Assembly (NCBI GenBank): GCA_001818235.1 | Contig: MHJY01000031.1 | Location: forward strand, 1-36,295 | DNA from: Candidatus Jacksonbacteria bacterium RIFOXYB2_FULL_44_15 | Lineage (GTDB): Bacteria > Patescibacteriota > Patescibacteriia > UBA9629 | DNA: 36,295 bases | Direction: 5' to 3' | Part shown: positions 1 to 36,295 of the stretch, one piece after another | Layout: each line of letters starts with the position of its first letter | Position numbering within the stretch: the stretch's first letter is position 1 | Made by a program: the position numbers and the translations under genes | The notes under the pieces: model-generated | Told to the model about the DNA's origin: nothing | Seen by the model: the letters and a program-made list of their open reading frames with translations, nothing else | The model's database searches: none

Positions 1-2
1 TT

Positions 3-932
3 CTCGTCACCGGCTCCCACGGATTTATCGGTTCTTACTTGATCAAAAATCTGCTAAATAAGCGGCGAGTGCCGGCCAAAAATTTATTTTTACCGACTCA
101 CCGGCAATACGATTTATTAGAACGGTGCAATTGCGACAAAGTAGTTACCGGACAAGATATCGTGATTCACGCCGCCGCGCGCGTCGGGGGCATTGGTTAT
201 AATCAAAAACATCCGGCCGAGCTTTTTTATGACAATTTACTGATGGGTATTCAATTGATGGAATCGGCCCGGCTAGCCGGAGTTAAAAAATTTATCGCCG
301 TTGGCACAGTCTGCGCTTATCCCAAGTTTACGCCGACACCGTTTAAGGAAAAAGACATTTGGAACGGCTATCCCGAAGAGACCAACGCGCCATACGGGCT
401 GGCAAAAAAAATGCTTCTTGTTCAAGCGCAAGCTTATCGTGATCAATATGGTTTTAACGCGATTTATCTGTTGCCAGCCAATACCTATGGTCCGGGCGAT
501 GATTTTTCCGATGATAAATCACACGTGCTGGCCGCACTCATCAAAAAAGTCTCCCTGGCAAAAAATTCCAAATCTCCTTCGATTACCGCTTGGGGCACCG
601 GACAAGCGACGCGCGAATTTCTTTACGCCGCCGATGCCGCTGAAGGCATTATCCGCGCTACTGAACTTTACGATTCCAACAACCCCTTAAATCTCGGCAC
701 CGGGCAAACTGTCTCGATCACAAAACTTTTAAAGCTCATCTGCAAAATCATGAATTATAAAGGAAAGATCGTCTGGGATAAAAGCAAACCTGACGGACAG
801 CCACGGCGGCAACTCGACGTCAGCCGCGCCAAAAAATATTTAAAATTTACCGCTCGGACATCTTTGGAATCAGGCTTAAAACAAACGATCGCATGGTATC
901 AAAAAACCTTAGATAAAAACGTCAAACCTTAG
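3..932 (+). CDS. fcl: GDP-L-fucose synthase (5' partial)
   Basis: This enzyme would convert GDP-4-keto-6-deoxymannose to GDP-L-fucose (3,5-epimerisation then NADPH reduction) in the cytoplasm. The reading frame is open to the window edge and already encodes the Rossmann glycine motif TGSHGFIG in its first codons, so the gene starts upstream. A TTG at 39 lies inside the cofactor motif region and is not the true start. Family hallmarks are the GTVCAYPK segment, with the conserved Cys, and the catalytic YxxxK in APYGLAKK (Tyr codon at 393). They are followed by the PANTYGPGDDF and TREFLYAADAA segments typical of the family. The partner GDP-mannose 4,6-dehydratase is not in the window and may lie upstream. 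The Wzm gene follows after 6 nt. Another GDP-sugar epimerase of the same SDR family is possible but less likely. Confidence 0.88.
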   Translation, partial: LVTGSHGFIGSYLIKNLLNKRRVPAKNLFLPTHRQYDLLERCNCDKVVTGQDIVIHAAARVGGIGYNQKHPAELFYDNLLMGIQLMESARLAGVKKFIAVGTVCAYPKFTPTPFKEKDIWNGYPEETNAPYGLAKKMLLVQAQAYRDQYGFNAIYLLPANTYGPGDDFSDDKSHVLAALIKKVSLAKNSKSPSITAWGTGQATREFLYAADAAEGIIRATELYDSNNPLNLGTGQTVSITKLLKLICKIMNYKGKIVWDKSKPDGQPRRQLDVSRAKKYLKFTARTSLESGLKQTIAWYQKTLDKNVKP

Positions 933-938
933 CTGTTT

Positions 939-1763
939 ATGAATCCACAAGTACGCATAATTAAACCCAAAAAAGGCATTGTCGGCATTGATTTTAAGGA
1001 ACTCATCAATTTTCGTGAGCTTCTATACTTTTTTACTTGGCGCGATCTAAAAGTCCGCTACAAGCAAACATTGATCGGCGGGACTTGGGCGATTTTACAG
1101 CCGCTCCTGACGATGGTAATTTTTACTGTCTTCTTCGGTCAAATCGCTAAAATGCCTTCAGACAATATCCCTTATCCGATTTTTTCTTATAGCGGCTTAC
1201 TACTTTGGCTTTATTTTACTAACGCCTTAACCTCCGCCGCCGGGAGCATCATTGGCGACGAAAGATTAATCTCCAAAGTTTATTTTCCTCGACTATTGGT
1301 TCCAACTTCGGCCACCCTACGCTGTTTTGTCGATTATGGTCTGGCCGCTTTGATATTAGGGGCGCTGATGATTTATTACAAATTTCTATTAACGCCGGCG
1401 ATCTTGCTCTTACCAGTCATTCTGATTCTGACGTGGCTTTTGGCCACTGGTTTGGGATACTTATTGGCCGCCTTAAATGTTAAATATCGTGATATCCGCT
1501 ATGCCGTGCCTTTTTTTGTGCAACTTTTAATTTATGTCACGCCGGTAATCTATCCATTATCACTCGCCACCGGCAAATATCACTGGCTTTTGTCTTTAAA
1601 TCCCATGACCGGCCTAGTCGAAGCGCACCGTGCCGCCATTTTAGGGCATCAAGCGATTAATTTTCCTTTGCTGGGGCTGGCGGCACTAACCACGATAATT
1701 TTGTTTGTTGTCGGCATCACTTATTTTAAATCAGTCGAAAGATACTTTGCCGACATTATTTAA
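939..1763 (+). CDS. wzm: ABC-2 type polysaccharide export permease (Wzm family)
   Basis: The 274-residue integral membrane protein has the length and pattern of Wzm/TagG permeases, which form a homodimeric channel exporting undecaprenyl-linked glycan. The N-terminal FRELLYFFTWRDLKVRYKQT segment is the amphipathic, charged cytoplasmic start typical of the family. The following WAILQPLLTM helix and about six hydrophobic segments (roughly residues 55-75, 85-105, 125-150, 155-180, 190-208, 240-262) complete the fold. The start ATG is preceded by AT-rich sequence without a Shine-Dalgarno site. The gene lies 8 nt before its ATPase partner, as in classical wzm-wzt pairs. The substrate cannot be read from the permease. 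Confidence 0.93.
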   Translation: MNPQVRIIKPKKGIVGIDFKELINFRELLYFFTWRDLKVRYKQTLIGGTWAILQPLLTMVIFTVFFGQIAKMPSDNIPYPIFSYSGLLLWLYFTNALTSAAGSIIGDERLISKVYFPRLLVPTSATLRCFVDYGLAALILGALMIYYKFLLTPAILLLPVILILTWLLATGLGYLLAALNVKYRDIRYAVPFFVQLLIYVTPVIYPLSLATGKYHWLLSLNPMTGLVEAHRAAILGHQAINFPLLGLAALTTIILFVVGITYFKSVERYFADII

Positions 1764-1771
1764 AATTTTTT

Positions 1772-3004
1772 ATGGACGCGATTAAAGTGCAAGGAATCGG
1801 TAAAAAATATAAACGCGGACAATACGCCGGCTATTTAACGTTACGCGATAGTCTGATGGGGCTATTTAAACGTCCACAGACCGACAACCCCTTAAGCAAA
1901 AAAGAATTTTGGGCGTTGCAAGACATTTCTTTTGAAGTTAAGGAAGGCGAGGTGATTGGTATTATCGGCTCAAACGGCGCTGGCAAATCAACTCTTTTAA
2001 AAATTTTAACCGGCATCACCGAGCCGACTGCCGGAACTGCCCTTATCAAAGGCCGCGTCGGTAGTCTTTTGGAGGTTGGAACCGGATTTCATCCAGAGCT
2101 GACTGGCCGGGAAAATATTTATTTAAACGGCGCTATTCTCGGCATGCCCAGATCCGAAATTAGGAGAAAATTTGACCAAATTGTTGATTTTGCCGGCGTT
2201 GAACAATTTATCGACACCCCGGTTAAACGCTTCTCGAGTGGTATGCAAGTGCGGCTGGCTTTCGCGGTAGCCGCGCATTTGGAGCCAGAGATATTGTTGA
2301 TTGATGAAGTGCTGGCAGTGGGAGACGCGGCTTTTCAAAAAAAAAGTTTAGCCAAAATGGAGGAAGTTACTCAAAAACAAGGACGGACTATTTTATTTGT
2401 CAGCCACAATATGGAGGCAATCCAAAACTTGTGCGAAACATGCGTCTGGTTAGATAATGGCCAAGTAAAGATGATCGGCCAAACAAAACAAGTTATAGAA
2501 GCTTATCTTAAATCATCAGTCATCAATCAAGCTGTAAAAAAATTCTCGGCTAAACAAAATAAGGAAGCTCAAATAAATAAAATTACCGTCAAAAATGCAA
2601 CCGGACAAGTAACCACTGTTCTAGATTTTGCTTGCCCGTTTTCGATTGAGATTGAATATGAACTAGCAAAAGATATACCGCAATTTTTCTTAATGCTAAA
2701 AATTGGGCACGAATCAGTCCGAGAAAAATATGTTTTGATTGGTTTAAGCAATGATAATAATTACCCTAATCCAACCAAGAAAGGTAAATATAAAGCAGTC
2801 GTTATCATCCCCCCTTTTCTAAACACCGGACGATATAATTTTTTTGTGGCGCTGACAACCCATATGATTCCCTATTTAGATAGTAGCGAATCTATTTCCA
2901 TTACCCTTAATCAATTAAGTTCATCGCCCTATCCGATGATACACCGAAATCCTGAAAGTCAAGTATTAATCCCTTTAAAATGGAATATTACTCAACCATT
3001 CTAA
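1772..3004 (+). CDS. wzt: Polysaccharide ABC transporter ATPase with C-terminal glycan-binding domain (Wzt)
   Basis: This is the cytoplasmic ATPase that drives Wzm-mediated export. Residues 1-245 are the nucleotide-binding domain: Walker A GSNGAGKST at 66-74, signature FSSGM at 154-158, Walker B ILLIDE at 174-179 and the H-loop SHN at 211-213. From about residue 265 to 400 a beta-rich region follows that matches the extra Wzt C-terminal domain. In E. coli O8/O9a-type systems this domain recognises the modified non-reducing end of the finished glycan. Its presence implies a chain-end cap (methyl, phosphate or a special sugar) made by one of the several methyltransferases or transferases downstream. 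That last step is inference. A 42-nt A/T-rich gap follows. Confidence 0.93.
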   Translation: MDAIKVQGIGKKYKRGQYAGYLTLRDSLMGLFKRPQTDNPLSKKEFWALQDISFEVKEGEVIGIIGSNGAGKSTLLKILTGITEPTAGTALIKGRVGSLLEVGTGFHPELTGRENIYLNGAILGMPRSEIRRKFDQIVDFAGVEQFIDTPVKRFSSGMQVRLAFAVAAHLEPEILLIDEVLAVGDAAFQKKSLAKMEEVTQKQGRTILFVSHNMEAIQNLCETCVWLDNGQVKMIGQTKQVIEAYLKSSVINQAVKKFSAKQNKEAQINKITVKNATGQVTTVLDFACPFSIEIEYELAKDIPQFFLMLKIGHESVREKYVLIGLSNDNNYPNPTKKGKYKAVVIIPPFLNTGRYNFFVALTTHMIPYLDSSESISITLNQLSSSPYPMIHRNPESQVLIPLKWNITQPF

Positions 3005-3046
3005 AAAAATGGAAAAAATGATTTTAGAAAAAACTAACTAATTATT

Positions 3047-4030
3047 ATGCTCAAAAATAAAACAATTCTAATTACCGGCGGGACAGGTTCTTTTGGGCAA
3101 TCCTTTGTGGAGCATGTTTTGAAAATGTCCGCGCCTAAGTCAATTCGCATTTACAGTCGCGACGAACTCAAACAATACGAAATGCGAAAAAAACTAAATT
3201 ATCATCCCCGGCTACGGTTTTTAATTGGCGATGTTCGCGACGGCGAGCGCTTGCGGCGTGCAGTTGAAGGTGTAGATATTTTAATTCACACCGCGGCCTT
3301 AAAGCAAGTTCCAGCTTGCGAATATAATCCAATAGAAGCCATCAAGACGAACATCAATGGAGCAATAAATGTAATCGAAGCCAGCCTTGACAATCGCGTC
3401 GAAAAAGTTATCGCCTTAAGCACCGACAAAGCCGTTAATCCGATTAATTTATACGGCGCCACTAAACTTTGTTCCGACAAGCTATTTATTCAAGCCAATG
3501 CTTATATAGGCAATCGACCGACGCGCTTTGCAGTAATTCGCTACGGCAACGTTTTGGCGAGTCGCGGTAGCGTAATACCGTTGTTTCGAGAACAACTCTT
3601 GGCAGGCAAAAAATTAACATTGACGAGCGAACAAATGACGCGCTTCTGGATTACTTTAGACCAGGCAGTGAAATTTGTAATTACTTCCCTTAAAATGATG
3701 CGCGGCGGCGAAATTTTTGTGCCTAAATTGCCGAGCATGAAAATTATCGACTTAATTAAGGCCATTGATTCAAAAGCGCAATTTAAAACCATCGGACTGA
3801 GAGCAGGCGAAAAATTAGATGAATATTTAATTTCAAACGAAGAAGGCAATCGTACCTATGAACTCAAGGATCGCTATATTATTGAACCAGAAGAAAATTT
3901 CGTTGATTCAGGGCAACTGTCGAATAAGCTCACCAAACGCCCCCCCGCCGAGTTTAATTACAATAGCCGCGACAACCAGTGGTGGTTAACTCAAGCCGAA
4001 ATGAGAAAAATTTTAAATCAGCTTAACTAG
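3047..4030 (+). CDS. pseB: UDP-GlcNAc 4,6-dehydratase (inverting), PseB type
   Basis: This soluble SDR enzyme removes water from UDP-GlcNAc and inverts C5, giving UDP-2-acetamido-2,6-dideoxy-L-arabino-hexos-4-ulose, the first step to pseudaminic acid. The Rossmann motif GGTGSFG is at residues 11-17, catalytic TDK at 126-128 and the Tyr/Lys pair in YGATK at 136-140. The 327-residue length and the RDELKQYEM and ALKQVPACEYNP segments are typical of PseB/FlaA1. Unlike the second 4,6-dehydratase at the end of the window it has no membrane domain and keeps the Tyr. The pseC-like gene follows after 9 nt, confirming the pathway. Confidence 0.94.
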   Translation: MLKNKTILITGGTGSFGQSFVEHVLKMSAPKSIRIYSRDELKQYEMRKKLNYHPRLRFLIGDVRDGERLRRAVEGVDILIHTAALKQVPACEYNPIEAIKTNINGAINVIEASLDNRVEKVIALSTDKAVNPINLYGATKLCSDKLFIQANAYIGNRPTRFAVIRYGNVLASRGSVIPLFREQLLAGKKLTLTSEQMTRFWITLDQAVKFVITSLKMMRGGEIFVPKLPSMKIIDLIKAIDSKAQFKTIGLRAGEKLDEYLISNEEGNRTYELKDRYIIEPEENFVDSGQLSNKLTKRPPAEFNYNSRDNQWWLTQAEMRKILNQLN

Positions 4031-4039
4031 ATTAACCTT

Positions 4040-5155
4040 ATGCCTTACATTCCTTATGGGAAACAGACTATTGATACTCAAGATATTAAGACTGTCGAAG
4101 CAACCCTAAAATCAGACTGGCTAACCCAGGGCCCAAAAATTCAGGCTTTTGAAAAAGCACTGGCAAACTATTGCAGGGCAAAGTACGCTGTTGCGGTCAG
4201 TTCAGGCACTGCGGCACTGCACCTAGCATACCTCGCGACTGGACTGGCACATGGCGATGAAGTTATTACGACACCGAACACTTTTGTGGCAACAACTAAT
4301 ATGGTGCTGGCTTGCGGAGCCAAACCAGTTTTTGCTGATATTAGACTTGATACCTATAACCTTGACGAAACTAAAATCGAGACCTTGATTACACCACGCA
4401 CCAAAATGATTGTGCCAGTTCATTTTGCTGGCCAGCCCGCCGAAATGTCGACAATTTTGCGCCTTGCCAAAAAACATCAATTATTAGTAATAGAAGACGC
4501 CTGCCACGCCCTGGGAGCTGAATATCAAAACAAAAAAATCGGTGCACTAGGCTCAGACATGACGATTTTTAGCTTTCATCCGGTTAAGCCGATTACCACC
4601 GGTGAAGGCGGAGCGATCGTTACGAATAATAGAAAATATTACGCCCAGCTTCTGTTGTTGCGCAGTCATGGCATCAAAAAAGACCGCCGTGGATTTAATG
4701 TTATGACCGCCCTTGGTTATAACTACCGTTTAACCGATATTCAAAGTTCGCTAGGCTTAAGCCAATTAAAAAAGTTGGACCGCTTCTTAACGAAAAGACG
4801 CCAAATAGTTGGTTGGTATCAGGCAGAACTTAAACAAATCTCAAATATTATTCTGCCGATTGAGGTTTCACCGGCAAAAAGTGGCTGGCATTTATACGTC
4901 ATCCGCGTCAAGAAGGCGAAACTACGCAATCAACTATTTACTTACCTCAAAAATCACGGCATTGGCGTTAACTTTCATTATCCGGCAGTCTATCGTCATC
5001 CATATTACCGACAAAGCGGCTATAAAAACGTGCATCTTATCAATGAAGAAACCTATCAAAGTTCATGTCTGACTTTGCCTTGTTATGTGCAATTAACCAA
5101 GGCCAATATTCAATATATCAGCAATTGTCTTAAACATTTTCTATTAAATCATTAA
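4040..5155 (+). CDS. pseC: UDP-4-keto-6-deoxy-AltNAc aminotransferase, PseC type
   Basis: This PLP-dependent DegT/DnrJ-family aminotransferase (371 residues) would install the 4-amino group on the PseB product, yielding UDP-4-amino-4,6-dideoxy-beta-L-AltNAc. The PLP lysine is K183 in FHPVKPITTGEGG, the same number as I recall for the H. pylori enzyme. The VSSGTAALHLAY phosphate-binding stretch and the IEDACHALGA motif are intact. The N-terminal start MPYIPYGKQTID is the usual PseC beginning. The gene sits directly between pseB and the WbqC/formyltransferase pair, so its amino sugar product is the likely acceptor for formylation. No Shine-Dalgarno site precedes the ATG. Confidence 0.92.
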   Translation: MPYIPYGKQTIDTQDIKTVEATLKSDWLTQGPKIQAFEKALANYCRAKYAVAVSSGTAALHLAYLATGLAHGDEVITTPNTFVATTNMVLACGAKPVFADIRLDTYNLDETKIETLITPRTKMIVPVHFAGQPAEMSTILRLAKKHQLLVIEDACHALGAEYQNKKIGALGSDMTIFSFHPVKPITTGEGGAIVTNNRKYYAQLLLLRSHGIKKDRRGFNVMTALGYNYRLTDIQSSLGLSQLKKLDRFLTKRRQIVGWYQAELKQISNIILPIEVSPAKSGWHLYVIRVKKAKLRNQLFTYLKNHGIGVNFHYPAVYRHPYYRQSGYKNVHLINEETYQSSCLTLPCYVQLTKANIQYISNCLKHFLLNH

Positions 5156-5156
5156 T

Positions 5157-5849
5157 ATGAGATGCGCCATCATGCAACCAAATTATTTACCATGGGCTGG
5201 CTATTTTAATCTAATCGATAATTGCGACGTATTTGTCTTTTTAGATCATGTTCAATATACAAAAAACGAATGGATTAATCGCAATCGAATCAAAATTCCC
5301 AAGGATTGGATATATTTAACAGTACCTATAAAAACAAGCGGCAAACTCTGCCAACCTATTATGGAAACAGAAATTGACAATAACGCCAATTGGCAAAAAA
5401 AACATTGGCGATCAATACAATTCAATTATGCCAAAGCGCCCTACTACGATGAGTTTAGCTCAGTTCTTCAAGAAATTTATCAAAAAAAATGGGTATATAT
5501 ATCAGATCTAAATATAACATCTACTAAAATAATAATGGATAATCTGGGTTTAAAAAAAGAAATATCATTTTCTTCTAAAATGAATGTTGCGGGACATAAA
5601 ACAGATTTGGTAATAAATATCTGCAAACAACTAAAAGCCACGGAGTACATCTCGCCTTTAGGCGCTAATGCGTATATTGAGGAAGATAAATTCAAACAAA
5701 ACAATATCAAGCTAATTTATCAAACCTATTTAAATCATCACCCAATTTATCCCCAGCTTTGGGGCAAATTCGTGTCCCATCTTTCTATAATAGATTTAAT
5801 CTTCAATTGCGGTAAAAACGCCCGGCAATTTATTAAATATGATCAATAA
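5157..5849 (+). CDS. WbqC-like family protein
   Basis: The 230-residue protein opens with MRCAIMQPNYLPWAGYFNLI and continues DVFVFLDHVQYTKNEWINRNRIK, which are the defining motifs of the WbqC-like family found in O-antigen and flagellin-glycosylation clusters. The biochemical activity of this family is not known to me; a role in acylating or modifying an amino sugar has been a common guess. It begins 2 nt after pseC stops and overlaps the following formyltransferase-like gene by 11 nt, so the two are probably translationally coupled and act on the same intermediate. The gene is conspicuously A/T-rich (one 60-base line at 5461 has 13 G/C) compared with pseC, hinting at a different origin. Confidence 0.85.
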   Translation: MRCAIMQPNYLPWAGYFNLIDNCDVFVFLDHVQYTKNEWINRNRIKIPKDWIYLTVPIKTSGKLCQPIMETEIDNNANWQKKHWRSIQFNYAKAPYYDEFSSVLQEIYQKKWVYISDLNITSTKIIMDNLGLKKEISFSSKMNVAGHKTDLVINICKQLKATEYISPLGANAYIEEDKFKQNNIKLIYQTYLNHHPIYPQLWGKFVSHLSIIDLIFNCGKNARQFIKYDQ

Positions 5850-6522
5850 AGAAACTTATATCGTTGCGACCATCAATTCTTGGAATTTAACAAATTTCCA
5901 AAATAAACTTGGTATAAAAAATAATTTCTATCTGATTAAAGAGAAAAAGGATTTGACCTATCCCAGGCTGAAAAAAATAAAACCGCGATATGTTTTTTTC
6001 CCTCATTGGTCGTGGATCATCCCCGAGAAAATCTGGTCTAATTTCGAATGTATTGTCTTTCACATGACCGATTTGCCTTACGGACGCGGCGGCACGCCAT
6101 TGCAAAATTTAATTATCAGAGGCCATCGCAAAACAAAAATTTCAGCTCTCAAGGTTGATAAAGGGCTTGATACCGGGGATATTTATTATAAAGAGAATTT
6201 GAGTTTAGAAGGCAACGCTGTAAAAATTTATAAAAGAGCTTCGAAAATAGTTTTCCAAAAAATGATACCCTTAATCGTCAAAAACAAACCGATACCGCAG
6301 AAACAACAAGGGCGCACCGAGATTTTTAAACGCCGTACACCGGCCGAGAGCAAAATCCCTAATAACCTTACCGTGGAAAAAATGTACGATTTTATTCGCA
6401 TGCTTGACGCCCCGGGTTATCCGAAAGCTTTTATGGAAACCAAAAAATTAAAAATTGATTTTTCCCAAGCGCAACTTAAAAACAACCAATTAACGGCAAA
6501 AACCCAAATTTATGGCAAATAA
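5839..6522 (+). CDS. Formyltransferase-like protein (sugar N-formyltransferase candidate)
   Basis: This 227-residue protein carries the core of the formyltransferase fold (10-formyl-THF dependent): HMTDLPYGRGGTPLQN at 75-90, which parallels the HxSLLPKyRGxxP loop, and GLDTGDIYYK at 109-118 with the usual acidic residues. Canonical members have an Asn two residues before the catalytic His; here the segment is CIVFH, so that Asn is replaced by Val. The tRNA-binding C-terminal domain of methionyl-tRNA formyltransferase is absent, so a sugar substrate is far more likely. Next to pseB/pseC, the natural reading is N-formylation of the 4-amino group, as in N-formylated pseudaminic acids. The missing Asn makes the exact chemistry uncertain. 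It overlaps the genes on both sides by 11 nt. Confidence 0.75.
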   Translation: MINKETYIVATINSWNLTNFQNKLGIKNNFYLIKEKKDLTYPRLKKIKPRYVFFPHWSWIIPEKIWSNFECIVFHMTDLPYGRGGTPLQNLIIRGHRKTKISALKVDKGLDTGDIYYKENLSLEGNAVKIYKRASKIVFQKMIPLIVKNKPIPQKQQGRTEIFKRRTPAESKIPNNLTVEKMYDFIRMLDAPGYPKAFMETKKLKIDFSQAQLKNNQLTAKTQIYGK

Positions 6523-7183
6523 CATTTTACTCATTGCCGCCCACCCTGATGACGAAATTCTGGGTGCCGGCGGAACACTTTTAAAACATAGCCGCGAAAA
6601 AGATTCCGTAAATCTTTTGATTTTGGGTGATGGAATTACCTCGCGCGACATCCATTCGGATGTTAAAGCGAGACAACATCAAGCAAAGCGCGCTGCCAAA
6701 GCGCTGGGTGCCCGCCGACTAATTTTAAAAAGTTTACCGGATAATCAATTTGATACGATCCCACTTTTAGAAATCACTAAAATAATTGAGCAAGCCATTA
6801 TCGAAATCAAACCGCAAATTATTTACACGCACCATCTTCATGATTTAAATATTGACCATCAACTGACCGCCCAAGCGGTCTTAACGGCCTGTCGTCCGCA
6901 ACCGGACTTCTGCGTCAAAAAAATCCTGAGCTTCGAAACACCATCCGCCACCGAATGGCAATTTAAAGAACCATCGAGCATCTTTTGCCCGAATGTTTAT
7001 AATAATATCACTGAATTTATCGATTTAAAAATCAATATCCTAAAAATTTATCAAAGTGAGTTACGCCAATATCCACATCCCAGGTCTACTCAAGGCATAA
7101 AAATTTTAGCGCGCTATCGCGGCCAAGAAGTTGGTTTCGCCTACGCCGAAGCTTTTCAGATAATACGGCTACTGAACGATTAG
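6512..7183 (+). CDS. PIG-L/LmbE family N-deacetylase
   Basis: The 223-residue protein has the zinc-binding signature HPDDE at residues 11-15 and the second motif THHLHDLNIDHQ, both hallmarks of the PIG-L/LmbE/BshB deacetylase family. Members remove N-acetyl groups from GlcNAc-type substrates, including sugar nucleotides and antibiotic precursors. Here it follows PseB, PseC, WbqC-like and formyltransferase-like genes and precedes an oxidoreductase by 1 nt. The inferred job is deacetylation of an N-acetyl sugar intermediate so that another acyl group can be placed. Codon content is more G/C-rich than the genes on both sides (35 G/C in the 60 bases from 6661). The substrate itself cannot be read from the sequence. 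Confidence 0.87.
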   Translation: MANNILLIAAHPDDEILGAGGTLLKHSREKDSVNLLILGDGITSRDIHSDVKARQHQAKRAAKALGARRLILKSLPDNQFDTIPLLEITKIIEQAIIEIKPQIIYTHHLHDLNIDHQLTAQAVLTACRPQPDFCVKKILSFETPSATEWQFKEPSSIFCPNVYNNITEFIDLKINILKIYQSELRQYPHPRSTQGIKILARYRGQEVGFAYAEAFQIIRLLND

Positions 7184-7184
7184 T

Positions 7185-8180
7185 ATGAAAATTTTAATTA
7201 TAGGGTGCGGTTCAATTGGAGAAAGGCATATTAAAAATCTAAAAAAAATTTCAAAAAGAAATGAACTTTTTGTTTTTGATAAAGATTGGGAAAGATTAAA
7301 ACTAGTAAAAAAAAAATATCAAGTAAAAATAGTCACCAACCTCGCTGGAATCTTACTTAAAGAACAATTTTCGTGCGCCTTAATATGTACCACCCCTAAT
7401 ACTCATGTTAAACTGGCTCAAAAACTTGCTGATTACAACATTCCTTTGTTCATTGAAAAACCCTTATCTCATAATTTCCTGGGATTAAATCGGCTGCGGC
7501 AAACAATAAAAAATAAAACATTACCAGTTTTGATTGGGTATAATCTGCATTTTCACCCCGGTCTAATCTTAATTAAACAATTGCTTGCGGAGAAAAAAAT
7601 CGGACGTCTGCTTTCTATTCGTATTGAGGCAGGACAATATCTCCCTGATTGGCGTCCTTGGCAGGATTATCGGCAAAGTTATACTTCGCGGTCGGCCTTG
7701 GGCGGCGGTATTATCTTAGATGGATCGCATGAGATAGATTATCTCTGTTGGCTTTTGTCTAAGAATAAGCCGGTGGAAATTTTATGTTGGGCCGAAAAAA
7801 TAAGCGACTTAGAAGTCGACACTGAAGACACGGCAGAAATCCTATTAAAATTTGACAACGCGATCATTGCAAATATTCATTTAGACTTTACGCAAAGGGT
7901 TTATAGTCGCTCTTGTAAATTAATCGGGACCACCGGAACTATTTTCTGGGATTACCCAGCCAAACAAGTTCGACTATATACGGCAAAACAAAAAAAATGG
8001 CTGGTCTTTAAATTTAAATTTCAGCCCAATGATATGTACCTAGCTGAAATGAAACATTTCCTGAAAGTAGCCGCTGGGCAAGAAAAACCTTTAGTTACAC
8101 TTAAGGCAGCGGAAAACACATTAAAAATTGCTTTGAGCGCAAAAAAATCAGCTTTGATTAATAAAAAAATATCATTGTAA
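7185..8180 (+). CDS. Gfo/Idh/MocA family NAD(P)-dependent sugar oxidoreductase
   Basis: The 331-residue protein has an N-terminal Rossmann fold with GCGSIGERH at 7-15 and the catalytic EKPL motif at 91-94. The C-terminal domain contains GGGIILDGSHEIDYLCW, in which the His is the usual second active-site residue. Family members oxidise or reduce sugar hydroxyls/ketones in amino-sugar pathways. It is immediately followed by the SpsF-type cytidylyltransferase, so a role in the nonulosonic acid block is likely, but which carbon it works on is unknown. Composition is strongly A/T-rich (13 G/C in the 60 bases from 7261), marking the beginning of a compositionally different block. Confidence 0.88.
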   Translation: MKILIIGCGSIGERHIKNLKKISKRNELFVFDKDWERLKLVKKKYQVKIVTNLAGILLKEQFSCALICTTPNTHVKLAQKLADYNIPLFIEKPLSHNFLGLNRLRQTIKNKTLPVLIGYNLHFHPGLILIKQLLAEKKIGRLLSIRIEAGQYLPDWRPWQDYRQSYTSRSALGGGIILDGSHEIDYLCWLLSKNKPVEILCWAEKISDLEVDTEDTAEILLKFDNAIIANIHLDFTQRVYSRSCKLIGTTGTIFWDYPAKQVRLYTAKQKKWLVFKFKFQPNDMYLAEMKHFLKVAAGQEKPLVTLKAAENTLKIALSAKKSALINKKISL

Positions 8181-8209
8181 TCATTTATAACTATTAATTT
8201 TAGATCATT

Positions 8210-8962
8210 ATGATTATCGGCGCAATTATTCAAGCCAGGACCAACTCAACTAGATTGCCAAATAAAGTACTTTTACCCTTACAGGAAAAAAGTGTTTTAG
8301 AACACGTGATTATCAGAGTTCGCCAAGCTCGAAAGATAAATAAAATTATTGTCGCCACCACTAAAAATAGTAGCGATGATAAAATTGTACAAATTTGCCA
8401 CAATATGCAGATCAACTATTTTCGGGGTAGTGAAAATGACGTTTTGGATAGATACTATCAGGCAGCCAAAAAATTTAATCTTAATGATATAGTGAGAATT
8501 ACCGGTGATTGCCCAGTGACAGATCCGACAATTATCGATCAAGTAATATATTTATATCAAAAAAAAAATTTAGCTTATGCCACCAATGTTATACCGCCGA
8601 CTTTTCCGGACGGGCTAGATGTGGAAATTTTCTCCAGGCAAGCACTGGACAAAGCCTGGCGCGAGGCAAAATTAAAATCCGCTAGAGAACATGTAACAGT
8701 TTACATGTGGCAAAACCCCCATCTATTTAAACAAAGCCATCTTAAAAATAAAGTGGATTTGTCTAAACGAAGATGGGTCCTAGATAATCCAGAAGACTAT
8801 GAATTTATGAAGCAAATTTTTACTCAACTGTACCAAAGCAAACCTAATTTTAGATTAAAGCATGTACTAAACTTTTTAACTGCTCATCCAAATATAGAAA
8901 AAATAAACCAAGGTATAAAAAGGAACGAGGGGTTGCTAAAATCCTTTCGAGAAGATAAATAA
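8210..8962 (+). CDS. SpsF-type cytidylyltransferase (CMP-nonulosonate synthetase candidate)
   Basis: The protein (250 residues) opens with IIGAIIQARTNSTRLPNK, the SpsF variant of the nucleotide-binding loop of CMP-sialate synthetases. It also contains SENDVLDRYYQAA and RITGDCPVTDP. SpsF proteins are encoded next to NeuB-like synthases in Bacillus spore coat and many flagellin glycosylation clusters and are taken to activate a nonulosonic acid with CTP. A NeuB-type gene lies 4.5 kb downstream at 13488. The usual spsG/pseG neighbour (UDP-sugar hydrolase) is absent in this window. A general nucleotidyltransferase acting on another sugar acid is the alternative. The APRT gene follows after 1 nt. 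Confidence 0.8.
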   Translation: MIIGAIIQARTNSTRLPNKVLLPLQEKSVLEHVIIRVRQARKINKIIVATTKNSSDDKIVQICHNMQINYFRGSENDVLDRYYQAAKKFNLNDIVRITGDCPVTDPTIIDQVIYLYQKKNLAYATNVIPPTFPDGLDVEIFSRQALDKAWREAKLKSAREHVTVYMWQNPHLFKQSHLKNKVDLSKRRWVLDNPEDYEFMKQIFTQLYQSKPNFRLKHVLNFLTAHPNIEKINQGIKRNEGLLKSFREDK

Positions 8963-8963
8963 T

Positions 8964-9491
8964 ATGGCCACAACAAATCTAAAAAAATTTGTTGCTGACA
9001 TCCCAAATTTTCCCAAACACGGAATACTTTTTAGAGATATTTCCCCTCTTTTAGCGAATGCCCGTATCTTTAGACAGCTTATCAATAAAATCTGCCGGCG
9101 GTATCAAAATAATCTGCCTGACAAAATAATCGGTTTAGATGCTCGTGGGTTCATTTTTGCCGCGGCTGTAGCCTACCAAATTAAAGCCGGCTTACTAATG
9201 GCACGCAAACCAAAGAAATTGCCGGGTAAAACTATTAAGCAAGCCTACGCTTTAGAATATGGTAAAAACTCATTTGAGTTACAAGCTAATTCTATCAAAC
9301 GGGGAGAAAAGATACTTATTATAGATGATCTTCTGGCTACCGGCGGATCAACCGAAGCCGTATGCAAACTCATAGAAAAAATGGCGGGCATCGTTATCGG
9401 GATAGAATTTATTATCGAATTAGCTTTTTTGAAAGGACGCAAACGTTTACAAAAATATCCTATTCATGCCCAAATAATTTATGAACAGTAA
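8964..9491 (+). CDS. apt: Adenine phosphoribosyltransferase
   Basis: This cytosolic enzyme joins adenine to PRPP, making AMP. At 175 residues it has the normal length and every hallmark of genuine APRT: IPNFPKHGILFRDISPLL near the start, the GLDARGFIF segment, the flexible-loop ARKPKKLPGKT and the PRPP-binding loop ILIIDDLLATGGST at 117-130. Nothing suggests a changed active site. Its location is the odd part, inside a nonulosonic acid gene block and overlapping by 11 nt a nucleosidase that releases adenine. The pair would convert SAM by-products (5'-deoxyadenosine, MTA, SAH) to AMP via adenine. It could instead simply be a displaced housekeeping gene. Confidence 0.94.
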   Translation: MATTNLKKFVADIPNFPKHGILFRDISPLLANARIFRQLINKICRRYQNNLPDKIIGLDARGFIFAAAVAYQIKAGLLMARKPKKLPGKTIKQAYALEYGKNSFELQANSIKRGEKILIIDDLLATGGSTEAVCKLIEKMAGIVIGIEFIIELAFLKGRKRLQKYPIHAQIIYEQ

Positions 9492-10116
9492 TCATTTGAG
9501 CAAAAAATTTGGCATTATCTGCGCCATGAAAGAAGAGACCGCAATGATAATTGAGACTCTAAAACTTCAAAAGAAGCCAAAGAATATTCTACCACTCTTT
9601 GAAAATCAAGATATAGTGCTAGTTGAATCAATGGTTGGCAAAGTGGCGGCTGGATTAGCTACGGCTTATTTATTAAAACATTTCGCGCCGAAGAAAATTA
9701 TCAACATTGGTCTAGCCGGCGCTCTTAATCCAGCCTTCGAACCGGGCGATACTTTTTTTGTTTCAGAAGTTTTTCAACACGACGCTTATATTCCCATTGT
9801 CAGTTATCAAAATGATTTTTACCAAAGAATCGCTGGAGAAATACCTGACGATCACGCTCGGCCGGCAGTTCGTTTAACCACAGGTGATCAATTTATTGAC
9901 AATCGTAAGAAACTCGCGGCATTAAAGGCCAAAGCGGACTTGGTAGATATGGAAGGCTTTGCAATAGCCTATGTAGCTAATAAATACGATAAAAAGGTAA
10001 TTTTTATCAAAGCAACTTCAGACAAAGCAAATCAATCTGCCGCTGATGAACTAATGATTAATGTACAAAGAGCCATGCAAAATTCAATTAATCTTTTATT
10101 AAAAATAATCAGTTGA
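9481..10116 (+). CDS. 5'-methylthioadenosine/S-adenosylhomocysteine nucleosidase-like protein
   Basis: The protein (211 residues) belongs to the MTAN branch of the PNP/UDP phosphorylase family, which hydrolyses MTA, SAH and also 5'-deoxyadenosine to adenine plus the sugar part. Visible catalytic features are GIICAMKEE with the Glu at 19 in the position of the E. coli acid, VGKVAAGLA, GLAGAL, TTGDQFI, VDMEGFAIA with Met157/Glu158, and the general acid Asp181 in TSDKANQ. These all look functional. It is somewhat shorter than E. coli MTAN (about 232). Its start lies inside the apt gene, implying coupled synthesis with the enzyme that uses its product adenine. A TGA stop separates it from the next gene, which happens to be in the same frame. 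Confidence 0.88.
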   Translation: MNSNHLSKKFGIICAMKEETAMIIETLKLQKKPKNILPLFENQDIVLVESMVGKVAAGLATAYLLKHFAPKKIINIGLAGALNPAFEPGDTFFVSEVFQHDAYIPIVSYQNDFYQRIAGEIPDDHARPAVRLTTGDQFIDNRKKLAALKAKADLVDMEGFAIAYVANKYDKKVIFIKATSDKANQSAADELMINVQRAMQNSINLLLKIIS

Positions 10117-10131
10117 TTTAATCATTCTTGT

Positions 10132-11424
10132 ATGCGTACTTATACACAATCAAAGCAACTTCTAAAATCGGCCAAAACTCTCTTTCCCAACGCTACCCAA
10201 ACTTTAAGTAAAGGTTATAAAATGTTTGTGGAAAAAGACTTTCCCTTATTTGTCTCCCGAGCGAAAGGATGTTATTTTTGGGACGTTGACGGTAACAAAT
10301 ACATTGATTACAACTGTGCTCTAGGTCCTATCATTATTGGCTACAATGTTCACGAAATTAACCAAAAAATCATCCTGCAATTAAAAAATGGAATTATCTT
10401 TTCATTGCCCCATAAAATAGAAGTGGAACTGGCTAAAAAAATAATCTCAATTGTCCCGGGCGCGGAAATGATAAGATTTGTCAAAAATGGCGCTGACGCG
10501 ACTTCTGGGGCCGTCAGAATAGCCAGAGCCTACACCGGAAAAGACATTATTTTAAGGGGCGGCTATCACGGCGCTCAAGATTGGTATTTAGCCAGTCAAC
10601 CGCCACAGGATCTAGGCGTTCCATGCATAATGAAAAAATTAATTGATACTTTTAAATATAATGATATAGAAAGCCTAGAAGCTATGATTAAAAAATATCG
10701 AAATAAAATAGCCGCCGTTATATTAGAGCCTGTTCCCATGGAATCTCCCCAAAATGGATATTTGCAAAAAGTCAGGGAAATCACTAAAAAAAATGACATC
10801 GTGCTGATTTTCGATGAGATCATTACGGGATTTCGAATGTCTTTAGGAGGAGCACAAGAATATTACAAAGTGACTCCTGATATAACCTGTCTGGGCAAAG
10901 CTATGGCCAACGGCATGCCTATCTCTTGCATAGCCGGTAAACGAAAAATTATGAAAAAAACTGAAGCGGTTTTTATCTCCACTACCTTTGGCGGGGAAAC
11001 ACTATCCATGGCGGCCGCTGTGGCTACTATTGATTATTTAAAAAAACACCATGTAATTAAGCATACATGGCAAATCGGTAAAATGCTTTACGATGGCATT
11101 AATAATTTGATTAAAAAATACAATATTCAAGCACATCTAATTGGACAAGAATTTAAATTTAAAATTATTTTCAATAACCCAGATAATTCCGAATCGAACA
11201 CAAAAAAACTATTCTTCCTGCAACAAGCAGCACAAAAAAGAATATTTTTCGGTACCGCCATAACTTTTAATTATAGCCACAAGGAAAAAGAAATACGCTA
11301 TACTTTAAAGGTAATAGAACAAATATTTGCAAAAATTAAAAATTGTCATGATGATGAAAAACAGATAAAAAAATTAATCAGAGGCAAAATTCCAATTAAC
11401 ACTTTCCAGCGCGATCAACGCTAA
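10132..11424 (+). CDS. Class-III PLP aminotransferase, glutamate-1-semialdehyde aminomutase-like
   Basis: The 430-residue protein has the fold-type I class-III layout: FPLFVSRAKGCYFWDVDGNKY near the N-terminus, VKNGADATSGAVRIARAYTG at 117-136, FDEIITGFR with the PLP-binding Asp228, and the PLP lysine K256 in CLGKAMANGMP. It resembles HemL, but no other haem genes are nearby, and such HemL-like proteins commonly sit in sugar clusters with SpsF and NeuB genes. It would therefore aminate (or move an amino group on) an aldehyde or keto intermediate of the unusual sugar acid; the substrate is unknown. The end of the protein (after about 395) is lysine-rich and less conserved. Confidence 0.85.
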   Translation: MRTYTQSKQLLKSAKTLFPNATQTLSKGYKMFVEKDFPLFVSRAKGCYFWDVDGNKYIDYNCALGPIIIGYNVHEINQKIILQLKNGIIFSLPHKIEVELAKKIISIVPGAEMIRFVKNGADATSGAVRIARAYTGKDIILRGGYHGAQDWYLASQPPQDLGVPCIMKKLIDTFKYNDIESLEAMIKKYRNKIAAVILEPVPMESPQNGYLQKVREITKKNDIVLIFDEIITGFRMSLGGAQEYYKVTPDITCLGKAMANGMPISCIAGKRKIMKKTEAVFISTTFGGETLSMAAAVATIDYLKKHHVIKHTWQIGKMLYDGINNLIKKYNIQAHLIGQEFKFKIIFNNPDNSESNTKKLFFLQQAAQKRIFFGTAITFNYSHKEKEIRYTLKVIEQIFAKIKNCHDDEKQIKKLIRGKIPINTFQRDQR

Positions 11425-11430
11425 CATTTT

Positions 11431-12336
11431 ATGAATACCCCACTTTATCGAAACAAAAAATATCAAATCAAATTAGATGAAAGGTACGGCTACTACCATC
11501 TTTTTCCTATACCAACTCCAACAGAATTAGAAACGTATTATAAAAAAAAATTTTATAGCAATCATTATTCCAAACAAATAAATGACAGCTCCCGCCAAGT
11601 GCAAGATGCAGATAGAAAATTTTTAGAGACGCAATACGGAGATATTGTGGAAACGATAAAAAAAGAATCGTTGGGAAACAAAATCATTGATATCGGTTGC
11701 GGTTACGGGAATTTTTTGAAATTTTGCATGAATCGAGGATTTACAGTTACCGGTCTAGATCCGGCCAAGGAAGCCGTCGCAGACATTCAAAAAAATGTCA
11801 GGAACGCCGGCATTAATGTTTATGTAGCTGATATTGAAAACATTCGGGCTACCATCAAACAAAAATATCACACCGCCATAATGTTAAATGTTTTAGAACA
11901 TCTACGCCAACCTTATAAAATCTTGCAGGATATTAAAAAACATATTCTCGTAAAGAATGGCCTGTTAATCGTTAAAGTGCCCAACGAATTCAACAAACTG
12001 CAGGTCATTGCTAATCAAATGTATGGCTTAAAAAAATGGTGGGTTTGCATTCCCCAGCACATAAATTATTTTACTGTCGAACATCTGGAAAAATTAATTA
12101 CCAAATGCGGATATAATGTTATTTTAAAAGAATCGACGTTTCCTTTGGAAATGTTTATACTGTTTGGCGATCAATATGTGGGACATCCAAAACTAGGTAA
12201 AAAAATCCACCAAAAAAGAATCAGGTTCGAAAAAATTTTAACAACATATGATAATGCTTATAAACGAAAAATTTTTCAAACCTTTGCTCAAATAGGCTTA
12301 GGTAGAGAGATTACAATATACGCCCGAAAAAAATAA
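11431..12336 (+). CDS. Class I SAM-dependent methyltransferase
   Basis: A 301-residue protein with the SAM-binding motif IIDIGCGYGNFLKFC at about 85-99, the acidic loop VTGLDPAKEA, and the post-motif MLNVLEHLRQPYKIL (Methyltransf_23-like). The first 80 residues are an extra N-terminal part without recognisable metal-binding cysteines. In this block it could O- or N-methylate the nonulosonic acid or its precursor; C-methylation is also possible. Its by-product SAH is a substrate of the nucleosidase encoded two genes upstream. A 77-nt gap with an inverted repeat follows, the second largest gene-free gap within this block. The acceptor cannot be deduced. Confidence 0.85.
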   Translation: MNTPLYRNKKYQIKLDERYGYYHLFPIPTPTELETYYKKKFYSNHYSKQINDSSRQVQDADRKFLETQYGDIVETIKKESLGNKIIDIGCGYGNFLKFCMNRGFTVTGLDPAKEAVADIQKNVRNAGINVYVADIENIRATIKQKYHTAIMLNVLEHLRQPYKILQDIKKHILVKNGLLIVKVPNEFNKLQVIANQMYGLKKWWVCIPQHINYFTVEHLEKLITKCGYNVILKESTFPLEMFILFGDQYVGHPKLGKKIHQKRIRFEKILTTYDNAYKRKIFQTFAQIGLGREITIYARKK

Positions 12337-12349
12337 CATTAAAACTAAA

Positions 12350-12402
12350 TTAAGCATTTCAGTATCAGACTGTAGAGCTAGTCCGAACTAAAAATTGCTT
12401 AA
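12350..12402 (+). repeat. Intergenic inverted repeat before the radical SAM gene
   Basis: The arms TTAAGCA (12350-12356) and TGCTTAA (12396-12402) are perfect complements, and the stem can extend by AAA/TTT with one bulge. Inside lie smaller pairings (GACT/AGTC; TAGT/ACTA). The element fills most of the 77-nt gap and ends 11 nt before the next start codon. It could be an attenuator, RNA-processing site or leader structure; no T-tract follows, so it is not an obvious terminator. Confidence 0.4.
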
Positions 12403-12413
12403 ATAATAATATT

Positions 12414-13472
12414 ATGGAATTTATTAAAACCGATAAATATGCCAAGGGGAATTTTAATAAACCGATTGACTTTGACGAAATCAAAACACTTAAACAAATC
12501 AAAGTAAATCAAAAATTAGATCTTTTGCCGGATGCAGAGAACTTGGCCTTATTGCATCAATATGCTGAAAAAGGACTAAAAGTAGTGCCTATTAGAAGAT
12601 TTTCCGCACGTAACTGGACTCAAAGAACTGATTTCCCTAACCGAATTCTGTTAGAAATAACCTCTGTCTGCAATATGAAATGTCGTATGTGTCCGCGCCA
12701 TAATTTGCAACGCCCGCTGATTAATATGGATAAAAATTTATGTTTTAAAGTTATTGATCAATTGGACCAACGCGGAGCGGAGGGAATCTGGTTATTTCAT
12801 TTAGGAGAATCTATCCTGCATCCCGATTGGCAAGAAATAGTAAATTATGCTGGCGCTAAACAAAATATCGAAATGCTGTGGTTTAGCACTAATGGACTGG
12901 CCTTTAACGAAAAGTGTATTGATTTCGTTTTAAATTCTCCCATAACTTTTCTCAATTATTCACTGCACGGAACTAACAAGGAAACGTACAGTTATGTGTC
13001 CAAAAAAGAATATTATCAAACTGTCAGAAACAATATTGAACTATTTCTCAAGAAAAAAAAGAGATTGGGTCGGGGACCAGTTGTCCACATTCAAATGATT
13101 GATCAGGAAGGGACCCACTCGAATATAAACGAATTTTTTGAAACTTTTTATCAAAGTGGTGAAATCGTCAGCATCAATACCTTAGAATATGCTAACCTAC
13201 CTAATAATCAATACGGGCTACTTCGTCAAAGGCCGCCAATCGTTAAAACTTGCACCAGAATATCGCGCGGCGATTGCTTTATTGTTTCCAACGGTGATGT
13301 CCAACCCTGCGATGCCTGCTATAATAGTGAGATTCTCTTGGGAAATGTCAATGAAAAAACAGTTAGCGAAATCTGGAATTCGGAAACCAGGAAAAGAATG
13401 CTAAAATTAAATAAAGAAGGAGCGATGCATAAAATACCACATTGCAAAAAATGCACTGATTATGACTTATAA
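12414..13472 (+). CDS. Radical SAM/SPASM domain protein
   Basis: The 352-residue protein has the 4Fe-4S radical SAM motif CNMKCRMC (Cys86, Cys90, Cys93) after an 80-residue N-terminal extension. The C-terminal SPASM-type cysteines are in CTRISRGDCFIVSNGDVQPCDACYN and HCKKC (the first stretch spans roughly residues 284-308). The central GxxxGE-like element is HLGESILHPDW. SPASM proteins bind extra clusters and perform oxidation, epimerisation, dehydration or C-C/C-S bond formation, often on peptides but also on sugars. Each turnover makes 5'-deoxyadenosine, which the MTAN/APRT pair encoded 3-4 genes upstream could clear. A position 15 nt before neuB suggests action on the nonulosonic acid or its precursor. 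The reaction is unknown. Confidence 0.87.
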   Translation: MEFIKTDKYAKGNFNKPIDFDEIKTLKQIKVNQKLDLLPDAENLALLHQYAEKGLKVVPIRRFSARNWTQRTDFPNRILLEITSVCNMKCRMCPRHNLQRPLINMDKNLCFKVIDQLDQRGAEGIWLFHLGESILHPDWQEIVNYAGAKQNIEMLWFSTNGLAFNEKCIDFVLNSPITFLNYSLHGTNKETYSYVSKKEYYQTVRNNIELFLKKKKRLGRGPVVHIQMIDQEGTHSNINEFFETFYQSGEIVSINTLEYANLPNNQYGLLRQRPPIVKTCTRISRGDCFIVSNGDVQPCDACYNSEILLGNVNEKTVSEIWNSETRKRMLKLNKEGAMHKIPHCKKCTDYDL

Positions 13473-13487
13473 ATCTTGCAAAAAAAT

Positions 13488-14543
13488 ATGTTAAAAGTAA
13501 AAATTGGAGAAAAAAATCTTGGCCAAAACTGCCCTGTTTACATAGTAGCCGAAGCAGGCAGTAATCATAATCAAAATTTTAATATGGCCATAAAATTAAT
13601 TGATGCGGCTGTTCAGGCTCAAGCTGATGCTGTAAAATTTCAATTATTTCGGGCAAAACAACTTTATCCCAGAAAAGCCAAAACAGCAACTTATCTAGCA
13701 AAAAAATATGAAAATATCTTTGATTTAATGAAATCAATGGAAATGCCTGTCGCTTGGATTGAGAAACTGGCTAAATACTGCCATCAAAAAAAAATCGACT
13801 TTTTATGCACACCATTCGATGAACAAACTGCGGATATACTACAAAACTTTGTTTTAGCTTATAAAATAGCCTCGAGCGAATGCAATCATACCGAATTAAT
13901 TGCGCATATTGCAAAAAAAAACACGCCAATTATTTTAGCAACCGGGTTAGCTCAATTAGGAGAAATTGATGAAAGTGTCAATTTAATTCGCGAATATCAT
14001 GATAAAATTATTTTAATGCATACTATAATTAATTATCCGGCTAGAATTGAGGACACCAATCTGCTGTATATCAAATATTTGAAAAACATATTTAACTGCC
14101 CGTGCGGACTATCTGATCACAGTCAAGATCCAATCATTTTACCTGTCGCCTCGACAGTTTTAGGTAGCAATATAATTGAAAAACACTTTACGCTTAATAA
14201 AAACCTGCCCGGGCCAGACCATCAGTTTGGCATTGATCCTGCAGAATTAAAAGCTTTAGTAAAAGCCATTAGACTAACAGAAGCCTCCTTGCTGTTTCGG
14301 CAAAATAAAATTTTAGAAATTGAAAAGGAATTTGTCAAAGTGTCTAAGCGAGCAATTCAATCCACGCGTAATATCCAAAAAGGCGATAAATTGACCAAAA
14401 AAAATATCGCGATACTACGACCGGGCAAGGGCGTTTCCAGTGGATTAGAGCCAAAATATTATAATTTATTGCTAAATAAAATAGTTAATCAAAATATAAA
14501 CAACGGAGATGGAGTAACCTGGAACCATTTATTAAATACGTGA
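13488..14543 (+). CDS. NeuB-family nonulosonic acid synthase (PseI/LegI/SpsE-like)
   Basis: This enzyme condenses phosphoenolpyruvate with a six-carbon amino sugar to give a nine-carbon sialic-acid-like sugar. The TIM-barrel NeuB domain covers about residues 10-265 (VYIVAEAGSNHNQNF, ADAVKFQLF, DFLCTPFDE, GLSDHSQDP, EKHFTLNKNLPGPDH). A C-terminal SAF/antifreeze-like domain covers about 285-350 (KRAIQSTRNIQKGDKLTKKNI). All usual PEP- and metal-binding segments are visible. I chose the ATG at 13488; a TTG 12 nt earlier is also in frame. The combination with PseB/PseC suggests PseI, but the SpsF-type activating enzyme and missing PseG leave the exact product open. Confidence 0.9.
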   Translation: MLKVKIGEKNLGQNCPVYIVAEAGSNHNQNFNMAIKLIDAAVQAQADAVKFQLFRAKQLYPRKAKTATYLAKKYENIFDLMKSMEMPVAWIEKLAKYCHQKKIDFLCTPFDEQTADILQNFVLAYKIASSECNHTELIAHIAKKNTPIILATGLAQLGEIDESVNLIREYHDKIILMHTIINYPARIEDTNLLYIKYLKNIFNCPCGLSDHSQDPIILPVASTVLGSNIIEKHFTLNKNLPGPDHQFGIDPAELKALVKAIRLTEASLLFRQNKILEIEKEFVKVSKRAIQSTRNIQKGDKLTKKNIAILRPGKGVSSGLEPKYYNLLLNKIVNQNINNGDGVTWNHLLNT

Positions 14544-14545
14544 AT

Positions 14546-15046
14546 ATGAATGTCGAATTAGTCACTTTTGGAAAAAAATATTTGAAAAATTCGCGTTTGT
14601 GGATGAACGATAAAGAAATTTGCCGATTGTTTAATCGTGTCTATAAGCCGCTAAGTGCTGTCCAGCAAAAAAAATGGTACGCGAATCTGATAAAAGATTC
14701 AACACAGCTCATCAAAGCCATTGAAGTTAACGGGACTTATGTCGGCAATGTTGGACTAAAAAATATTGATTACCTTAACAACAAAGCGGAATTTTACATT
14801 TTGATTGGCGCTAAAAATTATTGGAGCAAAGGGATCGGTACCATAAGCACTAAAAAGTTTTTAATTTATATCAAAAACAAACTACCTTTACATAAAATAT
14901 ATTTGCATGTAAATCAATCTAACTTACGCGCGATCAAATTATATCAAAAAACAAACTTCAAAAAAGAGGGTGCCCTCAAAGATGAGCTATTTAGGGAAAA
15001 CAAATATATCACCATGATCCGAATGGCATATTTCATAACTCCTTAA
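14546..15046 (+). CDS. GNAT N-acetyltransferase (PseH/RimL-like)
   Basis: A 166-residue GNAT-fold protein. The acetyl-CoA-binding stretch is NYWSKGIGTISTKKF, and the C-terminal VNQSNLRAIKLYQKTNFKKEG is the classical GNAT motif B region. Similar proteins next to NeuB genes (PseH, NeuD-independent GNATs) acetylate the 4-amino group of the UDP-sugar. Here a formyltransferase-like gene is also present, so the two may compete or act on different amino groups. A GTG at 14540 overlapping the neuB stop is an alternative start, adding two residues. I prefer the ATG. Confidence 0.82.
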   Translation: MNVELVTFGKKYLKNSRLWMNDKEICRLFNRVYKPLSAVQQKKWYANLIKDSTQLIKAIEVNGTYVGNVGLKNIDYLNNKAEFYILIGAKNYWSKGIGTISTKKFLIYIKNKLPLHKIYLHVNQSNLRAIKLYQKTNFKKEGALKDELFRENKYITMIRMAYFITP

Positions 15047-15057
15047 TTCTTTTATAT

Positions 15058-15138
15058 ATGCAAGAACGACAAATAAGACCACAAAACATGGGAGTAAATT
15101 ACATGATGATTGTATCCAGAAAATGTAATTTTACCTGA
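15058..15138 (+). pseudogene. Possible radical SAM gene remnant (26 codons)
   Basis: The gap between the GNAT and TIM-barrel genes holds a 26-codon frame whose last residues read GVNYMMIVSRKCNFT and then TGA TAA. This looks like the N-terminus of a radical SAM protein, cut exactly where the second Cys of a CxxxCxxC motif should be (TGA in place of TGC/TGT). The next gene starts 4 nt later in another frame. It may be the stub left by a deletion or cassette junction. With so few residues a chance match or a short leader peptide cannot be excluded. Confidence 0.4.
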
Positions 15139-15142
15139 TAAT

Positions 15143-15892
15143 ATGCTCAAATACGGATTAAAAATGTGGGACCAAAATTACGATCTCTTTTCCGAGGCCG
15201 TTGCTTTATTTAATGACGCACGCATTGATTTTATTGAACTTTACTATAGTCCAGAAACTTTGCCTGACTATCAAAAACTTGCGCTCCTGAAAGATATTCC
15301 AATTACAATACATGCGACCCATGACTTTGGCTTTCGCGAATTTATTTTTAAGGATGCGCAACTGGAAATTTGGCGAAACACACAAAAATTAGCCGATTTT
15401 TTTGCCGCACCCTACATTGTCGTCCATGCAGGACTAACAACTAAATTTTCCGACTGGGCCGTCAACTTACGCCAAATTGATGACCCACGTATTATAATCG
15501 AAAATATGGCTGCCTATGACTTGTTTGATCAAAAAATGTATGGTCACAGCTTAGTCGAACTCCAGGAAATCCACTCTCTCAAGCCAATCTGTTTTGATTT
15601 CGAAAAAGCGGTCAAAGCGGCCTGCAGCCAAAACATACCGCATCAATTGTTTGTGGAACAATGCATCAAAATCTTACAGCCATTTTATTTTCACCTTTCC
15701 GGCGGCGATAAAGATAGTCCGCGCGATGAGCATTTAAATCTTTGGGAGTCTAATATTGACTTTGCCTGGATAAAAAAGATTTTACTGAAACTGGCGCAAA
15801 AAAAGAAGATTTATTTAGTGTTCGAAACGCCAAAAATTTATGATGATTTAAATAATGACCTAAAAAATATTAATTACTTTAAAAAAATATAA
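15143..15892 (+). CDS. Sugar phosphate isomerase/epimerase-like TIM-barrel protein
   Basis: The 249-residue protein looks like an AP endonuclease 2/xylose isomerase-type TIM barrel. Candidate metal ligands appear at the ends of successive strands: FIELYY, THATHD-type IHATHD, IVVHAG, IIIENM, CFDFEK, FHLSGG and VFETP. Such enzymes isomerise or epimerise sugars, but the family also includes nucleases and hydrolases. A TTG at 15110 would add 11 residues (YPENVILPDN segment), which look unlike the fold, so the ATG is preferred. It sits at the boundary between the nonulosonic acid block and the transferase block, so its substrate is uncertain. Confidence 0.75.
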   Translation: MLKYGLKMWDQNYDLFSEAVALFNDARIDFIELYYSPETLPDYQKLALLKDIPITIHATHDFGFREFIFKDAQLEIWRNTQKLADFFAAPYIVVHAGLTTKFSDWAVNLRQIDDPRIIIENMAAYDLFDQKMYGHSLVELQEIHSLKPICFDFEKAVKAACSQNIPHQLFVEQCIKILQPFYFHLSGGDKDSPRDEHLNLWESNIDFAWIKKILLKLAQKKKIYLVFETPKIYDDLNNDLKNINYFKKI

Positions 15893-15902
15893 ACAATGTC
15901 GC

Positions 15903-17363
15903 ATGGGATATTCGAAGATGCTTAAAAAAATTCTTAGCTGGCAACTGCTGTCGCCGATTCTGACCACGGCAGGTTTGTTATTCAGACCTCTCCAAATAAT
16001 CTTAAAACAAGATATTTTGATTATGATTAATGAAGGCAATCGAGACACATTAGGTCTGTTTTTAGTTTATGCTCATCTTAAATATGGTTACAAGTTGAAA
16101 ATAAAAGTTCATTCGATGATGTTCTTACAACGCTTTTGGGTCTTGCTTTATCGACCAACTATTATAACAAGCATTAATATTGACTGCCCGGAAGGTATAA
16201 AAATATATGAATTTTTACACGACTTGGGTTGTTATCGATTGATGATACCAACAGAACACGCAATGTATAATACTATTCAATATCTAATCACTCAGTTCAA
16301 TATTCAGGGACTAATCGACAATATTTTGGTTGCCAATGAAAAAATGAAGGAGTTGTTTATAAACGAAAAAAAAAGTCCCGCCGATCAAATTCATGTGATT
16401 GGCTACCCTACTTTTGATTGGAGCGTACCGCCATTAAATACTTTTTTTGAACCACGAAAAACTTTTTTCCAAAAACATCGAGTGCCATTAGATCGTAAAG
16501 TGATTCTACTCGCGTCCTCTTTTTCTGTCGCTGATGCCATAGACGATAATAATAAAAAATATCAATTCGCACCAATTCCCGAGGCTGAGCTTATTAAATT
16601 AATTGAGACAACACAAAAACTCCGAAAATTAACAATTGATTGTTTTACTGAATTATTAACCAAACATCCAAATTGGCAATTATTTATTCGCAAACATCCT
16701 TTTGAAAAACCAGATCTTTACTTTCAAGCATGGGCAAATCATTGGCAAGTTTGCCAAGTTCACTACGAAGAAATTCATGACGTCTTGGCGAATTGCGACG
16801 TATTTGTTCACTGGCGATCGACCAGTTCATTACAAGCTTGGGGTTTTGGAAAACCAACAATTCTGATCAATTTTAATGAATGCCCGAATAGTTTACAGGA
16901 AAATGAACTAGAAAGCTTTCACTTAGGTAATTATCTGTGCCAACATTTAGCAGAGCTTGAGCCTATTTTAGCTACAATTCTAAACGGTCAACCGCTCCCG
17001 GCCACCCAGATTGAACATCGTAAACGTTGTCAGCAAAAATTTTTCCCCAACATGGACGGTCACGCAGCTGAAACAGCTGCTCAACTAATCCATAAATTGT
17101 TTCGACAAGAGCAGAGGAGAAAAATTAAATTCTCAACCAAACCGCTGGATACTCTGCATTTACTTCGCGGGTTTGGGCTCTGGTTTGTTTACAAAATAAA
17201 TTTTCAGCTGGCGCGACTGTTAAAATGCCAACCCAATAATTTTCGTTCCTCACTTATTAAAATAAGCTCGGCTTATGACGGTTTTGCTTTAGAATTCCAT
17301 CAACTGCGTTTAGAAAAAAAAATAAGTAAGCACCTTCGAAAAATTTATGATGCAACTAATTAA
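15903..17363 (+). CDS. Surface carbohydrate biosynthesis protein, GT-B-like transferase
   Basis: The 486-residue protein has a helical, partly hydrophobic N-terminus (LLSPILTTAGLLFRPLQIIL) and a central IHVIGYPTFDWS segment. The C-terminal half contains IRKHPFEKPDLYFQAW and VFVHWRSTSSLQAWGFGKPTILI, resembling the donor-binding half of CDP-glycerol/poly-sialyl-type GT-B enzymes. This fits the poorly characterised surface-carbohydrate-biosynthesis family seen beside NeuB genes, for which a nonulosonic acid transferase role has been suggested. If so, it could use the CMP-sugar made by the upstream block; that is inference. Alternative start at 15918 (MLKKILSW). It overlaps the next gene by 17 nt. 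Confidence 0.72.
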   Translation: MGYSKMLKKILSWQLLSPILTTAGLLFRPLQIILKQDILIMINEGNRDTLGLFLVYAHLKYGYKLKIKVHSMMFLQRFWVLLYRPTIITSINIDCPEGIKIYEFLHDLGCYRLMIPTEHAMYNTIQYLITQFNIQGLIDNILVANEKMKELFINEKKSPADQIHVIGYPTFDWSVPPLNTFFEPRKTFFQKHRVPLDRKVILLASSFSVADAIDDNNKKYQFAPIPEAELIKLIETTQKLRKLTIDCFTELLTKHPNWQLFIRKHPFEKPDLYFQAWANHWQVCQVHYEEIHDVLANCDVFVHWRSTSSLQAWGFGKPTILINFNECPNSLQENELESFHLGNYLCQHLAELEPILATILNGQPLPATQIEHRKRCQQKFFPNMDGHAAETAAQLIHKLFRQEQRRKIKFSTKPLDTLHLLRGFGLWFVYKINFQLARLLKCQPNNFRSSLIKISSAYDGFALEFHQLRLEKKISKHLRKIYDATN

Positions 17364-18042
17364 AAAACTGCTGAAACCGTTTTGGTTTGGGATAATTATC
17401 TACCATAAAGGCCTGCACGACCGCGAAAAAAAAATCGACTACCAACAACGTTTTTTTGATTTTAAAATCAAAGCGGGCGAGCAAGTTCTGGACATCGGCA
17501 GTGGTGGCGATCCTTTTGCATACGCCACGCATTTGGTTGATAAATACCCTCAAGACACCCATCACAGACATAACAAGTTAAAAACTCGCGACCTGCCGTT
17601 TACTCAAGCGGACGTGGAAAACCTCCCGTTTGCGGATAAATCATTTGATTTTGTTTACTCGGCGCACGTACTAGAGCACGTCGACAACCCAGGGCAGGCT
17701 TGCGATGAGATAATGCGTGTGGGCAAACGCGGTTACGTCGAAACACCGACGCGAACCTCTGATCTTTTATTCAATTTTATTAAAATACCAGACTTTCATC
17801 GTTGGCATATCTCGCTTGTAAATCAAACTTTAATTTTTCTAGAATACACGGCAGTGGAAAAGGTTGATACTAAACGAAATGAATTTTTATACATGGTTCA
17901 CTCTTGGATCAATAATCCCTTAAAAAAAATTTACGATCGTTCCAAAAATTTATTTAATAATATGTTTTTTTGGGAGGAGAATTTCTTTTATTATGTCTTC
18001 GACAAAAACGGCCACCTGGTCAGCACTAATAAAACCAGCTAA
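17347..18042 (+). CDS. Class I SAM-dependent methyltransferase
   Basis: The protein (231 residues) carries the SAM-binding motif VLDIGSGGDPFAYA at about 47-60 and the later motifs DVENLPFADKSFDFVYSAHVLEHVDNP typical of Methyltransf_11 proteins. The acceptor is unknown; with three other methyltransferases in the window, several positions of the glycan, or its capped end, are probably methylated. It overlaps the preceding gene by 17 nt and the following methyltransferase gene by 50 nt in a different frame. The C-terminal 60 residues (MVHSWINNPLKKIYDR onward) are beyond the core fold. Confidence 0.84.
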   Translation: MMQLIKKLLKPFWFGIIIYHKGLHDREKKIDYQQRFFDFKIKAGEQVLDIGSGGDPFAYATHLVDKYPQDTHHRHNKLKTRDLPFTQADVENLPFADKSFDFVYSAHVLEHVDNPGQACDEIMRVGKRGYVETPTRTSDLLFNFIKIPDFHRWHISLVNQTLIFLEYTAVEKVDTKRNEFLYMVHSWINNPLKKIYDRSKNLFNNMFFWEENFFYYVFDKNGHLVSTNKTS

Positions 18043-18688
18043 GATAAAACTAGCTAGATTAATTTTAGCATTGTTGCGGAGCGAAAAATCGTTTCGCCAA
18101 AAATACATTCGCCCGAAAAACATCACCCAAGCGACTAAAATTAATTTATGCTCCGGAGCAAAAAAACTAACCGGTTACTGCAACATTGACCTGGTGCCAA
18201 ACGCGGACTTAATAATTGATCTGGAAAAAAAGCTCTTGCCGTTTGCAGACGATTCCTGCGAAGTGGTTATTTGCATTTCAGCTATTAATTATTTTAGCCG
18301 TGATCGCGCCTTAGCCATAATTAAAGATGTTTTTCGCGTATTAAAACCAGGTGGCATTACTAGATTCGCCACTCAAGATTTACGTCTAATCGCGCAAAAA
18401 TATGTAGCTACTGACGAAACATTTTTTAACGCTAAGCTGCAAAGTGGTGCGGCGCGTTTCGCGGGCGAAACGTTCGGCGATAAAATGAACAGTTGGTTTT
18501 ACGGCTACGAAACAGCTGGCGGTAAACACTGCCGTTATGTCTATGACTTTGAATCGTTAAGCTTGTTATTTAAAAAAGCCGGTTTCAATATTATTGAGCA
18601 AAAAAAATACTGTGAAAGTCGCCTTCCGCAAATAGCGCTAATAGATAATCGGCCCGAGCAAATGTTTTTTTTAGAAGCCATTAAATAA
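17993..18688 (+). CDS. SAM-dependent methyltransferase-like protein
   Basis: The 231-residue protein contains INLCSGAKKLTGYCNIDLVPNADLIIDLEKK (about 50-80), the variant LNLGCGxxxxxGyvNvD of methyltransferases found in glycan clusters, and VFRVLKPGGITRFATQD. The usual EH after motif IV is replaced by INYFSRD. The first Gly of the SAM loop is replaced by Cys-Ser, still compatible with binding. The start overlaps the preceding gene by 50 nt; no shorter ATG fits before the motif. An AGGAG at 17975 lies 13 nt before the ATG, but it is coding sequence of the upstream gene and too distant to be a convincing ribosome site. Confidence 0.78.
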   Translation: MSSTKTATWSALIKPAKIKLARLILALLRSEKSFRQKYIRPKNITQATKINLCSGAKKLTGYCNIDLVPNADLIIDLEKKLLPFADDSCEVVICISAINYFSRDRALAIIKDVFRVLKPGGITRFATQDLRLIAQKYVATDETFFNAKLQSGAARFAGETFGDKMNSWFYGYETAGGKHCRYVYDFESLSLLFKKAGFNIIEQKKYCESRLPQIALIDNRPEQMFFLEAIK

Positions 18689-18690
18689 TT

Positions 18691-19872
18691 ATGCTCAAAC
18701 AAATTTACACTAGCAGCCGTCGATTAATTAACAACTTACGCTACAAAAAAATTAGCGACAATTTTGCCTCCGCTCAACACCAAATTAAACCTAATGTAAT
18801 TCATTTGTCGGCCGCAATCGACTGGCTATGCCGCGCACAAGATGCCACTCCGGATGATGGCGTTGCCGCTTTATATAATTTAGTAACCAAGCGCTGGCGC
18901 CCCTCTTATCCGGAAACAACCGGCTACATTATTTCTACCTTTTTAAAGTACGCTGCATTTAGCGACGAAATTTCATATCAAAAACGTGCAATTAAAATGG
19001 GAGATTGGGAAATTAACATTCAACTGCCAACCGGGGCTTGTCGCGGCGGACAAGTTCCCTTTGCAACACCGCGCATCTTTAACACTGGTCAAATTATTTT
19101 AGGTTGGCTTGATCTTTATCGATTGAGCGCTGAAAAGAAATATTTGCACTCCGCAATTCGCGCCGCGGACTGGCTAATTAGTCAGCAAGATTCTGATGGC
19201 AAATGGCAACAATACACTATGAACGGTGCAAAAACTTACCACGCGCGCGTCGCTTGGCCGCTTTTAAAATTAGCTAAAATAACTAATGAACGCCGCTATC
19301 AACTCGCCGCAGAAAAAAATTTAACATGGGTTCTCAAACAACAAAAACCTAATGGTTGGTTTTCGCAAACCAGCCTGGCCGAACCAGGCAAACCGTGGAC
19401 CCATTTAATCGGCTACACACTCGAGGGTTTGATCGAAAGTTACCTCTTAACTAAAGAACAAAAATTGTTAACCAGTGTTATCAAAGCAAGTAATGGTCTG
19501 CTTCGGGAGTTTGAAGCCAGATTGCACAAGCCACACAAAGTTATCAATGATTTTTTACCTGGCTCTTTTGATAAAAATTGGGAATCAAGAGACGCTTACA
19601 GTTGTTTAACGGGTAACGCTCAAATAGCTTGCGTGTGGTTTACTCTCTCTAGGCTGACACGGCAAACTAAATTTTTAATCGCTGCAAAACGTTTAAACAG
19701 CCACGTAAAATACTGCCAAATTCTTAATAATCCTGATCCTTGTATTGCTGGGGGCGTTGCCGGTTCTTTTCCAATCCACGGTCATTACTGTTCTTTTTCT
19801 ATGATCAATTGGGCAGCCAAGTTTTTTGCCGATGCCTTGATGCTCGAAGAAAAAATTGATGATATTGTATGA
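18691..19872 (+). CDS. Alpha/alpha-toroid protein of unknown function
   Basis: The 393-residue protein has repeated helical hairpins containing aromatic-rich glycine turns (TGYIISTFLKYA, TGQIILGWLDLY, WLISQQDSDGKWQ, WVLKQQKPNGWF, IGYTLEGLIESYLL, GNAQIACVWFTLSRL). This pattern marks an (alpha/alpha)6 toroid such as terpene-cyclase-like or six-hairpin glycosidase-like proteins. I do not recognise a specific enzyme. Similar proteins occur in exopolysaccharide clusters and may cut, epimerise or bind glycans. No signal peptide is apparent, so a cytoplasmic site is likely. It ends in a 4-nt ATGA overlap with the next glycosyltransferase, which suggests joint function. Confidence 0.65.
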   Translation: MLKQIYTSSRRLINNLRYKKISDNFASAQHQIKPNVIHLSAAIDWLCRAQDATPDDGVAALYNLVTKRWRPSYPETTGYIISTFLKYAAFSDEISYQKRAIKMGDWEINIQLPTGACRGGQVPFATPRIFNTGQIILGWLDLYRLSAEKKYLHSAIRAADWLISQQDSDGKWQQYTMNGAKTYHARVAWPLLKLAKITNERRYQLAAEKNLTWVLKQQKPNGWFSQTSLAEPGKPWTHLIGYTLEGLIESYLLTKEQKLLTSVIKASNGLLREFEARLHKPHKVINDFLPGSFDKNWESRDAYSCLTGNAQIACVWFTLSRLTRQTKFLIAAKRLNSHVKYCQILNNPDPCIAGGVAGSFPIHGHYCSFSMINWAAKFFADALMLEEKIDDIV

Positions 19873-20984
19873 TCAAAATTTTCCTCCTTCAACAAGTAAT
19901 CACTGATTATCGCTTACCGATCTTTAATAAATTAGGACAACTTCCCGGCTATGACTTGACGGTAATCGCGGCAAAAAATCCATACCCAATGGATAATGTT
20001 AAAATTATCGACAATCCTGAAGATTGCCGTTTTAAAGTCAGCTGGCTGTCGCAAAAAAAAATTCTTGGCCGCTTCTATTATTTTCCTGATTTGCCGCGTT
20101 ATCTGAAACAAGAGCGGCCAGATGTAATTATTGCACAAAACATGTACTATCCTGGTTTTTTATTGACGCTCACGCCTTTTTGGTTGATAAGACGTTTCAA
20201 AATAAAGACTATTTACTGGACAATCCCACAAAAACCGGCTTACACATCTTTTGAATTTTTAAAACCCTTGGCCTTGCGATTAATCAACGCGTTTTTGGTT
20301 TATGGCGAACACGGCATTCCCATTTTAAATAACTATAAAATTGGCAACGAAAAAATCTTTGTCGCTTACAATTCACCGGACACCGACTCAATTTTGCGAA
20401 TCAAAGCCGGATTGATTAGCGACAAACGAGTGCCAATGCGCAAATTAGACCGGCTAATTTTTATGGGACGCTTAATTCCGGAAAAAAAAGTTGATTTGCT
20501 GATTCAAGCTTTCGTTCAAGTAGTCAAAGCAGTCCCGACAGCTGAGCTCCTTATTGTTGGTGATGGTCAAAAAAAAAATAACTTAGTACAACTTACGGCT
20601 AAATTTGAATTAGATAAAAAAATTATATTTCTTGGTAAAATTTCTGATGATCAAGAAAAAGCCTTATTATTGCTTTCGAGCGGCGTTTTTATTTTACCCG
20701 GAATTGGCGGGCTCGCCATCAACGAAGCGATGTGTTACGATTTACCGATAATTTGCAGTGTAGCTGATGGAACGGAAAAACAATTGGTTATTAATGGCCG
20801 CAACGGCCTAATTTTTCGGCCGAATGATGTAAACGATTTAGCGGATAAAATTATTCAAATAATCAGTTCGCCCGATCTGCAGGCGAAAATGTCTAAACAA
20901 TCTGCCCAAATAATCAGTGAAAAAATAAACATAAATACCATGCTATCTGGAATCACCCAAGCGATTGATTTTGTAATGCAATAA
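19869..20984 (+). CDS. GT4-family glycosyltransferase
   Basis: A GT-B glycosyltransferase, 371 residues, probably cytoplasmic and peripheral to the membrane. The N-terminal domain begins MIKIFLLQQVITDYRLPIF, seen in several O-antigen GT4 enzymes. The C-terminal nucleotide-sugar domain has FMGRLIPEKKVDLLIQAF, LLIVGDGQKKNNL and IFLGKISDDQEKALLL. It also carries GGLAINEAMCYDLPII, in which the conserved EAM element holds a Glu of the EX7E region. Donor and acceptor cannot be predicted. Start overlaps the previous stop (ATGA). Confidence 0.86.
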   Translation: MIKIFLLQQVITDYRLPIFNKLGQLPGYDLTVIAAKNPYPMDNVKIIDNPEDCRFKVSWLSQKKILGRFYYFPDLPRYLKQERPDVIIAQNMYYPGFLLTLTPFWLIRRFKIKTIYWTIPQKPAYTSFEFLKPLALRLINAFLVYGEHGIPILNNYKIGNEKIFVAYNSPDTDSILRIKAGLISDKRVPMRKLDRLIFMGRLIPEKKVDLLIQAFVQVVKAVPTAELLIVGDGQKKNNLVQLTAKFELDKKIIFLGKISDDQEKALLLLSSGVFILPGIGGLAINEAMCYDLPIICSVADGTEKQLVINGRNGLIFRPNDVNDLADKIIQIISSPDLQAKMSKQSAQIISEKININTMLSGITQAIDFVMQ

Positions 20985-20988
20985 AACT

Positions 20989-22098
20989 ATGAAATCTAAA
21001 CTGTTAAAAATCGTAAATATCGTCGGTGCCCGGCCAAATTTAATTAAAATCGCACCTTTACTGATTGCCCAAAAAAAATATCCGACGTTGATCAAACCTT
21101 ATCTAATTCATACCGGCCAGCACTACACTTACGAAATGTCCGGGAAAATTTTTATTGACCTTGATCTTCCGCGGCCGGACTTTCATTTGAATATCGGAGC
21201 CGGTACGCCCCTCTGGCAGATCGCCCAGATAATGATAGCCGTCGAAAAAATTTTGCTGAAACTCAAACCAGACCTTTTAATTGTTGTCGGCGACGTTAAT
21301 TCCACCTTAGCCACGAGTTTAGTTGCCAGTAAATTACACATTAAAATCGCTCACGTCGAGGCTGGACTGCGCAGTTTTAACTGTCTGATGCCCGAAGAAT
21401 TAAACCGCGTTTTGACTGACCAACTAAGTGACTTTTTATTCACCACTGACGTCTATGCTGGCGACAATTTACTTAAAGAAGGAATTCCTAAAAATAAAAT
21501 ATTTCTGGTCGGTAACGTGATGATTGACACGTTGTTGAGGTATAAAAAGGCTGCTCAACGACAAAAAACGGCCGTTAAACTTGGCCTCCAAGATTATCTT
21601 CTCTTGACGTTACACCGGCCGGAAAATGTTGACAATATATGTAAAATGAAAAATATTTTGAACATTCTCGGCCGATTAACCCCGCCAATAATCTGGCCGA
21701 TTCATCCGCGAACGCAAAAAATGCTTAAAAATTTTAAGTTGACAAAAACGATTCAAAAACTTAACAATCTCCGCTTACTGCCACCACAGGGCTACCTCGA
21801 TTTTCTTAACCTCGAAATGAATGCAAAACTAGTTTTAACTGACTCTGGCGGAATCCAAGAAGAAACGACCATCTTAGGTGTACCCTGTCTAACGCTACGA
21901 GATGAAACAGAACGTCCAATCACTGTCACCGCTGGCACTAACCACATTGTTTCTCTGGACAAAACAAAAATTCATAACCTGATATCAAAATACTATGACA
22001 GTAGGAAAAAGGTTATTGCCAAACGCCCGCCTCTATGGGATGGCAAGACAGCCGATCGTATAATAAAAATAATTATTCGACAGCTAAATAACGCTTGA
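20989..22098 (+). CDS. wecB: UDP-N-acetylglucosamine 2-epimerase (non-hydrolysing)
   Basis: The enzyme interconverts UDP-GlcNAc and UDP-ManNAc. The 369-residue protein shows VGARPNLIKIAPL near the start and THTGQHYTYEM-type HTGQHYTYEMSGKIF. It also shows VVGDVNSTLATSL, HVEAGLRSF, MPEELNRVLTDQLSD, LTLHRPENVDN and TDSGGIQEETTILGVPCLTLRDETERP, all diagnostic. There is no UDP-ManNAc dehydrogenase (WecC) or ManNAc transferase recognisable in the window, so ManNAc itself, or a later product encoded elsewhere, may be used. It closes the 15-22 kb block; a 74-nt gap with a promoter-like element follows. Confidence 0.93.
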   Translation: MKSKLLKIVNIVGARPNLIKIAPLLIAQKKYPTLIKPYLIHTGQHYTYEMSGKIFIDLDLPRPDFHLNIGAGTPLWQIAQIMIAVEKILLKLKPDLLIVVGDVNSTLATSLVASKLHIKIAHVEAGLRSFNCLMPEELNRVLTDQLSDFLFTTDVYAGDNLLKEGIPKNKIFLVGNVMIDTLLRYKKAAQRQKTAVKLGLQDYLLLTLHRPENVDNICKMKNILNILGRLTPPIIWPIHPRTQKMLKNFKLTKTIQKLNNLRLLPPQGYLDFLNLEMNAKLVLTDSGGIQEETTILGVPCLTLRDETERPITVTAGTNHIVSLDKTKIHNLISKYYDSRKKVIAKRPPLWDGKTADRIIKIIIRQLNNA

Positions 22099-22140
22099 TT
22101 ATCCCCTTGCTTTATTTAGAAAAACGGCTTAAAATCAAGC
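22093..22140 (+). repeat. Inverted repeat overlapping the wecB stop
   Basis: GCTTGATT at 22093-22100 is the exact complement of AATCAAGC at 22133-22140, separated by 32 nt. The left arm includes the wecB stop codon and the right arm begins inside the promoter-like -10 box. It could act as an operator or an RNA hairpin; no T-tract follows, so a terminator is not supported. Confidence 0.35.
22107..22135 (+). promoter_or_regulatory. Candidate sigma-70-type promoter for the rfbG-rfbF-SDR-rfbH block
   Basis: A -35-like TTGCTT (22107-22112) and a -10-like TAAAAT (22130-22135; five of six consensus bases) are spaced 17 bp apart in the 74-nt gap, 37 nt before the rfbG start. The -35 matches only in TTG. 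In A/T-rich DNA such matches arise easily, so this is tentative, though it is one of the few gaps large enough for a promoter. Confidence 0.35.
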
Positions 22141-22172
22141 TTACCCTGCAGTCATTTCACCTTTGTTAATGT

Positions 22173-23300
22173 ATGAAAAATTCATTTTCGAATATCTTTA
22201 GGGGTTTACGCGTTCTCTTAACCGGTCATACCGGATTTAAGGGCTCTTGGCTGGCGATTTGGCTTCGGGAACTTGGTGCCCAAGTTACCGGCTACAGCCT
22301 CGAGCCACCAACCAACCCTAGCAATTTTGAATTGACCAATCTAAGCAAACGCTTGATCAATGTGCAAGGTGATGTAAACGATTTTCCTAAATTGCTTGAA
22401 ACATTTAAGAAGTGCAAACCCCAGCTGGTATTTCACTTAGCCGCGCAATCATTAGTCCTTAAATCCTTTCAAACGCCACAGCAAACCTTTGCCACAAATA
22501 CACAGGGTACCGTCAATGTGCTAGAGGCCATGCGTTTGATTAAATCAGTTAAAGCCGCAGTAATGGTTACTAGTGATAAGTGTTACGAAAATCAGAACTT
22601 TGTCTGGGGGTATCGAGAAAATGATTCTCTCGGCGGACATGATCCTTATAGTGCCAGCAAAAGCGCCGCAGAACTGGCGATTGCCTCTTATCGCGATTCA
22701 TTTTTCGCGCCGGAAAACTACGCGAACCATAGACTGTCTTTGTCCTCGGTTCGCGCCGGCAATGTTATCGGTGGCGGTGACTTTGCGGACACTCGACTGA
22801 TTCCTGATTGCTTTCGCGCCTTGCTCGCGCGTAAACCGATTATCCTGCGTCAACCCCAGAACATACGTCCTTGGCAACATGTACTGGAAGCGCTAAGCGG
22901 CTATCTCTGGCTAGCTGTCAAACTCTTAAAAGAAGGCCCGCATTTTGCCGAAGCATGGAATTTTGGTCCACTCGAACAAACTGGCATCAGCGCCGCTTTA
23001 GTCGCCAAAAAAACCGTCGAACTCTGGGGTGAAGGCTCCTGGAAAACAGCAAAATCATCGCCATGCAATTTGGAAAGAACTCAGCTACGATTAAATTGGG
23101 ATAAGGCTCTAAATCGACTTGATTGGCGGCCGGTGTATAACTGGGAAGAGGCTCTCGCCCAGACTGTTCAATGGTTTAAATCGTATCAAAACGAAGTTAA
23201 CAAGCATAATGAAAAAAATGATCTTTATAATCTCGACGTTCTACAAATCCGTCGATATTCACAAAAAGCTAAATCTAAAAAATTAAAATGGGCACTTTAA
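22173..23300 (+). CDS. rfbG: CDP-glucose 4,6-dehydratase
   Basis: This SDR enzyme converts CDP-glucose to CDP-4-keto-6-deoxyglucose. The 375-residue protein carries LLTGHTGFKGSWLAIWL with the glycine motif at 18-24, VFHLAAQSLV, VTSDKCYEN and GYRENDSLGGHDPYSASK, which includes the catalytic YxxxK. It also has VRAGNVIGGGDFADTRLIPD and IRPWQHVLEALSGYL, all specific for this family. It is the first gene after the promoter-like gap and is followed 15 nt later by the cytidylyltransferase that makes its substrate. The last 30 residues (after WFKSYQNEVN) are a basic tail not needed for the fold. Confidence 0.95.
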   Translation: MKNSFSNIFRGLRVLLTGHTGFKGSWLAIWLRELGAQVTGYSLEPPTNPSNFELTNLSKRLINVQGDVNDFPKLLETFKKCKPQLVFHLAAQSLVLKSFQTPQQTFATNTQGTVNVLEAMRLIKSVKAAVMVTSDKCYENQNFVWGYRENDSLGGHDPYSASKSAAELAIASYRDSFFAPENYANHRLSLSSVRAGNVIGGGDFADTRLIPDCFRALLARKPIILRQPQNIRPWQHVLEALSGYLWLAVKLLKEGPHFAEAWNFGPLEQTGISAALVAKKTVELWGEGSWKTAKSSPCNLERTQLRLNWDKALNRLDWRPVYNWEEALAQTVQWFKSYQNEVNKHNEKNDLYNLDVLQIRRYSQKAKSKKLKWAL

Positions 23301-23315
23301 CCTAGCTATTTATCT

Positions 23316-24140
23316 ATGCAGTCAAATAAAATTAAAAAAACACCACGCCCGGCAGATATTCCAGTAATAATTCTCTGTGGCGGCCGAGGTAGCCGTTTAC
23401 AAGAAGAAACCCAAATCATTCCCAAACCGTTGGTTAGAATAGGCGAAAAGCCGATTCTTTGGCATATCATGCAGATTTATTCGGCCGCTGGTTTTAACCG
23501 TTTTATTCTGCCGGTCGGTTATAAAGGGGAAAAAATTAAGGAGTATTTTTATCATTACGCCCCTTTGAACAGCGATTTTACCGTTCAATTGGGTGCACCC
23601 CAAACAAAGCGTTTGGTGGTTTTTAATCAACCGGTGCAGGAGAAGTGGAAAATTACAGCGATCGATACCGGCCTCGCGGCCATGACTGGGGCACGAATCA
23701 AAAAAATTGAAAAATACGTCAAATCGAAAATTTTTATGGTTACCTACGGCGACGGGCTGGCCAACATTAATATTAAAAATTTATTAACTTTCCATCTTAG
23801 GCACGGCAAAATCGGCACCGTTACGGGCGTACCTCCTTTATCACGATTTGGCGAGCTGGACATAAAAAATAATCAAGTAATCAGATTCGGAGAGAAACCG
23901 CCTGTTTCTAATACTTATATTAACGGAGGTTTTTTCGTTTTTAATAGCTCCTTTTTTAAATATCTGAAAACAAATGACGAATGTATTTTGGAAAGAGAAC
24001 CGCTCGAAAAGCTTGCCGCCCACGGCGAGTTAATGGCTTATAAACACAACGACTTTTGGCACTGCATGGATACTATACGCGATTTAGAATACTTAAAAGA
24101 ACAATGGGAATGCGAACACCCCGCTTGGAAAGTCTGGTAA
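23316..24140 (+). CDS. rfbF: Glucose-1-phosphate cytidylyltransferase
   Basis: The enzyme makes CDP-glucose from CTP and glucose-1-phosphate. The 274-residue protein contains VIILCGGRGSRLQEET, the nucleotidyltransferase loop, IPKPLVRIGEKPILWHIM, and family-specific segments VTYGDGLANINIKNLL, INGGFFVFNSSFFKYL and LEREPLEKLA plus the terminal FWHCMDTIRDLEYL. All are normal for RfbF. The first 15 residues (lysine- and proline-rich) extend slightly beyond the usual start. It provides substrate for RfbG upstream and begins the CDP-3,6-dideoxyhexose route. Confidence 0.95.
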   Translation: MQSNKIKKTPRPADIPVIILCGGRGSRLQEETQIIPKPLVRIGEKPILWHIMQIYSAAGFNRFILPVGYKGEKIKEYFYHYAPLNSDFTVQLGAPQTKRLVVFNQPVQEKWKITAIDTGLAAMTGARIKKIEKYVKSKIFMVTYGDGLANINIKNLLTFHLRHGKIGTVTGVPPLSRFGELDIKNNQVIRFGEKPPVSNTYINGGFFVFNSSFFKYLKTNDECILEREPLEKLAAHGELMAYKHNDFWHCMDTIRDLEYLKEQWECEHPAWKVW

Positions 24141-24147
24141 ATTACTC

Positions 24148-25056
24148 ATGTCTAAAAAATCAACAATTCTGTTAACCGGCGGTACTGGTTTTTTAGGCAG
24201 CAAGCTGGCAAAATCATTGCTCGGTCACAGTTATCGTGTTGTAGTTTTAAAACGCAGTTCCTCTGACTTGCATCGCTTGCAAGACCTATTAGATGACCCT
24301 AACCTTAACCTGATTAATATCGACCAAACAGAGGCTACCAGCTGGTTTAATTTCGATCAAATTGATGCAGTTATTCATACGGCCACTGCCTATGGCCGCT
24401 CCAGGGAAAAATCGGCCGATATTAGGCTGGCCAATTTGCAGTTTCCAACTAAACTACTAAAACTGGCCATTAAAAAACAAGTGCCTGCCTTTTTGAACGC
24501 TGACACTTTTTTTAATCTCAGGATTAGATTCTCAGGACAGGAACGTCTTTACGTCAAAACTAAAAAAAAATTTTTAACTAATGCTCTACTACTAATCAAA
24601 AAGAAAGAAATTAAGTTTATAAACCTAAAAATCGAACAAATGTACGGGCCCGACGATAATCCAACCAAATTTATCCCGTTTATTATAAAAACCTTGTTAC
24701 AAAACAAACCTAGCGTCGCCCTCACATGTGGAAAACAAAAACGTGATTTTATATTCATTGATGACGTAGCGCGCGCTTTTTATTCGGCGCTCTTGCACCT
24801 TAAGACCTGTAACCATTATCAAGAATTTGCCATTGGCACCGGAAAGACTTATGCGATCCGCGAAGTGGTCGAGGTCATCAAAAAAATTACTGAAAGCTCG
24901 ACTATTTTAAATTGGGGTGCTCTACCTTATCGGCAAAACGAGCTGATGATTTCCTGCGCCGATATCAAAAAAAACGAAAAAATTCATTGGCAGGCAAAAA
25001 AATCTCTAACTTACGGATTAAAACAGACCGTCGATTTCTACTGGAAACAATTTTAA
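24148..25056 (+). CDS. NAD-dependent epimerase/dehydratase (candidate CDP-dideoxyhexose 4-reductase)
   Basis: A 302-residue extended SDR with GGTGFLG at residues 11-17, a plausible catalytic pair Tyr135/Lys139 in YVKTKK, and IEQMYGPDDNPTKFIPF. Lying between rfbF and rfbH, it most likely reduces CDP-4-keto-3,6-dideoxyglucose at C4, as paratose or abequose synthases do, giving CDP-paratose or CDP-abequose. The exact stereochemistry is not predictable. The active-site region NADTFFNLRIRFSGQERLY is unusual compared with the common SSxxxYG form, so a changed substrate is possible. Confidence 0.75.
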   Translation: MSKKSTILLTGGTGFLGSKLAKSLLGHSYRVVVLKRSSSDLHRLQDLLDDPNLNLINIDQTEATSWFNFDQIDAVIHTATAYGRSREKSADIRLANLQFPTKLLKLAIKKQVPAFLNADTFFNLRIRFSGQERLYVKTKKKFLTNALLLIKKKEIKFINLKIEQMYGPDDNPTKFIPFIIKTLLQNKPSVALTCGKQKRDFIFIDDVARAFYSALLHLKTCNHYQEFAIGTGKTYAIREVVEVIKKITESSTILNWGALPYRQNELMISCADIKKNEKIHWQAKKSLTYGLKQTVDFYWKQF

Positions 25057-25070
25057 AAAAGTAGCAGTCT

Positions 25071-26384
25071 ATGTCAAAAAACATAACGCGGCAATCTATT
25101 TTGCGACAGGTTAAACAATTTTACGAACAGCAAAAAAGCTCCCATTTTATTCCCGGGCAAAGTCGTATTAATGTTGCGGGCCGAGTATACGATGATAAAG
25201 AGATGGTGAATTTGATCGACGCTAGCCTCGACTTTTGGCTTACTGCAGGCCGTTATGCCAGCGAGTTTGAGCAAAAATTAGCACAATATGTCGGGGTCAA
25301 ATATTGTCTGTTGACTAATTCCGGATCTTCGGCCAATCTGCTAGCAGTCACGGCCCTGGCCTCGCCTAAGCTGGGCGAACGGCAATTACGGCCAGGTGAC
25401 GAAGTGATTACGACAGCCGCAAGTTTTCCAACTACAGTAAACCCGATCGTCCAAAACAAATTGAGACCGGTTTTTGTTGATATTGAACTGGGTACTTATA
25501 ACATTCAAGCCACAGCATTGGAAAAAGCAATTACCAAAAAAACTAAGGCATTGATTGTCGCCCACACTCTCGGCAACCCCATTGATATTAATCGAGTAAA
25601 CAAAATAGTAAAAAAACATAAATTATGGTTTATCGAAGACAACTGCGACGCCTTAGGCTCAAAATTTCGTGAAAAAATGACCGGCAGCTTTGGCCACATT
25701 TCTACTACCAGTTTCTATCCGGCACATCATATTACCACCGGTGAGGGCGGCGCGGTTTTTACCGATGACCCATTACTAAAAATGATCATCGCGTCAATTC
25801 GCGATTGGGGCCGCGACTGCTGGTGCGCCACTGGTGCTGATAACACCTGCCGGCAGAGGTTCAGTCAGCAGCATGGCTCCCTGCCTCAAGGCTATGATCA
25901 TAAATACGTCTATTCTCACATTGGTTACAATTTAAAAATTACTGACCTGCAGGCAGCTATCGGTGTTGCCCAGTTAAAAAAATTGCCGCGCTTTTCGGCC
26001 GTGAGAAAAAAAAATTTTGACTACTTATATCAATATTTTAAAAAATATCAACGGTATTTTGTTCTACCTCGCGCAACTGCCTCTGCCGTTCCGAGCTGGT
26101 TCGGTTTTCCGCTACTCGTCAAACCAAAATCACCTTTTCCGCGTACTGAGCTCGTTCAATATCTGGAAAAAAATCACATCGCGACCAGAATGCTTTTTGC
26201 CGGAAATTTAACTCGTCAACCAGCTTATCAAGGAATAAAGTTCAGAATTGCTGGTTCACTTACAAATACTGATATGGTAATGAACGGACTTTTTTGGATT
26301 GGAGTTTATCCGGGCATCGATCAAACACAAATTGATTTTATAATTTCGACCTTTAAATCATTCCTGCAACAATATGAATCATGA
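25071..26384 (+). CDS. rfbH: CDP-4-dehydro-6-deoxyglucose 3-dehydrase (E1)
   Basis: The PMP- and iron-sulphur-dependent enzyme removes the 3-hydroxyl of CDP-4-keto-6-deoxyglucose. The usual PLP lysine is replaced by His220 in FYPAHHITTGEGG, the defining change. Four cysteines at 192, 250, 252 and 260 give the spacing C-X57-C-X-C-X7-C reported for the 2Fe-2S centre of this family. The RDWGRDCWCATGADNTC stretch is diagnostic. The enzyme needs an electron-transfer partner (E3, RfbI/AscD type), which is not visible in the window. It overlaps the next gene by 11 nt. Length (437) is normal. Confidence 0.96.
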   Translation: MSKNITRQSILRQVKQFYEQQKSSHFIPGQSRINVAGRVYDDKEMVNLIDASLDFWLTAGRYASEFEQKLAQYVGVKYCLLTNSGSSANLLAVTALASPKLGERQLRPGDEVITTAASFPTTVNPIVQNKLRPVFVDIELGTYNIQATALEKAITKKTKALIVAHTLGNPIDINRVNKIVKKHKLWFIEDNCDALGSKFREKMTGSFGHISTTSFYPAHHITTGEGGAVFTDDPLLKMIIASIRDWGRDCWCATGADNTCRQRFSQQHGSLPQGYDHKYVYSHIGYNLKITDLQAAIGVAQLKKLPRFSAVRKKNFDYLYQYFKKYQRYFVLPRATASAVPSWFGFPLLVKPKSPFPRTELVQYLEKNHIATRMLFAGNLTRQPAYQGIKFRIAGSLTNTDMVMNGLFWIGVYPGIDQTQIDFIISTFKSFLQQYES

Positions 26385-27351
26385 TTTTTGCACATTATTT
26401 ACGTCACAGTATTTATACCAAGGATTAGCCTTAATCCACTCGCTTAATCGCCATTGTCAAAAATTCCGGCTATGGATTTTGTGTATGGATGACTCTGTTT
26501 ACCGCATCTTGAATCAATTCAACCTTAAGGACGTGACTCTGATTTCTCTAAAAGACTTTGAAAGTCCCGCACTACTACAGGTTAAAAAAGAACGGACACC
26601 GACCGAATATTGCTGGACTTGTAAACCGCCGCTTTTTCTCTATATTCTTGAACGCTGGCCAGACATAGAAACATTAACCTATCTGGATGGAGATTTATAT
26701 TTTTTTTCGAACCCAGACCCGATTTATCATGCACTAGGCGATCGGTCTGTGCTGGTGACGCCGCATTATTATTCACCGGAATATCGCAAAAGTCAGGCCG
26801 GACTTTTTAATGCCGGATTTTTGCTCTTTAAAAACAATCTTGCCGCTCGAATAATCATAGAAGAATACACGAAACAATGTCTTGACTGGTGTTTTAATTA
26901 TTATCAAAAAGGTAAAATCGGTGATCAAGGCTATCTAGATGCTTGGCCAATAAAGTATGCTGATCATCTGTCAATTTCGAAGTATCGAGGAATCAATGTC
27001 GCGCCATGGAATGTAAACCAATATAAAATTACAATTACTCAGAAGCAACTTATAATTAATCGCGAGCCATTGGTTTTTTATCACTTTCACTCCTTGAAGG
27101 TATATTCTGCAGTTAAATTCCTCTTATCCACTTACCCGTTGACTCGCCAAGTTAAAAAAATAATTTACCAACCATATATTGAATCCATTAAACGGGCAGT
27201 AGTTCTAGTTCTAAAAATTGAGCCAACGTTTTCCCATGGATTCAGCCCGTGGCCAATATGGCGCAAACAATTAAAATGTTCGTTACTTAAATGTTTAAAA
27301 AAAATAAAAAGTTATTATTATGTCGCTAAAACTTCGGCACTGGCTAAATAA
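26374..27351 (+). CDS. GT-A-type glycosyltransferase
   Basis: The 325-residue protein has the fold of nucleotide-diphospho-sugar transferases: an N-terminal CTLFTSQYLYQGLALIHSL, the metal-binding DGD at 105-107 in YLDGDLYFF, then LFNAGFLLFKNN and GDQGYLDAWP, a GT8-like arrangement. The C-terminal region (residues 240-320) is basic and hydrophobic, probably for membrane association. It starts inside rfbH (11-nt overlap), so it may transfer the CDP-dideoxyhexose, although CDP-sugar donors for GT-A enzymes are not proven here. The end overlaps the next gene by 32 nt. Confidence 0.8.
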   Translation: MNHDFCTLFTSQYLYQGLALIHSLNRHCQKFRLWILCMDDSVYRILNQFNLKDVTLISLKDFESPALLQVKKERTPTEYCWTCKPPLFLYILERWPDIETLTYLDGDLYFFSNPDPIYHALGDRSVLVTPHYYSPEYRKSQAGLFNAGFLLFKNNLAARIIIEEYTKQCLDWCFNYYQKGKIGDQGYLDAWPIKYADHLSISKYRGINVAPWNVNQYKITITQKQLIINREPLVFYHFHSLKVYSAVKFLLSTYPLTRQVKKIIYQPYIESIKRAVVLVLKIEPTFSHGFSPWPIWRKQLKCSLLKCLKKIKSYYYVAKTSALAK

Positions 27352-27994
27352 ATTTGCCTTGCTAGTCAAAAATAAAATCTTGATTAATCAAAATTTGCTG
27401 GGCGACCGTGACATTGAATGGTCGTTTGTTGCTGGCCACTTACCCAAAAACTCCGGCCATGCGTTAGATTTAGGTTGTCGGCAAACTTATTTAGGTCTAA
27501 TGGCCGCGCAAGCCGGTTATCAAACAATTGCCTTGGATTTAGAGCCTGTTGCCTGGCCATATCAGCATCCGAATTTGGAATTTATTCAAGGCGATATTTT
27601 AACAACTGAGTTTCCGAATGACTATTTTGACCTGATCATAAATTCGTCTTCAGTTGAGCATATTGGCCTTGCCGGCCGATACCAGATTAACGAAAATATT
27701 CCTGCCGGAGATTTAAGAGCTATGCAACGAATGTTGTCTTTCCTGAAACCGGGCGGAACAATGCTACTGACTATCCCTGTCGGCCAAGACGCTATCTGCC
27801 GACCTCTTCATCGAATTTATGGGGCAAAACGTCTACCTAGTTTAATCGCTGGATATGTTATCCGCAATAAAGAATTTTGGATTAAAGGCGAAAAACAAGA
27901 ATGGATTCAAGCGTCGGAAAACGATGCCCTGCATAAACTCTGCCCTAAAGGCGCCTATAATTTAGGCTGTTTTGTTTTGCAAAAGCCTTGCTAA
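27320..27994 (+). CDS. SAM-dependent methyltransferase, DUF268-like
   Basis: A 224-residue protein with the SAM-binding motif ALDLGCRQTYLGLMAA at about 48-63, IALDLEP and INSSSVEHIGLAGRY. The region GDLRAMQRMLSFLKPGGTMLLTIPVGQDA followed by LHRIYGAKRLPSLI resembles the DUF268 group of sugar-cluster methyltransferases. Acceptor unknown. It overlaps the glycosyltransferase upstream by 32 nt in another frame, and is followed after 10 nt by the polymerase/ligase gene. It could methylate the dideoxyhexose or the terminal residue recognised by Wzt. Confidence 0.8.
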   Translation: MSLKLRHWLNKFALLVKNKILINQNLLGDRDIEWSFVAGHLPKNSGHALDLGCRQTYLGLMAAQAGYQTIALDLEPVAWPYQHPNLEFIQGDILTTEFPNDYFDLIINSSSVEHIGLAGRYQINENIPAGDLRAMQRMLSFLKPGGTMLLTIPVGQDAICRPLHRIYGAKRLPSLIAGYVIRNKEFWIKGEKQEWIQASENDALHKLCPKGAYNLGCFVLQKPC

Positions 27995-28004
27995 CTGATC
28001 AAAA

Positions 28005-29276
28005 ATGACCAAAAAGCTTGCACAATTTAAACCCCTAATCCCGCTAATTTTGATTGCTCTGGGCATTACATTTTCTCCGGAACTAACGGTCGCCAAAATA
28101 AGCGAGGGCCGTGCGGTGGTGATCCGTTTGGAAGATATTTTGATCGTTATCTTTGGAATCACGGCGATTACTCGTTTTCTGCTCGCTGGTAAATTTAAAC
28201 TCAAGCGGCCTCCTTTGTACTTACCAATATTTTTTTGGTTGCTGATCGGAACATTAAGCACGCTCGTCAATTTATTTTTACAAAATATCAACTTCGCCAG
28301 AGGCACGCTATATTTACTAAAAGAAATCGAATTTTTTGTTTTGTTTTTTTACGTTTTTTACAGCATAAAAAATATCAAAATGGTTAAGCAAACTATGTTT
28401 TCTTGGCTAATAATCGGCGGCGGCGCCATCGCACTAATTATTTATCAATTTGTCGCCGGTTTCCGATATGGCGATTATGGACAGAGTCTGTATAAAGAAG
28501 TTGGCCCTCTGCCGAGCGGCGGCTTTTTTTTGGTACTGTTCACCTATTTATTTAGCTATTTGCTATATTACTTTCTCAATTTAAAAATTAGTAAACTCAA
28601 AAAGGTTTTATTGTCGATTCCAATTTTTAGTTTAATGATCGGCATCTTTTCTTCCGGATCCAGAGCAGCTTTCGCGGGATTAATGTTTACTTTAGTATTA
28701 AGCATCATTCTATTTGCCATAAAATCCCGCCGCTATATTAAACAAATACTCGGTGGTGCAGCTATTCTATTTATTGTCGTAATTGTTGTTATATTTTTGC
28801 TACCCAGTTCGTTTGCCCCAGCCGGACGATTCCGCACTACTTTTAATTTACAAAACATGGCCGCCGAGGCCGTATCTCCACGGTTTAATATTTCCGAAAG
28901 TCAGCTTCAGACTGTTCCCGCTAACCTTAAATATGTTCTTTTTGGCATGGGAAAATCAGTTTATTTAACTCTCGAGGAATCGCATAATCAATATACCCGA
29001 AATTTAATAGAAACCGGCATCGTCGGTTCGATTATTTTTTTAATTTTGATTTTTGCCGTCCTAAAATATTCAATAACAGCTTTTCTAAAAAGGACCGACG
29101 GATTGTCTGTCGGCCTCGCGGCAGCCTGTTTTGTTACCACATTGACTCTTTTATTTATCGGACTGACGGCAGAAGTATTTTTAGTTGTCAGGGTGATGAT
29201 GATTTATTGGTTTATGACTGCAATAACGATGTTTGTGATCACGGAAAATCGACCCAACAATGACTATGCCGGATAA
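28005..29276 (+). CDS. O-antigen polymerase/ligase-family membrane protein (Wzy/WaaL-like)
   Basis: The 423-residue protein has about ten hydrophobic helices (near 12-30, 44-62, 70-92, 106-122, 130-150, 172-196, 202-238, 245-266, 342-360, 375-415). The Wzy_C/WaaL motif GSRAAFAGL lies near residue 219. A long non-membrane loop at about 268-340 contains the family His in SHNQYTRNLIETG. Members polymerise undecaprenyl-linked repeat units or ligate glycan to an acceptor outside the membrane. Since Wzm/Wzt genes are also present, ligase activity may be more likely than polymerase, but sequence alone cannot decide. Overlaps the next gene by 17 nt. Confidence 0.87.
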   Translation: MTKKLAQFKPLIPLILIALGITFSPELTVAKISEGRAVVIRLEDILIVIFGITAITRFLLAGKFKLKRPPLYLPIFFWLLIGTLSTLVNLFLQNINFARGTLYLLKEIEFFVLFFYVFYSIKNIKMVKQTMFSWLIIGGGAIALIIYQFVAGFRYGDYGQSLYKEVGPLPSGGFFLVLFTYLFSYLLYYFLNLKISKLKKVLLSIPIFSLMIGIFSSGSRAAFAGLMFTLVLSIILFAIKSRRYIKQILGGAAILFIVVIVVIFLLPSSFAPAGRFRTTFNLQNMAAEAVSPRFNISESQLQTVPANLKYVLFGMGKSVYLTLEESHNQYTRNLIETGIVGSIIFLILIFAVLKYSITAFLKRTDGLSVGLAAACFVTTLTLLFIGLTAEVFLVVRVMMIYWFMTAITMFVITENRPNNDYAG

Positions 29277-30480
29277 ATCAACGAATCTTTGGATTTTTAA
29301 TCATTACGCGGTAACGCCTGATCTACCGGACGGCACGCGCCATTTTGATTTTGGACAGGAATTAACAAAATTATGGTTTAAAGTGACTATTTTTGCTTCA
29401 AGCTTTCCCCATTCAATCAGGCAAGAATACAAATTGACTCCCCGGCAAACTTGGAAACTGGAAAATTACTGTGGCGTCAATTTTGTCTGGCTTAAAACTA
29501 GGGCCTACAAAAAAAACGACTGGCGGCGTTTGCTAAATATCTGCTCTTACTATTTTCGCGCCTGCAAAGTAGGAAAAAAAATTACTAAACCGCCGACAAA
29601 CCTAGCTCAACCAGATGTAATTATAGGATCAACAGTACACCCATTGGCAGTATTAGCCGCTCACCGGCTGGCCAAACACTACCGCGCTAAATTTATCGTT
29701 GAAATCAGAGATCTCTGGCCGCAAAGTTTAATTGATATGGGCAGTTTATCGGCAAAAAGTTTAAAAGCGAGACTGCTACGCCTGTTAGAGCGCTTTTATT
29801 GTTCCCGCGCTCAATCGATAATAGTGCTATCTCCGCCGGCGCGCGATTATTTAATAAAAGCTGGCTATCCAGCTGATAAAATTAAGTTAATCCCGCATGG
29901 CATCGCAATTGACGCAACGCCTTATACTTTGCCTGAATCGCATAAAACCTTTACGGTAGTCTATTGCGGCTCATTTAGTTTAGTGAACGATCTAGCTCCA
30001 GCGTTTGAGGCAGCTAAAATCATCCAAGATCAGGGCTTTAGTGATATTAAATTTAAATTCATGGGCGCGGGCGCTTGTCGTGAAGAGTTAATGAAGTTAA
30101 CCGAGAAGTTAAAGCTAACAAATGTCGAATTTGCCGAGCCAGTAGCGAAAAAAAAATTGCCTGAGTGCTTATCACAAGCCGATGCTTTCCTGCTTAGCGA
30201 AAACAAAATTCTTTACGGCGCCTCCAATAAACTCCTCGACTATTTAGCCGCCGGCCGGCCGATTATTTTTTCCACTTTCGCCGCCCATAATATAATTTCT
30301 ACGATTGATTGTGGAATAATAGCCGACCCGCAAAATCACGAATCTCTTTCTGAGGCAATCATTAAACTTTACAAACTGCCAGAAAATGAGCGTTTACTGA
30401 TGGGCCAGCGCGCTCGGAACTTCGCGGCAAATAATTTTGATATTTCCCATTTAGCCAGACAGCTAGCGCAAATTTTATGA
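29260..30480 (+). CDS. GT4-family glycosyltransferase (WbuB-like)
   Basis: The 406-residue GT-B enzyme has an N-terminal LWIFNHYAVTPDLPDGTRHFDF, which is typical of WbuB-type fucosamine/GlcNAc transferases. It continues with VEIRDLWPQSLIDMG, SIIVLSPPARDYL, KLIPHGIAID and the C-terminal VVYCGSFSLVNDL. The EX7E area is replaced by LSENKILYGASNKLLDYLAAGRPII, the WbuB style. Likely cytoplasmic, membrane associated, adding an N-acetyl or deoxy sugar to the growing chain. An ATG at 29266 is an alternative start. It ends in an ATGA overlap with the next gene, suggesting coupling. Confidence 0.86.
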   Translation: MTMPDKSTNLWIFNHYAVTPDLPDGTRHFDFGQELTKLWFKVTIFASSFPHSIRQEYKLTPRQTWKLENYCGVNFVWLKTRAYKKNDWRRLLNICSYYFRACKVGKKITKPPTNLAQPDVIIGSTVHPLAVLAAHRLAKHYRAKFIVEIRDLWPQSLIDMGSLSAKSLKARLLRLLERFYCSRAQSIIVLSPPARDYLIKAGYPADKIKLIPHGIAIDATPYTLPESHKTFTVVYCGSFSLVNDLAPAFEAAKIIQDQGFSDIKFKFMGAGACREELMKLTEKLKLTNVEFAEPVAKKKLPECLSQADAFLLSENKILYGASNKLLDYLAAGRPIIFSTFAAHNIISTIDCGIIADPQNHESLSEAIIKLYKLPENERLLMGQRARNFAANNFDISHLARQLAQIL

Positions 30481-32054
30481 CGCCGATAAATTATTTTACA
30501 ACTCTTGACAAATCAAATCAAACTCCAAAATATTTGGAATATTTAAATAATATCGATCGCGTTTTCTGGACCAAAAATTTTCCTTGGAGTAAATACCAGG
30601 ATGTCTGTTTACAACCGGCACTGCATTTTCCTTATGAACCGCCGCCATTTACCGAAAGCGAATTAAAAAAAATATTACGGGAATCAAAAATGTTGTTTAT
30701 CCGCTGGTTTGATAAATTTGCGGACACGCCGACCGATTGGTGGTGGGTCGTTGCCCAAGCCGCCTTACCTATAGAAAAACTTAGTCGAAAAACCCGCAAA
30801 ACTTTGCGTCGCGGGATGCGTAGCTGTCAAATTAAACAAGTCTCGGCTGATTGGCTTAAAGAAAATGGTTACCAATGTTACCAATCGGCTTTCCAAAGAT
30901 ATAAAAACCCGCCGCAAGTGGCGACAAAAGCACGTTTTCAAAAAAATATTACGAGACAAGACCAATCCGGCTGTTTTGAATTTTGGGCGATCACGATCAA
31001 AGAAACTCTGATCGCCTATGCCGAGTGTCTGATAATCGGTAAAAATGCCTTTATTGTTGACGTTAAATACCATCCCGCATATTTAAAATATAGTCCGGGG
31101 TATGTTCTTACCTACACGCTGTTAAACCATTACCTTACGCAGCGCCAATTTGAACTTCTAACTAATGGAACGCGTTCAATTGCCCACAGCACGGAAATGC
31201 AGCTGTTCTTAGAAAAATTCAATTTTCAAAAATTATACTGTCGTTTGAACATTATTTATGCTCCAATTGCTAAAATGGCTGTGCAAATTATTTATCCGCT
31301 CCGATTTTTTGTGCGATTATCGTATAAGCTTTTTCCCTTCAAATTTTTTCACTTAATTAACGTTTTGCTGATTCAGGAATCCATTAAGCGCTCTTATAAA
31401 CATTTCGCGCCACCAGTTGCGCCCATTATCAATCTCGAAACTAAGCTTAATATTCGTCTTGCCCGGTCGGAAGACGCGCCGAAAATTGCCCATCTTCACC
31501 AGCAAGAAATTACCCGCGGTTTTCTGAGCCAGCTAGGATTGAATTTTTTAACTAAATTGTACCAAACGCTGATCGAATTTCCTCAATCCTTTGTCGTCGT
31601 AGCGGAAGTTGGTGGACAGCTGGCGGGATTCGTCAGCGGTTGTGATAATCTTCGGAAATTTTATCGATTTTTTTACCGCCGCTTTAATATCGGATTAGTC
31701 TTGAGCTTGCTCCCGAAAATGCTAAATCCAGCCACTTTAAAAAAAATGCTTGATATTATTCGGCCGCCGCATTACCAAGCAGGGGAAAATATCCCGGCCG
31801 AACTGCTGACAATGGCGGTTACAAGGGGCTACCAAGGACAAGGGGTCGCGCAAAAAATACTCGAGTACTTTACTCAAGAGATGCAAAAAAGAAAAATATT
31901 TATTTTTAAAGTTATTGTCGGCGAAAATCTGCCGCGCGCCATCGGTTTTTACGAAAAAACGGGCTTTAAATATTTGGCCAAGATATCGGTGCACAAAGAC
32001 CAATGGTCAAGAATATATTTTTATGAATTACCTATTGAATCTACCCGGATTTAA
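30477..32054 (+). CDS. Tandem acyltransferase fusion: FemAB/GNAT-like N-terminal half plus GNAT C-terminal half
   Basis: The 525-residue protein carries two acyltransferase-type domains. The first half (about 50-265) has KLSRKTRKTLRRGMRSC, FEFWAITIKETLIAYAECLI and the VDVKYHPAYLKYSPGYVLTY stretch, as in the FemAB/GNAT_6 group. A hydrophobic, basic linker follows (about 265-310). The second half (about 325-510) is a regular GNAT with LAGFVSGCD, ELLTMAVTRGYQGQGVAQKILEYF and ENLPRAIGFYEKTGF. It is likely to acylate an amino sugar or the lipid-linked glycan. Close to the initiating transferase and a DegT aminotransferase, it might supply the acetylation step that PglD performs in bacillosamine synthesis; this is inference. 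The C-terminus overlaps the next gene by 32 nt. Confidence 0.75.
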   Translation: MTPINYFTTLDKSNQTPKYLEYLNNIDRVFWTKNFPWSKYQDVCLQPALHFPYEPPPFTESELKKILRESKMLFIRWFDKFADTPTDWWWVVAQAALPIEKLSRKTRKTLRRGMRSCQIKQVSADWLKENGYQCYQSAFQRYKNPPQVATKARFQKNITRQDQSGCFEFWAITIKETLIAYAECLIIGKNAFIVDVKYHPAYLKYSPGYVLTYTLLNHYLTQRQFELLTNGTRSIAHSTEMQLFLEKFNFQKLYCRLNIIYAPIAKMAVQIIYPLRFFVRLSYKLFPFKFFHLINVLLIQESIKRSYKHFAPPVAPIINLETKLNIRLARSEDAPKIAHLHQQEITRGFLSQLGLNFLTKLYQTLIEFPQSFVVVAEVGGQLAGFVSGCDNLRKFYRFFYRRFNIGLVLSLLPKMLNPATLKKMLDIIRPPHYQAGENIPAELLTMAVTRGYQGQGVAQKILEYFTQEMQKRKIFIFKVIVGENLPRAIGFYEKTGFKYLAKISVHKDQWSRIYFYELPIESTRI

Positions 32055-32658
32055 GCGTTTTTTTGACCTATTTTTTGCTTTTTGCGCACTAGCGCTAGCG
32101 TGGCCGATTTTAATATTAATCGCCGCCGCCATAAAATTAACCTCACCGGGAACGATTTTTTTTATCCAAACGCGTTTAGGACAATTCGGCCAACCGTTTA
32201 AAATTTACAAATTTCGAACAATGACGCCGCAGATGGTTACTAAAGATACTTTGACTCTCGCTGACGATAAACGCTTAACCAAAATTGGCCGCTGGCTCCG
32301 ACGCTACAAACTTGACGAACTGCCGCAATTTGTTAATGTTTTACAAGGCCATATGAGCGTGGTTGGCCCGCGGCCGGACGTACCGCAATATTACGACTTA
32401 GGCAATCCCCTGCACCAAAAAGTTTTAAGCGTTAAACCCGGCGTTACCTGTTTCGGCGGCATCGAATACAGCCTTTCGAAAAATCAAGAAGATAAAATTT
32501 TAGCCAAGGCTCAAGTGCCGGAAGAAGCTTACCGCAATCAAATTTTTCCCGCCAAAATGGCGCTAAATTTAAAATACGTCGAGGAACGATCTTTTGCACT
32601 GGATCTTAAAATTATTGGCCTAACGATTTATTATTTAATTAAAAAAATAATAAAATGA
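32023..32658 (+). CDS. Undecaprenyl-phosphate sugar phosphotransferase (PglC-like, monotopic)
   Basis: This enzyme would start each glycan by transferring a sugar-1-phosphate to undecaprenyl phosphate. The 211-residue protein has the small PglC layout: one N-terminal re-entrant hydrophobic helix (FFDLFFAFCALALAWPILIL), IKLTSPGTIFFIQTRLG, FKIYKFRTM, and the catalytic core KLDELPQFVNVLQGHMSVVGPRP. A longer frame reaching back to 31915 exists, but those 36 residues lie within the preceding gene and look nothing like the family; the ATG at 32023 fits. It lacks the extra N-terminal membrane domain of WbaP/WcaJ. A 68-nt gap with a hairpin repeat follows. Confidence 0.9.
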   Translation: MNYLLNLPGFKRFFDLFFAFCALALAWPILILIAAAIKLTSPGTIFFIQTRLGQFGQPFKIYKFRTMTPQMVTKDTLTLADDKRLTKIGRWLRRYKLDELPQFVNVLQGHMSVVGPRPDVPQYYDLGNPLHQKVLSVKPGVTCFGGIEYSLSKNQEDKILAKAQVPEEAYRNQIFPAKMALNLKYVEERSFALDLKIIGLTIYYLIKKIIK

Positions 32659-32665
32659 CGACTGG

Positions 32666-32685
32666 ATTCCCGCTTTCGCGGGAAT
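32666..32685 (+). repeat. Small dispersed palindromic repeat (ATTCCC-N8-GGGAAT type)
   Basis: An 8-bp perfect stem ATTCCCGC/GCGGGAAT closes a TTTC loop; the wider reverse-strand context reads GTCATTCCCGCGAAAGCGGG followed by AATCCAG. This matches the general form ATTCCC-N8-GGGAAT known from Neisseria dRS3 and from short hairpins scattered in many bacterial genomes. It lies in the 68-nt gap after the initiating transferase. No T-tract follows the stem on either strand at proper distance, so it is not a regular terminator. Confidence 0.75.
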
Positions 32686-32726
32686 GACAAAATTGAAATT
32701 ATATTAAATGCTAAACGTCTACTATT

Positions 32727-33875
32727 ATGACACACATATCTTTAGCTCATCCAGATATTACCCGACGAGAAATCAAAGCCGTTAATCAAGTTTTAACCTC
32801 TGGCCGCCTGGCCATGGGGCCATTTACGCAAAAATTTGAGCAGGCGATGGCTGATTATATCGGCGTTAAGCACGCCGTCGCCGTGAATAACGGAACCGCG
32901 GGCTTGCATTTATTAATCAAAATCCTCGACCTGCGCGACGGCGACGAAGTGATTACGTCGCCATTCAGTTTTATCGCTTCCGCCAACGCGCCCATATTTG
33001 AACGCGCCGAACCGATTTTTTGCGACATTGACCCGAAAACGCTTTGCCTTAATCCGGCTAAAATTGAAGCCAAAATCACTTCCAAAACCAAGGCCATCTT
33101 GGCAATTGATGTTTTTGGACATCCCTGCGATTGGACTGCCCTCCAAAAAATCGCCTCTAAACACAAGCTTTTTTTGATTGAAGATTCCTGCGAAGCGCTG
33201 GGCTCGACTTGGCATGGAAAAAAATGCGGCTCTTTCGGCATAGCCGGCGTTTTAGCCTTTTATCCGAATAAGCAAATCACGACCGGCGAAGGGGGTATGA
33301 TTGTAACAAATAGCTCACGAATCGCCAAATTAGCGCGTGCTTTGCGTAATCAAGGCCGTTTACACTCCGCATGGCTTAAACATGACATCTTGGGGTATAA
33401 TTACCGCCTAGACGAAATGAGCGCGGCTCTAGGAGCTGTCCAAATGAGTCGGTTAGGCGAGATATTGTCAAAAAGAGCTAAAATTGCTAGGCTTTATCAG
33501 ACAGAATTGACTAAGTTAAATTCTGAGTTAATCGTGCAAAGACTTTCGCCCTTGGAGCTTCCCGAAAGCGCACTGGGAGCCACAGTCAGCTGGTTTGTGT
33601 ACGTAATCAGGCTGGCCGCTGGTACCAAAATAGCCCAGCGAAACGCGGTTTTATCCACGCTGAACCGCCGTGGCATTGAAAGCCGGAACTATTTTCCGCC
33701 AATCCATTTACAGCCTTACTATCAAAAGACGTTCAAATATCAAGCCGGTGACTTTCCAATCACCGAGCAAATTTCGGCCCGGACAATCGCTTTGCCTTTT
33801 CATCATAAGTTGACAAAAACGCAAATAGTTTATATCGTACACTTGATCAAACAAATCTTAACGGCCAAGCATTAA
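32727..33875 (+). CDS. DegT/DnrJ/EryC1/StrS aminotransferase (PglE-like candidate)
   Basis: A PLP-dependent sugar aminotransferase of 382 residues with PLP lysine K182 in FYPNKQITTGEGG, VNNGTAGLHLLI, SPFSFIASANAPIF and IEDSCEALGS. It differs from PseC upstream and from RfbH (which has His). Located between a PglC-like transferase and a WbpM/PglF-type dehydratase, it probably aminates UDP-4-keto-6-deoxy-GlcNAc at C4 to give a bacillosamine precursor. A role with another keto sugar in the window cannot be excluded. Composition is more G/C-rich (31 G/C in the 60 bases from 32881) than the nonulosonic block. Confidence 0.88.
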   Translation: MTHISLAHPDITRREIKAVNQVLTSGRLAMGPFTQKFEQAMADYIGVKHAVAVNNGTAGLHLLIKILDLRDGDEVITSPFSFIASANAPIFERAEPIFCDIDPKTLCLNPAKIEAKITSKTKAILAIDVFGHPCDWTALQKIASKHKLFLIEDSCEALGSTWHGKKCGSFGIAGVLAFYPNKQITTGEGGMIVTNSSRIAKLARALRNQGRLHSAWLKHDILGYNYRLDEMSAALGAVQMSRLGEILSKRAKIARLYQTELTKLNSELIVQRLSPLELPESALGATVSWFVYVIRLAAGTKIAQRNAVLSTLNRRGIESRNYFPPIHLQPYYQKTFKYQAGDFPITEQISARTIALPFHHKLTKTQIVYIVHLIKQILTAKH

Positions 33876-33882
33876 TTGCACC

Positions 33883-34764
33883 ATGACCCAATCCAACTAC
33901 GAAGAAATTAATTTAGCCGACTATATCCGCACTTTACTCATTCACTGGAAACTAATAACAGCCGTGACTCTTGTGTTGATGCTTTTAGGTTTGATTATTA
34001 ATAATTCCCAATGGGAGGCAGTCACTTCTACATACCAAAGTACTGGAACAATCAAAATAGGACAAATTAACGGTGCGTTGATTGACCCGGACGGAAGCGA
34101 AGCCAAAAAACTCTTAACTTTGGACACGGCATCAGATATTTTACAAAAGTTAAATCCATCAGCAAACACGCCTGGGCAGACAGCAACAGAACAATTATTA
34201 AGCCGAACCAATATCTCCAGCGCTGGCTCACCGAATAATTTCTTGACTGTTACTTATCAGGATCAAAATCCGAAGCGAGCTTGGCAAGTTACAAACGCCT
34301 GGTTGAGCGCAATTCTCGAAAATCAGCAAGGCCTTTATAAACAGCAAGATTTGATACGCACCGCAAAAATCAATGAATTAAACAGACAATTAACTCTTTT
34401 AACGGCTCGATTGGAAAAAATCGAAAATATATTTGATGCGGTGCTTACCTCTTCGCCAACCATTAATCTTAAAACCGACAGCGGCATCTTGTCGGAAATA
34501 CTGGCTTTACGCACCGCCATCGTGACGAAAATTGACGCGAATGACCAAGAAATCAGCAACTACCGACTCAATCGTCTCTCAGACAGCCAAAGCCAAATAA
34601 TTTCTCTGCCGCTCTTGCCGGATACTCCGCTACCGACAGTAGGTCAGGTTGCGCCGCTTTTAGTGCTTTCTATCTTCGCCGGCATTGGACTGCTCTTGGG
34701 CGCATTGGCCGCCTTAATAGTAGAATGGTGGAAAAAAAATATGATAAAATTAAAATCAGCCTAA
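33883..34764 (+). CDS. Wzz-type chain length determinant protein
   Basis: The 293-residue protein has two membrane helices, at about 20-42 (WKLITAVTLVLMLLGLII) and 257-285 (VAPLLVLSIFAGIGLLLGAL), flanking an extracytoplasmic domain of 200 residues. A helical stretch, residues 150-215, probably forms a coiled coil. The proline-rich LLPDTPLPTVGQVAP before the second helix is the Wzz motif, and the first residues ISLADYIRTL-like (INLADYIRTLLIHW) match the N-terminal signature. There is no tyrosine kinase domain. Such proteins control polymer length in Wzy-dependent pathways, so finding one with Wzm/Wzt is notable. Confidence 0.85.
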   Translation: MTQSNYEEINLADYIRTLLIHWKLITAVTLVLMLLGLIINNSQWEAVTSTYQSTGTIKIGQINGALIDPDGSEAKKLLTLDTASDILQKLNPSANTPGQTATEQLLSRTNISSAGSPNNFLTVTYQDQNPKRAWQVTNAWLSAILENQQGLYKQQDLIRTAKINELNRQLTLLTARLEKIENIFDAVLTSSPTINLKTDSGILSEILALRTAIVTKIDANDQEISNYRLNRLSDSQSQIISLPLLPDTPLPTVGQVAPLLVLSIFAGIGLLLGALAALIVEWWKKNMIKLKSA

Positions 34765-34767
34765 ATT

Positions 34768-36295
34768 ATGAAGCTGATAGCATTTTTAAAAGAAAAAATG
34801 AAAATAGAGCGAACCGCGAAAACTCGGTTTATTTTTTTCTTGGTCAGCGACGCTATTCTGATCGCAAGCGCTGTCTATTTAGGATTTGCCTTGCGATTTG
34901 AATTCGTCGTGCCGGCCATTCATCTCAAAGCCCTGCCGGTGTACATCGCGCTTTGCGTCGTAGTCTTACTCCCGCTGTACTATTATGAACGTTTATATTA
35001 TTTTACCTGGGGCTATGTGAGCATTTCTAATCTGATTAACATAGTTAAAGCGCTGACCTTTGGTTTTTTAATATTTGGTCTACTGCTTTTCTTGGGCCGC
35101 GAAAACGACCTAGCCAATCGTCTACCTCGCTCTATCATCATAATCGATTATATTTTAATATTTACTTTTACCAGCGCCTTGCGCCTGTCCAAAAGACTTT
35201 ACAGCGAGCTATCCAATAAAATTCCCGGCGGACACAATCGAAAAATTTTAATTATCGGCGCCGGAGACGCGGCCGAACAACTGATCCGCAGTATCAAACA
35301 AACTGCTGATTACCCTTTTCGCGTCGCCGGAGTTCTGGATGACAATGAATTAAAACAAAAAACCAATATTCATAACATTCCGGTAATGGGACGGATCGTT
35401 GATTTGCCCAAAATTAAAAAACGTGAAGGGATAAACGGAATTATCATCGCGATTCCTTCTGCCGAAGCCGGCCAAATTAAACAAATTACCGAATTGGCGC
35501 AAAAAAACGGCATAAATTACATCAAAATTTTGCCGTCGCTGGCGGAATTCATCAATGATCGAATTTCTCTGCGCGACATCCGCGATATTAATGTCGAGGA
35601 TTTGTTAGGACGCAAAAAAATTGACATCTCGTTTAATGAAATTAAAAAATTAGTCGCCGGACAGCGGGTCTTAATTACCGGTGCCGCCGGCTCAATCGGT
35701 TTTGAACTGGTAAAACAAATATGTAAATTCTCACCGGAACACATTATTGCCCTGGATATGGACGAAACCGGCATTTTCCGTGTAGAAAATTACCTCGCCG
35801 GCACAAGCCTTTCTTACCAAGCTCACGTCATTAATATACTTAATAAAAATAAACTTGATACCATTCTAAATCGAGAAAAACCAAGTTTAATTTTCCACGC
35901 GGCCGCTTATAAACATGTAAAGTTGATGGAAACGCATCCTGACGAAGCGATTATCAACAACATTTTAGGAACCTGGAATTTAGCTCAATCAGCCCATAAA
36001 AATCAAGTGGAAAAATTTATTTTTATTTCGACCGACAAAGCAGTCAACCCTTCTTCAGTAATGGGAATGACCAAGAGATTGGCGGAGATGTTAACACTTT
36101 ATTATAATCAGGGAACCAAGTTTATCTCCGTGCGTTTTGGGAATGTCTTGGGATCGCGCGGGTCAGTAGTGCCTATTTTTAAAGAGCAAATCTTGGCTGG
36201 CGGGCCGGTGACCATCACCCATCCGGAAATGCAACGTTACTTTATGGTGCCCTCGGAAGCGATCCTTTTAGTGTTACAAGCGGCGGCTTTCGGGC
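34768..36295 (+). CDS. Membrane-bound nucleotide-sugar 4,6-dehydratase, WbpM/PglF/CapD type (3' partial)
   Basis: The frame opens at ATG 34768 and runs off the end (509 codons, no stop). The first about 140 residues hold four hydrophobic helices. A first Rossmann-like CoA-binding-type domain starts near residue 159 (ILIIGAGDAAEQL), and the catalytic SDR domain near residue 300 (VLITGAAGSIGFEL). The active site reads FISTDKAVNPSSVMGMTKR: the usual Tyr is replaced by Met (MxxxK), as in WbpM and its relatives. It would make UDP-4-keto-6-deoxy-GlcNAc, feeding the DegT aminotransferase two genes upstream. About 100 residues of the normal C-terminus are probably missing beyond the window. Confidence 0.92.
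   Translation, partial: MKLIAFLKEKMKIERTAKTRFIFFLVSDAILIASAVYLGFALRFEFVVPAIHLKALPVYIALCVVVLLPLYYYERLYYFTWGYVSISNLINIVKALTFGFLIFGLLLFLGRENDLANRLPRSIIIIDYILIFTFTSALRLSKRLYSELSNKIPGGHNRKILIIGAGDAAEQLIRSIKQTADYPFRVAGVLDDNELKQKTNIHNIPVMGRIVDLPKIKKREGINGIIIAIPSAEAGQIKQITELAQKNGINYIKILPSLAEFINDRISLRDIRDINVEDLLGRKKIDISFNEIKKLVAGQRVLITGAAGSIGFELVKQICKFSPEHIIALDMDETGIFRVENYLAGTSLSYQAHVINILNKNKLDTILNREKPSLIFHAAAYKHVKLMETHPDEAIINNILGTWNLAQSAHKNQVEKFIFISTDKAVNPSSVMGMTKRLAEMLTLYYNQGTKFISVRFGNVLGSRGSVVPIFKEQILAGGPVTITHPEMQRYFMVPSEAILLVLQAAAFG

Follow-up and report, generated by a model that had tools for sequence, protein, structure and literature searches.

The window analysed here is the entire 36,295-nt contig MHJY01000031.1, part of the 1.25-Mb, 92% complete genome of Candidatus Jacksonbacteria bacterium RIFOXYB2_FULL_44_15. 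Two co-directional genes, which we call apt and mtn, lie within it among genes predicted to act in glycan biosynthesis (Table 1). A preliminary description had reported both genes as intact and overlapping by 11 nt, with a radical SAM protein and four methyltransferases encoded in the same cluster. The ORF coordinates and the conserved active-site residues agree with this, both reading frames being uninterrupted, and we find a radical SAM/SPASM gene and four methyltransferase-like genes in the cluster. The overlap suggests that apt and mtn are translationally coupled. No terminator-like site was found on the + strand between the SpsF-like gene and the class-III aminotransferase gene, and the pair may be co-transcribed with the glycan cluster.

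Table 1. Features of the window discussed in the text
Feature	Position	Strand	Basis or remark
PseB-like Polysacc_synt_2 dehydratase	3047..4030	+	Pfam
PseC-type aminotransferase	4040..5155	+	TIGR03588 over cut-off
SpsF-like cytidylyltransferase	8210..8962	+	1 nt before apt
apt: adenine phosphoribosyltransferase, 175 aa	8964..9491	+	curated models, PDB matches, tree
apt–mtn overlap	9481..9491	+	11 nt
mtn: short-form MTA/SAH/5'-deoxyadenosine nucleosidase-like, 211 aa	9481..10116	+	Pfam, PDB, residues, model, tree
GSA-aminomutase-like class-III aminotransferase	10132..11424	+	15 nt after mtn
SAM-dependent methyltransferase	11431..12336	+	
Radical SAM/SPASM protein, 352 aa	12414..13472	+	possible 5'-deoxyadenosine source
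NeuB-type nonulosonic acid synthase with SAF domain	13476..14543	+	
Methyltransferase	17347..18042	+	
Methyltransferase-like protein	17993..18688	+	
DUF268/Methyltransf_11 protein	27320..27994	+	

The GC content and GC3 of apt and mtn agree with those of the neighbouring genes, and the inner cluster is GC-poor relative both to its flanks and to sampled stretches of the genome. We note that between positions 5157 and 17360 GC3 is mostly 0.29–0.41, below that of most flanking genes, and that this is perhaps a separately acquired block. The best matches of the class-III aminotransferase come from Giovannonibacteria and Taylorbacteria, which, like the genome size and gene content, suggests an organism of Patescibacteria type. 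A search of bacterial contigs seeded with this protein gave two close GSAM-NeuB clusters, both of them without apt-mtn.

Predicted products of apt and mtn

The apt product exceeds the cut-offs of two curated NCBIfam models (NF002636, 212 bits against 125; TIGR01090, 198 against 186) and has the PRT fold (PF00156, 56.5 bits). Its PRPP-binding motif, LIIDDLLATGGST, is intact and is shared with phage and PDB homologues, and solved APRTs align along its full length in a PDB sequence search. The curated models thus identify it as a predicted APRT, which, going by its family, would convert adenine and PRPP to AMP.

The mtn product has the PNP_UDP_1 fold (PF01048, 99.6 bits, cut-off 25.1) and comes nearest to the MTAN models while scoring below their cut-offs (PRK05584, 116 against 169; TIGR01704, 73.3 against 73.8), which is why we name it MTAN-like and regard it as a short, divergent form. 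It does not reach the cut-off for futalosine hydrolase (TIGR03664, 50.8 against 124.7), and the MTA phosphorylase model TIGR01694 is absent from the families matched. Its PDB sequence matches are MTAN-type nucleosidases, some of them named aminodeoxyfutalosine nucleosidase, and the Foldseek matches listed for its structure model, which is of modest confidence (pLDDT 71), are likewise MTANs or MTAN-type nucleosidases. The catalytic set is retained, with E19, M157, E158, S180 and D181 corresponding to E. coli E12, M173, E174, S196 and D197; D156 occupies the position of E. coli E172, and the protein is shortened by about 20 aa after QHDAYIP. Hydrolysis of MTA, SAH or 5'-deoxyadenosine would be expected from the family, with a substrate preference that may differ given the scores below the MTAN cut-offs and the aspartate in place of E172.

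Relatives in phages

The nearest relatives of MTN came from viral contigs, in a scan of IMG/VR seeded with an MTAN alignment. The window apt is 54 and 52% identical to the apts of two phage loci, L157 and L158, against at most 51% for the genomes of the phylum, and the corresponding values for mtn are 44 and 41% against about 35%. L157, a longer stretch, carries portal, baseplate-hub and SbcC-like genes, and we therefore regard it as a T4-like phage. Trees place the window apt with four phage apts (support 99/94); in the mtn tree, five phage sequences join that of the window (97/94), and the phage-type character of the pair is well supported by both genes. In the apt tree, the apt of a genome from the wider phylum sample (G425) also belongs to the larger group around them, most of whose members are phage sequences (99/93). 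An AU test did not reject a single phage clade without the window sequence (p 0.20), so the cassette, which probably passed between phage and host lineage, may have been transferred in either direction. For apt-mtn, the search of bacterial genomes beyond the phylum was less sensitive than that of viral contigs, and the grouping with phages could reflect unseen bacterial relatives.

The arrangement of the two genes is frequent in uncultivated phages. We retrieved 80 viral MTAN loci, and in 57 of them the retrieved stretch also contains apt, nearly always directly adjacent to mtn. L146 and L147 have apt followed by mtn, as in the window, with an overlap of 8 nt. The T4-like phage pairs (L157, L158, L238 and L240) share the genes, the order and the short MTAN form with the window; in L157, L158 and L240 the overlap is about 8 nt rather than 11, and the phage pairs adjoin a baseplate-hub gene, whereas the window pair sits in a glycan cluster. 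The complete phage C48C1 (Kyanoviridae; L265) has an apt-mtn pair with an 11-nt overlap, which follows the genes for ribonucleotide reductase, precedes NAD synthetase and is annotated as hypothetical. Since both proteins match curated families and phages repeatedly show this gene order and a comparable overlap, we consider the pair to be more than a chance juxtaposition. No PHROGs family was found for either of the two phage-type MTNs scanned, and the literature searched held no description of a phage apt-mtn pair. Radical SAM genes lie near general phage pairs at 8 of 36 loci compared with 6 of 59 controls, an enrichment that is suggestive only, as the detector was partly seeded from the same loci. 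When viral contigs were scanned with the radical SAM and SpsF proteins of the window, only distant matches or none came up, and the phage link is thus limited to apt-mtn among the genes tested. As a separate observation, a contig labelled Acinetobacter phage MD-2021a (L266, CAKLQH020000009.1) carries 5S rRNA, ileS, lspA and argA and looks like bacterial chromosome.

In one viral lineage the genes are part of a sugar operon. Thirteen viral loci of the L249 type (L252–L264, the contig of L249 itself among them) have mtn in a conserved operon with genes for a B12-binding radical SAM protein, sometimes a methyltransferase, E1/transketolase-like TPP proteins, a DegT aminotransferase, an RmlC-type epimerase, apt and a PfkB kinase. 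Once one duplicate is set aside, 12 loci are left, of which 9 carry apt and 10 a radical SAM gene; as these operons belong to one lineage, we count them as one event. No NeuB or SpsF homologue was found in these loci. They resemble the window in that apt-mtn is surrounded by genes of sugar biosynthesis and in most cases accompanied by a radical SAM gene, and differ in that their MTN belongs to another, shorter subfamily (about 185 aa, compared with 211 aa in the window).

Pairs and fusions in bacteria

A scan of bacterial contigs with MTN alone gave no relatives. The 381 genomes of the host's class contain 50 other apt genes; for 39 of these a PNP-family gene is found no more than 1.8 kb away, and in 38 cases the two genes share a strand. 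The PNP partners typed by HMM are all MTAP except in one genome (G074, L084), where the partner is an MTAN convergent with apt; this apt (family f55) forms a clade with two f55 apts that adjoin PNP-family genes of MTAP-like length. Four fusions could be typed, as apt-MTAP (L073 and L103), MTAP-apt (L104) and apt-NUDIX-MTAP (L081), and a 617-aa frame in G326 and an MTAP-apt frame in G605, from another class, look similar. The NUDIX domain lies between APRT and MTA phosphorylase in G304 and apparently in G326 too. We found no description of apt-MTAP fusions in the literature searched. These pairs and fusions (L072–L107) likewise have an adenine-releasing enzyme adjoining or fused to APRT; in them, however, this enzyme is a phosphorylase and the genes are outside NeuB/SpsF clusters, whereas the window pair has a nucleosidase-like enzyme and lies inside a glycan cluster. 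In the wider phylum sample, the G425 apt (L108) overlaps an MTAN-like gene by 4 nt.

When the window glycan proteins were used in tblastn searches, no homologue of NeuB, SpsF or the GSA-type aminotransferase was found beside the fetched bacterial pairs. NeuB and a PNP gene are no more than 7 kb apart in two other genomes, where about 0.6 such cases would be expected by chance (P 0.12). On these grounds, and because the nearest GSAM-NeuB clusters lack the pair, we reject for the sampled phylum the idea that bacteria conserve an apt-mtn module specific to the glycan. In one same-family and two same-order genomes, apt, PNP and NeuB are all absent. A side observation concerns G174 (L116:2802-8450), in which a PF01048 gene ends about 60 nt before the PglD-like gene of a nonulosonic acid cluster that also holds CTP_transf_3, NeuB and PIG-L, with apt about 12 kb away.

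Sole copies and SAM by-products in the genome

The preliminary description had counted it against its own reading if these were the sole, housekeeping copies, and apt and mtn are indeed the only such genes in the 92% complete genome: mtn is its single PF01048 gene, and of its five PRT genes the four besides apt read as PyrE, ComF, NUDIX-PRT and a generic PRT. A further copy of either gene could be missing from the assembly. Ten radical SAM genes are present, nine of them outside the window cluster and the typed ones including MiaB, Elp3 and an RlmN-like enzyme, along with one SAM synthetase gene and the SAH hydrolase AhcY. With nine other radical SAM genes and no second copy, the pair cannot serve the glycan enzymes alone; it most likely answers a cell-wide need for removal of 5'-deoxyadenosine and/or MTA.

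With AhcY present, SAH is provided for and would not require the pair, which weakens the idea that SAH clearance for the four methyltransferases is the main need. No MtnA-family enzyme was found in the genome (92% complete), so the sugar half of the nucleosidase reaction would be a dead end, and an extension into methionine salvage or a DHAP shunt was rejected for this reason.

Discussion

We favor the explanation that apt-mtn is a two-step, cell-wide salvage cassette like those found in T4-like phages, and give this explanation as a whole a probability of about 0.7. The nucleosidase would hydrolyse adenosine-type by-products of SAM, most likely 5'-deoxyadenosine and/or MTA, to adenine and 5-deoxy- or methylthio-ribose, and APRT would then couple the adenine to PRPP to give AMP. 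By-product clearance is the likely chemistry of the pair, judging by the families of its two proteins. As the sole such pair in the genome, the cassette would serve the whole cell, the radical SAM enzyme of the glycan cluster included; co-transcription with that cluster may increase the supply while this enzyme is made. The cassette itself was probably exchanged between phage and host lineage. We also entertain, tentatively and at less than even odds, a more far-reaching idea, namely that apt-mtn is a mobile radical SAM clean-up cassette, exchanged between T4-like phages and bacteria and inserted time and again into radical-SAM sugar operons, where it would remove 5'-deoxyadenosine and recover AMP locally.

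Alternatively, the position of the pair could be incidental: an ordinary salvage pair would have been inserted into a glycan island of horizontal origin, or carried along with it, and would be functionally unrelated to it. The relatives of the same family and order that have neither apt, PNP nor NeuB, the GC-poor inner cluster and the mostly unrelated contexts of related pairs elsewhere are consistent with this. What argues against it is that the genes overlap and are placed co-directionally within an operon, and that apt-mtn turns up again in viral sugar operons with radical SAM genes; we consider it somewhat unlikely.

The preliminary description had proposed that the pair is a built-in clearance and salvage module for the glycan enzymes. 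Such a dedicated module would relieve inhibition of the cluster's radical SAM enzyme by 5'-deoxyadenosine, which is known to inhibit radical SAM enzymes (PMC8102628). The 1-nt and 15-nt gaps to the adjoining glycan genes, the radical SAM/SPASM gene downstream, the uninterrupted stretch without a terminator-like site, the GC3 shared with the neighbours and the 12 non-redundant viral sugar operons all fit this proposal. Against it stand the sole copies and the nine other radical SAM genes, the bacterial pairs outside NeuB/SpsF clusters, the nearest GSAM-NeuB clusters without the pair, the NeuB–PNP proximities in two other genomes against about 0.6 expected, and the single event that the viral operons represent. 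What stands of the proposal is the pairing, which is real, recurrent, sometimes fused and present in a viral sugar operon; dedication to the glycan, which is partly contradicted by the sole-copy status and on which AhcY also bears, does not hold up as well, and we regard it as possible but unlikely. The co-occurrence with radical SAM, NeuB and SpsF genes that this proposal would predict was seen, for radical SAM and sugar genes, in one viral lineage but not in the fetched bacterial pairs. A phage-type salvage cassette in a glycan operon is the better-supported finding over a glycan-dedicated role.

Two further explanations carry very little weight. PNP-family enzymes can feed unusual sugars, and recruitment of the nucleosidase or transferase to make a glycan component, either sugar or nucleotide, suggested earlier as an alternative, would agree with the location of the genes; both proteins keep their normal active-site residues, however, and the pair and its fusions are found repeatedly where glycan genes are absent, which makes this highly improbable. 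A prophage remnant inserted in the cluster would account for two phage-type genes but is just as improbable, since Pfam scans of 36 window ORFs recognised no phage gene for structure or replication, and GC and GC3 agree with the neighbours.

The same two reactions in series as we propose here have been described in Francisella, where MtnN/Pfs with Apt provides adenine salvage from MTA (PMC13192272); the genes carry distant locus tags in that organism (FTT_0397 and FTT_0078) and the part of the source consulted does not mention a radical SAM glycan link, whereas the window genes overlap. In pelagimyophages, host-recognition clusters combine LPS genes with radical SAM cassettes (PMC7029224), so that glycan and radical SAM genes occur together as they do around the window pair, although the words phosphoribosyltransferase and nucleosidase are absent from the text of that paper. 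We point out that an "adenine phosphoribosyltransferase (Pta)" beside acetate kinase (PMC7785012) is probably a naming slip, as Pta is phosphate acetyltransferase.

Organisms with few salvage pathways still need to dispose of 5'-deoxyadenosine, and the means by which they do so are poorly known. A compact release-and-recapture unit of two genes, and sometimes one, that is frequent in uncultivated phages would offer a concrete genetic handle on this process. The handling of SAM waste would then be something that phages carry for themselves, one viral lineage having a sugar-operon version, and the phage-type pair in the window suggests that phages and bacteria exchange a small set of clean-up genes.
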